A stretch of 46,722 nucleotides of DNA from a virus, in IMG/VR virus record IMGVR_UViG_3300028388_003688, positions 1-46,722 of that record, one strand, 5' to 3'. A program made the translations under genes and the position numbers. Position 1 is the stretch's first letter. Each line of letters opens with the position of its first letter. The notes beneath the pieces were generated by a model. The model had not been told where the DNA came from. It made no database searches and was given only the letters and a program-made list of their open reading frames with translations. This document shows positions 1 through 46,722 of the stretch, one piece after another.

Positions 1-369
1 TTGTACAGTATCATTTACTGAAGGAGAATCTAAAATAGCCCAGCCTTGTACATATATCCTATCTTCTGAATTGTCTCTACAATATCCTGAAGTCTGAGAA
101 CTTACAAAATTTCCAGTTCCTGAATAGGTAAATCTACCTTGTATATTTTGTCTAAATCCTTCATATTCATGGTATTCAAAAGCAAAAGTATATAAGTATC
201 CTTGAGTCAAATCTGAGGCAGGCAATTCTATTGTAGATGTAGAATAAGTTATTGAATACGCAGAATTATCATTTCTAACCTGGGTATCAAACATTCCATC
301 AGGAGCAGCCCAACTGGTAGTTGGCTGGATTGAATTATTAGTACCTGTCCATGTTCCTATTACAGCCAT
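1..369 (-). CDS. Tail or fibre-associated protein, 3' end outside window
   Basis: The minus-strand frame is open from an ATG at 369-367 to the left edge, giving 123 codons with no stop. It begins MAVIGTWTGTNNSIQPTTSW and is rich in Thr, Ser, Asn and aromatic residues, like beta-rich receptor-binding or fibre tip proteins. Its ATG shares one base with the TAA of the fibre gene upstream (TAATG), so the two are probably translationally coupled. The C-terminus is missing, so the domain type cannot be decided; a fibre tip, fibre chaperone or depolymerase domain are all possible. The role is inferred from composition and position only. Confidence 0.7.
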   Translation of the reverse strand, partial: MAVIGTWTGTNNSIQPTTSWAAPDGMFDTQVRNDNSAYSITYSTSTIELPASDLTQGYLYTFAFEYHEYEGFRQNIQGRFTYSGTGNFVSSQTSGYCRDNSEDRIYVQGWAILDSPSVNDTVQ

Positions 370-2642
370 TATGCATCCATTGTATATCTTAAAGTAATAT
401 TTACTTCATCTACTGTGCCACTTTGCGCTGTTGTTTCTATCCATATCCATGATCCTGCTGCAATTGTTGGATTATCTAATGATATTCCAGACCAATGCGT
501 TCCAGTTGATGTACTGGTTACCATAGATCCTCCCGTTATAACTTGAGAGCCAATTGCTGATCTATCTGAATTATGACGTACAGTAAAAGTTACTGAAGGA
601 GAAGTACCTCTTGTAACTGCGCTAATCTCTTCAATTGTTATATCATAGTCTGTATAAAATAATGTTATATCTTCAGATCCAGTTGGAGATTCAATAGTAA
701 TAGATTTTATTTTTTGAGCCGATTTAGTAATGTTTACTTTCTCTTGTGATTCAGTATATTGTATAAAATCTGTACCATCATAATAAAGCAATGTTCCACC
801 TGAAAAAGGTGTTGTTGGTGCTGTAGTTACATCATTAATTCTTATCACTCCGTCACCACTTCCAAAAACATTTGAACCTCCAAAGAATTCTACATTTTCA
901 TTCGGAAATTTTATTCCATTACCATCTATAACCATTAAGGAATTATTGGAGTTATTTACTCTAAAATACATTGCTCCTAATGTAGGAACATTAAAGTATA
1001 ACTCACTATTGTCATCTTTAAATGCCATTATATAGTCATTGGAGTTAGCATAACCAGATGCAGATAAAGTATTATACGTTGTTCCATGTATATTACCATC
1101 ATCAAAATGAAAACTCCCAATGGTAAGACTATCTGTTAAAGTTGCTACAGTATTGGTTGGTACTGTACCATTACCATCGTAGATACCATCACCATCACTT
1201 CCACCACCACCTGTTGCCCATTTTAATCCTGTAGGCTGAGTACTATCTGCTTCTAATACTTGCCCGTCACTTCCTACTGTAAGATCTACCCAATTAGATC
1301 CATTATACACTAATATATCTCCTTTTAATGCCCCTGTTAAAGATACATCAGAAAGGTCTCCAATTGATTCGCCTGTTATATTAAGAAGATAACTTTGAAG
1401 ATCAGATATTTGAGATTCTGTAATACTTAAAGCTGATTGATGTTGAGTAACATTACTTTGAGCTATTCTTGCATCAGCAAATGTACCACTTGTAATATCT
1501 GAAGTAGCGTGAGAATGTCCAGTAGCTGCAATGCCAGCTTCTGAAAGTGTATTATTAATCCAGGCTGAACCATTCCATTTAAGTATTTCTCCAGTACCTA
1601 TAGTTGTTATAGTTACATCTGAAAGATCAGATAAAGGTTCAGCAGTTATATTTAATAAGTAATTTCCTAAATCGCTAATTTGGGATTCTGTAATACTTAA
1701 TGCAGCCTGGTGCTGTGTAACACTTGATTGAGTTATATAAGCATCAGGTACATTAGCCCATGTTACCGCTGCAGTAAGATCATTTACTTCTGTTGTCAGA
1801 TATGATTGTAGATCTGATATATCAGCTTCCACTAAAGCCCGACTTTCCCAATCTACTCCATCAGCAATTAAGACATTTCTATTAGTTGGAGTACTTGTAT
1901 TTACATCTGTCAGATCAGATAATTCCTCAGCTCCACCAGATCCTGAAGCACTTATTACATGTCCAATATCTATTTCAAGAAGTAATCCTCCTGGTACACC
2001 TGTACCTATATGTTGTCTTACTTCTCCTACATTATATACAGGTTCTGTTATCACATCTCCTGCTACAGTAGTACTTAAAAAATAATGTGTTCCATTAGTC
2101 CATGTACCTGAAGTAAAAAGACCTGCAAATTGATAAGTAAAATTATCTACATCTGTAACAGCAGAAACTAATCCTATAACATCTGAGTTAGAACTAGAAT
2201 CACCTAAAGCTTTTACATAATTAGATCCATTGTGTCTAATAGCATCACCTACAGATAATCCATGAGAAGCTTGATTAACATCTCTGGTAAATTTATCTCC
2301 ACTACCAGGGGAATCTTCTTCTATTAAATAACCATTTGCATCTACTGCCAAATATTTTGTAGCTGTTCCTGTATTATTACCAGATCCATAATCATGTAGC
2401 CTGAGATCTCCACCTGTAAAAAAGGTAAAGATCTCAGAATTGCTACTATCCCTAATAATAATATTAGAACCTACAGCAGGAGCATCAAAATATAAATGAT
2501 TATTAACTGTATTTACATATGATTCCCATTGATTTATTCCACTTGAATCTCTAAAGTATATTTTGCTGATCTCTGCATTATTAATATCTAAAAGATCACT
2601 ATCATTAAATTGGAGATCAGTTCTTACGTTTTTAATAGCCAT
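369..2642 (-). CDS. Tail fibre protein with internal repeats
   Basis: A 757-aa protein, low in Cys and Lys and rich in Gly, Ser, Thr, Asn and Asp, typical of trimeric fibres. The middle third holds a repeated module: copies of SALSITESQISDL followed by YLLNIT and DLSDV, separated by GHSHATSDITSGTFADARI and similar short phage-fibre motifs. Short beta motifs such as YNGSNWVDL and WNGSAWINN lie between repeats. The C-terminal ~100 residues (from about ESPTGSEDITLFYTDYDI to the end) look like a compact beta-sandwich head ending ITLRYTMDA. Expected role is host surface binding at the tail tip. It follows another fibre gene behind a strong hairpin terminator and is coupled to the next gene downstream. 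Confidence 0.85.
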   Translation of the reverse strand: MAIKNVRTDLQFNDSDLLDINNAEISKIYFRDSSGINQWESYVNTVNNHLYFDAPAVGSNIIIRDSSNSEIFTFFTGGDLRLHDYGSGNNTGTATKYLAVDANGYLIEEDSPGSGDKFTRDVNQASHGLSVGDAIRHNGSNYVKALGDSSSNSDVIGLVSAVTDVDNFTYQFAGLFTSGTWTNGTHYFLSTTVAGDVITEPVYNVGEVRQHIGTGVPGGLLLEIDIGHVISASGSGGAEELSDLTDVNTSTPTNRNVLIADGVDWESRALVEADISDLQSYLTTEVNDLTAAVTWANVPDAYITQSSVTQHQAALSITESQISDLGNYLLNITAEPLSDLSDVTITTIGTGEILKWNGSAWINNTLSEAGIAATGHSHATSDITSGTFADARIAQSNVTQHQSALSITESQISDLQSYLLNITGESIGDLSDVSLTGALKGDILVYNGSNWVDLTVGSDGQVLEADSTQPTGLKWATGGGGSDGDGIYDGNGTVPTNTVATLTDSLTIGSFHFDDGNIHGTTYNTLSASGYANSNDYIMAFKDDNSELYFNVPTLGAMYFRVNNSNNSLMVIDGNGIKFPNENVEFFGGSNVFGSGDGVIRINDVTTAPTTPFSGGTLLYYDGTDFIQYTESQEKVNITKSAQKIKSITIESPTGSEDITLFYTDYDITIEEISAVTRGTSPSVTFTVRHNSDRSAIGSQVITGGSMVTSTSTGTHWSGISLDNPTIAAGSWIWIETTAQSGTVDEVNITLRYTMDA

Positions 2643-2680
2643 ATTGGTTTATTAATTAACCAAAATCAAGTCAAAACAAC

Positions 2681-2714
2681 CTAAGATTTGACTCAAGATA
2701 GAGCCAAATCTTAG
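2681..2714 (-). terminator. Intrinsic terminator between two fibre genes
   Basis: Near-perfect 14-bp stem: plus-strand arms 2681-2694 and 2701-2714 with a 6-nt loop and one G-U pair. On the minus strand it follows the stop of the 2723-4993 fibre gene by about 8 nt, and the 3' side reads GTTGTTTTGAC, a moderately U-rich tract. It probably reduces expression of the two distal fibre genes relative to the upstream one. Confidence 0.75.
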
Positions 2715-2722
2715 ACAGTATA

Positions 2723-4993
2723 TTAACCAATTACTACAACTCTATAATCTGTAGAAACAGGTGGAGCAGATGCAAAATTAATACCTACTGCATTGACTGA
2801 ATCTACTTCAATATCTGCTACTACAACATCATAAGGAGCAGAAGTTTCACGAATCATTACTACAACATCCTGAGTATTCAGGTTGTGCGTAAAGGTGAAA
2901 TCAGTAGTTGTACCATCTCCAGTTAAAGTGGCAGCTTTTTTAACTGCTACAGTAGAACCTGAAACTGGTGTATAATTAGCTACTTCTAATCCTGATCCAC
3001 CAAGTACAATAGTATCATTATCATAATTTACAGCTATGTCATCTGCATTAACTGTCAAAGTTGCGTCAGCAGCTACAACATCAATAGTATTACCAGCTTT
3101 GGTAAGACCATCACCTGCAGTAATTTGGCCAGCACCAGAATACTGAGTCCAGGTAACAGAAGTAGTACCTAATGTACCACCTTCATCAACTGTACACAGC
3201 CATCCTGAATCACCATTAGTAGTACCTTCTTCAACCCAAGTGTGAGCTGATATTAATTCATCCCAAGAATCAGCATCTTCAGCTCTTGTCCATGCTCCTG
3301 CACCAGATACATAAATACCATTTTCTTCAGCATTAGTTTGATTTTTAACCAATACTCTATCTGCAGAAGTAAGAACACCATCAATGGTTTGCTCTCCAGA
3401 AAGTGTGATATTTCCAGTTGTAGCAACTTTTACAGAATCTTTATTACTGAATCCATTGATCGCAGTATCTACATAGATCTTAGAAGCTGCATCAGTATCA
3501 TTAACTGGAAGAGGAAGTCCTGTTACAGTATTTACTCCGTTAAAGTTAATATCTGAACTTGTAAGGAAATTATCTCTGGTAATGCTTCTCAAACCTGGTA
3601 CAGAAGTATCATGTATTAACAGCTCGTCATTATCAGCTACAGTAGTAGTTGCAGTAGTACCAGTAATATCTACAGATACATCAATATCTGCAGTTAGGTC
3701 ATTATTAACTACTGTAAGACCTGTATCACCTGGAGCAATAACTCTAACTGCGCTGTGATCAATATGCTCATTAGCTACAAAATTTGTAAGAGCATCATGA
3801 TCAATAGCAGCTTCATCTACTACAAAATTAACGGCATTAGCTACATCGTCATAAGTAACTGTGATGAGAGTTTGTGTTCCTGCAAGCACATTCCAGGCAA
3901 AATCCTGTACTTCTTCTTCTGTAAGAGTAGGGGCATTTGTAGTTACATAATCCTGAACCCACCCTACATCTGGAAGAGTTCTGGCAGTAAAATCTGCAGA
4001 ATAGTCAGCAGCATACTGCAAACCTACTGTAGTAGTTCTGTTATCAGTAATAGTAAATCCTGTACTATTTTCAGAATCCACTATTAATTCCATTCCAGTA
4101 GATGTCAAATTAAATTGACCTGATTTAGTATTAAATATTGATATATCAGGTACGGTAAGACTGGGAGTAATTACAATATTAGCCGTTCCATTACTTTGAT
4201 AATCTCCAAGTTGTATAGATCCATTTCGAGCATCTAACACTATAAGATCATTATTATTATCAATATAAAACTGAGTTTGACTATCATTAGCATTAAAGTC
4301 TCCAACTCTAAATAAAGATAATCCATCCAATTCAAAGGTCATACTTCTACCTGAAATAGTATGTGTTCTACTGGTAGCAGAAAGAGTTTTATCTTCAGAA
4401 AACAAGTGAGTATCATTACCCAGATTTTGAAGTAACACTTTTCTATGACCTGCAGCACTTGCATCATATATAGCTACATAATCTGCAGCAATATCTACAG
4501 AACTTTCGGCTGTAAGTTCATTGATATCCATGTCAATAGTAAAACTGGACGCAATGTTACCACCACCTGAAAGACCTACTCCTGCAGTAATATTTACTGC
4601 AGTGTGGTCAATATGTTCATTTCCTACAAAATTCAATAAAGAATCGTGATCTACATTAGAAGGATTTACTTCCAGATCAACTTCATTATTCGGATCATCT
4701 AATGTAATTGTTACAGAACTATCTGGAGAGGTAAGACTTCTAAACTGTAAATCAACACCTGATTTTCCATCAAATAGCCCAATTCCTGCTCCTTGATTAC
4801 TTGCTGTATTTGCTTCTCCTGATGCATCTAATGTTACCCATTGAGTACCATCATAATATTTCATCACATTTCCAGTTGTGTTGAAATATATACGTCCAGC
4901 AATACCAGTAGGGTCTGATGTCAAATTATGCACCAAAAAATTCTGCACTTCATTCTCAGTGAGATTAATTGGCACTAAAAATTGTCTAGCCAT
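2723..4993 (-). CDS. Tail fibre protein
   Basis: A 756-aa protein. The N-terminus (MARQFLVPINLTENEVQNFL then GRIYFNTTGNVMKYYDGTQW) is the common phage fibre attachment type. Two related segments contain DHD[SA]LxNFVxNEHIDH[ST]AV, at about residues 115-140 and 395-420. A third segment with NKDSVKVATTGNITLSG, then DRVLVKNQTNAEENGIYV and GAWTRAEDADSW, is the widely shared fibre module seen in many phages. The last ~60 residues form a beta domain with FTFTHNLNTQDVVVMI. Expected role is receptor binding. It lies between a 166-aa tail protein and a terminator, in the same orientation. Confidence 0.88.
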   Translation of the reverse strand: MARQFLVPINLTENEVQNFLVHNLTSDPTGIAGRIYFNTTGNVMKYYDGTQWVTLDASGEANTASNQGAGIGLFDGKSGVDLQFRSLTSPDSSVTITLDDPNNEVDLEVNPSNVDHDSLLNFVGNEHIDHTAVNITAGVGLSGGGNIASSFTIDMDINELTAESSVDIAADYVAIYDASAAGHRKVLLQNLGNDTHLFSEDKTLSATSRTHTISGRSMTFELDGLSLFRVGDFNANDSQTQFYIDNNNDLIVLDARNGSIQLGDYQSNGTANIVITPSLTVPDISIFNTKSGQFNLTSTGMELIVDSENSTGFTITDNRTTTVGLQYAADYSADFTARTLPDVGWVQDYVTTNAPTLTEEEVQDFAWNVLAGTQTLITVTYDDVANAVNFVVDEAAIDHDALTNFVANEHIDHSAVRVIAPGDTGLTVVNNDLTADIDVSVDITGTTATTTVADNDELLIHDTSVPGLRSITRDNFLTSSDINFNGVNTVTGLPLPVNDTDAASKIYVDTAINGFSNKDSVKVATTGNITLSGEQTIDGVLTSADRVLVKNQTNAEENGIYVSGAGAWTRAEDADSWDELISAHTWVEEGTTNGDSGWLCTVDEGGTLGTTSVTWTQYSGAGQITAGDGLTKAGNTIDVVAADATLTVNADDIAVNYDNDTIVLGGSGLEVANYTPVSGSTVAVKKAATLTGDGTTTDFTFTHNLNTQDVVVMIRETSAPYDVVVADIEVDSVNAVGINFASAPPVSTDYRVVVIG

Positions 4994-5013
4994 TATTATT
5001 AGATTTAATTAAA

Positions 5014-5514
5014 TTAATTTAAATAAGCTTTTCCTGAAAAAGCACCTGAAAATGTAATTTGAACAGAATTTGTTCCTATATATTTTACATTTCCAATTAC
5101 TATTCTATCCGCACTATCCACTACTGTTACGCTGGGTTTTTTATCTAAATTATGAGTTATAGTCCATACATCTAAAGGTACTGATTGATTATGTATATAT
5201 GTAGATACTTGTGAAGGATCATGAGTATGATCTCCTATATTTATCTCAAATGTGTCAGAGTATCCTATAGGATTACCAGTTGTTTTTATAGTTATTCTGT
5301 AAGTAGCAGGATCTCCTGCTATAACCAGATCTATATCTACATCTGTAATTTCTTCCGCATCTATGTCATTAATTACAATCCATCCATTATCTAATGCATA
5401 CTGTATCCACTCTGTTAATTCAGGGCCATTATTAGCTAAAAAGTTTGTAGAAGGAGTACTGCCTCCTCTAACAGCAAAATTAAAGTAAGGGGGAGAGATA
5501 TTGCTCTCCCCCAT
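5014..5514 (-). CDS. Small tail protein with C-terminal fibre-type beta domain
   Basis: A 166-aa protein. The last ~55 residues (VWTITHNLDKKPSVTVVDSA, then GNVKYIGTNSVQITFSGAFSGKAYLN) match the short beta domain often found at the end of phage tail and fibre proteins. The only Met is the first residue, and its codon sits inside a strong GC-rich hairpin (5489-5512), so either this start is regulated by structure or translation begins at a non-ATG codon. It lies between the DUF2793 virion protein and the large fibre. The specific tail role is unknown. Confidence 0.75.
   Translation of the reverse strand: MGESNISPPYFNFAVRGGSTPSTNFLANNGPELTEWIQYALDNGWIVINDIDAEEITDVDIDLVIAGDPATYRITIKTTGNPIGYSDTFEINIGDHTHDPSQVSTYIHNQSVPLDVWTITHNLDKKPSVTVVDSADRIVIGNVKYIGTNSVQITFSGAFSGKAYLN
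5489..5512 (-). terminator. GC-rich hairpin overlapping the start of the 166-aa tail gene
   Basis: A perfect 9-bp stem GGGGGAGAG/CTCTCCCCC with a 6-nt loop, the most GC-rich stem in the left arm. On the minus strand it follows the stop of the 567-aa virion gene by about 40 nt and is followed by TTACTTTAATTTT. It looks like a terminator but includes the first codons of the next gene, so it may be a terminator, a translational block, or both. Confidence 0.6.
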
Positions 5515-5553
5515 TACACACTTTTATTATGAGACAATTATATTAATTATCTA

Positions 5554-7257
5554 TTACACAAAATATACTCCGGAACCTGGATTAGCAGGATCAGGTACAT
5601 CCATTCCATCATCTAACGCAGTTTCAAATGCGCTAAATTGTTTAGCTGTATCCAACCAGTATCCCAAAATGTTATTGAGATCAGTTACAGCATTAGATTG
5701 GGAATTTGTGTAAGTAATTCCAGTTTCTACGTCAATACCATTTGATGTGGCATTATCTGTAGCTTCCATAAGAATTACTACACGTTTTTGCTGATCTTGC
5801 TCATAAGATACAGTACTTTGTTCTACATCATAATAATCAAGAATGAACACAAAGTAATCTTTGGTTACATCAATGTTATTAGGCAGCTCAATAACTGCAT
5901 CCTTATGACCAGTAAGCTGATAATTATGTAAATTAGCAAAAGCTCTCACATCATAGCGGATATCCCACTGTCTTCCTGCTCCATAACCATCATGTTTTCT
6001 GGCAGCAATCTCTTTGGTATAACCATTACCAGCAAGAAATCCATCACCCAGTTCAATATCCAATCGTACTTTCGTTGAATAGATATCATCATAAGCTTTG
6101 GCAACTTCCTGATCAGTACCTACAAAAAGAAGAGCATCTACTTTTGCAGCATCACCTGCTGTTGCAAGATCAATTACTTCGATAGTACTAGCTGCTGTCA
6201 AATTAGTAGCTAATGCTTCGTTCAAAGAAGTGATCAATGCTTTATTCGCAATAAAGTTACTTGTATGAGTAACTCCGTTACGAGTGATCTGCATAAAAGG
6301 AATAGTATCTCCTACTGCAATATTTCCAACTGCTGTACCAGCACCTCCAGAAATATTTACAGCAAATACTACATATGGATTAGAACCATTACTGTAAAAG
6401 CTGGGAGATACAGATGCATGCTTAGACTGAAGGTTAAATTGATGAGCCATACTCTGAAGTAAATGATCCAGAGGACTTGTAGTACCCAATCCAGTATAAT
6501 CAGGAGTAGTTACGCTGTAAGGTATTGTTTGTACATTACCGCTAAAATCTCTCTTGTTACGTCTGGAACGAATTTCAATGTAACCTTTGTAATCTGTTTC
6601 ATCCATAGGTGCTGAAAAATTACTTGCAAGAGTCATAGAGTATTTACCAGATCTGGCAATACGTCCAGAGAAGGCCATTACCTTATCACGATAGATAATA
6701 CCACTCTTCAAGCAAGCTGGCATTTCAGTTTCCCAACCAGACACATTAGTAAGGTCTGCAGAATTAGGAGTACCTTGAACAATCTGGATCGCAGGAACAT
6801 CTTGTGCAGAAACACCAGGAAAGAGAAAATCTCCTTTTCTTACACCAGCATTATTACTGTCCATTCCTGCATTGATAATACCAAGTTGTCCATCTGCAAT
6901 GTTCAGAGCTGTACCTGATGTATTCAAGTTGTTTACAAAATAACCAGCAGCAGCCCAGGCTGCACCATCAAATTGATAGTTTACATCTTCATCCTGAACT
7001 CTTACCAAATCACCTGAACTCGGAGTAGTGAATCCCCAAGCAGAACCATCCCACTCAGCAACATCATCATCCTGTCCAGCCCATGCTCCAGTACCAGTAC
7101 CTACAAGATATCTTGCGCCAGTAGCAGGAGATCCAGGAGGATCATCAAGAATATCCAAAACAGGATCAAGCCAATTTTCAGCTTTTACTGATGGATTTCC
7201 AGATATAACGAAAATTTGTTCCATAAACTTCTTATTGGAACGTTTTGAATTTGCCAT
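5554..7257 (-). CDS. Virion structural protein with DUF2793-like domain
   Basis: A 567-aa protein. Residues about 37-105 (PPGSPATGARYLVGTGTGAW, AEWDGSAWGF, YQFDGAAWAAA) match the DUF2793 pattern seen in phage tail and fibre-associated proteins. The remaining ~450 residues are mixed alpha/beta and acidic, with no motif I recognise. Codon use includes many CGT/CGG Arg and is less AT-rich than neighbours, which suggests abundant expression. Its place after the connector-like proteins and before the fibres suggests a major tail, collar or surface protein. I looked for a contractile sheath signature and found none. A second capsid or decoration protein is the main alternative. Confidence 0.75.
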   Translation of the reverse strand: MANSKRSNKKFMEQIFVISGNPSVKAENWLDPVLDILDDPPGSPATGARYLVGTGTGAWAGQDDDVAEWDGSAWGFTTPSSGDLVRVQDEDVNYQFDGAAWAAAGYFVNNLNTSGTALNIADGQLGIINAGMDSNNAGVRKGDFLFPGVSAQDVPAIQIVQGTPNSADLTNVSGWETEMPACLKSGIIYRDKVMAFSGRIARSGKYSMTLASNFSAPMDETDYKGYIEIRSRRNKRDFSGNVQTIPYSVTTPDYTGLGTTSPLDHLLQSMAHQFNLQSKHASVSPSFYSNGSNPYVVFAVNISGGAGTAVGNIAVGDTIPFMQITRNGVTHTSNFIANKALITSLNEALATNLTAASTIEVIDLATAGDAAKVDALLFVGTDQEVAKAYDDIYSTKVRLDIELGDGFLAGNGYTKEIAARKHDGYGAGRQWDIRYDVRAFANLHNYQLTGHKDAVIELPNNIDVTKDYFVFILDYYDVEQSTVSYEQDQQKRVVILMEATDNATSNGIDVETGITYTNSQSNAVTDLNNILGYWLDTAKQFSAFETALDDGMDVPDPANPGSGVYFV

Positions 7258-7287
7258 CTTAAAATCTATTTAAGTTAAAATAATAAT

Positions 7288-8049
7288 TTATTGTATAATG
7301 TCAGATGAGCCTTTTTCAGCTATCTGCATTTTAGCCACATTTGTCAATGCTCTGGCAGCTACCTGTACAGCTACCTGAACTACAAGATCATGAACATCTT
7401 CTGGAAGATCGCATTCTGATCTTGGTTTAAGTCCTGGATTAGGGTTATCTATTGTAGGCATATCCCTATAATTACCAAGACATATTTCAGAAGGTCTTTT
7501 TAAAAATTCTATATAAACTGAATCTACTTCAAATTTACCTTCTGTATAAACATAGAGACTTTTTTCTGTTTCAGGATTAGAGCTTCTCTTTATTTCAGCT
7601 AAAGCCCTTCTCCATTTTAAAGAACACCCTTGATTTGCATCTCCCAGCATTCTATTCAGATCATCATGTTGTTTGATCACTACATTGAATAGGTCATCAC
7701 ACTTTTTGATCTTACCTCTTACTTTTAAGAGATGTTTATAAGGTTCAATTAAATCTACGAAATCAAATTCATATAAGTTCAAATCTGAGTTAAAATTAGT
7801 TGGATTGATAGCAGGTTGTTCAGGCTGGCCCACTACTAAAGTAGACAACATATCAATACGCTGCTGTGTAACTTCAAATCCTAACTTGTACTTTTTTAGA
7901 TTGTTACCAGAATACAAAATTTCTGTAAGCTCATTTACACCTACAGAAAGATAAGTATCTGTTTCTGCTGCAGAAAAGGTTTTATTGATGTGGGAGTAAT
8001 TTTCATCCCACATCAAATTAAACCTGTAATGTAATGCTTCAACTAACAT
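7288..8049 (-). CDS. Probable head-tail connector or ring protein
   Basis: A 253-aa, mostly helical protein: MLVEALHYRFNLMWDENYSH at the start, a central helical region with KVRGKIKKCDDLFNVVIKQH, and a C-terminal helix CDLPEDVHDLVVQVAVQVAA. The late motif LPEDxHxxxVxxAVxxA resembles a C-terminal helix common in adaptor proteins of phages from Bacteroidota hosts. Gene position, two genes downstream of the major capsid gene, fits a connector or ring bound below the portal. The assignment rests on position and helix pattern, not on a catalytic or metal site. Confidence 0.65.
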   Translation of the reverse strand: MLVEALHYRFNLMWDENYSHINKTFSAAETDTYLSVGVNELTEILYSGNNLKKYKLGFEVTQQRIDMLSTLVVGQPEQPAINPTNFNSDLNLYEFDFVDLIEPYKHLLKVRGKIKKCDDLFNVVIKQHDDLNRMLGDANQGCSLKWRRALAEIKRSSNPETEKSLYVYTEGKFEVDSVYIEFLKRPSEICLGNYRDMPTIDNPNPGLKPRSECDLPEDVHDLVVQVAVQVAARALTNVAKMQIAEKGSSDIIQ

Positions 8050-8059
8050 ATATTTTTAT

Positions 8060-9202
8060 TTAAAGCCATTCTTCATTAATACGAATGCCTTTATTTCTAA
8101 GTTCATATGCAAGATCCTTGTACAGATTATCAGCATCAAGTTCCGGATCATATTTATTCAACTCATCATAGAACATTTTATGGATAAGTTTTCTGTTATT
8201 GCCCAGTTGATAAAGATTATCAATTCCTTTCTTGCTATGCCAGATATATTGTCCGGAAGAAACACTCATAACATTAGAATTCACTGCTTGTTTTACAAGA
8301 TACATGACATAGAATTTCTTCAGTCCTTCTCCACCAGTATCTAACAACTTAATAAGTTGATTGAATTTCTCAATGTTATCCATTTGATTTTTACTTTTGT
8401 CTTTGATAAATTGATTTAATTTATCTTTGACAATAACAGGTTGCACCTGACCTTCAACCAATCCAAGTACTACAGCTATTTGATAAGACATAAACTCATC
8501 ATTTTTACGTCTTAGAATAGTTAGATCTGTAACAGCATTATTGATAATATCTTCTTTTGCTGCTCTTTCAATAGCAGCTTCATTTTCTTCGGAGATATAA
8601 AAATGATGTCTATTAGGATTGATATCATTCTTAGAGTCTGCAATACGTTTACTTACTTTAGCTAATTGCTGTGCCAACCTTCCTCTTGGACTATCATCTG
8701 TAAACTTATTAGGCTTATCGTATAAAATAATATAAAAAGATTCTAAAACTGTTGCTCTATCATTAGGTAACCTTCTGGAAATATTTGGATTTAAAGATTT
8801 TTCAGCCGTATAAGTACCTTTTGGTACTCCTGCTAAAATTTCCAGATACATCTGTTTAGTGATCTTTTCCTGTTTTACAAGCTTATCAGCTTCATCATAC
8901 CATGATGCAGGTAAAGACCGTTCTTCTGGAATTTTATTAGGCTCATCTCCAAACCAGGGATTATCAATCATTTCATCCAAACCTGTTACCAATCTTTGAG
9001 GATTGTTAGGATCTGTTGGAAATGAATATCTCTTGGTAGCATCTTTAGATGCTGTTCTATTCATAGATTTGACTTCTCCTCCAGGAGTGACGATAGAATA
9101 TTTATCTCTTCCCTGTACAGATTGTCTTTTAACAGGGTTAATAAACATAGTATGTCTTAGTTGATCTTTAATGTGTGTAGGTTTTTTCATTACCTGATTC
9201 AT
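8060..9202 (-). CDS. Virion-associated protein of unknown function
   Basis: A 380-aa basic, helix-rich protein with no domain I recognise. The N-terminal ~70 residues are basic and Pro/Ser rich (KKPTHIKDQLRHTMFINPVK); the rest is helical with many Lys/Asp pairs. It lies between the capsid gene's terminator and the connector-like gene, so an internal capsid protein, cargo protein or connector component is most likely. The start could also be Met5 (MKKPTH); the first ATG was kept. Confidence 0.65.
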   Translation of the reverse strand: MNQVMKKPTHIKDQLRHTMFINPVKRQSVQGRDKYSIVTPGGEVKSMNRTASKDATKRYSFPTDPNNPQRLVTGLDEMIDNPWFGDEPNKIPEERSLPASWYDEADKLVKQEKITKQMYLEILAGVPKGTYTAEKSLNPNISRRLPNDRATVLESFYIILYDKPNKFTDDSPRGRLAQQLAKVSKRIADSKNDINPNRHHFYISEENEAAIERAAKEDIINNAVTDLTILRRKNDEFMSYQIAVVLGLVEGQVQPVIVKDKLNQFIKDKSKNQMDNIEKFNQLIKLLDTGGEGLKKFYVMYLVKQAVNSNVMSVSSGQYIWHSKKGIDNLYQLGNNRKLIHKMFYDELNKYDPELDADNLYKDLAYELRNKGIRINEEWL

Positions 9203-9238
9203 CCTTAAACTTTTTTCATAAGTTATATAAAAATTGGA

Positions 9239-9260
9239 TGGGGAGCCTTAGAACTCCCCA
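9239..9260 (-). terminator. Intrinsic terminator after the major capsid gene
   Basis: 7-bp stem TGGGGAG/CTCCCCA with an 8-nt loop, followed on the minus strand by TCCAATTTTTATA. It starts about 20 nt after the stop of the capsid gene. A terminator here lets the capsid transcript be more abundant than the downstream connector and tail transcripts. Confidence 0.8.
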
Positions 9261-9280
9261 CCCACCCAAAGTAGCGAAAA

Positions 9281-10888
9281 TTAAAGATACGGATTGTATT
9301 CTACTCTACCAATACGAGAAGTATCCCACACGCATAGTGATCCTGCAAGTGTTCTATAGATACCACATCGTTTATTAGTAGATGGTCTCATTGAACCATC
9401 AGTTACTGCACCAGTGCGAATATCATAAGCACCACAGGTACTGAAGTATTCTTCAACACCATCTTGCATTACCATAGTAACATTCTCATCTCTTGCACCT
9501 TCTGCTTTATATTCAGTAGGCCCAAAGTCAAGAATATCCATAGCGTAAGATTCAAGCGGTCTGTTAGTACCAGGAGCTTTCATCTTAAAGATACGGTCAT
9601 CATCCTTAATAGGATCATAGCCAATTGTTACAGTAACACCGTTCATAAACTTGATCTTAGTGAATTGCGCTCCAAACTCCAGTTCATTAGAGTGGAATCC
9701 TTCTGGATCATTACGTTTCTGAATCCACAGAGAACCATCAGGCAGATTAAAGTTAGATGCTTCAGCAGCAATCAAACGTGACAGGAACTCAATAGCTCCT
9801 TCTCCACCCAAAATTCTAATATCTCTGTTTTCAAAAGACTTTCTTCGGAAGAAGATAGTACTCAAAAATTCAGAAAGATCTCCAAGAGTCAAAGAACCAT
9901 TATGTTCGAGATAATGACCATCTCTTACAAGCTGTCTCCAACCTGGAGCAATTTTGATAGGTCTTTCAGAATCACGATCTACAGTTTTCTGAAGTCTACC
10001 AAATTCCATCATATATTCACGATCTGCTTCTGTTCTTTCAAGAAGCCTTGCTTCAGCCTTAGTAATGAAAACACCTTTTTCGATCTTATCATTAGTACCA
10101 GGCTTTTTCAGTGAGGCTTGATAAATGTAGCCTGATGCTACAGCATCTTTATAGGTTTTACCTCCAAAACTATAACCTTGATTACCAGGCATAGAACCGC
10201 CTGACTTAGCAGCAGCAATTTCAGTACGGATGAATTTATCAGTGAACTCGATCTTATTTCCAAATTGACCTGTCCAAGAACGGAGCTTGGTCATTTGTGC
10301 ATATTGATCAGGCCCAAACTTTTGATTTTCTTCATCAGCTACTGCTGTAGTAGCTCTGGTAAGTGTCATTCCTTCACTGATCAGATCAGTTGGGATCCAA
10401 TCATTAGGATCACCAGATTGAATTTCTACTTCATATCTCCAGCTATTAGCACTTAGCTGTACTGGATGACCAATAACTCTCAACATGGGAGCATTGGGAT
10501 CTTCAGTCAGGAAAATAACAGGCTCATGGTAGAAATCATTATTACCGGCAATATAAAAACTTTCATTGTTCTTACCTGCCTGAGCTTGTGGATCAACCAA
10601 AAGCTCTGTGATCTCCAAATCCATTTCTGCATCACCACCTACTTCCCACTCATAATCATCTGTACCTCCTGGCAACACATGATAGTTACCCTGAGCCAGA
10701 GTCATCCATGTGAATTTTTTATTGATAAGACTAGACTTCAGACTGGAAGAAAATAGCCTGGAGGTCATCATACCAAAGTTATAGGGCTTATAATCCCTAA
10801 ACATGGACGCATGAGAAATAGAGTCGTGAAATGAGCCACCAAAACCTTTGTACTCTTGCAAGGTTATCGCTGTTTTTCTATCACTCAT
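9281..10888 (-). CDS. Major capsid protein
   Basis: A 535-aa protein placed where the capsid gene is expected: after terminase, portal and an acidic scaffold-like gene, and followed by its own terminator. The sequence has an N-terminal arm, a central region (WTGQFGNKIEFTDKFIRTEI) and a C-terminal half (RRKSFENRDIRILGGEGAIEF, TKIKFMNGVTVTIGYDP) with the alternating strand and helix pattern of HK97-fold capsids. Codon use is richer in CGT, GGT and AAG than nearby genes, fitting high expression. A short dyad (AATTGAT/ATCAATT, 10909-10938) lies just upstream, between scaffold and capsid. Length is close to capsids of crAss-like phages. The fold is inferred, not shown by a motif. Confidence 0.85.
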   Translation of the reverse strand: MSDRKTAITLQEYKGFGGSFHDSISHASMFRDYKPYNFGMMTSRLFSSSLKSSLINKKFTWMTLAQGNYHVLPGGTDDYEWEVGGDAEMDLEITELLVDPQAQAGKNNESFYIAGNNDFYHEPVIFLTEDPNAPMLRVIGHPVQLSANSWRYEVEIQSGDPNDWIPTDLISEGMTLTRATTAVADEENQKFGPDQYAQMTKLRSWTGQFGNKIEFTDKFIRTEIAAAKSGGSMPGNQGYSFGGKTYKDAVASGYIYQASLKKPGTNDKIEKGVFITKAEARLLERTEADREYMMEFGRLQKTVDRDSERPIKIAPGWRQLVRDGHYLEHNGSLTLGDLSEFLSTIFFRRKSFENRDIRILGGEGAIEFLSRLIAAEASNFNLPDGSLWIQKRNDPEGFHSNELEFGAQFTKIKFMNGVTVTIGYDPIKDDDRIFKMKAPGTNRPLESYAMDILDFGPTEYKAEGARDENVTMVMQDGVEEYFSTCGAYDIRTGAVTDGSMRPSTNKRCGIYRTLAGSLCVWDTSRIGRVEYNPYL

Positions 10889-10936
10889 TTTACGTTAGAA
10901 TTTTAAAAAATTGATTAAATAAATAAAAAGGATCAA

Positions 10937-12175
10937 TTAGACTATAAATTCAAATTCTTCCCCCTGTGCGTCCTTTTTCGTTGAACCAGGAGACATTGAT
11001 CCACCTTGATTTCCTGTTATAGCAGATTGACCACTAAGTGTACTTTCAAGGACTTTTTTAACTGTTTCTGTCGCTTTACCTGTAATTTGTTTTTTATAGG
11101 CTTCCATATTAAAGATCCCTTTATCAGCATCAAAATAACTCATAAAATCTGCGAGTTGTATCAATGCTTCAGGATGTTGTTTAATAGTAGAAGCTTTTTC
11201 ATTTATCTTTCCTTTATAGATCTCATCAAATACAACAGCTTTACGTTGATTACTCCATTTTTTAGATTTAATAGAATCTACAACTTGATTTCTAAATTGA
11301 ATTGCTTGTTGTTGTCTTTTCTGAGCTTGCTGTTCAGTCTCCTCGATCTTCTTTTGGATCTTTTTTTCAGGAAGACTTTCAATATTTTCTTTGTATTTCT
11401 CCGCATATGTTTTTAATTTGTCTTTATCTTTCCAAATTTCGATCATATCTAAAGCATCCTCTTCATCTTTTCCTTCTTTAATTAACTGTTCTTTTACAAA
11501 CGCTTCCATTTTATCTTCAGTTGAGATATCAATAGAACCTACTTGTTGTTTAGTTTCTTGATATTCACCGAAAAATTCTGCAAGATCTTTTTCTTGGAGT
11601 TCTCCACCTTTAGCCATTCCAAATTGAAATAACTTTTGAAGGGGTTCAGGAAGACTATTTACTACAGCTTGAGCTGTATAATTCTGAAGGTCATTAAAGA
11701 ACATGTCTAATTCTTCCACTGTATTATTAAGCGGATTAGATGGATCTTCCTGAATATATCCTTTTTGTTTAAATATTTCAAAGACCGCAGCCACTCTGGG
11801 ATCTCCTTCTACTTCATCACTTTTTTCTCCAGATCCTTCTTGTGAACTTTGTGTTTCTGTTTCCTGATCTTTAGTAGAATTAGAATCTTCTTGTTCTGTA
11901 AAAGGATTATCTTTACCTGTTACCTGTTCTGTCGATTCATTAGATTCTGTACTCTGCTCTTCCGTCTTGGTTTCTTTTTGTTCTTTTGTAGATTGATCTT
12001 CTTTAGTAGTTGTTTGCTGATTGTTTTCATTTATTTCTTGAGGATTAGGAATATCTTCTACAACATTTTCACCCATGTCAAATTCAAAATTTGGCATTAT
12101 ATCCTCAGTATTAGCTACGTTTCCTGTAGTTTCATTCATATTTTTAAGTTTTAATTTTCGCTTTAGATTAACCAT
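10937..12175 (-). CDS. Probable capsid scaffolding protein
   Basis: A 412-aa, very acidic protein. Residues about 40-130 are low-complexity Glu, Gln, Thr and Ser (for example TKEQKETKTEEQSTESNEST). The C-terminal half is helical coiled coil (ESLPEKKIQKKIEETEQQAQ) ending EGEEFEFIV-like (AQGEEFEFIV). Acidity, coiled coil and a position directly before the capsid gene are typical of scaffolds. No protease motif is visible. The annotated start gives MVNLKRKLKLKNM; a second ATG 36 nt downstream (12139) may be the true start, because the DNA between them resembles the leader of the gene at 18428-18919. Confidence 0.72.
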   Translation of the reverse strand: MVNLKRKLKLKNMNETTGNVANTEDIMPNFEFDMGENVVEDIPNPQEINENNQQTTTKEDQSTKEQKETKTEEQSTESNESTEQVTGKDNPFTEQEDSNSTKDQETETQSSQEGSGEKSDEVEGDPRVAAVFEIFKQKGYIQEDPSNPLNNTVEELDMFFNDLQNYTAQAVVNSLPEPLQKLFQFGMAKGGELQEKDLAEFFGEYQETKQQVGSIDISTEDKMEAFVKEQLIKEGKDEEDALDMIEIWKDKDKLKTYAEKYKENIESLPEKKIQKKIEETEQQAQKRQQQAIQFRNQVVDSIKSKKWSNQRKAVVFDEIYKGKINEKASTIKQHPEALIQLADFMSYFDADKGIFNMEAYKKQITGKATETVKKVLESTLSGQSAITGNQGGSMSPGSTKKDAQGEEFEFIV

Positions 12176-12266
12176 TTAGCTGCTACAACACAATAGTTTC
12201 TTCTAAAGGAAATAATTATACAAAGTATTTAAATTTTAGTTATATATATTAACTTTTTAGAAAATA

Positions 12267-15017
12267 TTAATTTTTATTACTGGAACCTTGCGATTTTTTC
12301 GCTTGAATTTCTTTACGTTTGTTATCTGCATCCATCATATCTTTAGATGCTTTTTGCTGAAGCTCTCTTTCTTTCAAAGCAAGCTCCTTATCTTTTTGAG
12401 ATAATTCCATATTTTCCTTATTGATCTGATGTTGTATTTTAGCTGCTTCTAAAGGATCTGGAATTCCATCCTGATCTTTATTCAGATCATCCTGTAACTT
12501 ATATACATCCATTGCTTTAATCTCTTTATCAATATCTCCTTTAAGCATGATCTTGTCTTTATCGTGCTGTTGCTCGTCTTCTCTAATATCATCTTGACGT
12601 TTCTGAGCCAGTTCAGCTAATTTCTCTTTTTGCATTTCCATACGTTCTATTCTTTCTTGTTGTTTTTTATTTTCAATAACAAGTGTTTTGTGTATTTCTT
12701 CAGGACTTGCCCCACTTGTTATATGCTTTAGCATTGCAGATACAGTTTCAGCTCCTTGTCCTTGATTCTGTGCAAATGTAAATGCAAGCTCTCTCATCAT
12801 ATTCCTATATTCTTGATCTTGCCCACTATTTGAAACAAACAGTCCTACATCTATATGATCAAGCATGTCAGGGGTAACTGTAATAGTATCAGGCACTCCC
12901 TCTCCATTAATATAGTATAATGTGTGTTCTGTCTTTAGAGGGTTTTCTTCAAATACTAATTTAGCCCACTTCCGAAATAATCTTAAATAATCGTTATAAG
13001 CATGTTTCCATACCTCATTTACTTCAAAGAAAATTGGTTCTGTAATATGATGAGATTGAGCAATAGCCTGTTGATTATCTGTTACATTGCTATTTGAAGA
13101 GAACATAGACTCTCTTTGAGGTGATATACCTATAGCCATTCCAATCTCTTTATCAATGTAATCACATAAGACTTGCAGATTAATAAGTTCAGAAGCTGTA
13201 CCCAACATTGCACCTTTAGATCCAGGGCTTCTGGTAGAAGGAGGTAATCCATTTGAAGATTGCGATCCTGAATAAAAGTTTACTCCTAAACGTTTCATGT
13301 ATAACCTCCAAACTGCAGTCTTATCTCTACCTGGTATTGGATCGTTGTTTTCATCTAATACTAAATAGTCAGGTATTTGATCTACATCTATATCTAATGT
13401 AAATCCAGTGTATTTAGACAGTTCTCTATTTATTAAATGCTTAACGTAAAAATACTGCATTTGAAAAGGCATTGCTCTTCCAACTGCAGAAATAGATTTT
13501 GTATTAAAAGCACTTAACAGAGTTCCTTTATAAGATAACTCAAAAGATCCAAAAGGATCTTCAAGGTTTAAAGGTTGAAATGGTACTTCTCTACAATTTA
13601 AATACACTCTGGAATCACCATTACCTAATATAGTTACTTCGTACCTTCTTGGTATTTCTACTTTATCTGCTGTAATAGGCTCGCCAAATTCATTTACCCA
13701 TTCATATTTCTTAGATACCATTCCCCATTTATTTATATATTTATAGGAGATAGCATCTTTAGGTATTTTAAAATCAGATGGTAATATATCAGTTATGTCT
13801 TCTCCATATTCATCTTTATAGGTTACAAAATACACACATTTGAAAGCTTTAAATTCTAAATGTGTCTCACTTATCAATGTATCTGATCCTGCGGTCATAG
13901 AAGTACCTGGACTTGTAGACTCCCCTACTTCTCTATTTACAGAGAAATTTTTACTGTTGCTTGCTATTTTTGACATTTGATATCCATGATCGCTATACAC
14001 AGGTTTAGCAGGAGAACCTGGGTTAAGAACACTATGTCTTTTATCTAAATGTCTGGAAGAAGTTCTGTCGTATATTCCTAATTGTTCTAAATGTTCATCT
14101 TCTAAAAGATCTCCATACTTAGTAAGCATGGATCCAACACTTATAGCATTATTAACTAAAAAGTAGTCTCCTTTTTCAAATCTATGCTCATTAGGTGAGT
14201 TATGCCAAACAGCATGTAAGGAATTTACGGATTTTATAACAGGCTTTCCAAATTCCCATCCTACATATAATGCAATGGAATCTGAAGTTAAAGCATGTTT
14301 TAAAGAGTCTTTCTTTTTCTTATTTACATTGTTTGTATATTTACAATATTCCAATGCTTTATTATAAAATATCTCTAAATCGGATTTAAAGTTCTTAACA
14401 TCAATATCATCTGGAGTTAATTCTTGCTCTAACTGCTGCCTGTATTCTTCTATTTCAGATTCTTTTCTGCCTTCTTGACGCATTAGAATGATATTCATAT
14501 GCATCTCAATGATCTGGGCTAATGTACTTTGTACTTTCTCTCTGTACTGTTTATTTTTTCTGTCTGCAGCAGAATCAGACATTAGTTGTACCTTATGGTT
14601 GTCAGCTCTTTTTAACAGCTCTCCAACCATTACGCCTATTTTGGTATGAATTCTATTATAAGGTTTTATTTCTTCAATAGCAGAATCAGGTAATCCACTA
14701 CCTTCATTTTCTCCAAGAGGATTGCAGAATTTATCTATCTCATCTTTTATTCTTTCAAGGTTATTATTCAAAAGATCATACCATATCCTTAACTGATCAT
14801 AACTATCCATAGTAGTAAAATCATTAGGTACTATGTAATCAGCCATAGCTCTAAACCAGGCATTACCATCAGCGTACTTATCTTTTTCTGGTAATCTTAA
14901 ATTATAAGGTATATCAGAATAATCTTTGATCTGACGTTTTTTACGTTTTTTACTGATATACTCATTATATTCTTCAGCATTAATTATATTTCTGCTCTTA
15001 AAGGTAGTATTACTCAT
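12267..15017 (-). CDS. Portal protein
   Basis: A 916-aa protein between large terminase and scaffold. The N-terminal two thirds have the mixed alpha/beta portal pattern, with YNRIHTKIGVMVGELLKRAD early and a long segment with GTLLSAFNTKSISAVGRAMPF and MGIAIGISPQRE-like (EIGMAIGISPQRESMFSS). The last ~180 residues are a highly charged helix (RMEMQKEKLAELAQKRQDD) interrupted by DLNKDQDGIPDPLEA, which resembles an EF-hand or dockerin calcium loop. It is longer than most portals because of this tail. The stop is only 3 nt from the terminase... more exactly, its ATG follows the terminase stop by 3 nt, so the two are one transcription unit. Confidence 0.88.
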   Translation of the reverse strand: MSNTTFKSRNIINAEEYNEYISKKRKKRQIKDYSDIPYNLRLPEKDKYADGNAWFRAMADYIVPNDFTTMDSYDQLRIWYDLLNNNLERIKDEIDKFCNPLGENEGSGLPDSAIEEIKPYNRIHTKIGVMVGELLKRADNHKVQLMSDSAADRKNKQYREKVQSTLAQIIEMHMNIILMRQEGRKESEIEEYRQQLEQELTPDDIDVKNFKSDLEIFYNKALEYCKYTNNVNKKKKDSLKHALTSDSIALYVGWEFGKPVIKSVNSLHAVWHNSPNEHRFEKGDYFLVNNAISVGSMLTKYGDLLEDEHLEQLGIYDRTSSRHLDKRHSVLNPGSPAKPVYSDHGYQMSKIASNSKNFSVNREVGESTSPGTSMTAGSDTLISETHLEFKAFKCVYFVTYKDEYGEDITDILPSDFKIPKDAISYKYINKWGMVSKKYEWVNEFGEPITADKVEIPRRYEVTILGNGDSRVYLNCREVPFQPLNLEDPFGSFELSYKGTLLSAFNTKSISAVGRAMPFQMQYFYVKHLINRELSKYTGFTLDIDVDQIPDYLVLDENNDPIPGRDKTAVWRLYMKRLGVNFYSGSQSSNGLPPSTRSPGSKGAMLGTASELINLQVLCDYIDKEIGMAIGISPQRESMFSSNSNVTDNQQAIAQSHHITEPIFFEVNEVWKHAYNDYLRLFRKWAKLVFEENPLKTEHTLYYINGEGVPDTITVTPDMLDHIDVGLFVSNSGQDQEYRNMMRELAFTFAQNQGQGAETVSAMLKHITSGASPEEIHKTLVIENKKQQERIERMEMQKEKLAELAQKRQDDIREDEQQHDKDKIMLKGDIDKEIKAMDVYKLQDDLNKDQDGIPDPLEAAKIQHQINKENMELSQKDKELALKERELQQKASKDMMDADNKRKEIQAKKSQGSSNKN

Positions 15018-15020
15018 TGA

Positions 15021-17393
15021 TTAGTTTTTTAATAACCCTATTTGTTTATTTACTGACAAGAAGGAAAATGGATTTTTTCTTTTAACCTGTAACTTTTCAT
15101 TTATCCTGTCTTTTAAATGATGTTCTTGTTCTCTTAAAAATAATGGGTAGCCCAATATAGACGATACAGCATCAAAGTTACCATCTAAATCAAACGATTT
15201 TATTTGTCTTAAAGTAAATATACAAGGTATTTCAAATATTACTTTAGACTCTTTTTCCCTGTTAGGAACTTCAATAGGTTTTAATAGCAAATCATTTAAA
15301 TCATCACACATTGCAATTTTAGCTACTTTATTTCCAACTACAAATCCATACTGCGTGACCTGCCTTTCAAATATATTATCCCCTTTTTCTAACGTAGGTC
15401 TTAAACAAAGAAGTTTCTCTTTACCCCTTTTAATGTAATATCCCCTGCAATATTCACCTGCATTTGCCTCATACCACAAGTTTCTAAGAGAGCATCCAAA
15501 AAATTGAAGAAGTTTTTCCTGATTCTGATAATATATTCTTTTACCTCCTTTTGGTTTTCCTATATAAGTAGCTGCTAACGTATTTCCTTTATATCCAAAA
15601 GGTATATATTTAGGATTTATCCAAACATGAGTAACTCCAAGAGATCCACCTTTGTGAATTTCATCAGAAATATAAGGGTCATGTGTAGCAATATATGCAT
15701 CTTCTGGTATAACTCCTGCTGATAACTTAGGCCATTCATATATTACAATACACCCATCTGTATTACTTCTTTTAGAATTAGCTTCTAAAGGCCATTCATA
15801 GTAAGGCTCTGCATCATGTAATATATCATAATCTACTCCATTAATAGCTTGTGGATCATTAGAGTACTTTAATTTTACAGGAGTACCAATATGCATATAT
15901 AGATTATCCTTCATTAATTCTTTTTCTCTTTGCTCTGCTTCTGCAGCAGGAAGAAGGGATCCTCCTAAACTCAACCACATGTCAGAAGGCATTATAGGGT
16001 AATTAACTCTTTCCAATCTTAAAATGGAAGGGTCATTAGATTGAGATGCTTCTATCCTTCTATTGATAAAATAATTTTTAGCTTCTTCCAATTGAGTATT
16101 TCCATTATCATCTTTAAATTTATTTACAGTCATATAGGAAGGTAGATAAGATCCTATTGGATTTTGATTTCCTTCCCATAGATCTGGAAATTCTAAACAC
16201 TCATAATCTTTTGGGCTGTAGAATATACGTTTAGCAGGTTGAACTACTTTTTCATTACCAGATGTACCTAAGAATACTTCAACTCCAAATTTAGTATCAG
16301 TATGAACAGTAGCTCGATTCGAGTTATGGGCATCAATCAATAATTCTGTAAGACCTTTTTCTTCATAATATACAAATACATATCTACCACCAGCTCCAGC
16401 TTCAGCTCCATCTTTTTTATTAGTAGAGTAATTAACATGCCAAATACAAGATCCTGAACCATAGGTCTTTTTCTTACCATTAATGATCTCTGTCCATTCT
16501 TGTCTCCAGGGATTTTTTTCTGCTTTATTATTAACTTTGATACTGCCTGTAAATCTTTTATATAAAGGACACGGTTCAAAATCCTCATCTCCAGGTTCTC
16601 CCCAAGAACCAAAAGCCGGATCATATTCTAACTGATTATGAGCATCAATTATCTTTTCACAGAATTCAGATGATTTATCTGCTCGTCCGGATCCTATAAG
16701 CACTTCAGCTTTAGGAGGGTTTACCCTGTTTTTTTCAGTATAGTACTTAATATTATCAAATAATACAGTGTACCATGCTCCGGCTAATGCATGGTAATAA
16801 GACTTTCCTCCACCACGAGAACCCATTTCATCTATATTGGAACATTCATTCCAGTAATAAGGAACACCTTTAGGTTTCTCATGTATTCTTCTAATGTTCT
16901 CTCTTGGGGGAATAAACTCTTTAAATTGACCATCAGACTTAAAGAATCTTGGATCTGATAATTCATTTGAATTTGCCCAGTTCTTTCTTATTTGTCTTAT
17001 ACCATGATCTGAAGTATATAGATCATCATCTTTCCAACCAGAAAAGCCTTCAGCTTCTAAGTAGCTAAAGGCTCTGTGCCATTCTATATCCCTGATCAAA
17101 GGTCTTATAGCAATCCTGGTTTTTTCTTCTTCATTGGTTTCCATTATAGTACAAAACGTACCATAGAACCCTAATCTACCTGGTACATATGTCCACCCGT
17201 TATAATTTTCAATCCAAGCTCCTTCTATTAATTTCTTTTTCATATCTCTCCAAAACATGAGATATCTTGGATCTGAAGGATGGTAGGTTTTAACTTCAAA
17301 CTGTTTGTAAAATCTATTTAAATCTTCAGTTTTAGGCCAAAAATCCTGGTCATAAGTTACTATTTCGTTTCCTGAAATATCCTCGTTGATCAT
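15021..17393 (-). CDS. terL: Large terminase subunit
   Basis: A 790-aa DNA-packaging motor protein. Walker A is GSRGGGKS at residues 191-198, and VFVYYEE at 339-345 fits Walker B with the catalytic Glu. The coupling region follows, and a C-terminal RNase H-like nuclease is indicated by DAYIATHDPY near residue 570 with its first acidic metal ligand. About 190 residues precede the ATPase, and the total length is larger than the usual 450-600 aa, as in crAss-like phages. It overlaps the upstream 186-aa gene by 4 nt (ATGA) and is followed within 3 nt by the portal gene, so all three are probably translated together. Confidence 0.95.
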   Translation of the reverse strand: MINEDISGNEIVTYDQDFWPKTEDLNRFYKQFEVKTYHPSDPRYLMFWRDMKKKLIEGAWIENYNGWTYVPGRLGFYGTFCTIMETNEEEKTRIAIRPLIRDIEWHRAFSYLEAEGFSGWKDDDLYTSDHGIRQIRKNWANSNELSDPRFFKSDGQFKEFIPPRENIRRIHEKPKGVPYYWNECSNIDEMGSRGGGKSYYHALAGAWYTVLFDNIKYYTEKNRVNPPKAEVLIGSGRADKSSEFCEKIIDAHNQLEYDPAFGSWGEPGDEDFEPCPLYKRFTGSIKVNNKAEKNPWRQEWTEIINGKKKTYGSGSCIWHVNYSTNKKDGAEAGAGGRYVFVYYEEKGLTELLIDAHNSNRATVHTDTKFGVEVFLGTSGNEKVVQPAKRIFYSPKDYECLEFPDLWEGNQNPIGSYLPSYMTVNKFKDDNGNTQLEEAKNYFINRRIEASQSNDPSILRLERVNYPIMPSDMWLSLGGSLLPAAEAEQREKELMKDNLYMHIGTPVKLKYSNDPQAINGVDYDILHDAEPYYEWPLEANSKRSNTDGCIVIYEWPKLSAGVIPEDAYIATHDPYISDEIHKGGSLGVTHVWINPKYIPFGYKGNTLAATYIGKPKGGKRIYYQNQEKLLQFFGCSLRNLWYEANAGEYCRGYYIKRGKEKLLCLRPTLEKGDNIFERQVTQYGFVVGNKVAKIAMCDDLNDLLLKPIEVPNREKESKVIFEIPCIFTLRQIKSFDLDGNFDAVSSILGYPLFLREQEHHLKDRINEKLQVKRKNPFSFLSVNKQIGLLKN

Positions 17394-17950
17394 ATTAATT
17401 TCTTGTCACTAAGCGTTTTTTTATGTTTACTTTTATCATCCGATTCTTTTTTCTTTAATAAATTATCTTTCGCTTCTTCGAGATCTGAATACACTACTTT
17501 AAGATTCTTTAATGCACTTGTTATCTTACTTACATTGTCTTCTGTGTATCTTACGTTCCTTAAAAATTTATGGAGTCTTCTTACAGATAGATAAGCATCT
17601 GCTAAAGCACGTTCTTCTAAGGTCATACATATCTCCGGATAAATATCTATAGCATCATTTAAGTATTCATCATTCTCATCTATATCTTTAAAAAATGTAT
17701 CCTTTAAAATATCTATTCTTTTTTCAGGATCCATAGTGGCAAACTTGTTTATCTCCATATCGCTCTCACACATAAAGAAAATAAACCACATTTGTTTAGA
17801 ACTATAAGATTTATCATCACTATTATCCAGATCATAAAGAGCCTTAAATTCTTTGATCAATTTAAGTTGAGGGTTTACTTCCCAAAAATTTAAATCTACA
17901 TTAAACTCCTTGTTAGGATCCTGGTAATTAATGACATGATTTGTCTTCAT
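17390..17950 (-). CDS. Candidate small terminase subunit
   Basis: A 186-aa helical protein with a highly charged C-terminus (KKKESDDKSKHKKTLSDKKL). It lies directly before the large terminase with a 4-nt overlap and overlaps the DUF5675 gene upstream by 4 nt. Position and size fit a small terminase subunit, but I see no clear helix-turn-helix, so this is a positional guess. Another DNA-packaging accessory protein is equally possible. Confidence 0.55.
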   Translation of the reverse strand: MKTNHVINYQDPNKEFNVDLNFWEVNPQLKLIKEFKALYDLDNSDDKSYSSKQMWFIFFMCESDMEINKFATMDPEKRIDILKDTFFKDIDENDEYLNDAIDIYPEICMTLEERALADAYLSVRRLHKFLRNVRYTEDNVSKITSALKNLKVVYSDLEEAKDNLLKKKESDDKSKHKKTLSDKKLI

Positions 17951-18441
17951 AGAGGTAATTTTTGTATAAACTTATCATAATTTCTATCCATATCAATTAA
18001 ATTTATCTTAACTGTTCTGCCTAATTGAAGTTGAGGATATACTATTTTATACCATTGTCTAAATGTATCTCTACTATTTTCAACAAATCCAGTTCCATAT
18101 GAATTATTACTTTTTTGAGCGTCTCCTACAAGAATACATCCTGAAGTATCCTCATCCGTATTTCCATAATGAACATAAATATGGGAAAATCCTGGCACAT
18201 CTTTCAATACTGTAAAGAATTCAAACCAATTATGTCTGGCTCTATATTTTTGTGTCATAGGTGTTATTACATCCATTATTCCCAACTCATATGTTCCTGC
18301 AGGAATTCTGGTCTCATGTTTTAATTTTACTGGTCTGAACTCATCTTCTAATGTATAACAAAAGAAAGCACCATCTATAAACATTAGACCTAATGTACTA
18401 TCACCATCATCACTGAATCTAAAAATATCAATTTCCATCAT
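17947..18441 (-). CDS. DUF5675 family protein, candidate cell-wall enzyme
   Basis: A 164-aa protein matching DUF5675: MFIDGAFFCYTLEDE, then TRIPAGTYELGI, then VPGFSHIYVHYGNTDEDTSGC with ILVGDA. The order His91, then Gly-Asn, then Ser-Gly-Cys102 recalls the HxxSxGC catalytic pattern of L,D-transpeptidases (YkuD fold), and members are frequent in phages of Bacteroidota near lysis genes. Role in peptidoglycan attack is inference. It overlaps both neighbours by 4 and 14 nt. Late timing and the nearby holin-like gene support a lysis role. Confidence 0.7.
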   Translation of the reverse strand: MMEIDIFRFSDDGDSTLGLMFIDGAFFCYTLEDEFRPVKLKHETRIPAGTYELGIMDVITPMTQKYRARHNWFEFFTVLKDVPGFSHIYVHYGNTDEDTSGCILVGDAQKSNNSYGTGFVENSRDTFRQWYKIVYPQLQLGRTVKINLIDMDRNYDKFIQKLPL

Positions 18442-18919
18442 TTTCTATAAGAGATTTAGGTAAAACAAATGCTTTTAAACTTAATTTTGCAACTGATCCA
18501 TCTGTAAACATAACTGTTATTGTTCTGTATGTCTCAGAGTAATTTCTTCCTGCTTTTTCTAACACTTCCCAATCAGGTTCTTTTATAGTGAAAGATAATT
18601 TAATACTGTTATCTTTCCATTCAGAAGTAATGCAAGAACAGCTTGCTTCATGTCTCGCATATTTTTTATCCCCATAATATTTAAAGGTATATTCAAATGT
18701 TTCATTAGGAGCCACTTCTCCAAAATGTTTAGCTACTCTGTTCCATTCATCGGGATTAACTACTGTCTGCTTGGAAAGATTATTTTGATTTGATGTTACA
18801 GTAGCCTTTCCATCCTTCTCTACTATCGTTACCTTATTTGTAGCATTATTTACTATTGCTTTAGTTACTTTGTTCTTTTTCATGCCTTTTAATTTATAAT
18901 TTCGTTTTACATTACTCAT
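18428..18919 (-). CDS. DUF1573-like protein, unknown role
   Basis: A 163-aa protein. The segment HFGEVAPNETFEYTFKYYGD followed by HEASCSCITSEW and a beta-rich end resembles DUF1573, an immunoglobulin-like fold with a paired Cys-x-Cys, known from secreted Bacteroidota proteins. There is no signal peptide. The start ATGAGTAA overlaps the stop of the upstream gene, which supports coupling from 18919, but a second ATG (Met13, 18883) may be used. The first 13 residues, MSNVKRNYKLKGM, resemble those of the scaffold gene. Confidence 0.6.
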   Translation of the reverse strand: MSNVKRNYKLKGMKKNKVTKAIVNNATNKVTIVEKDGKATVTSNQNNLSKQTVVNPDEWNRVAKHFGEVAPNETFEYTFKYYGDKKYARHEASCSCITSEWKDNSIKLSFTIKEPDWEVLEKAGRNYSETYRTITVMFTDGSVAKLSLKAFVLPKSLIENDGN

Positions 18920-19166
18920 AATCTGAAAAATCTGTATAGTTAATTGCGTTTCTTAGATCTGGGAGATCTTGATTTCTATATGCTGCAATAATTGTTTTTA
19001 ATCCAGATTCAGAAGAATTTAGTACATTGTTGAGAGCCATTTTAAGAAGCCTTGCTTCTGAATCTGTTTTAAATTTTCTCACCACTGATGTTCCATACAT
19101 TACTCCGTAATGTATTTCTTTTTCTCCAGAAGGTTTAGACAGTTTAAATTTTTCAATATAGAACAT
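18912..19166 (-). CDS. Small hypothetical protein
   Basis: An 84-aa protein with a beta-type N-terminus (MFYIEKFKLSKPSGEKEIHY) and a helical C-terminus. No family recognised. It ends in an 8-nt overlap with the DUF1573-like gene and starts 1 nt after the stop of the gene upstream, so it is a tightly packed member of the late operon. Confidence 0.65.
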   Translation of the reverse strand: MFYIEKFKLSKPSGEKEIHYGVMYGTSVVRKFKTDSEARLLKMALNNVLNSSESGLKTIIAAYRNQDLPDLRNAINYTDFSDYE

Positions 19167-19167
19167 A

Positions 19168-19566
19168 CTATTTTAATGTTAAAAGATAAAGTGTTGTTTG
19201 AATTGCTTCAAGAGTTTCAGCGAGAATATTCTCTACAGATGCAACATTACAATCCTGACATAATTCATCAAATATCTCTTCAACCTCTTTTAAACCATTT
19301 ACTGCATCGTCTATTGTAAAAATATCTATAGATATAGAAATAGGCATTCTTAGTTCTGATTTATCAAATCCTAATGCAGCCTCTACAAATCTATCTGAAA
19401 GATCATGTAAACGATTATATAGCTTTCCCCATGCTTCATGTTGGGCAAATGTTTTGGAAGCCACATGTGTATAATGACAATTCACTTCTAATTTCTTATA
19501 TATCTTAAATACTTCTTCTAAGGTATATCTATCCTTAGTAAATAACGGATTAAAGTCCATATCCAA
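19168..19566 (-). CDS. Hypothetical helical protein
   Basis: A 132-aa acidic, helical protein without signal peptide or recognised domain. It overlaps the Cys-rich gene upstream by 49 nt, in a different frame. An in-frame ATG at codon 3 is also possible. Gene density and overlap support that it is real, but the function is unknown. Confidence 0.6.
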   Translation of the reverse strand: MDMDFNPLFTKDRYTLEEVFKIYKKLEVNCHYTHVASKTFAQHEAWGKLYNRLHDLSDRFVEAALGFDKSELRMPISISIDIFTIDDAVNGLKEVEEIFDELCQDCNVASVENILAETLEAIQTTLYLLTLK

Positions 19567-19859
19567 TTTGTTTTCATAGGTTTATAACAATTATTTTTAC
19601 ATCCTTCATCTGCAAAAAGTTTTTCAGGCATAGAACATCCACAAACCTTACAGCTTCCATTAACAACACATTCAGCAGCTTTTGAATGCGATCTATATAA
19701 AACTTCTCTAATAACATATCTTCTTATCAATATAAGTGATATAAACTCAGGAAGTTTATCTATTACAAAAAATCTAAAGTTTCCTTGTACCCAGGCAAAT
19801 CTTTGATCAGGAGTTGCCTGTTTGTATTCCTTCAGTAATTTTCTCCAAGTCATTTTCAT
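19518..19859 (-). CDS. Cysteine-rich small protein, possible zinc binding
   Basis: A 113-aa protein. The N-terminal half is helical (MKMTWRKLLKEYKQATPDQR). Residues about 65-90 contain CVVNGSCKVCGCSMPEKLF followed by CKNNC, six Cys in a zinc-finger-like arrangement. The C-terminus ends in a hydrophobic stretch (WIWTLIRYLLRIDIP). It overlaps both neighbours. Zinc binding is inferred from the Cys spacing. Confidence 0.62.
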   Translation of the reverse strand: MKMTWRKLLKEYKQATPDQRFAWVQGNFRFFVIDKLPEFISLILIRRYVIREVLYRSHSKAAECVVNGSCKVCGCSMPEKLFADEGCKNNCYKPMKTNWIWTLIRYLLRIDIP

Positions 19860-20190
19860 CTTGAATTAAAAATATATCATAAGAAAAAACAATATCAATT
19901 ATAACTAATCCAAATTTTGTAACTGTTCTTTTACCAAGATCTACATTGTTATTAGGATTAGTATCTACTAAGCTTACTCCTAAAACCTTTTCTTCCAAGT
20001 TAAAAGTTTCTTTATGATATTTATCGTTCAAATGACTTAAATTAATACTAATGATTATTTCTTTATAATAAGGAATGTCTTTCTCATTAAGATCTTGCTG
20101 ATAAGAATGATATTTATACCAGGCAATTAAATTATTAAACAAAAACCATAAAACGAAAAAGAGCAAAACTTGTACAATTACATTTACCAT
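19807..20190 (-). CDS. Hypothetical protein with N-terminal membrane helix
   Basis: A 127-aa protein beginning with a single hydrophobic helix (MVNVIVQVLLFFVLWFLFNN), followed by a soluble mixed domain with FNLEEKVLGVSLVDTN. Probably an inner membrane protein anchored by its N-terminus. It lies in the small-gene cluster downstream of the holin- and spanin-like genes; a lysis accessory is possible but not shown. Confidence 0.6.
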   Translation of the reverse strand: MVNVIVQVLLFFVLWFLFNNLIAWYKYHSYQQDLNEKDIPYYKEIIISINLSHLNDKYHKETFNLEEKVLGVSLVDTNPNNNVDLGKRTVTKFGLVIIDIVFSYDIFLIQDENDLEKITEGIQTGNS

Positions 20191-20564
20191 AAGTTTTTAT
20201 ATATTTGCTGATGTGTGACCTTATCACATGGAATAAATATAATAGTTCTTTCGTATTCAAATGATGTAGAATCCTTATAATTACTGGTAAAGTTTCTTTG
20301 ACAATATATTTTATTAAACAAGCTTTTAGATAAAAAATCTTTTACTATATTTTCTGGTACAACCTTACACAGATCTTTTATTTGATCGTTATTCAACTCC
20401 CCGTTAGAAGATATGAATTGTTTAAGTTTACTATCTATATCATCTGAATACCATATAGTTTTCAAACTATGTTTTACACTTAAAATATCTAACGATGCTA
20501 TCTTAGAAGACATCCTTACAGATCTGTATATAACATAGTCTCTTAAATATATACATGGATCCAT
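20184..20564 (-). CDS. Hypothetical protein
   Basis: A 126-aa protein with no recognised domain, signal peptide or membrane helix. It contains three Cys and a helical middle region (KQFISSNGELNNDQIKDLCK). It overlaps the next gene by 7 nt and starts 9 nt after the spanin-like gene. Real by packing and codon pattern; function unknown. Confidence 0.58.
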   Translation of the reverse strand: MDPCIYLRDYVIYRSVRMSSKIASLDILSVKHSLKTIWYSDDIDSKLKQFISSNGELNNDQIKDLCKVVPENIVKDFLSKSLFNKIYCQRNFTSNYKDSTSFEYERTIIFIPCDKVTHQQIYKNLW

Positions 20565-20573
20565 AAACAGTTT

Positions 20574-20942
20574 TTAGTTAAGTAAATAGACTGTTGCAAG
20601 TATTCCTACACCGAACCACATAAACTTATTATTATACCAAGCTTTTGCTCTTCTAAGCTCTTTTTCAGTAAAAACAAGTTTGTCTTCAGTATATTCTAAC
20701 TGGTTGGTTAAAACAGAAATTTGCTCACCAGCCAGATTAAGATCTCTTCTTAAATTACCAATCTGCATTTTTTGCACTGAATCAGTTTCCACAATTATTC
20801 TGACATCTGCCATCAAATTAGCAAAATCAGATCGTGGCATGCAGATAGTATCACTTTTTAAAAGATCAATCTCCTGACTTAATAGTGTCTGTGGTAAAAT
20901 GATGACTATTGCTAAAATTAAGACTATCGCTAGATTCTTCAT
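20574..20942 (-). CDS. Spanin-like protein, candidate lysis component
   Basis: A 122-aa protein: a signal peptide or membrane anchor (MKNLAIVLILAIVIILPQTL), a periplasmic coiled coil (QISVLTNQLEYTEDKLVFTE), and a final hydrophobic helix (FMWFGVGILATVYLLN). A membrane-anchored coiled coil next to a holin-like gene fits a spanin or u-spanin that acts on the outer membrane during lysis. It overlaps the holin-like gene by 77 nt in another frame, an arrangement often seen in lysis cassettes. The second hydrophobic helix is unusual for an i-spanin. Confidence 0.6.
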   Translation of the reverse strand: MKNLAIVLILAIVIILPQTLLSQEIDLLKSDTICMPRSDFANLMADVRIIVETDSVQKMQIGNLRRDLNLAGEQISVLTNQLEYTEDKLVFTEKELRRAKAWYNNKFMWFGVGILATVYLLN

Positions 20943-21444
20943 ATTTCTTCAAGAATTTTTTAACGTCATTTAAAGCTTTTTCTCTATCCGGTTCTTCAAG
21001 TATTTTATCAACATGTAATATATCTTCCCTTAAAGAGTCTCGTAAGTAAACTAAACGTTGGTATTCATTTTCAATCTCTGTTATCTTTCTTTGTGTTTTA
21101 GAAGGAAAGTTGAGATATAATTTAGGAACCAGCCACCAGGATAATGCTCCTAACCCTATTATCATTCCAACTAATATCAAAATTTCTTTAAGATCCAGAT
21201 TTCTATCAGAAAGATAATATCTGAGAGCTACTATAAATATACTTATAGAGACCATAATGATCAATGTAGCTAATTCAGAGAATTCCGGTGTTAAGAGTAA
21301 CATAGATAGAACGATAAATACCAATATATCTGAAACCCTTACAGGCATTCTCATTATTCTAAACACACTTTTTCTGGCAAAATCTGTAAACATCAAGGCT
21401 ATAAAAACAGCTACTAACGGAAAAAACAATACTTCTAATGTCAT
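20866..21444 (-). CDS. Holin-like multi-pass membrane protein
   Basis: A 192-aa protein with about four transmembrane helices in the first 120 residues (for example MTLEVLFFPLVAVFIALMF, then ILVFIVLSMLLLTPEF, and ILILVGMIIGLGALSWWLV), then a cytoplasmic or periplasmic charged coiled coil. The topology and its overlap with the spanin-like gene suggest a holin. It is larger than typical holins, so another membrane protein cannot be excluded. A strong terminator separates it from the gene upstream, so it may depend on read-through for late, delayed expression. Confidence 0.6.
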   Translation of the reverse strand: MTLEVLFFPLVAVFIALMFTDFARKSVFRIMRMPVRVSDILVFIVLSMLLLTPEFSELATLIIMVSISIFIVALRYYLSDRNLDLKEILILVGMIIGLGALSWWLVPKLYLNFPSKTQRKITEIENEYQRLVYLRDSLREDILHVDKILEEPDREKALNDVKKFLKKYEESSDSLNFSNSHHFTTDTIKSGD

Positions 21445-21459
21445 AAGTAAAAATTTAAA

Positions 21460-21491
21460 AAGACTCCCTTGCTGCTAAACAAAGGAGTCTT
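21460..21491 (-). terminator. Strong terminator between co-chaperonin and lysis genes
   Basis: 12-bp stem with one G-U pair (plus-strand arms 21460-21471 and 21480-21491), 8-nt loop, followed on the minus strand by TTTTTAAATTTTT. It lies 20 nt after the stop of the co-chaperonin-like gene and just before the holin-like gene start. This is the best intrinsic terminator in the left arm. Confidence 0.85.
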
Positions 21492-21510
21492 ATAGAAAAA
21501 ACGAATTAAA

Positions 21511-22218
21511 CTACGAATTATCATCCTGTAAGAAAGCTATAATATCTGATCTGCTTACCATTAAATATCCAAAATGCTTATTGTTCAGATCTGTAGGAGG
21601 TCTTCCATCAGGCCATTCGGGTAACGTATAAGCTGAAGGAATATCAACAGCCCCGTCTGAGCCACCTTTAGGCTGTAATGCAGATGGACCAAGCTGACAT
21701 ACGGATCCTACTCTGAGTGGATTCTTATATCTCATCTCCTCGCCATTCGATAACTTAGATACAAGCTCTTCAGACGTTCCTGCCGGTACTGATACAATAA
21801 CACATTTTTGAGAATATTGCCAGGGAGATTCTGCATCTCCAATATATCCATAACCTGATCTGGTAGGAATCTTTACTCTGACAGTAGGTTCAATGATAAG
21901 ACCTCCGGCAGTTCGTTCTGTATTAAGGTGAAACACCCTTACTAATACTTTGTTATTTGGTACAACACTGGTATAATCAGGATCCAGGTCTTTAATATTT
22001 TCATTGTATTCCTGAATAGCTTTTTCTTTTTTTAACAACTGTTCCTCATTAATAACAGGAGTTTCCGGATTGATAAGTTTCTTTCCGCTTGCTTTGTCTA
22101 ATTGATCTTTACTCATAGATACAGGTATTTGAGTTTTCTTTGAATGTTTATGTACTTGCTCGGCAATATGCCTTTCAAGAGATACGTTCTTTTTGTTCTT
22201 GTCTTTGTGAATCGCCAT
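21511..22218 (-). CDS. GroES-like co-chaperonin
   Basis: A 235-aa protein. Residues from about 85 onward (VVPNNKVLVRVFHLNTERTA then GGLIIEP) match the start of the GroES fold, where the TAGG segment precedes the mobile loop. A longer insert (VRVKIPTRSGYGYIG) replaces the standard loop, and the barrel continues with CVIVSVPAGTSEELVS. Residues 1-80 are a charged helical extension absent from GroES. Phage co-chaperonins such as T4 gp31 adapt GroEL for capsid folding, which is the expected role here. Upstream it overlaps the HU-like gene by 44 nt; a terminator follows. Confidence 0.7.
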   Translation of the reverse strand: MAIHKDKNKKNVSLERHIAEQVHKHSKKTQIPVSMSKDQLDKASGKKLINPETPVINEEQLLKKEKAIQEYNENIKDLDPDYTSVVPNNKVLVRVFHLNTERTAGGLIIEPTVRVKIPTRSGYGYIGDAESPWQYSQKCVIVSVPAGTSEELVSKLSNGEEMRYKNPLRVGSVCQLGPSALQPKGGSDGAVDIPSAYTLPEWPDGRPPTDLNNKHFGYLMVSRSDIIAFLQDDNS

Positions 22219-22489
22219 TATGCATTTGATTTAGCAAATTATAATAAAAGTCTATTTTCTTTTGAGAAGCTGAATTCTTTTTCAAATTCTTTATATATCT
22301 TTTTATAGATGATTTAGGTATAAAGAGTTTAAAGAATCCTGTAACAAGGATACCTTTCTTAGTATCCAGGGGATTCATCATCATATCTTTCAAAGTATTC
22401 CAAAAGTTCTTAACTACAAATCTTACCATTTCTTCAGATCTACCTACTTCCCTGGCAGTCTTAAAATACACATCATCCTGTGACCTCAT
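22175..22489 (-). CDS. HU/IHF-like DNA-binding protein
   Basis: A 104-aa protein. The segment TAREVGRSEEMVRFVVKNFW followed by NTLKDMM and GILVTGFFKLFI follows the HU/IHF pattern: helix-turn-helix dimer part, then the beta strand with the G[FT]G-type motif. The DNA-wrapping arm and the R-N-P tip are missing, and the last third is basic helix instead. crAss-like phages carry IHF-like genes near their structural genes, which fits. Expected role is DNA bending in packaging, recombination or transcription. It overlaps neighbours on both sides. Confidence 0.6.
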   Translation of the reverse strand: MRSQDDVYFKTAREVGRSEEMVRFVVKNFWNTLKDMMMNPLDTKKGILVTGFFKLFIPKSSIKRYIKNLKKNSASQKKIDFYYNLLNQMHNGDSQRQEQKERIS

Positions 22490-22916
22490 TAGGATATATT
22501 TTATATGGATAAGTAAATGTAATATCTAACGACTCCTGCTTATCTATAGAATTCTTTACAAATCTCTGAAAATTTCTAATAGAATTAGTTAAAAAAGCTT
22601 CGCCCCTAACCCTTCCTGTTTCAACCAGAAAACCTTTAAGTACTAAAGAGTCCTTCAATTTAGAAAGATCTGAACTGCTGATATCTAGTTGAGACTTTAT
22701 AAATTTAGCCCCATCTCCTCTAAAGTAACAGACATTTGGATCCGCATTCAATATTTCAACTAATAAAGATCTTTCTTTATTTTTAATATCATGTTTAGAG
22801 TTAATGCTAAGAAGCCTTATATACCAATCCCAGTATTCTCGCTCTGTAATCTCTAACGGCTCCTCAGCACCAACTCCTGATTTTCCTGTAATTAGGCTTA
22901 ATTTTACTTTAGTCAT
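22473..22916 (-). CDS. Hypothetical protein with winged-helix-like segment
   Basis: A 147-aa protein. The central segment (FIKSQLDISSSDLSKLKDSL then VLKGFLVETGRVRGEAFLTN) has the spacing of a winged helix: recognition helix then hairpin wing. The name is therefore a fold guess, and DNA binding is inferred. It is the first gene after a 76-nt gap that contains a hairpin and a promoter-like element, so it may head a transcript with the HU-like and co-chaperonin-like genes. Confidence 0.55.
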   Translation of the reverse strand: MTKVKLSLITGKSGVGAEEPLEITEREYWDWYIRLLSINSKHDIKNKERSLLVEILNADPNVCYFRGDGAKFIKSQLDISSSDLSKLKDSLVLKGFLVETGRVRGEAFLTNSIRNFQRFVKNSIDKQESLDITFTYPYKIYPNEVTG

Positions 22917-22935
22917 AACCTGTAATTTCCATAGA

Positions 22936-22970
22936 CAACGATCTATTTCGTTGAAATGTTTCCAAACTTA
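22936..22970 (-). promoter_or_regulatory. Possible promoter -7 element and leader hairpin
   Basis: On the minus strand TAAGTTTG (22970-22963) matches the Bacteroidota TAnnTTTG -7 element, but no good TTTG is found 19-21 bp upstream, so the promoter is weak or incomplete. Directly downstream a 5-bp hairpin CAACG/CGTTG (22936-22953) would form the 5' end of the transcript. The gap is one of few in the left arm long enough to hold a promoter. Confidence 0.35.
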
Positions 22971-22992
22971 GACACTAATATAAGAAAATTTT

Positions 22993-23346
22993 TTAAATAT
23001 GTTCTAATTGCTTCTCAGAATACCAGGCTGATTTATTTAATCCTTTTAAAGCATAAGTATAAGATACATCGTTATTAAACCCTATACACCTATTTACTTT
23101 TATTACTATTGCTTTTTGACCTACTAAATTAGGTCTTATATCTACAGTGTAGGATTCACTGGATATACCTAAAATAGGGTAATTACCAATCATTCTTTTC
23201 TCAAGATCTACTTTTAAGTTCCAAACGTCTAATTCTGATAGAGATACCCACAAGCAATGACCCCAATTAACAATCCTCACCTTATCCCCTACATTAAATT
23301 TATTAGTTTCCTTTGGAAGAGTTTTTATACTTAATTTTTCAAACAT
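22993..23346 (-). CDS. Hypothetical protein with SH3-like barrel pattern
   Basis: A 117-aa protein. FNVGDKVRIVNWGHCLWVS near the start, LVGQKAIVIKV in the middle, and AWYSEKQLEHI at the end follow the pattern of small SH3-like or KOW-like beta barrels. No catalytic residues are evident. It overlaps the gene upstream by 16 nt. Function unknown. Confidence 0.6.
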   Translation of the reverse strand: MFEKLSIKTLPKETNKFNVGDKVRIVNWGHCLWVSLSELDVWNLKVDLEKRMIGNYPILGISSESYTVDIRPNLVGQKAIVIKVNRCIGFNNDVSYTYALKGLNKSAWYSEKQLEHI

Positions 23347-23960
23347 GTATATTCTATTAGTTTATCATATAGTTCTTCAGCCAACTGTGTTAGCCCAAGT
23401 TCTTCGGCTAATATAGCCCAAGAGCAATAGTTCAGTTCTGGTCTTGTATGTATATGTCTAAAAGGAAGCATTATTTCAGCTTTCTTCTCTACAGGAAGCT
23501 TTTTGATATATTGTCGTCTTAACTTATTATTAGAATGAGTGTCTTCTATCTTATTTAGTATAACAGATCCTATTAACGAAGGTGGGATATAATCTGCTGA
23601 ATAATATTTAAGTATTTTAGTTCCTTGAACATCTTTCATTATATAAAGATAATATTTTACACTAAGATTTGTATGTTGATACAATGTAATAGTAACTTTC
23701 TCTGAAAATCCTAATACAGGATCAATTCTGTAATGATGCTGCCATATAAACACATCATCTTCATTACCAGTATCGTATTTTTCAGAGATAACCTCTAAGT
23801 ATGTTTTATCTTCAGCTAAAGCTTGCAGGTAATCGTATTTATCCCTGCTATCATTCATATCTCTAAGTAACTCAGATCTTTTTGTAGATTGGATAGGAGA
23901 TACTGGTTCACTTTGGGAAGATGCGAATGCATATTCTAAACTCTTATAATAATCATCCAT
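23331..23960 (-). CDS. Hypothetical protein
   Basis: A 209-aa protein without signal peptide, membrane segment or recognised domain. The N-terminal third is helical and charged, the middle is beta (VTITLYQHTNLSVKYYLYIM), and the end is helical (WAILAEELGLTQLAEELYDK). It overlaps the SH3-like gene by 16 nt and belongs to the rightmost part of the minus-strand arm. Confidence 0.6.
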   Translation of the reverse strand: MDDYYKSLEYAFASSQSEPVSPIQSTKRSELLRDMNDSRDKYDYLQALAEDKTYLEVISEKYDTGNEDDVFIWQHHYRIDPVLGFSEKVTITLYQHTNLSVKYYLYIMKDVQGTKILKYYSADYIPPSLIGSVILNKIEDTHSNNKLRRQYIKKLPVEKKAEIMLPFRHIHTRPELNYCSWAILAEELGLTQLAEELYDKLIEYTCLKN

Positions 23961-23975
23961 TTTAGTAAATTTTAG

Positions 23976-24209
23976 TTATTGTACTTTGACGATATAAGGA
24001 AGTACGGAACTGATCCTGTAAACACCAGGTTCTATGTTGTCCTTCTCTTCCTGTGTAAGTGGTCTGTTTTTTAAAGTCTCTAAGTAAAGTATGAGACCAG
24101 GTTTGCCTGTAAACATTATACTAGTATCCTTCTTAGACTTTACTGTATTATAGAATATGTTTTCTAAATACTCTCTAAGATCCTGTAATGTTATATCATT
24201 TGATTTCAT
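23976..24209 (-). CDS. Small hypothetical protein, first gene of the left arm
   Basis: A 77-aa protein: a helix (ITLQDLREYLENIFYNTVKS), then SIMFTGKPGLILYLETLKN, and a beta end (GVYRISSVLPYIVKVQ). No family recognised. It is the first gene transcribed leftward from the central control region, so its upstream DNA should hold the promoter of this arm, but I could not find a consensus promoter in that direction. Confidence 0.6.
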   Translation of the reverse strand: MKSNDITLQDLREYLENIFYNTVKSKKDTSIMFTGKPGLILYLETLKNRPLTQEEKDNIEPGVYRISSVLPYIVKVQ

Positions 24210-24329
24210 GGTAGGTATCTCTAGTTAAATTCCTCAAGGTAGGAATGTCGGACTAATATAATGTGTTGTACTCTAATATACAACATTTTCAATGAGTTAC
24301 AAATTTTTTTGAAAAAAAGTTTGAAAATA

Positions 24330-24361
24330 TTTGCAAGTTTGGTCAAAAATCGTTATATTTG
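24330..24361 (+). promoter_or_regulatory. Consensus Bacteroidota promoter
   Basis: TTTG at 24330-24333 (-33 element), a 20-bp spacer, then TATATTTG at 24354-24361 matching TAnnTTTG (-7 element). This is a full match to the known primary sigma factor consensus in Bacteroidota, lying in an AT-rich segment with A and T tracts upstream that may act as an UP-like element. Transcription should start near 24368 on the plus strand. It is the only full match I found in the window. Confidence 0.85.
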
Positions 24362-24367
24362 TTGTTA

Positions 24368-24626
24368 AGGAACTAAAACAACTGCCCCTCTTTTATATTT
24401 TATAATTTAGTTAAGTAGTTAGTTATATTTTTCTTTTTTGCTTCTTTTTTCTTTTTAGCAGGTGGAAAAGATCTTTGATAGGCCAGTTAAACTTATGTTA
24501 GACCCCCAAGCTACCCATCTTAATGGGTTCACTTCTGGATAGCTGCACGAACCTAACTAATAACTGGTTTATCCTTAGTTAGCTCCCTGTAATTAGGCTG
24601 GTACATGAAAAGTACTGGCCTTTTTT
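24368..24626 (+). ncRNA. Structured non-coding RNA between promoter and terminator
   Basis: About 260 nt run from the predicted start of the consensus promoter to an intrinsic terminator, with no long reading frame (longest ATG frame about 15 codons). Structure seen: AGCTA/TAGCT outer pair (24509-24513 and 24540-24544) enclosing a CCCA/TGGG hairpin (24514-24527), a perfect 8-bp hairpin CTAACTAA/TTAGTTAG (24553-24560 and 24575-24582), and the terminator hairpin. CCAGTT near 24483 can pair with AACTGG in the loop near 24562, a possible pseudoknot. I do not recognise it as 6S RNA, a known riboswitch or group I/II intron. It may be a small RNA or an attenuated leader of the right arm. Confidence 0.6.
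24596..24626 (+). terminator. Intrinsic terminator of the central RNA
   Basis: 9-bp stem GGCTGGTAC/GTACTGGCC with two wobble pairs (24596-24604 and 24612-24620), 7-nt loop, then six T at 24621-24626. Strong plus-strand terminator about 250 nt after the consensus promoter. Confidence 0.85.
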
Positions 24627-24655
24627 CGTTTAATACTTGTATATTAACTGGTACT

Positions 24656-24739
24656 GTATATTCTGAATATACATACCCAAACAGGATACACATATAAGTG
24701 TACAGACTTATAATACTACATATAAGCCTGTAAACTTAT
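24656..24739. promoter_or_regulatory. Dyad and tandem repeat cluster, possible operator
   Basis: Three related elements lie in 84 bp: an 8+1+8 palindrome GTATATTC/GAATATAC (24656-24672), then two direct repeats of about 21 bp (24691-24711 and 24719-24739) beginning CATATAAG and ending ACTTAT. Each repeat is itself an inverted repeat ATAAG/CTTAT, and the repeats start 28 bp apart. No gene lies here. Regulator binding sites or a short origin iteron pair are the likely readings. Confidence 0.5.
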
Positions 24740-24826
24740 TAACTACCCCCCCTCCTATATAGGTACAATATTTATAATATCTCCGTGTGGTGGCTTCCAA
24801 AAAACATCCCCCCTACTTAAATTTGT

Positions 24827-24840
24827 GGGGAATATTCCCC
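24827..24840. promoter_or_regulatory. Perfect 14-bp palindrome upstream of the 95-aa gene
   Basis: GGGGAATATTCCCC is a perfect palindrome in otherwise AT-rich DNA, ending 20 bp before the ATG at 24861. It could be an operator for a dimeric regulator or, in RNA, a hairpin over the ribosome entry site. A partial copy, GGGGAATATAATGG, occurs within the gene near 25071. Confidence 0.5.
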
Positions 24841-24860
24841 GGTACGAAAATACAGCAAAG

Positions 24861-25148
24861 ATGAAACTACTGGTAATTTCGGGCACTTATAAAAGAGGCC
24901 CAGAAAAAGGAAAAAGGGGATTATTTGTCAAGCACCTTGATACAAACAAGTTATGCTACCTATCTGAAAGTGCGAGAAAGGTCATGGAGACCTGTACACC
25001 GGATGATAATGGTGCAGTTGAATTCGCTAATATCCTCGAAAAGGAATTTACATGTAACCCCGTTGAAGGCGGGGAATATAATGGTGAAGTCTTAGAATCG
25101 GGGTATAGAATCGAAAAGGTAGTGAAAGGGGTGGAAGTGGACATATAG
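24861..25148 (+). CDS. Small hypothetical protein, first plus-strand gene
   Basis: A 95-aa protein starting MKLLVISGTYKRGPEKGKRG and ending EKVVKGVEVDI, mixed alpha/beta, with no recognised family. A GTG at 24825 would add 12 residues but would run through the palindrome, so the ATG at 24861 is preferred. Base composition is visibly richer in G and C than its neighbours, with CCGG and CCCC runs, which may reflect recent transfer or selection. It follows the central RNA and dyad cluster, as an early regulator would, but no DNA-binding motif is evident. Confidence 0.6.
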   Translation: MKLLVISGTYKRGPEKGKRGLFVKHLDTNKLCYLSESARKVMETCTPDDNGAVEFANILEKEFTCNPVEGGEYNGEVLESGYRIEKVVKGVEVDI

Positions 25149-25162
25149 TCCACTTTCTCTCA

Positions 25163-25353
25163 AGCACTGAGTCCTAAGCAAGACTCTAAACTGCTAACCA
25201 ACTAACATCTCTGGTATCTCACTATTGTGAGTTGAGAGATGTGCAAAGATACATCCATGATTATATGGAATGGTCTTCTAATGTCTTTAGAGGATTATCT
25301 CGAATGGGATAAGTCTTAAGACATTAGTGATCTGAGTTAAGTTCTTCTCAGAT
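25163..25353 (+). other. Array of four consecutive RNA hairpins
   Basis: No gene lies between 25149 and 25353, but four inverted repeats follow one another: GAGTC/GACTC (25169-25186) inside AGCA/TGCT (25163-25195); CATCTCT/AGAGATG with inner CTCAC/GTGAG (25206-25241); a perfect 10-bp CTAATGTCTT/AAGACATTAG with inner TTATC/GATAA (25278-25327); and ATCTGAG/CTCAGAT (25330-25353), which ends directly at the ATG of the 56-aa gene. No T-run follows any of them, so they are not terminators. A structured leader or a small RNA is likely. Confidence 0.55.
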
Positions 25354-25524
25354 ATGACAAAAAGAGTAAAATATTTTAATCAGGAATACTGGCTACTAAT
25401 ATCTACTAAGCGTGGATATTGGGTGCTAAGAGTAGAAATAGCTTTATGTGAGCGTTTCTATAAGTATTCCAACTTGTATATGTATGTGAGAGATGAGTGT
25501 TTGAGAGTCTTTTTTGGTTCTTAG
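25354..25524 (+). CDS. Very small protein, 56 aa
   Basis: ATG at 25354 to TAG at 25522-25524, giving MTKRVKYFNQEYWLLISTKR then a hydrophobic and aromatic middle and LRVFFGS at the end. It is basic and rich in aromatic residues. The start abuts the last hairpin of the upstream array, which suggests structural control of translation. No homology recognised; Trp and Cys content and ordinary codons make a chance frame less likely, but the call is tentative. The 108 bp after it (25525-25632) hold only an imperfect hairpin GATAGCTA/TAGTTATC. Confidence 0.45.
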   Translation: MTKRVKYFNQEYWLLISTKRGYWVLRVEIALCERFYKYSNLYMYVRDECLRVFFGS

Positions 25525-25632
25525 CACATCTCTCCATATATCTGCATTTTTAGCTGATAGCTATTAATTAGTTATCATCTATGTATTATAAATCTTTAAA
25601 ATTCAGAGCCATAATTTGCAAAATAACTAGTC

Positions 25633-25920
25633 ATGAAATTCATGAAAAACATTTTTATAAGTATATTATTTTTTATGTTCTTGTTTAATATCATTCCCAT
25701 ATTCGTAGGAGTAGTATTCTGGAACATGGAATATTACCGGATGTGGATCAGTCATCCAGGTTATGTAATGGCTGTCTTTGTCATAGGTGGTTCATTATCA
25801 ATTGCAGCTTTAGCAGAACTGCAAAGTGATGAAGAAGAGTATTGGAAGAACTCTGCAGAGCCAAGAATAGACCCTAAAAAGTCAGAGACAAAAACTCTGG
25901 CTATAATTAATAAATCTTAA
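25633..25920 (+). CDS. Small membrane protein
   Basis: A 95-aa protein with two transmembrane helices (NIFISILFFMFLFNIIPIFV and VMAVFVIGGSLSIAALAELQ) and a charged cytoplasmic or periplasmic tail. No family recognised. An in-frame ATG at codon 4 is also possible. It lies 20 nt before a tRNA gene. Small early phage membrane proteins often act in exclusion or host takeover, but nothing here shows which. Confidence 0.6.
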   Translation: MKFMKNIFISILFFMFLFNIIPIFVGVVFWNMEYYRMWISHPGYVMAVFVIGGSLSIAALAELQSDEEEYWKNSAEPRIDPKKSETKTLAIINKS

Positions 25921-25940
25921 AAAAATAAGGTATATCATTT

Positions 25941-26014
25941 TCTCCCGTAGCTCAGTTGGATAGAGCAACTGACTTCTAATCAGTAGGTCGCAGGTTCGAG
26001 TCCTGCCGGGAGTA
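25941..26014 (+). tRNA. tRNA-Arg (UCU)
   Basis: Cloverleaf of 74 nt: D stem GCTC/GAGC, anticodon stem ACTGA/TCAGT with loop CTTCTAA (anticodon TCT), T stem GCAGG/CCTGC with loop TTCGAGT, acceptor pairs 2-7 (CTCCCG/CGGGAG). Pair 1-72 is a T-T mismatch and CCA is not encoded. It reads AGA, the main Arg codon in most genes of this window, so it probably supports late translation. It sits between two small genes with its own short spacers. Confidence 0.9.
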
Positions 26015-26034
26015 CAACTCAAAAACAAAAGAGT

Positions 26035-26235
26035 ATGGGAAAAATAACTATTTATAAAAAAAAGTTTTTCAGTAAAAGAAATAGAAAAGAATTTATTGAA
26101 AAGCTTCACTCTAATCGTATAGTATCTCAGTATGAATATATTGATCATAAAAAGAATAAAATCTTTGTAGTAGAGTATTACAGAGATACCAAATATTTAA
26201 GGAATAAATTTGGGTTTGAAAGTCCAATTTTTTAA
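26035..26235 (+). CDS. Small basic protein
   Basis: A 66-aa Lys- and Arg-rich protein (MGKITIYKKKFFSKRNRKEF at the start), without signal peptide or membrane helix. The charge could fit nucleic acid binding. No family recognised. It begins 20 nt after the tRNA. Confidence 0.5.
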   Translation: MGKITIYKKKFFSKRNRKEFIEKLHSNRIVSQYEYIDHKKNKIFVVEYYRDTKYLRNKFGFESPIF

Positions 26236-26283
26236 TAAAAACAGCAGATATTGCAAGATATTTATTCATTAAATAAAATTATT

Positions 26284-26751
26284 ATGAAACACTATTTTTT
26301 ATTACTTATCTTGCTCCCCACTATTATCGTAGATGTGGTAGGTCAAACTATCACACCTATAAACGTTCCTGGTCATTTAGGGTCAAATGTAAAGAATTTA
26401 CCAGTAGAGATAGAATTCTTCGAGAGTTCTGTTGCATTGGTATATCCTCCTATTTTTCAACTTGAAGGAGTTGAATGGGAAGAAACTCAACATGTAACTG
26501 TAAAACATGGTATCAATAATAGTACCAGAGTTTACAATCACTTCATGTCGAATTTTCATTACAGACCCGATGATTGTAATGCCGATCAAGTATTTATCTA
26601 TATTGAAGCAAATATAGATAGAGACAAAGACGGTAATTTTGAAGACAAAGTTAAATACTTTGCAGGATTCATCATGGATGATCTCTGCGATGTTATCAAC
26701 ATCTTCAAATATAAACAATCTTCATCATCAGGAGATAAATCTAATCAATGA
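26284..26751 (+). CDS. Secreted protein of unknown function
   Basis: A 155-aa protein from the ATG at 26284, chosen because it gives a standard signal peptide (MKHYFLLLILLPTIIVDVVG, cleavage near VVGQ). The ATG at 26251 would add 11 residues in front of it. The mature part is acidic, with two Cys in the second half, and contains DRDKDGNFEDK, a calcium-loop-like stretch. The TGA stop region overlaps the next gene's ATG (ATGA). Exported to the periplasm or beyond; role unknown. Confidence 0.65.
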   Translation: MKHYFLLLILLPTIIVDVVGQTITPINVPGHLGSNVKNLPVEIEFFESSVALVYPPIFQLEGVEWEETQHVTVKHGINNSTRVYNHFMSNFHYRPDDCNADQVFIYIEANIDRDKDGNFEDKVKYFAGFIMDDLCDVINIFKYKQSSSSGDKSNQ

Positions 26752-27098
26752 TTAGGTTTTTAATATTAATTATGGGGATCCTTATTAGCTGCAATGTAGC
26801 TGATTGGGATCTCTATAATGATCCGGATATTGTATGTCAGGCTCCAACTGATATACAATACAACAGAATATACCGTTCTGATGATATGTTAGTATCTATC
26901 AAGCAGAATGGTGAAATTCATTGGAGCCAATGGTCTGAATGGAACTTCAGACAATGTACTTGGACTAATGACTGTTATGTTCTTAGATCTTATGATAGAA
27001 CATTCAAACTTAAGGTTATCAGTCTTGATAAAATGGAAATAACTATGTTCAATGAGTATGATATAGAAATATATTCTGATATATTTATTGCAACATAG
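26748..27098 (+). CDS. Predicted lipoprotein
   Basis: A 116-aa protein with a signal peptide ending in a lipobox (MIRFLILIMGILISC, Cys15). The mature part is small, acidic and beta-like with three more Cys and several Trp (HWSQWSEWNFRQCTW). It overlaps the upstream secreted protein by 4 nt, so the two are coupled. Phage lipoproteins of this type often block receptors (superinfection exclusion), an inference from the general class only. Confidence 0.65.
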   Translation: MIRFLILIMGILISCNVADWDLYNDPDIVCQAPTDIQYNRIYRSDDMLVSIKQNGEIHWSQWSEWNFRQCTWTNDCYVLRSYDRTFKLKVISLDKMEITMFNEYDIEIYSDIFIAT

Positions 27099-27126
27099 TA
27101 TTATATAACTTGAAAATTCTTATATT

Positions 27127-27183
27127 GTGAGTAATCCAACAATTGAAGAACTGAAACAAGAAGAAGCTACTGATATATTATGA
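27127..27183 (+). CDS. Possible 18-aa upstream peptide
   Basis: A GTG at 27127 opens an 18-codon frame (VSNPTIEELKQEEATDIL) whose TGA overlaps the ATG of the secreted protein gene at 27180. A coupled leader peptide is possible. It is too short to separate from chance. Confidence 0.2.
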   Translation: MSNPTIEELKQEEATDIL

Positions 27184-27587
27184 AAAAATCATTGTTTGTC
27201 TTGTTATTATTATCTTGTCTATATTATACAAATATATACGCTCAAGATAAAACTTATCCCGTTATATATTCAGAATATACTGAATCATTTAATGACGATT
27301 GGTATATTTGTGATGAGATGTGGGATGTAGATGCTGTAAGAATAAATGATATTGATCAAAGCATTACTTTAGAATTTAGAGATGTCAATAAAGAAGCCAG
27401 GTTTACCTGGATAAGTGAAGTACAAGCATCTCAATACGAATTCTACGATGTGCTTACTTTGAAAGCACTTAACACTAAAAGTGATAAGACTGCTGAAATA
27501 AAGTATTTTGAATCTATATTGAATAATGAATCATTTATGGTAATAGACATGTCAGGAGAAGCCTGGCGTGTTAGATTTACTCAATAA
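27180..27587 (+). CDS. Secreted protein of unknown function
   Basis: A 135-aa protein with a clear signal peptide (MKKSLFVLLLLSCLYYTNIY, cleavage near YAQ). The mature part is beta-rich and acidic with two Cys close together (CDEMWDVD region) and no recognised domain. It lies directly before the lysozyme-like gene. Confidence 0.65.
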   Translation: MKKSLFVLLLLSCLYYTNIYAQDKTYPVIYSEYTESFNDDWYICDEMWDVDAVRINDIDQSITLEFRDVNKEARFTWISEVQASQYEFYDVLTLKALNTKSDKTAEIKYFESILNNESFMVIDMSGEAWRVRFTQ

Positions 27588-27597
27588 AAATCCCCTT

Positions 27598-28233
27598 ATG
27601 AAAATCATATATTTATTCATTGCAGTAATAATGTTAGTTTCTTCAGGTTACATCGCATATAATTATAGCAATGAAACCGAAGGTGATGAAATTGAGATTG
27701 ATATTATTACTTATAAATGTATAAATGATCAAGATCTATACAAGGCTTTCTCCTGGTGGTTAAAATCAGAAGAAGGTCTTGTATTGTATCCTACAAAGGA
27801 TACAGATTGGTATATGATAGGTTGGAGTCAGAATATCTTTTCTGACGAAGAGTTAAGTTATTGGAATAATATAGCTCCTATCACTGTACAACAGGCTAAC
27901 GAATTATTTCTCTATAATTTAGAGAATATTTATTATCCTGCAGTTATTGACAGATATGGATTTGATCATCCAAAGGCAGTTTTGTATGGTCTTACAGAAC
28001 TGCACTATCATAAAGGGCAAAATTGGTACAATGAAGATCTTTATAGAGCTGTAAAATCTAAAGACTATAAAAAGGCATCTATTATAGTCAAATCTTTGCC
28101 TGATCCTTATGATAGAAGAAATAAAACCTCTAAATGGATTTCATGTGATTATAAATATATTTATGAAAACATGAGATCTGATTCTTTAACAGTTATAAAA
28201 ATACTCCGCAATGCCTCAAAAAGACAAGATTAG
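27598..28233 (+). CDS. GH24-like lysozyme with N-terminal membrane or signal helix
   Basis: A 211-aa protein from the ATG at 27598; an upstream ATG at 27568 would add 10 residues before the hydrophobic helix and is less likely. After the helix (MKIIYLFIAVIMLVSSGYIA) residues about 43-110 follow the T4 lysozyme pattern: helix, EEGL (Glu59 as the likely catalytic Glu), Asp70, the WYMIGW strand in place of YTIGIG, and ITVQQANELFLYNLEN matching the helix that follows. The usual catalytic Thr after the strand is replaced by Met, so activity is uncertain. The weak hydrophobic helix could be a signal-arrest-release anchor. Peptidoglycan cleavage is inferred. Confidence 0.55.
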   Translation: MKIIYLFIAVIMLVSSGYIAYNYSNETEGDEIEIDIITYKCINDQDLYKAFSWWLKSEEGLVLYPTKDTDWYMIGWSQNIFSDEELSYWNNIAPITVQQANELFLYNLENIYYPAVIDRYGFDHPKAVLYGLTELHYHKGQNWYNEDLYRAVKSKDYKKASIIVKSLPDPYDRRNKTSKWISCDYKYIYENMRSDSLTVIKILRNASKRQD

Positions 28234-28495
28234 ATTATCACAGAAAAGAATTGATGAGATAATGTCTAAAAAGGTTAAGGCAGTCATCACTAATATAGAT
28301 GATTGCAAAAAACAAAAAAGATATAAGAATAAAAATGGTACTAAAGTAGTAGATATAGATATTGAAAGATTTGTACCTGAATATTCTACTTATCAAGGAG
28401 AAAAGTTGTATGGATATTGGGAAGAAGAATTCAATCCAGATAATATACATACAACAATTACACCTGGGAAATATTCGTTTGAACTTTCCAAATAA
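28211..28495 (+). CDS. Small hypothetical protein
   Basis: A 94-aa basic protein (MPQKDKIRLSQKRIDEIMSK) with a beta-type end (YGYWEEEFNPDNIHTTI). It overlaps the lysozyme-like gene by 23 nt in another frame. No signal peptide and no recognised family. Confidence 0.55.
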   Translation: MPQKDKIRLSQKRIDEIMSKKVKAVITNIDDCKKQKRYKNKNGTKVVDIDIERFVPEYSTYQGEKLYGYWEEEFNPDNIHTTITPGKYSFELSK

Positions 28496-28523
28496 AATGA
28501 TTATTAACTAAAACAATAATAAG

Positions 28524-28973
28524 ATGTTAGATCTAACAATTTTATTACCTGGGAATCCTGAAAGGATTCACACAAAGGCTAAACAAATGTCTAATCGAAG
28601 AGATAATATTGTTAAGCTGGGATCTCCAGGAGATTCCAGTAGGCCAAAGATCAAATTTCAAGGCGGTGAACATTATAATCATAACTTCACTACTGTGCCT
28701 ACAAAAGTATCTAAAGTGATTACATTGAGTGAAGAAAGTATTACATACTTTTTGGGTAATCCTATTAAAGGAGTATCGAAAAGTAAGTGGTCAAATCTTT
28801 CAAGAAGAGAAAAATTATTATCTCATTTAAAGGATATAGTTCATGATGAATATCTTAGAAATAATTTGGAAATCAATGTTATTCCGAATGTTCACTTTTT
28901 TTATACAATTAGTGAACAAGCTCCAAGTCATTTCAGGACTCTTCAAATCGAAAGTGAAGAGGAACCTACATAG
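28524..28973 (+). CDS. Hypothetical protein
   Basis: A 149-aa protein with a hydrophilic N-terminal half rich in Pro, Arg and Lys and a helical middle (WSNLSRREKLLSHLKDIVHD). No motif recognised and no signal peptide. Its stop overlaps the start of the 54-aa frame that follows. Confidence 0.6.
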   Translation: MLDLTILLPGNPERIHTKAKQMSNRRDNIVKLGSPGDSSRPKIKFQGGEHYNHNFTTVPTKVSKVITLSEESITYFLGNPIKGVSKSKWSNLSRREKLLSHLKDIVHDEYLRNNLEINVIPNVHFFYTISEQAPSHFRTLQIESEEEPT

Positions 28974-29118
28974 ATATAGGATAACTATTTGTGTATATTA
29001 TGATGGATTCTTAATTACAAGAATCAATCGTATAACAGGAAAGCGTCAGAATCTTTCTTTACACAAGTATTATCATGATGCTGAAAGAACTATAGAAAAA
29101 TATAGATCGTTTTCATAA
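28954..29118 (+). CDS. Small protein overlapping the previous gene
   Basis: From a GTG at 28954 this frame encodes 54 aa (RYRITICVYYDGFLITRINR then TGKRQNLSLHKYYHDAERTI). A longer version starting at 28843 would overlap the previous gene by 130 bp with a low-complexity hydrophobic start, so the GTG start with a 20-nt overlap is preferred. A frameshift joining the two genes is another option. Ends just before a strong terminator. Confidence 0.45.
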   Translation: MKRNLHRYRITICVYYDGFLITRINRITGKRQNLSLHKYYHDAERTIEKYRSFS

Positions 29119-29127
29119 TAGATCAAA

Positions 29128-29156
29128 AAGAAAGGCAGGAAAGTCCTGTCTTTCTT
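29128..29156 (+). terminator. Strong hairpin before the tmRNA gene
   Basis: 13-bp stem with one wobble pair (29128-29140 and 29144-29156) and a 3-nt loop, A-rich on the left and T-rich on the right (TCTTTCTT). It ends the small-protein operon 10 nt after its last stop and lies 6 nt before the tmRNA 5' end. It could also serve as a processing signal for tmRNA 5' maturation. Confidence 0.75.
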
Positions 29157-29162
29157 TATCCT

Positions 29163-29519
29163 GGGGCTGACAGGTATCGACAGGATAGAAGTATTAATTA
29201 GAAGGATGTGCCATTGTAGATGTGGGCATAAAACTATCTACACACGCTTAAAAGGCGAAACACAATTGTCTCAGGCAGATGCACTGTCTGAAGTTGAGAA
29301 TGCTCTCAAGAACAATATCTTGTCTCCTGTAAAGGAGAAGGAAACAGTTCTGGAGCCAGTTTTAGTTTAGTTTAGTGGTTTCTCTGTTCCCTAAAAACAG
29401 AGTGGTGGATTCCATTTAGCCCAGTTTTGGAGAGTGTCAAATAACTCTATCCTATCATCCTAAATAATTCGATTAGTATATTTTATCACTGGACTGGGGT
29501 TCGATTCCCCACAGCTCCA
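29163..29519 (+). ncRNA. ssrA: tmRNA (transfer-messenger RNA)
   Basis: The 5' end GGGGCTGACAGG and the 3' end pair as a 7-bp acceptor stem (GGGGCTG/CAGCTCC) with a G-U at pair 3, the AlaRS identity element. The T arm CTGGGG TTCGATT CCCC is intact; the encoded 3' end stops at A29519 and CCA is not encoded. Inside are a pseudoknot-like stem TGTAGAT/ATCTACA (29215-29242), helix-5-like hairpin CAGGCAG/CTGTCTG (29272-29290) and a late hairpin CTCTGTT/AACAGAG (29382-29402). The tag frame opens at GGC (29254) with Gly-Glu-Thr, as in Bacteroidota, but runs 38 codons to TAG at 29368 and ends VLEPVLV instead of ALAA. It rescues stalled ribosomes; no SmpB gene is seen, so host SmpB is assumed. Confidence 0.94.
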
Positions 29520-29544
29520 CTATTTTTAATTAAAATTTATTGTT

Positions 29545-29754
29545 ATGGAAAAAATAACAGATTACGTTTGTCCTGTATGTGGATCTAACGATGTTGTTAG
29601 AGATGCATGGGCAGTGTGGAATGTAACAACTCAAGAGTTTGAGTTATCGTCTTTATTTGATAATTGGATGTGTAATGAATGTGCCAGAGATGGTTCTCCA
29701 AATCCAATTATAGCAAGAGAAGTAAGTTATTCTAAACATGATAAAACTAAATAA
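29545..29754 (+). CDS. Small zinc-ribbon-like protein
   Basis: A 69-aa protein with CPVCGS near residue 9 and CNEC near residue 44, two CxxC pairs that form a zinc ribbon. The N-terminus lacks a signal peptide. No further function shown. It follows the tmRNA by 26 nt. Confidence 0.65.
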   Translation: MEKITDYVCPVCGSNDVVRDAWAVWNVTTQEFELSSLFDNWMCNECARDGSPNPIIAREVSYSKHDKTK

Positions 29755-29756
29755 TT

Positions 29757-30011
29757 ATGCGTGACACATTCTTAATTGATCTTTTGAGGGCCAATATTTT
29801 AGGAAGATTAGATGCTTTAAGTCTTGTAAAAAAGACTACTAACGAATTACGTCCTGATTTACTTTCAAAGGATAATATTTTAAATATTCAATGGAAGGAA
29901 CGTGAAAAGACTTTGAAGAGTATTTTATATTCTATCCAGGATATTAAGGAAAATCATTCCGAAGATCTTAACTCACATTTATCTAAAGACCATATAAGTA
30001 CAGGTATATGA
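29757..30011 (+). CDS. Small helical hypothetical protein
   Basis: An 84-aa helical, charged protein (MRDTFLIDLLRANILGRLDA). No recognised family. It starts 2 nt after the zinc-ribbon gene and overlaps the beta-barrel-like gene by 4 nt (ATGA). Confidence 0.6.
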   Translation: MRDTFLIDLLRANILGRLDALSLVKKTTNELRPDLLSKDNILNIQWKEREKTLKSILYSIQDIKENHSEDLNSHLSKDHISTGI

Positions 30012-30562
30012 GACTTTTCTTATTGATATTAGTTTCATTATTTTACAACTATGCTTTCTCTCAACAAGTTATTTCTTTAAATGGAAATGTAATGTTTCCA
30101 CAAACTGAAAGATATAACATAAAGAGAGAAAGTATAGTACCTCATCTTGGTATTGAGTTTAATCAGTATGAAGCTATAACTGTAACTACTGTAGGGTTAT
30201 CTGTATATAGAGAACAAGGTACTCCAGGATGGTTTGCTTATGTTAAAGGAGGAATAGATGTAATTAGCATTTTTGATCCTTCCTTACCCTGTAAATTTAT
30301 CCTGTTCCCTACTACATTGTATTATAGATCCATTGTTCCCAGAAATTATGTATCTATGTATGCAGTTGCTTCTGTAGTATTCAACTATCATTTTAAGAAT
30401 AATATTACGTTAGAATTTGGCGGTGAATATGACTACATAAGAGGTAATGTACCTGAATACCAATGGATTGAAGGCCATCATGATGTTCTATATTTCAAAA
30501 TATCTAAAATCCTATATACAAATGAAGAAAAACATTCTTTTAATATTGGTATTAGCAAGTAA
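30008..30562 (+). CDS. Outer membrane beta-barrel-like protein
   Basis: A 184-aa protein with a signal peptide (MRLFLLILVSLFYNYAFSQQ, cleavage near FSQ) and a mature part of alternating polar and hydrophobic residues with frequent Tyr and Phe (ITVTTVGLSVYREQ, YVSMYAVASVVFNYHF, ITLEFGGEYDYIRG), ending in a last strand. This is the pattern of small outer membrane barrels. A phage-made barrel could change the host surface, for example to block receptors. Inference from pattern only. Confidence 0.6.
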   Translation: MRLFLLILVSLFYNYAFSQQVISLNGNVMFPQTERYNIKRESIVPHLGIEFNQYEAITVTTVGLSVYREQGTPGWFAYVKGGIDVISIFDPSLPCKFILFPTTLYYRSIVPRNYVSMYAVASVVFNYHFKNNITLEFGGEYDYIRGNVPEYQWIEGHHDVLYFKISKILYTNEEKHSFNIGISK

Positions 30563-30827
30563 TTTGTATCTTGTTATGTCGAATTACAAGTTTAAAGAAC
30601 AAGCTGAGAACAGAGCTAGGATTATTATGAATTATCATGAACAGGATAGATTAGAACATGATCTGGTCTATAATATTATATTAGGCTATGGTATCAATGT
30701 AGCTAAAGAAAGCTTTGAATGTGGTATGCAATCAGAGTTCTTAGAACATGATATTCCTGATAATCCTCAGTTATATCATACAAAACCTCATCCAGTATAT
30801 GAATTTATTAATGAAAATTTTAAATAG
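30522..30827 (+). CDS. Small membrane-anchored protein
   Basis: A 101-aa protein from the ATG at 30522, chosen because it starts a hydrophobic helix (MKKNILLILVLASNLYLVMS); an upstream ATG at 30447 lies deep within the barrel gene. It overlaps the barrel gene by 41 nt. The soluble part is acidic, with a helix YHEQDRLEHDLVYNIILGYG. Unknown function. Confidence 0.55.
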   Translation: MKKNILLILVLASNLYLVMSNYKFKEQAENRARIIMNYHEQDRLEHDLVYNIILGYGINVAKESFECGMQSEFLEHDIPDNPQLYHTKPHPVYEFINENFK

Positions 30828-31544
30828 ATGTCGAAACAAAAGCTTAGTGATTATTTCAGATTTGGAGAATATAGAGGCAGAGAAGGTAACTCTGAGATTA
30901 AACGATCTATTGCCAGACAAAAACAAAAAAGAAGGCAACGTAAATATAGAAAGAACAAAGGGAATATACGCAGCTCTACAGCTTCAGATCTCACAGCTAC
31001 TCTCATAACAGATAGCGAGGAGATTGAACAAGCTATCATTGAAAATAGAGATCTTATTCTTTTATATGAAGTGTCTTTTTGGAAAAGACCTTTAGTGGGA
31101 AAGATATTTAACGCTATTGAGATCTTAAATACTTTTTTGGCTAATAACATGAGTAAATCCAAGAAAGTAAAAAAGGAGCTAAAGACTCTTAGTGATCAAC
31201 ATATGGCTGCTCTTAAATCTAAAGATCAGTATGCAACAGAGTTAGATACTATTGATCCTGAAAAAGATAAAGATAGATATGATGATGTTCAGAGAGCTTT
31301 AGATAAGTATAAAGAGCTTGTTGAATTAGCTGAAGAAAAGATAGCTAATTACGAAGAGAAGTATGGAAAGTATTTGAATGTACAAGATAGATATCTGTCT
31401 GAAAAAAAGAATATTAAGATAAATAAATTAAAACTACGAGTTGCAAGCATATTGGAGTTAGATCCTACAGCAGGGGGATTTATTTGTGAATGTCATACTC
31501 TGAAACCTGTCAAGCACCAAGAGTTAAAGCGATATCTTATTTAA
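30828..31544 (+). CDS. Coiled-coil hypothetical protein
   Basis: A 238-aa protein. The N-terminus is very basic (EIKRSIARQKQKRRQRKYRK), which suggests nucleic acid binding; residues about 100-200 are charged coiled coil (KVKKELKTLSDQHMAALKSK). The C-terminus has CECH near residue 222. No domain recognised. It starts at the stop of the gene before it. Confidence 0.6.
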   Translation: MSKQKLSDYFRFGEYRGREGNSEIKRSIARQKQKRRQRKYRKNKGNIRSSTASDLTATLITDSEEIEQAIIENRDLILLYEVSFWKRPLVGKIFNAIEILNTFLANNMSKSKKVKKELKTLSDQHMAALKSKDQYATELDTIDPEKDKDRYDDVQRALDKYKELVELAEEKIANYEEKYGKYLNVQDRYLSEKKNIKINKLKLRVASILELDPTAGGFICECHTLKPVKHQELKRYLI

Positions 31545-31566
31545 CAAATTTTTTAAATTAAACTTT

Positions 31567-32055
31567 ATGATTGATGGTAACAAGGATAAAATCTATGAGA
31601 TAAAAAAAGATGCTAAAACTTTAGCTCAGGCTATGGGATTTAATAATGACTGGAATGATATGAGAGATAATGCTGTAGAAGATATTATGTCTTTTATAAG
31701 TATGAAAGCTTTTAATGAACTTAGAAAGGTTCTCTTGTCTGATGAAAATGTCAAAGTAATTACATTTTCTGCTACTCATGCTGAAATAATTGAAATGATA
31801 TTAAAACAGGGTTTTGGTTCTGTTGAAGGTGTTGCAGCAGGATTTTATATAGGCAATACTTATATAAGCTTTTTAGCTTATATGCGTAGTGTTATTAAAT
31901 CTATATTGGATAATCCTAACTCTCACAAAATATTCACCTCATTATCTAACGAAGAGATAGCCAGTGTTTCCAGGTTTATTGCATATTGTATTATATATGA
32001 GGAGAGAACTCCTAATATACATGATATTGTCTCTTATATTCAATCCTCTTTTTAA
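31567..32055 (+). CDS. Hypothetical helical protein
   Basis: A 162-aa helical protein with a Gly-rich centre (LKQGFGSVEGVAAGFYIGNT). No signal peptide at the N-terminus, so this is probably cytoplasmic. No family recognised. It lies 22 nt after the coiled-coil gene and 53 nt before a highly expressed-looking gene. Confidence 0.6.
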   Translation: MIDGNKDKIYEIKKDAKTLAQAMGFNNDWNDMRDNAVEDIMSFISMKAFNELRKVLLSDENVKVITFSATHAEIIEMILKQGFGSVEGVAAGFYIGNTYISFLAYMRSVIKSILDNPNSHKIFTSLSNEEIASVSRFIAYCIIYEERTPNIHDIVSYIQSSF

Positions 32056-32108
32056 TTATATTGTTACCATAGAAACGAATTTTTATTCACAAGAAAAAAC
32101 GAATTATT

Positions 32109-32765
32109 ATGAACAAGAAAAGAAATTTGATCAGCGAAACTAACAGTATCAAGAAGTACGCAAGTGATATTACATTGGATAATGTAATGCCACATGCTTA
32201 CAAGCCTCAACTGCAAAGAGCGCAAATTCGACAGGTAATTACTACCACTTATCCCAGTGTACGAGCTGGTAACAGTGAGAGTGATTTCTTGCCTGGTTTA
32301 TCTGAATTTAACCTTGAAGAAGGTCAATCTTATGAAAGCACTCGTGTAACTTGGATCAGTGTACCTAATGGTGCTACTGAAGATCAGGTTAAAACTGCTT
32401 TGAGTAAGGTAAACCAAGATCAGGGAGTTATTTACCAGAAGATCAGTTATAATGTGTTGGATGTTCTTACAGAAGAGCAAATTCAAGCTATTAATAGTGA
32501 TTCTACTGAATTATCTCATATTACCGAGGAATTCTTCCAAGAGAAGTATCGTGTCAAGCGTTCTGATGGTACTAATACTTATGAATTGGAAGGTCGTCCA
32601 ATGTATAAGCAGAACTTCTTCTCTGCTGAACCTAAGATGGATGAAGATTACCGTGTAGTAGGAGAACCTGAAACAGGCCAGGTAGAAAGGTTTGTTGATA
32701 CTGAAACAGGTGAAGTAATTGAAGGAGTGGTAGCTAATGTACCTTTTATTAGCGATGATGAATAA
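32109..32765 (+). CDS. Abundant-looking protein of unknown function
   Basis: A 218-aa acidic protein (MNKKRNLISETNSIKKYASD at the start, NVPFISDDE at the end) with no recognised domain. Its codon use differs from neighbours: CGT for Arg (for example in RVKRSDG) rather than AGA, and frequent GGT and CTG, the pattern seen for the capsid gene. It has its own strong terminator right after the stop, and the upstream gap holds two copies of AAACGAAT. Probably an abundant early or middle protein such as a DNA-binding or host takeover factor. Confidence 0.65.
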   Translation: MNKKRNLISETNSIKKYASDITLDNVMPHAYKPQLQRAQIRQVITTTYPSVRAGNSESDFLPGLSEFNLEEGQSYESTRVTWISVPNGATEDQVKTALSKVNQDQGVIYQKISYNVLDVLTEEQIQAINSDSTELSHITEEFFQEKYRVKRSDGTNTYELEGRPMYKQNFFSAEPKMDEDYRVVGEPETGQVERFVDTETGEVIEGVVANVPFISDDE

Positions 32766-32793
32766 TCTTTAATTCAATATTGTTGCTTGTCAA

Positions 32794-32826
32794 GGGAGAG
32801 TCTTTAATTAGGCTCTCCCTTTTTTA
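32794..32826 (+). terminator. Intrinsic terminator after the abundant-looking gene
   Basis: 7-bp stem GGGAGAG/CTCTCCC (32794-32800 and 32813-32819), 12-nt loop, followed by six T. Begins 29 nt after the stop. Strong plus-strand terminator. Confidence 0.88.
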
Positions 32827-32833
32827 TTACACT

Positions 32834-32928
32834 ATGAAACGAATTATTACACATTGCAATTTTCGTAGCACAATCCCCCAAGTCCTCTACTTAACTATTT
32901 TTTAACTTGGGTGCAGACCCGAAAATTG
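32834..32928 (+). promoter_or_regulatory. Structured leader before the beta-barrel-like gene
   Basis: A 9-bp outer stem CAATTTTCG/CGAAAATTG (32857-32865 and 32920-32928) encloses two inner elements that share bases and exclude each other: CCCAAGT/ACTTGGG (32877-32883 and 32905-32911) and GGGTGCAGACCC (32909-32920). An ATG at 32834 opens a 23-codon frame ending in the loop (32905). This layout suggests a switch or a leader-peptide-controlled structure just before the gene at 32936. I do not match it to a known riboswitch class. Confidence 0.5.
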
Positions 32929-32935
32929 ATATACT

Positions 32936-33583
32936 ATGAAACAAATTATAACTATCCTCATATTATTTGTATGTATGAATCAGGGTTATTCTCAAGTAAC
33001 CCAGGCATATTATTCAGATAAATCTGAAGAATCTCAATCTTACATACAAAATTATGAAGATGAAGTAGAAACAATTAACAGATGGGCAGGAACTGCTGTA
33101 CATTTAAAAGCAGGTGTATTACATCCTTATTCTACATTAGGATTTGTAATGAGACATTGGTCTGAAAAGTTTGATGTTCAGTATGGATCATCTATGGCTT
33201 TAGATTATAGAAACCCATCTGCTATATCTGATACATTGACATCAATTAAAAGATTTAATGTATTAATAGAAGGTTCGATATCTTATAAAATATCATCTTT
33301 CAATCAAACTACTAATCTTACCACTACATTTCAAACTGACTATGCATTTAAGGACTTTTTTAATGTCAGGCTAATGGGTGGTTTTCACACACTTATTTCT
33401 AATTTAATTCAGGTTGATGTGTCTACAGGATATAGAGCGCAAGTTGGATTAAATAGAAATTGGGAACATGGTTTAGGACTACAAGCATCTGTCAGCTTTA
33501 AGCTGGCAGAACTGAAGAATTTTCGTGAGAAGATCAAGATATCTCATGGTAAACCTATTCAGATCAATTATTTATATAACTAA
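32936..33583 (+). CDS. Outer membrane beta-barrel-like protein
   Basis: A 215-aa protein with a signal peptide (MKQIITILILFVCMNQGYSQ, cleavage near GYSQ). After a short acidic linker (YIQNYEDEVETINRWAG) the mature part shows repeated amphipathic strands (VHLKAGVLHPYSTLGFVMRH, FNVRLMGGFHTLISNLIQVD, LGLQASVSFKLAELKN) as in outer membrane barrels. It has its own structured leader and is followed by an M15-like exported gene 11 nt downstream. A second barrel besides the 30008 gene, with no clear sequence similarity to it. Confidence 0.62.
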   Translation: MKQIITILILFVCMNQGYSQVTQAYYSDKSEESQSYIQNYEDEVETINRWAGTAVHLKAGVLHPYSTLGFVMRHWSEKFDVQYGSSMALDYRNPSAISDTLTSIKRFNVLIEGSISYKISSFNQTTNLTTTFQTDYAFKDFFNVRLMGGFHTLISNLIQVDVSTGYRAQVGLNRNWEHGLGLQASVSFKLAELKNFREKIKISHGKPIQINYLYN

Positions 33584-33594
33584 ACCATTTAACT

Positions 33595-34620
33595 ATGAAG
33601 TTGAACACTATCAAAGTGTTTCTTATAAATTTATTATTGCTGCATTTTTCGTACGGATTCTCTCAGGAGGCTATCATGCCTTCTGAAGAGATCCATTGGG
33701 CTTTAGACCAGGTGTTTAGTATTCCTGATATATTGGAGTACGAAGGTTTTCATATCAAAAAGAAAGGGGAACTTCCCGAATCTTCTAATGGTGGAAAACC
33801 TGCACCTGGTTTAGCTCTTTTAATGGGTTTTATAGAACACTATAATCCTAAACATGGATTATCAAGACCCAGGATCACAGGAGCTGCTGATATTTATCAT
33901 GCACATAAGTATTCTGATAATAATTTACACAATGCCAAGCCTTATGCTTGGGCAGTGGATTTTACTATTATGAATCCTACTTATAAGAATAGGAAAAAAC
34001 AGATTCAAGTTTTACAAAAAGCTAAACAGGAAATGTTTCCTACTCTTACATGGATTGATGCTTATGGAAGTGATATTGGTACAGCAGGTCATTTTCATGT
34101 ACAGATAAATGATGAAACACTTAATACAGTAGTCTGGTCAAAGTTAAATACCAAGTATGCTATTCTTTGGCTGGAACAATATAAAAAGAAACAGGAAATG
34201 GCTTGTGAGGCTGAAAATGAGATAATTGAGTCTCAAATGAATCAAGAAGCCAGTGTTAATGAAATCAATCTTATATATGATCCTGATAAAATAGTTGATG
34301 CATATAAGATACAAGAATCTATACATTCTTCAGAGACTGTAGATGAGTTTTTAGATAACTTTGATGTAGAATCAGTCCAAAAGGTATTAGAATATCTTAA
34401 TGAGAAGTTTGTGTCTTTAAATGCTGAACATATAGATCTTGCTCAAAAAGAGCATAAGACTAAAGATGATTATATAAGTATTGATAGAATTACAAACAGG
34501 CTTGAAGTACTTCAAAATGAGATAGAATGGCTTACTAAAGCTTTAAATCTCTATGAAAAACATATGAAAGAACGTACTGAACTCATGGGGCCTGATCCTG
34601 AAACTTTTCTTCCATATTAA
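33595..34620 (+). CDS. Exported M15-like peptidase candidate
   Basis: A 341-aa protein with a signal peptide (MKLNTIKVFLINLLLLHFSY, cleavage near GFSQ). Residues 90-170 resemble the M15 zinc D-Ala-D-Ala or endolysin peptidase core: RPRITGAADIYHAHKYSDNN, His112 to Asp122 with AWAVDFT, and GHFHVQ with His166 and His168. The usual H-x6-D spacing is here H-x9-D, so the family is tentative. The last ~150 residues are acidic coiled coil (ESVQKVLEYLNEKFVSLNAE). A periplasmic cell-wall enzyme is expected, perhaps linked to lysis or to genome entry. Confidence 0.55.
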   Translation: MKLNTIKVFLINLLLLHFSYGFSQEAIMPSEEIHWALDQVFSIPDILEYEGFHIKKKGELPESSNGGKPAPGLALLMGFIEHYNPKHGLSRPRITGAADIYHAHKYSDNNLHNAKPYAWAVDFTIMNPTYKNRKKQIQVLQKAKQEMFPTLTWIDAYGSDIGTAGHFHVQINDETLNTVVWSKLNTKYAILWLEQYKKKQEMACEAENEIIESQMNQEASVNEINLIYDPDKIVDAYKIQESIHSSETVDEFLDNFDVESVQKVLEYLNEKFVSLNAEHIDLAQKEHKTKDDYISIDRITNRLEVLQNEIEWLTKALNLYEKHMKERTELMGPDPETFLPY

Positions 34621-34635
34621 CCTAATATTATTACT

Positions 34636-35067
34636 ATGAAATCACAAATTTTTGTTATATTAGCTTATTCATTATTAGGGTTATTATACCCTGTAGAATC
34701 AGAATGTCAAACCTATGACGAAAGAGTTATTTTTGAAATGTCTTGTGAGCTTGGAGCTACAGGAATCATGGAAACAATAACTTTAACAAGATCTCTCAAA
34801 GTTCATCCTTTAAGTAATGAGTATTTTCTGAATTTTAACTTTGAAGAAATACCTATTTACATACAGGAAAAGCTTTTTCTTGGCAATTTCTATATTCAAA
34901 AACATGATTTATTGATCAGAAATAAGAATTCTATGAGATATAGAATAGTCTTCATAGGTAACAAAGAAAAAGCTATACGAGAATTGAGATATAGAATTGC
35001 TAAACATTTCTTAGAATGTGAAGAAGAAAGTTTTATCGAAATGGTAAAACATTATATTCTCAACTAA
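34636..35067 (+). CDS. Secreted protein of unknown function
   Basis: A 143-aa protein with a signal peptide (MKSQIFVILAYSLLGLLYPV, cleavage near ECQ). The mature part is mixed alpha/beta with three Cys and no recognised domain. Last gene before the leader of the replication block. Confidence 0.6.
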   Translation: MKSQIFVILAYSLLGLLYPVESECQTYDERVIFEMSCELGATGIMETITLTRSLKVHPLSNEYFLNFNFEEIPIYIQEKLFLGNFYIQKHDLLIRNKNSMRYRIVFIGNKEKAIRELRYRIAKHFLECEEESFIEMVKHYILN

Positions 35068-35072
35068 ATATT

Positions 35073-35187
35073 TAGTGTACTGCACTACACTATATTATTA
35101 ATTTAACTTTTTTCTGTTCTATTTATTTATTTAATTGGTTAGTCAATTTTGGTTTATAGATTCAAGAAGGGTGCAGCCTTCTTTTTT
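35073..35187 (+). promoter_or_regulatory. Kissing-loop leader with terminator before the replication block
   Basis: Two hairpins about 90 nt apart: TAGTGTA/TACACTA with loop CTGCAC (35073-35092) and AAGAAGG/CCTTCTT with loop GTGCAG followed by T-rich DNA (35164-35187). The two 6-nt loops are exact reverse complements, so they can pair as a kissing complex. The second hairpin is an intrinsic terminator 18 nt before the ATG at 35205. Together they look like an attenuator whose state depends on the loop-loop contact. The DNA between is very AT-rich and has no long frame. Confidence 0.55.
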
Positions 35188-35204
35188 AACTTAAAATTAG
35201 CATT

Positions 35205-35504
35205 ATGGGTATTTATAGTTCTGATGGGCCTCCACCATCCAGGTATTATCGCAAACCTCGAAAGAGTATAGTAGCTTTTATTTGTTTGGCAGTTATTTTT
35301 TTAAGTGTTTCTTCGATATTAGGTCTTCAACTAATAGAATATTATGTTGATGCCGGATTAAGTGTTGAAGATATGTGTAAATCTCTAACTGATTCTCATG
35401 AATTATTTGAATTTATATTATTTGCTACATTCATTAATTCAATATGTACTATAATTTTAGCTGTTATTATAGCAGCCGAATTGATGTTTTCTAAAATTGA
35501 ATAA
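35205..35504 (+). CDS. Small membrane protein before the polymerase gene
   Basis: A 99-aa protein with a basic Pro-rich N-terminus (MGIYSSDGPPPSRYYRKPRK) and two transmembrane helices (SIVAFICLAVIFLSVSSILG and ILFATFINSICTIILAVIIA). No family recognised. It lies 9 nt before the DNA polymerase and downstream of the attenuator-like leader. Confidence 0.62.
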   Translation: MGIYSSDGPPPSRYYRKPRKSIVAFICLAVIFLSVSSILGLQLIEYYVDAGLSVEDMCKSLTDSHELFEFILFATFINSICTIILAVIIAAELMFSKIE

Positions 35505-35513
35505 AAATAAATT

Positions 35514-37385
35514 ATGATATATTTAATTACAAATCAAAAACAAACATTTGATTTTAATGCAAATATAAAAGCACATCATGATCCTGAATTTGCCTTAGAT
35601 TATCTAAACAACTTAGATTCTATAGGAGCAGATACTGAAACTGAAGGATTTGATCCTCATACGAAGAATCTTTATTGTATTCAATTAGGAGATGATCAGC
35701 ATCAATTCATTTTTGATTTTGTAAATTCTGATTACAGAAAAGCATTAAAGCCTCTTATTGAATCTAAAATAACTATTTGGCATAATGCTAAATTTGATCT
35801 TAGATTTCTTTACAGTATTGGAATTTATCCTAAAGTAGTTAAAGACACTTTTTTACAGGAAATTATAATAAAAGCTGGATTGATCATTCCAAATCAACCT
35901 GGAGGATTAGGATTAAAAGATGTTGTCCGTAAATATTGTAAGGAAACAATACCTAAAGAAGACAGAGGCTTGATACATAGATTTGGTCTTTTTAATCAAA
36001 GAGTTTTAGAATATTGTGCAAAAGATGTTCAGTATTCTAAATCTGTTTGTGACAAACAATTAACCATATTAGATAGAAAAGATCTTTCTTATGTGGAAAT
36101 GTTGGAAAACGAAGTAGTGAAGGTTTTTGCTAAAATGGAATATGACGGAGTTAAATTAAATACAGACAAACTTGATAAAGTTATTGGTCATGTTTGTAAA
36201 GAATTACATCGAACAGAAGTTAAATTAGACAATGTAGTATGTTCAGATGAAAGATTATCAAGATACTGTGCTAAACAATTAGCATTATTTGATGATGATC
36301 ATCGTTCAACAGATGTTAATTGGAGCAGTAATAAGCAAAAGTTAGATATTATTAACACCGTTTCTCCAGGATTTAAATCAGTATCTGACAGAGAACTTAG
36401 AAAAAATAAGAATAAACATTCTATTATATCTTTATATCTTGATTACGCTAAATGGGCTAAACTTGAATCAAGTTTTGGAGATACTTTGAAGAAAAAAGTA
36501 AACAGATCTACTTCCAGAGTACATCCTGATTATTGGCAGATCTTAAACACTGGAAGAATAAGTGTAAAAGACCCAAATGTAAACCAAATCCCGTCAAGGG
36601 GAGATATGGGTAAAGCTATAAGAAGTTGTTTTGTAGCAGAGCCTGGATATAAAATAGTTGGTGGTGATTATTCTGGAATGGAGCTTCGTATTATTGCTGA
36701 ATTCAGCCAGGATCCATTGTGGGTAAATACTTTTAAAGAAGGTGGGGATCTACATAGTATATTATGTTCCAAAACATTTGATATCCCTATTGATTCAGTC
36801 AAGGATAAATTTCCAAACAATCCTGATATGACATACAGAGATGTCCAAAAGACAATTAATTTTGGATTAGCTTATGGAATGTCTGAGTTTAAATTGGCTG
36901 ATACTATTGAAGTACCTGTTAAAGAAGCTAAAGATATTATTGATAAGTTTTTCTCATCTGTACCTAAAGTGAAAGAATTTTTAGATACGTTAGAATGGGT
37001 TGCAACTAACAAAATGCTTATTAGAACAGCTAAACCATTTAGACGTATTAGGCACTTTAGTAACAATAATGATCCTGGCACATCTGAATATTGGGCTACA
37101 CAAGGATCTATAGGCAGAGCTGGAAAGAACATGGTTCCACAAGGAACCAATGCTGACATTATTAAACTGGCTTTAGTTAAAACGCAGGATTATATTGATA
37201 ATCATAAAATACCTGCAAAGATCATTCTGTCTGTTTACGATGAGATTCAAACTGAATGCAGATCAGATGTATCTGAAGAGTGGGCTGATACTTTAGAAAA
37301 GATCATGATAGAATCTGCTGAATCAGTTATTAAAACTGTTCCCATTAAAGTAGATTGTGGAGTTAGTGACTATTGGACTAAATAA
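35514..37385 (+). CDS. Family A DNA polymerase with 3'-5' exonuclease
   Basis: A 623-aa replicative polymerase. The exonuclease domain has DTET at residues 40-43, NAKFD at 91-95 and YCAKD at 167-171. Polymerase motif A is GGDYSGMELR with Asp385, motif B is RDVQKTINFGLAYG from Arg442 with Lys446, and motif C is VYDE with Asp576. Motif C normally reads HDE, so the His is replaced by Tyr here. There is no 5' nuclease domain, as usual for phage enzymes. It opens the replication operon, 9 nt after a small membrane protein and 10 nt before the helicase start. Confidence 0.95.
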   Translation: MIYLITNQKQTFDFNANIKAHHDPEFALDYLNNLDSIGADTETEGFDPHTKNLYCIQLGDDQHQFIFDFVNSDYRKALKPLIESKITIWHNAKFDLRFLYSIGIYPKVVKDTFLQEIIIKAGLIIPNQPGGLGLKDVVRKYCKETIPKEDRGLIHRFGLFNQRVLEYCAKDVQYSKSVCDKQLTILDRKDLSYVEMLENEVVKVFAKMEYDGVKLNTDKLDKVIGHVCKELHRTEVKLDNVVCSDERLSRYCAKQLALFDDDHRSTDVNWSSNKQKLDIINTVSPGFKSVSDRELRKNKNKHSIISLYLDYAKWAKLESSFGDTLKKKVNRSTSRVHPDYWQILNTGRISVKDPNVNQIPSRGDMGKAIRSCFVAEPGYKIVGGDYSGMELRIIAEFSQDPLWVNTFKEGGDLHSILCSKTFDIPIDSVKDKFPNNPDMTYRDVQKTINFGLAYGMSEFKLADTIEVPVKEAKDIIDKFFSSVPKVKEFLDTLEWVATNKMLIRTAKPFRRIRHFSNNNDPGTSEYWATQGSIGRAGKNMVPQGTNADIIKLALVKTQDYIDNHKIPAKIILSVYDEIQTECRSDVSEEWADTLEKIMIESAESVIKTVPIKVDCGVSDYWTK

Positions 37386-37395
37386 AATATTTGAC

Positions 37396-38688
37396 ATGAC
37401 AAGATTAGAAAAATTAAATAAGATACAATCAGATGCAGTAGAGGCTGCTATTAATTTTGGAGATACTTCTACTATAAATGCTTGTGTTGGATCTGGTAAG
37501 ACCTTTATGGCATTTAAGTATATTTATAAACTTCGTGAAATGGGTAAAATATGGGGAGATAGTCAAGATATCCTTATATGGTTTTTAGCAGAAACTACTA
37601 CTCGTGAAGCTACTTTGTACGAAGAAGCTGAAAAATTTAAAAATATCTATGGGTTAGATCTTTTAAATGATTTTACTGTAGAGTTTTACTGTTATCAAGC
37701 TAAACCAGAATGCTCAGAACCTATAGATGTTATTATCGCTGATGAGATCCATAATGCTTTAACTCCTATTTACAAAGATGTATTCTTTAATAACAGCTAT
37801 CATTATCTTCTTGGATTATCTGGTACATTACCTTTAGAACTTGTTGTAAATAAGGAAGAAGAAGATGTAACCAAGCAATATACCAAAGGCCATTTATTAG
37901 ATCAAATAGCACCTGTATCCTTTGAATATCCTTTAACCCAGGGAATTATTGATGGTGTTATATCTCCATTTGAGACTACAATAGTAAACCATGTTTTAGA
38001 TACAACATCTAAAGTAGTGACTGACAAGAAAAAAGGTGTAGAGTATAAAACTACAGAACAGAGCTATTACAGTAAAAGACATTCTGTTATGATGACCAGA
38101 ATACCAAGAAATGACGGTAGATATTGGTGGAAACAAAATCAGATCAGACAGATGTGTGCTTTGTTATGGAACACTCCAAGTAAAGCCTTACCTGCTAAAA
38201 TATTGATTGATAAGTTAGAAGGTAAAACTATTATTTTTGCCCCTCAATTAAAAATACTTAGAAGTATTACTGACAATGTGGTATCTGGAGAAAATACAGA
38301 TAAGCAGAACCAGGAATTAATTGACAAGTTTAATAGTGGAGAAATAAAAGTGATCGCATCAGCTCAAAAGTTAAAACAGGGTATTACTTTGGAAGGAGTA
38401 ACTAATTGTATCATACTTTCTTATTATAAGAAAAGCTGGCATGTTATTCAACAAATAGGACGTATAGTTAGATTTGTTGAAGACAAGTTAGGCCAGGTTT
38501 ATATTTTCAGAACACTCGGTACATTAGAAGTTAAATGGTTCGATAATATGAATAAGATAAGAGATAGCAGGGGTAAAATTAAAGAGGAGATAAATCTTAA
38601 TATCAAGGATCAAATTTATACAACTAATCTTTTAGCTGAACATGGTGAGAATTATGAAGCTGAAAAATTAAAAACAGAGTTAATATGA
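37396..38688 (+). CDS. Superfamily 2 helicase
   Basis: A 430-aa protein from the ATG at 37396, chosen because it follows the polymerase stop by 10 nt; an ATG at 37357 would start inside the polymerase gene. Motif I is VGSGKT at 31-36, motif II DEIH at 116-119, motif III SGT (LGLSGTLP), and motif VI QQIGRIVRF in the C-terminal RecA domain. This is a DEAH-like SF2 enzyme that moves on DNA, probably for replication initiation, recombination or repair. It overlaps the next gene by 4 nt (ATGA). Confidence 0.9.
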   Translation: MTRLEKLNKIQSDAVEAAINFGDTSTINACVGSGKTFMAFKYIYKLREMGKIWGDSQDILIWFLAETTTREATLYEEAEKFKNIYGLDLLNDFTVEFYCYQAKPECSEPIDVIIADEIHNALTPIYKDVFFNNSYHYLLGLSGTLPLELVVNKEEEDVTKQYTKGHLLDQIAPVSFEYPLTQGIIDGVISPFETTIVNHVLDTTSKVVTDKKKGVEYKTTEQSYYSKRHSVMMTRIPRNDGRYWWKQNQIRQMCALLWNTPSKALPAKILIDKLEGKTIIFAPQLKILRSITDNVVSGENTDKQNQELIDKFNSGEIKVIASAQKLKQGITLEGVTNCIILSYYKKSWHVIQQIGRIVRFVEDKLGQVYIFRTLGTLEVKWFDNMNKIRDSRGKIKEEINLNIKDQIYTTNLLAEHGENYEAEKLKTELI

Positions 38689-39314
38689 TGTTTAACCCTA
38701 AAATTGAAAAAGTACTGGACAATTTAGTTCAAACTCAGGGTATAAGGAAAAGTGCTTTTAAAATAGCATTATTTTGTATAGATCAGTCTATACCTTTCCC
38801 TTCTCTGATCACCAATCCAAGATCTGTTTTAACAATACTTTCTATAAGTGGACTTATAAATAGAGATTATGATCTTAATAAGACTCTGACATTAACAGAA
38901 CCTTTGTATGTATCTATGGAAGAATCAGAAGAACCAGTATCAGATATTAATAAGTCAAATGTGCAGGAATTTGTAGAAAATCATGCTCATGAACTTAGAG
39001 AAATATTTGGTAAATACAGAGGAGAAAAACTTGAGGGTTTAAGATCTGGTTCTCTTGGAGATGAGCATATGCTTAAAAAGAAACTTGTTAAATGGTTTAA
39101 AAGAACCAAGTTTAAGTATTCTTGGGAAGATGTTTTAAATACTGCTCAAAAGTATGTAGATCAAGAACGGGATAATAATAATTATCGTTACTTACAAGCT
39201 TGTGATTATTTTGTACTTAAATCTGATAGATCCAGATTGTCTTCTATGATAGATGAAGGTAAGAACTACAATAGTACGCAAGCTAATAGTGATGCTTTTT
39301 CTAAAACTGTATAA
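38685..39314 (+). CDS. Unknown replisome-associated protein
   Basis: A 209-aa protein between two helicases. The N-terminal ~70 residues could form a winged helix (FKIALFCIDQSIPFPSLITN then LSISGLINRDYDL). The C-terminal half has YSWEDVLNTAQKYVDQERDN and YRYLQACDYFVLK, a pattern seen in conserved proteins of phage replication blocks. A helicase loader or primosome protein is a reasonable guess, not shown. Overlaps the SF2 helicase by 4 nt and precedes the DnaB-like gene by 2 nt. Confidence 0.6.
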   Translation: MMFNPKIEKVLDNLVQTQGIRKSAFKIALFCIDQSIPFPSLITNPRSVLTILSISGLINRDYDLNKTLTLTEPLYVSMEESEEPVSDINKSNVQEFVENHAHELREIFGKYRGEKLEGLRSGSLGDEHMLKKKLVKWFKRTKFKYSWEDVLNTAQKYVDQERDNNNYRYLQACDYFVLKSDRSRLSSMIDEGKNYNSTQANSDAFSKTV

Positions 39315-39316
39315 AT

Positions 39317-40534
39317 ATGACTGAAGAACAACATGCACAATTAGTATTTGATGTAGTTCGTAAAGAGCTTGTGTCAAATAAACAAAAAAGAGAACGTGGA
39401 GAACTTATAGCTTTACCATTTCCTTTTGATAGATTTGCAAGTGTTGTACCAGGTATATTACCTAAAAGATATATTATTACTACTGCTAATTCTAAAGTAG
39501 GTAAAACAAAGTTTACTGATTTTCTATTTGTTTATTCTCCTATTAATTGGAAACTTAGAAATCCTGATTCTAACATAGATATTAAGATATTCTATTTCTC
39601 TTTAGAGTTGAGTAAAGAAGAGAAGATCAAGGAAGCTCTTTCTAATCGTATATTTTCTAAATATAAGATGACTTTATCTGCTGATAGAATGTCAAGCGCA
39701 TATAAGAATTTTATTCTTCCTGACAGCTATTTAGAATTAATAGATGCTGAAAGGGATTATATGGAATTCTTTGAAAATAAAGTAACTTTTATAGATAATA
39801 TAAAAAACCCGTTTGGTATTTATAAGTATATTAGAAACTACTTTCATGCAAATGGTCACTACGAAGACAAGTATGGTAATAAGCTTAATATTAATCTTAT
39901 AGAAGGTAAAGGGCCTGAAGATCAATGTAAAAAAGAGTTGGCAAAAATATTTACATATGTTCCTAATAATCCTGATGTATTACATATGATCATAGTGGAT
40001 CATTACTCTTTGCTTACTCCAGAAAGAGGAGCCACTTTATACGATACTATATTTAATTTTTCTTCTAAGTATGCATTGCTTATCAGAGATAGATGGAATG
40101 GAGTAGTAGTAGGAGTACAACAACAAGCACAGGCCAAAGAAAATCTGGAACATATTAAGGCACATCACATCAGACCATCTCCTGATGGATTAGCTGATTG
40201 TAAAGCTACCCAAAGAGATGTAGATATGATGTTAGGTCTCTTTTCTGCTGCCAGATTTAGAAAACCATATTGGCCTGGTAATTCTGCCGACTCAGGTTAT
40301 GATATTACTCGTCTTTTAGACTATCATAGAGAACTGTCTATCATTCTAAATAGACGGGGTGGTGGAATGACCAGTACAAACTTGTTCTTTCATGGAGCTT
40401 GTACATTTTTTAAAGAACTTCCAAAATGGGATGATCATATGAGAATGGAGCAGGTATATCAGTTAATGGATATTATAGAACAGCAAGCCAAGATGGAGTA
40501 CACATTAGAAGATGTGAAGAAAAACAAGAAATAA
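39317..40534 (+). CDS. DnaB-like replicative helicase
   Basis: A 405-aa RecA-fold ATPase. Walker A is ANSKVGKT at 57-64, Walker B is IIVDHYSLL with Asp228, and GVVVGVQQQAQ provides the downstream Gln-rich sensor. It lacks the N-terminal DnaB domain, so it is closer to short phage hexameric helicases. Arg-rich ends and a mid insertion (residues about 150-220) are unusual. It unwinds the duplex ahead of the polymerase in the inferred replisome. Neighbours are the candidate loader upstream and the Sak4-like ATPase downstream. Confidence 0.82.
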   Translation: MTEEQHAQLVFDVVRKELVSNKQKRERGELIALPFPFDRFASVVPGILPKRYIITTANSKVGKTKFTDFLFVYSPINWKLRNPDSNIDIKIFYFSLELSKEEKIKEALSNRIFSKYKMTLSADRMSSAYKNFILPDSYLELIDAERDYMEFFENKVTFIDNIKNPFGIYKYIRNYFHANGHYEDKYGNKLNINLIEGKGPEDQCKKELAKIFTYVPNNPDVLHMIIVDHYSLLTPERGATLYDTIFNFSSKYALLIRDRWNGVVVGVQQQAQAKENLEHIKAHHIRPSPDGLADCKATQRDVDMMLGLFSAARFRKPYWPGNSADSGYDITRLLDYHRELSIILNRRGGGMTSTNLFFHGACTFFKELPKWDDHMRMEQVYQLMDIIEQQAKMEYTLEDVKKNKK

Positions 40535-40566
40535 TTTCTATTAATCAACAAAAATTTATATATTGT

Positions 40567-41406
40567 ATGGCACAACGGATTGGTATAATAGGTCACCCTA
40601 ATACAGGGAAATCCTATTCCAGATTAACTATCAAAGATGGCGAGAATTATTTTGTAATATCTCCTTCACAGAAGTTTTCCTTTTTAAAGGACAGTAATGG
40701 AAAAGCAGTCAAACCTTTAGATATAAAGACCTCACAATTTGATGGGTTTAAAGATTTTAAGAAGAAGACTGGTGCAAAACATCCTCATCAAATGGTAAAA
40801 GCTCTTTCAGAGCAAGACGAATTACCTGAAGGTGTAGAAATAACTGGTAATTATGTCATGTGTTCCATGATGGAATATGTACCTGCATATCTTGATCTTA
40901 TTGACAAGTTTATGCCTCATATTAAGGCAATTTTTATTGCTGATTTTACACATTACATTAGTTATGTTATATCAAGTGATTTCTTTAGATCAAGAAAAAA
41001 AGGTGGTGAAGCTTTTGAGAGATACTATGATCTTGCAGCAGATTCTTTACACCAGATATTCTTATATATTCAAAACCTGGAACGAGAAGATCTATTAGTA
41101 GTAACTGAATTTCATGCTGAGTATGATGAAGAAGAAGATGTGTATGTTATTTATGTACCAGCAGGTAAAATGATAAGAAACAGATTTAAGCCTGAATCTT
41201 ATTTTGATTTTATGATACATACTTATGTAGTACCTTACGAAGATGAACAAGATGATACAAAGAGATTTAAGTTCGTTGTTCAGAAAGTAGGTAAATATGA
41301 TGGAAGAATGACTAATTTATTTGCGGATATCCAGGAAAATGGCATGATCCCTAATGATATGCAACTCGTATTAGACAAGGTTAGTGAGTTCCTGGGTATT
41401 GAGTAA
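40567..41406 (+). CDS. Sak4-like P-loop ATPase
   Basis: A 279-aa RecA-like ATPase. Walker A is GHPNTGKS at residues 9-16 and Walker B is IFIADFTH with Asp126. The late segment FKFVVQKVGKYDGRMTNLFA and NDMQLVLDKV matches the end of phage AAA_24/Sak4-type proteins. Sak4 proteins promote single-strand annealing together with SSB, and here the next two genes have SSB-like tails. Sak4 identity is inferred from length, fold and context. Confidence 0.75.
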   Translation: MAQRIGIIGHPNTGKSYSRLTIKDGENYFVISPSQKFSFLKDSNGKAVKPLDIKTSQFDGFKDFKKKTGAKHPHQMVKALSEQDELPEGVEITGNYVMCSMMEYVPAYLDLIDKFMPHIKAIFIADFTHYISYVISSDFFRSRKKGGEAFERYYDLAADSLHQIFLYIQNLEREDLLVVTEFHAEYDEEEDVYVIYVPAGKMIRNRFKPESYFDFMIHTYVVPYEDEQDDTKRFKFVVQKVGKYDGRMTNLFADIQENGMIPNDMQLVLDKVSEFLGIE

Positions 41407-41437
41407 TTCTATTTTTATAATTATAAAACGTTTTATT

Positions 41438-42022
41438 ATGAGTAATTTAATTTTTGGTGCGCCAAATCGCAGATCTTCCTCATCGGAGCAAGATCCCTTT
41501 CCTAACATTCCTGTTATTAAGCTGCCAGCTACTCCTGAGAAAGGACATGCTTGTAAGTTCGAGTTGAATAATGCAGCTATTGAAGCTATGGGTTATGATC
41601 TGGATCAGGATGATAATGAGATCTGCTATGCATTGGACTTTGATGCTTCTGCAGATTCAGGACAGCAGGTAAATGAAATTTTTTTGTACAAAGTTACAGA
41701 TGAATTTCCCACTACCAATAATGAATCTTCTGTTAGAAAGAACAGCAGTTTTTCAGACAGAAAGCTTCATACCATTATGGTAAAAGAATGGCCATTATTT
41801 GATGGTTCTTCTGATAGATATATGAAGCTTGAACCTGTGCAACAGTCAATCAATGGTAATACAATTACCTTGTTCCAATTGACAGAAGTTTCTGAAACTG
41901 CTAATATTTCTAATTCTGAAATGGTAGATGGTGGAACAAACATGGAAGATGGTATAGTTCCAGATTCTGAACAGCCAGCAAACACTACTGCAGAAGAAGT
42001 AGATAGTCCAGATTTCTTTTAA
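41438..42022 (+). CDS. Candidate SSB-like protein 1
   Basis: A 194-aa protein from the ATG at 41438; the ATG at 41384 would overlap the ATPase gene and give an unlikely hydrophobic start. The core (ACKFELNNAAIEAMGYDL, ITLFQLTEV) could be a beta barrel, and the C-terminal 40 residues are acidic, ending EEVDSPDFF. An acidic tail ending in an aromatic is the partner-docking signal of SSB and T7 gp2.5. Function as a single-stranded DNA binding protein or annealing partner of the ATPase is inferred. Confidence 0.6.
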   Translation: MSNLIFGAPNRRSSSSEQDPFPNIPVIKLPATPEKGHACKFELNNAAIEAMGYDLDQDDNEICYALDFDASADSGQQVNEIFLYKVTDEFPTTNNESSVRKNSSFSDRKLHTIMVKEWPLFDGSSDRYMKLEPVQQSINGNTITLFQLTEVSETANISNSEMVDGGTNMEDGIVPDSEQPANTTAEEVDSPDFF

Positions 42023-42052
42023 TTTAATTTATTTACTTAAAAACTAGTTTTT

Positions 42053-42739
42053 ATGTCAGACTTTTTTATGGATCCTGAACAGTATAAAGATAATACTGTC
42101 AGTGATGCAAAACCGGGAATTGTTTCAGGATTTACTCCTGTCCAAATGTTTGAGCCTATTCAAGGAGATGGCTGGAAAGCTATTTTATTTCAATTTGAAG
42201 GGCCTCTTCCTAAACTGAGAGATCAGATCTTTTTGAATTCTAAGGAAGATATGATTGCCAGGGTAGTCCAGAATCCTCCAGATAAGGATAACAGAACTCC
42301 TGAAGAAATAGGTACGGAAAGATTTAACAAAAGAATGAAAACTATTTATTCTATTTTGAATATGTATCTTTCTGCTTATTATCCTAAAGGAGATAATTCT
42401 TGGGCAGCTAAATTGCCTAAGTTTAAAACTCCTGATGAAGCTTTACAGGGTATTAGATCTTATCTGGATGCTTGTAAAGCATCTTTGCCTGAAAATTACG
42501 GTACAATGGAATTAGATATTATTCTTGGTAGAGGTGAAGGAGATACTTACCTAAGTACTCCTAACTCTACTAAAGTAACTGGTAGATATGTAAAACGCAG
42601 TAATGATGAAACAAGAGAATTGGTACTATCCAGTATCTTTAAGAGAAATTACATGCATGATATACAGTCTAACAGTTCTACTCCAACATCAGGTAATACT
42701 TCTGGAGCTGCACAAGCAGATTCATCTGATTGGTTTTAG
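42053..42739 (+). CDS. Candidate SSB-like protein 2
   Basis: A 228-aa protein. The middle has WKAILFQFEGPLPKLRDQIF and VTGRYVKRSNDETRELVLSS, a mixed domain without a motif I can name; the C-terminus is low-complexity Ser, Thr and Gly and ends ADSSDWF, again acidic and aromatic. It follows the first tail-bearing protein by 30 nt and ends with its own terminator, so it is likely abundant. Single-stranded DNA binding is the main hypothesis. Confidence 0.58.
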   Translation: MSDFFMDPEQYKDNTVSDAKPGIVSGFTPVQMFEPIQGDGWKAILFQFEGPLPKLRDQIFLNSKEDMIARVVQNPPDKDNRTPEEIGTERFNKRMKTIYSILNMYLSAYYPKGDNSWAAKLPKFKTPDEALQGIRSYLDACKASLPENYGTMELDIILGRGEGDTYLSTPNSTKVTGRYVKRSNDETRELVLSSIFKRNYMHDIQSNSSTPTSGNTSGAAQADSSDWF

Positions 42740-42768
42740 ATAACAGTTTTTTCCATTTATTATTTATT

Positions 42769-42797
42769 AAGGGGTAGATTAAGTTCTACCCCTTTTT
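42769..42797 (+). terminator. Intrinsic terminator inside the replication block
   Basis: 8-bp stem GGGGTAGA/TCTACCCC (42771-42778 and 42785-42792), 6-nt loop, then five T, flanked by AA/TT. Starts 30 nt after the second SSB-like gene. Confidence 0.88.
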
Positions 42798-42819
42798 AAA
42801 TGTCTCAAATAAATTAAAT

Positions 42820-43092
42820 ATGAACTTGGATTATAAAATAGATATTCAAGATTACTTAATGAGTCTAAATTTTGAGGATTTTTTCATCGAACAAGATGGA
42901 GCAGAAATATGGGATGAGGGCATCATTTACTGGATTTCTTTTGAGAATATAGATGAAGCAATACATGAAAACGAAGGTGCTTATGATCTTTTGAAAAGGA
43001 GTGAAGATATGCTAAGTATCTGTTGTGGTGAGCATATCTATAAGGAGATAGATGATGCTCCAATTTGTACAAAGTGTAAGGAATATGTTTAG
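42820..43092 (+). CDS. Small acidic protein with Cys pairs
   Basis: A 90-aa, very acidic protein (MNLDYKIDIQDYLMSLNFED). The end has SICCGEHIYKEIDD followed by CTKCKEYV, a possible zinc ribbon. No family recognised. It sits between the terminator and the primase gene. Confidence 0.62.
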   Translation: MNLDYKIDIQDYLMSLNFEDFFIEQDGAEIWDEGIIYWISFENIDEAIHENEGAYDLLKRSEDMLSICCGEHIYKEIDDAPICTKCKEYV

Positions 43093-43114
43093 AAATAGAA
43101 AATAATCTTATTTT

Positions 43115-44269
43115 ATGGGGCCAGACACTAAAGAGAATATAAGGTGGAGAGAAGATATTATTGACAGGTTTAATCAATTACATATTTGGTGGTGGATATT
43201 AGGAAAAAATGTTTCTTTATATGAAAGATTCTGTAATCCTTTCAGATCAGACAATGATCCTGGCTGCTGGTTAAGTGTAGGCATCAAAAAACATGATTTT
43301 ATAGTACTGAATGATTTTGCTAATAGTAAATTTCATGGAGCTACTATATTTGATGCATATATGATGGCTAATCATTGTAATTTTGATAAAGCTTGTCAGG
43401 ATATTTATGCGTATTGTACTAATCAAGCTATAACTCCAGTTTCAAAACCAGTTAAAAGATCAACTTCTAAAACTAAATCAAGAAGTGAGATAAAATTTAT
43501 ACCCAGAGTAAATGAACATGGTGAAGTAGTATTTGTAAAAGCTGACGCAGCTTACTGGAAGCCCAGGCATATAAGTCCTGATGATCTCATTCAAGATGGT
43601 GTATATTCTGTCTTTAAAGCATTTAGACGTAAAGGAAATTCAAAGTGGAAAGAAATGGACTCGTCTAAAACAAGATGTTATGCTTATACCTATCCTTCCG
43701 GAAGAGTTAAACTTCATTATGTAGATGCTCCAAAAGATCAAAGATTTGTAGCTAATGTATCTGCTTATGATATAGGATTTATTAATCAAATACAGCCTCA
43801 TACAAGGCTTTTTATTTCCAAGTCATATAAAGATGCCAAACAAATACAAAAAGCTGGTCATCAGGTTATTTTCCTGCAATCTGAAGGAATTTCAATTCCC
43901 CAGGAGATCTATAACAAGCTTAATCGTATGTTTCAATACATTTACATTGTCTATGATACTGATAAAGCTGGAATAGAAGCATCAAATAATCTTGCTAAAG
44001 AGCTTAATAAGACTTCAGATAAAGTAACTTATATAGCTGAATATATACCTGAAAAATATGGGGCAAATGATTTTGATGAGCTGATATTAACTGAAAACGG
44101 AAAACAAAAAGTAGGTCAAGTTTTACAGGAAATAATAAATAAGCATGAATATGATACCATCAATGATACATCACAGTTGGAAAGATCTGATGAGAAATCT
44201 GTTTTCAGACAAAAGGATAGAGATAATCAGAACAGAGATACTTCCGAAGAATCCTTATTGCCCTTCTAA
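43115..44269 (+). CDS. DnaG-like primase with Toprim domain
   Basis: A 384-aa protein. The N-terminal ~100 residues include NPFRSDNDPGCWLSV near residue 41, resembling the primase zinc-binding region but with only Cys40 and Cys51 rather than a full ligand set. The Toprim domain starts at RLFISKSYKD (residues 231-240) and has IYIVYDTDKAG with Asp281 and Asp283. The catalytic Glu of motif 1 is replaced by Lys236, as also seen in some phage primases. The C-terminus ends DTSEESLLPF, acidic and SSB-tail-like. The 3' end overlaps the uracil-DNA glycosylase gene by 107 nt. Confidence 0.8.
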   Translation: MGPDTKENIRWREDIIDRFNQLHIWWWILGKNVSLYERFCNPFRSDNDPGCWLSVGIKKHDFIVLNDFANSKFHGATIFDAYMMANHCNFDKACQDIYAYCTNQAITPVSKPVKRSTSKTKSRSEIKFIPRVNEHGEVVFVKADAAYWKPRHISPDDLIQDGVYSVFKAFRRKGNSKWKEMDSSKTRCYAYTYPSGRVKLHYVDAPKDQRFVANVSAYDIGFINQIQPHTRLFISKSYKDAKQIQKAGHQVIFLQSEGISIPQEIYNKLNRMFQYIYIVYDTDKAGIEASNNLAKELNKTSDKVTYIAEYIPEKYGANDFDELILTENGKQKVGQVLQEIINKHEYDTINDTSQLERSDEKSVFRQKDRDNQNRDTSEESLLPF

Positions 44270-44825
44270 TCCTAAAGACATATTTAAAGTCTTCAGAATG
44301 CCGGTAAATGATATAAAAATTGTTATATTGGGTCAAGATCCATATCCTAACCCTAAACATGCTAATGGGCTGGCATTTGCAACTAAGCAAGTAGACTTTA
44401 ATAAAAGACCTTACAGTTTAAAGATTATTGTAGACGATCTTTACTGGATAGATCAAAATGTTTTGATAGACAAAGAGTTTGATCAATCTCTTTTAAATTG
44501 GGAAAAACAAGGAATATTTTTAATAAATACATCTCTGACAGTAATGCAGGGAAAACCTGGATCTCATTCTAAGTATTGGGATTGGTTTACCACTGAAGTA
44601 ATTAGATATCTTTCTCAACGTAGAGATAATATAATTTGGTTTGCTTGGGGAAAACATGCTCAAAGCAAAACAGATATCTTAGTAAATAATGATACTCATA
44701 TAGTTTTTAAGTCTACTCATCCTGCTGCTGCAAGATACGGACATGAATTTAATTTCACTAATAAGTTTATTCAAGCTAATGAGTATTTAAAGGAATGGGG
44801 CAAAGATCCTATTCAATGGGTTTAA
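44163..44825 (+). CDS. ung: Uracil-DNA glycosylase, family 1
   Basis: A 220-aa protein from the ATG at 44163, chosen because HHSWKDLM then matches the SWHDVL start of family 1 enzymes; ATGs at 44145 and 44151 are alternatives. The water-activating motif is GQDPYP with Asp59, LINTSLTVMQG contains Asn122 for uracil, and THPAAARYG has His186. The leucine that normally inserts into the helix (HPSPLS) is missing. The enzyme removes uracil from DNA. The start lies inside the primase gene, so the two are translationally coupled. Confidence 0.93.
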   Translation: MIHHSWKDLMRNLFSDKRIEIIRTEILPKNPYCPSNPKDIFKVFRMPVNDIKIVILGQDPYPNPKHANGLAFATKQVDFNKRPYSLKIIVDDLYWIDQNVLIDKEFDQSLLNWEKQGIFLINTSLTVMQGKPGSHSKYWDWFTTEVIRYLSQRRDNIIWFAWGKHAQSKTDILVNNDTHIVFKSTHPAAARYGHEFNFTNKFIQANEYLKEWGKDPIQWV

Positions 44826-44859
44826 TAACATGTTATTTTTATAATTAAAATCTTTTACA

Positions 44860-45540
44860 ATGAGTAAACGTAAAGTAACACTCCATGCAACAAGGGGTAA
44901 GACAAGAACATCATTAGAAACTTCCGCAAGTACTTGGGGAGAATTAAAGGCAGAAATTGAAGCAAGCGATGAATTTGATCTGGATCTTAACAAGATGAAA
45001 GCTATTGAAAGATCTTCCAGACATACTCTGGAACATTCTAATTCAGCTTTACCTATTAAAGATTTTTCTGTAGTATTACTACCTATGCAGACAAAATCAG
45101 GTGCTGCTGTTCTTTCAATCAATCTTTCAACTGCTGGTTATTGGGATCTTCGAGAAGAGATTAAAAGGATCGTTGATGAAAATGAAGCTGCAAAACCGTT
45201 TTTTAATCAAGGCAGAAATTATACTAATAAAAGCACTAGTATACTTAGAAATTTATTGAGAAATTGGTTAGAATCAACTACCCAATCTCATGCTTCTGCC
45301 CATGAGCCATTAGAAGAGTCTCAAACTTCAGGATTAAACACAAGTAAAAGAACAGAGCTTTCTGAACTTGAAGATATTATATCCAGGTACAATATCTCTG
45401 AAGAAGATGCAATACGCATTTTTAACCTTTCTGAGAAGCAAATAGCTGAAATATTTGGAGAGAAGATAACCCTTTCTGAATATAATGAATTGATAAATGA
45501 TCTAAATCCGTATTTGTATTATAATCCTGAAATGATATAG
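44860..45540 (+). CDS. Beta-grasp (ubiquitin-like) domain protein
   Basis: A 226-aa protein. Residues 1-85 (VTLHATRGKTRTSLETSAST then WGELKAEIE, ending VVLLPMQTKSG) have the order of a beta-grasp fold: strand hairpin, helix, then strands, with a Lys-Ser-Gly end like the PRTRC C type of ubiquitin-like proteins. About 140 residues follow, with a helical end (EEDAIRIFNLSEKQIAEIFG), so the KSG is not terminal. Short beta-grasp proteins are frequent in phages, so a conjugation role is only a hypothesis. It lies 34 nt after the glycosylase gene and ends in a terminator. Confidence 0.55.
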   Translation: MSKRKVTLHATRGKTRTSLETSASTWGELKAEIEASDEFDLDLNKMKAIERSSRHTLEHSNSALPIKDFSVVLLPMQTKSGAAVLSINLSTAGYWDLREEIKRIVDENEAAKPFFNQGRNYTNKSTSILRNLLRNWLESTTQSHASAHEPLEESQTSGLNTSKRTELSELEDIISRYNISEEDAIRIFNLSEKQIAEIFGEKITLSEYNELINDLNPYLYYNPEMI

Positions 45541-45579
45541 TTAATCTTTTTAATCATTCATAATTATTGATTTGAAGAA

Positions 45580-45612
45580 AGGAGAGTCTAAATGGCTCTC
45601 CTTTTATTTTTT
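45580..45612 (+). terminator. Intrinsic terminator after the beta-grasp gene
   Basis: Stem AGGAGAG/CTCTCCT (45580-45586 and 45596-45602) with a 9-nt loop, followed by TTTATTTTTT. Lies 40 nt after the stop. Confidence 0.85.
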
Positions 45613-45629
45613 ATAAATAATATTTTATC

Positions 45630-46722
45630 ATGGAAACGAATGTAAATAATCTATCTAAAACTGAAAAGAATGCTTTTGGAGTTAAAGAGTATTTTCAATC
45701 CAATAATCAATATGTAAAAGATAATTTTGCACATAGTAAAGTAGCTATAAATTCTATTGCCAGGGAGTTAAGTGAAAATCCTAAAATCAAAAAATATAGT
45801 TTCTTGCCATTAAGGTTTGTAGATGTAAACCATTTGCCTAATCTTGTAAGTAATCTTCAAGAAGAAGATTTTGTATTGAGAGGTACATACTCCACTAATA
45901 ATCTACATTGTTCACCTGAGTATAATAGTTATTTAATTGATAATATTAAATTAGTTACTTGTATAGGAGAAAATGAAATACACTATTTAAATAACTATAC
46001 GTTTGCTAATAATTTAGATTTTGAAGGTATTTATTATCCTGAAGAGGAGACTACATCTAATATAAGTTCATATATAGGATTAGTATTAGAGCTTGAACCT
46101 TATTTGATAAAAGTATCAAATAGTAAGTTTTCTTATGAGTTACCTAATAGTGTTGTATTTATTCTTTTGCATGTAAAAGATGACCACGTTACATTTGCTT
46201 TTATGTCTCAAACTCTAAAATGTTTAAGCAATAAAGTGTATTCCAAGTCTAGTGGTATATTAGGATTTCCACATGCAACTTCTTACAAATTGGTAGATTT
46301 TGAACATATTTTCCCTGAAGAATTAAAAAAATTGAAATATTTATATAAGTTTTCAAGTCTATGTTTTGGTTCAAGTTTAATAGAAGATTCTATTTATTCT
46401 ATTACTTCTACTTATGTTAATTATTTGGTGGAAGATAAATATGATATAACTTTTTTAATAGAAGGCATTTTAAATTATTTTTCTCATGAATATGTTCAAG
46501 GAGGCCCTTATAGAAAATCCACTAACTTTTATCAAGTATTTAGAAGCTCTCATGAAAAAACTCTAGATTTTTTAACTTGTAAGAATAATTTTCTTAGACA
46601 AGTTTTAAATACAATATTTGGATATAACAAGACAAATGATAGAAATTTTTATTCTTATATCAGAAAATTATTTAAATCTCCATCTCCTGAGTTTAACGAT
46701 ATTTGTATGACATATCAATCAA
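45630..46722 (+). CDS. Large protein, 3' end outside window, possibly PRTRC B/E2-like
   Basis: Open from the ATG at 45630 to the right edge, 364 codons with no stop, starting METNVNNLSKTEKNAFGVKE. Residues about 160-300 weakly recall the PRTRC B (E2-like) family: LPNSVVFILLHVKDDHVTFA, NKVYSKSSGILGFPHA, SSLCFGSSLIED and ILNYFSHEYV, in the order of the family's central strands, Cys-x-Gly and Phe-x-His motifs. The match is by eye and may be chance. No signal peptide. It follows the beta-grasp gene, which is the reason to consider a ubiquitin-like system; the gene could equally be an unrelated phage protein. Confidence 0.55.
   Translation, partial: METNVNNLSKTEKNAFGVKEYFQSNNQYVKDNFAHSKVAINSIARELSENPKIKKYSFLPLRFVDVNHLPNLVSNLQEEDFVLRGTYSTNNLHCSPEYNSYLIDNIKLVTCIGENEIHYLNNYTFANNLDFEGIYYPEEETTSNISSYIGLVLELEPYLIKVSNSKFSYELPNSVVFILLHVKDDHVTFAFMSQTLKCLSNKVYSKSSGILGFPHATSYKLVDFEHIFPEELKKLKYLYKFSSLCFGSSLIEDSIYSITSTYVNYLVEDKYDITFLIEGILNYFSHEYVQGGPYRKSTNFYQVFRSSHEKTLDFLTCKNNFLRQVLNTIFGYNKTNDRNFYSYIRKLFKSPSPEFNDICMTYQS

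Follow-up and report, generated by a model that had tools for sequence, protein, structure and literature searches.

Tags encoded by tmRNAs are generally treated as short degrons, for which an ALAA-like end is usual though not strictly defining. The phage DNA analyzed here (termed the window, meaning the whole stretch of 46,722 nt) raises the question of what a tmRNA would do when its tag appears to run far beyond the ordinary stop and to lack such an end. The question resolves into three: whether the RNA is a real tmRNA, whether the long frame is the one that is read, and what the tag would mean for the rescued proteins.

The phage and the genomic setting of its tmRNA

Judged from its genes, the window, a linear record of 46.7 kb, comes from a crAss-like phage that follows the standard genetic code. 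Its portal, large terminase subunit (TerL) and head proteins match PHROGs, and TerL is 30% identical to that of Cellulophaga phage phi14:2 (Crassvirales, Steigviridae). The tmRNA is placed in a variable region, where the genes lying between 25.6 and 35 kb found no match in the related contigs fetched. In the nearest TerL relatives, no tmRNA was detected by Rfam or by a scan for acceptor and T arm that recovered 41 of 43 known tmRNAs, and the gene is therefore patchy. Searches by pattern, TerL, DNA polymerase and head protein found no close relative of the window tmRNA; the polymerase search returned two 40% matches, neither of them useful, and the head-protein search for close relatives returned no match. 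Hits of the pattern TCGACAG...AAAAGGCGAAAC were rejected as tmRNA relatives, being chance matches inside genes.

The phage also carries a tRNA-Arg (TCT) at 25941-26015, which reads AGA, by far its commonest arginine codon (391 of 579). Among the terminases of the searched contigs, the large subunits of L148 and L150 harbor an insertion of about 300 residues that lies right before the Walker A motif SRGGGKS; the insertion ends in HN and is probably an intein, and the terminases of L157, L338, L339 and L341 probably contain the same insertion.

Architecture of the tmRNA

A complete one-piece tmRNA gene (ssrA) of the crAss-like phage type extends on the plus strand from 29163 to 29520 (or 29522), as identified by Rfam RF00023 with 62.3 bits and an E value of 4e-22, and ARAGORN also calls a tmRNA gene at this locus. 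The RNA combines the parts by which a tmRNA is recognized, namely a tRNA-Ala-like domain with T arm, P2, PK1, downstream pseudoknots and an internal tag frame that closes at a stop codon. The 5' acceptor strand GGGGCTG (29163-29169) pairs with the 3' strand CAGCTCC (29512-29518) at 7 of 7 positions, including G3-U, the acceptor pair that gives tRNA-Ala its identity. The region from 29494 to 29518 comprises the T arm, whose stem forms 5 of 5 pairs, and this 3' strand; the CCA is not fully encoded at the 3' end. A preliminary description of the locus had proposed a real, complete tmRNA with G-U at the third pair, and that proposal holds.

The P2 strands are able to pair (duplex of -17.7 kcal/mol). 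In the pseudoknot PK1 (29208-29242), inspection reveals helix 1, TGTAGAT (29215-29221) with ATCTACA (29236-29242), and helix 2, TGCC with GGCA. The resume context UAAAA (29249-29253) precedes GGC, and the relatives have a UAANN context before their resume codon. Sequence and folding show a P5-like hairpin, CAGGCAG/CTGTCTG, at 29272-29290, whose loop ATGCA contains no stop; in ordinary tmRNAs, the tag stop is located in the loop of P5. The stop codon of the long frame is the TAG at 29368-29370, which is directly followed by a post-tag pseudoknot and TGGTGGA (29371-29409), both homologous to those of relatives. Stem 1 of this pseudoknot is CTCTGTT (29382-29388) with AACAGAG (29396-29402), and helix 2, read by inspection, is TTTAG (29371-29375) with CTAAA (29391-29395).

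The tag frame and its end

The frame that opens with GGC GAA ACA, the opening of Bacteroidota tags, runs from 29254 to 29367 and encodes 38 codons before the TAG, GETQLSQADALSEVENALKNNILSPVKEKETVLEPVLV, a tag roughly four times as long as usual, while the remaining two frames close as ...GRCTV* and ...ISCLL*. All three readings agree with those proposed before. On translation, the usual ALAA-like proteolysis signal is absent from the tag, which ends in VLV, and near the stop the other frames contain no AA end either. Given this, and because the PVLV end (CCA GTT TTA GTT) is several base changes away from AVAA, one sequencing error cannot account for the missing signal; the earlier claim that such an end is lacking survives.

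The tag that ARAGORN assigns to the window, VGIKLSTHA*, is located inside PK1 and therefore cannot be right. Extension of the tag by stop codon reassignment was likewise rejected, because TAA, TGA and TAG all serve as stops in this phage; TAG closes 10 of its 57 complete open reading frames, and long frames run uninterrupted under the standard code. By itself, a 38-codon open frame is weak evidence, as it was seen in 6% of shuffles that keep base composition only and not dinucleotides, and it becomes more than chance because the RNA is homologous to a phage family of long-tag tmRNAs with the stop in the same place. The tag region is also more structured than shuffles (z -2.5), which could reflect a constraint at the RNA level instead of the peptide level.

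Related long-tag tmRNAs in crAss-like phages

Comparison with the tmRNAs of related phages, which the preliminary description had suggested, yielded 54 related tmRNAs in crAss-like phages with 36 distinct tags of 24-49 codons, the window counted. The tags are distinct at the DNA level, a few being identical as peptides, and the set is neither complete nor unbiased, because its members were found by a PK1 pattern or via terminase. The resume codon was set as the G after UAANN throughout. A DNA pattern derived from the PK1 of the relatives found by Rfam matched 48 viral contigs and, in cellular genomes, a single one, that of a Clostridia member, and Rfam detected a tmRNA in 12 of the 46 records reached by terminase alignment. 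Rfam searches of whole records located tmRNAs in the Flavobacterium phage FpV4 and in phi14:2, the latter just below the cut-off; the Cellulophaga phages phi38:1, phi40:1 and Calle also carry a related tmRNA, and three gut crAss-like genomes tested have none.

These genes are missed or misread by standard tools: ARAGORN failed on the FpV4 tmRNA and misread the tags of phi14:2 and the window. The tmRNA of Calle is annotated as such, and PMC8776804 mentions one tmRNA gene; none is annotated in the phi14:2, FpV4 and phi38:1 records. Phage tmRNAs are known from 402 of about 18,000 phage genomes (PMC9004378). The open-access literature yielded no account of tags of this length and conservation in phages of the crAss-like group, which does not prove that none exists. 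An SmpB gene was not found in the crAss-like phages with long-tag tmRNAs, so that the host SmpB presumably has to serve.

The window RNA 3' of the TAG, TTTCTCTGTT...AACAGAGTGGTGGATT, aligns with that of the family member L262 at a score of 24.5, compared with a maximum of 19 among 300 shuffles preserving base composition only. In compact members, a tag of at least 24 codons stops 28-41 nt before the stem linked to TGGTGG, and the window shows the same arrangement, with a distance of 32 nt from stop to TGGTGG as against 34, 34 and 33 nt in L262, L272 and L265. The stem adjoining TGGTGG is kept despite sequence differences, in 19 of 34 against a mean of 2.2 for shuffles of the same composition-only kind, and its compensatory variants include CTCTGTT/AACAGAG, CTCAGTT/AACTGAG, CTTATTT/AAATAAG and CTTGCAT/ATGCAAG. 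The frame from 29254 is thus recognized as a long tag, for its TAG is located where the stops of compact members are, and reading it as 38 codons is very probably correct, given the homology of the RNA after the TAG and the same stop-to-pseudoknot distance. Resumption in another frame would give an ordinary short tag, for instance RNTIVSGRCTV*, starting at CGA and stopping in the 3' strand of P5; its 11 codons are a normal length and, by inspection, the A at -4 also fits, but the homologous stop belongs to the GGC frame, GGC GAA ACA is a start of Bacteroidota type, and a CTV end is no better as a degron, which makes this reading highly improbable.

Against the family core Q[VI]xANMxxVxxIL, the window peptide scores no better than shuffles of itself: the HMM gave 0.7 bits, and 785 of 2000 composition-only shuffles of the tag scored as high. 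Homology of the window peptide to that core is accordingly unsupported by the HMM, though MAFFT aligns SQADA-LSEVENAL with AQVQANMxxVxxLL. The family PK1 pattern AGAGATAAC...AACTAAGGTGAA is absent from the window PK1, and the PK1 of L234 differs too; this pattern is partly a search criterion, by which most members were found, and not a defining trait.

Length, core and ends of the family tags

A typical family tag is GNTKENAQVQANMNVVFNLLGDDTQEEASYEVELAVAA, and the general layout consists of a short GN, DN or DK start, the core, which is common to most tags, a linker that varies, and a terminus reading VAA, MAA, EAA, LAA, IAA or MVA. AlphaFold2 predicts residues 3-22 of the typical tag as one helix, with a mean pLDDT of 85 for residues 11-20 and modest values overall; no known domain or structure was found for the core. 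Among five pairs of nearly identical tags, third codon positions account for 13 of 15 changes (P 3e-5), and several pairs conserve the tag much better than the remaining RNA, as in L228/L229, where 1 of 93 positions differs in the tag versus 79 of 280 elsewhere. Because of this synonymous-site bias and the greater conservation of the tag, the tags of the relatives are, as their sequences indicate, under selection as peptides. Tag starts and ends appear to have been swapped between lineages; L235, for example, joins the start of L230 to the end of L256.

An AA or VA end, such as the AVAA of an FpV4 tag, occurs in 34 of the 36 distinct tags, and the exceptions form two lineages, the window (VLV) and phi38:1/Calle (VGV). 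The long tag is a family trait, mostly with a degradation-type ending retained, and the frequency of AA and VA ends suggests selection for them. The preliminary description had joined a long tag with the lack of an ALAA end; both features stand, but length is not coupled to loss of degradation, because extended tags are what the family usually has, and nearly all of them keep AA or VA.

Further long tags were observed in the searched contigs. The tag of L258 has 49 codons, lacks the ANM core and ends in AIAA, and two other viral contigs, L047 and L057, encode tags of about 27 codons ending in ALAA and AMAA. Outside the crAss-like set, L005 (8734-9161) and L389 (G098 1948-2294) are two related phage tmRNAs, neither of which ARAGORN calls as a tmRNA; L389 has a normal tag of 9 codons, GNTANFAYA, while the frame of L005 runs for about 40 codons and ends in YAYA, which suggests that tag lengthening may have occurred more than once.

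Comparison with known tmRNA systems

The window RNA resembles bacterial tmRNA (ssrA, RF00023) in its G3-U acceptor, T arm, P2, PK1, resume site, P5-like hairpin and later pseudoknots, and differs from those with an ALAA-type tag in that its tag passes P5 and ends in VLV. The tags of cellular (bacterial) tmRNAs are reported to comprise 8-35 residues (PMC8012679). With the long-tag tmRNAs of phi14:2, FpV4, phi38:1 and Calle, it shares the long tag and, as in compact members, a stop just before the stem and TGGTGGA, whereas it lacks their core and AA/VA end and has another PK1 sequence.

Mycobacteriophages also carry tmRNAs (PMC4131195). The Bxz1-type tmRNA of mycobacteriophage ET08 is, like that of the window, a one-piece phage RNA with a long tag and an LV end; its tag of 25 codons, ATDTDATVTDAEIEAFFAEEAAALV, ends in ALV, is unrelated in sequence and belongs to a phage of an actinobacterial host. 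ET08 is a precedent for a long phage tag with an ALV end, and such ends therefore occur elsewhere. Mycobacteriophage DS6A has another phage-borne tmRNA derivative, a form reduced to the tRNA-like domain (TLD) that has no tag (PMC4131195), whereas the window RNA is complete. In three viral contigs, L006 (5430-5511), L007 (4015-4096) and L008 (5037-5118), we observed tmRNA-like RNAs of 82 nt that have no tag and consist solely of the tRNA-like domain. The DS6A form, which may titrate SmpB (PMC4131195), resembles these RNAs.

The possibility that VLV is a working degron deserves mention here, since hydrophobic VLV, VGV and ALV ends on long phage tags might be recognized by a host or phage protease. 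The tag of phi38:1, which as appended after alanine reads A-GNNTNAVNAQIEANM..., and that of Calle combine a typical core with the VGV end, and the ALV end of ET08 points the same way; the retention of AA or VA in the rest of the family, suggesting selection for that very end, speaks against it, and we consider it somewhat unlikely.

Proposed function

The RNA is a tmRNA of the family carried by crAss-like phages of Bacteroidota, and with its 38-residue tag and VLV end it would probably keep rescue and weaken or shift degradation of the ClpXP type. The host would charge it with alanine, and together with host SmpB it would enter ribosomes that stall during infection, translation presumably resuming at GGC 29254. 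The ribosome would then read on across the hairpin that holds the stop of ordinary tags, append the 38 residues and terminate at TAG 29368, directly before the conserved pseudoknot. In most relatives, the predicted helix is followed by an AVAA-, MAA- or EAA-type end and the whole is most simply a degradation tag; conservation of AA/VA at the end points to a degradation signal that a helical module has made longer. In the window lineage, this end has turned into VLV, so that rescue would be retained and ClpXP-type degradation of the tagged proteins is probably weakened or moved to another protease; the loss of degradation in this lineage is plausible.

Alternatively, the lineage may have lost its true C-terminal degron and its tag may be drifting, in which case the RNA would be decaying toward non-function or toward a rescue-only device. 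That the window is the only lineage with PVLV, that its tag fails to match the family core and that the gene is missing from its nearest relatives would fit such decay, but acceptor, T arm, P2, PK1 and post-tag pseudoknot show no damage and the 38-codon frame still ends at the homologous stop, so that decay appears unlikely. As a bolder and rather doubtful extension of the preferred reading, in which rescue is kept, the long tags of crAss-like tmRNAs might put a selected helical module before the degron to reroute rescued proteins, either by docking to an adaptor or along a route specific to the phage, and the window tag might now be a non-degradative label.

Significance

The long-tag idea can be tested directly, because three of the phages, phi38:1, phi14:2 and FpV4, are in culture. 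That a phage family is widespread whose tags have 24-49 residues, contain a helical core selected as peptide and have now and then lost the AA end suggests that trans-translation is altered by phages and not just copied.
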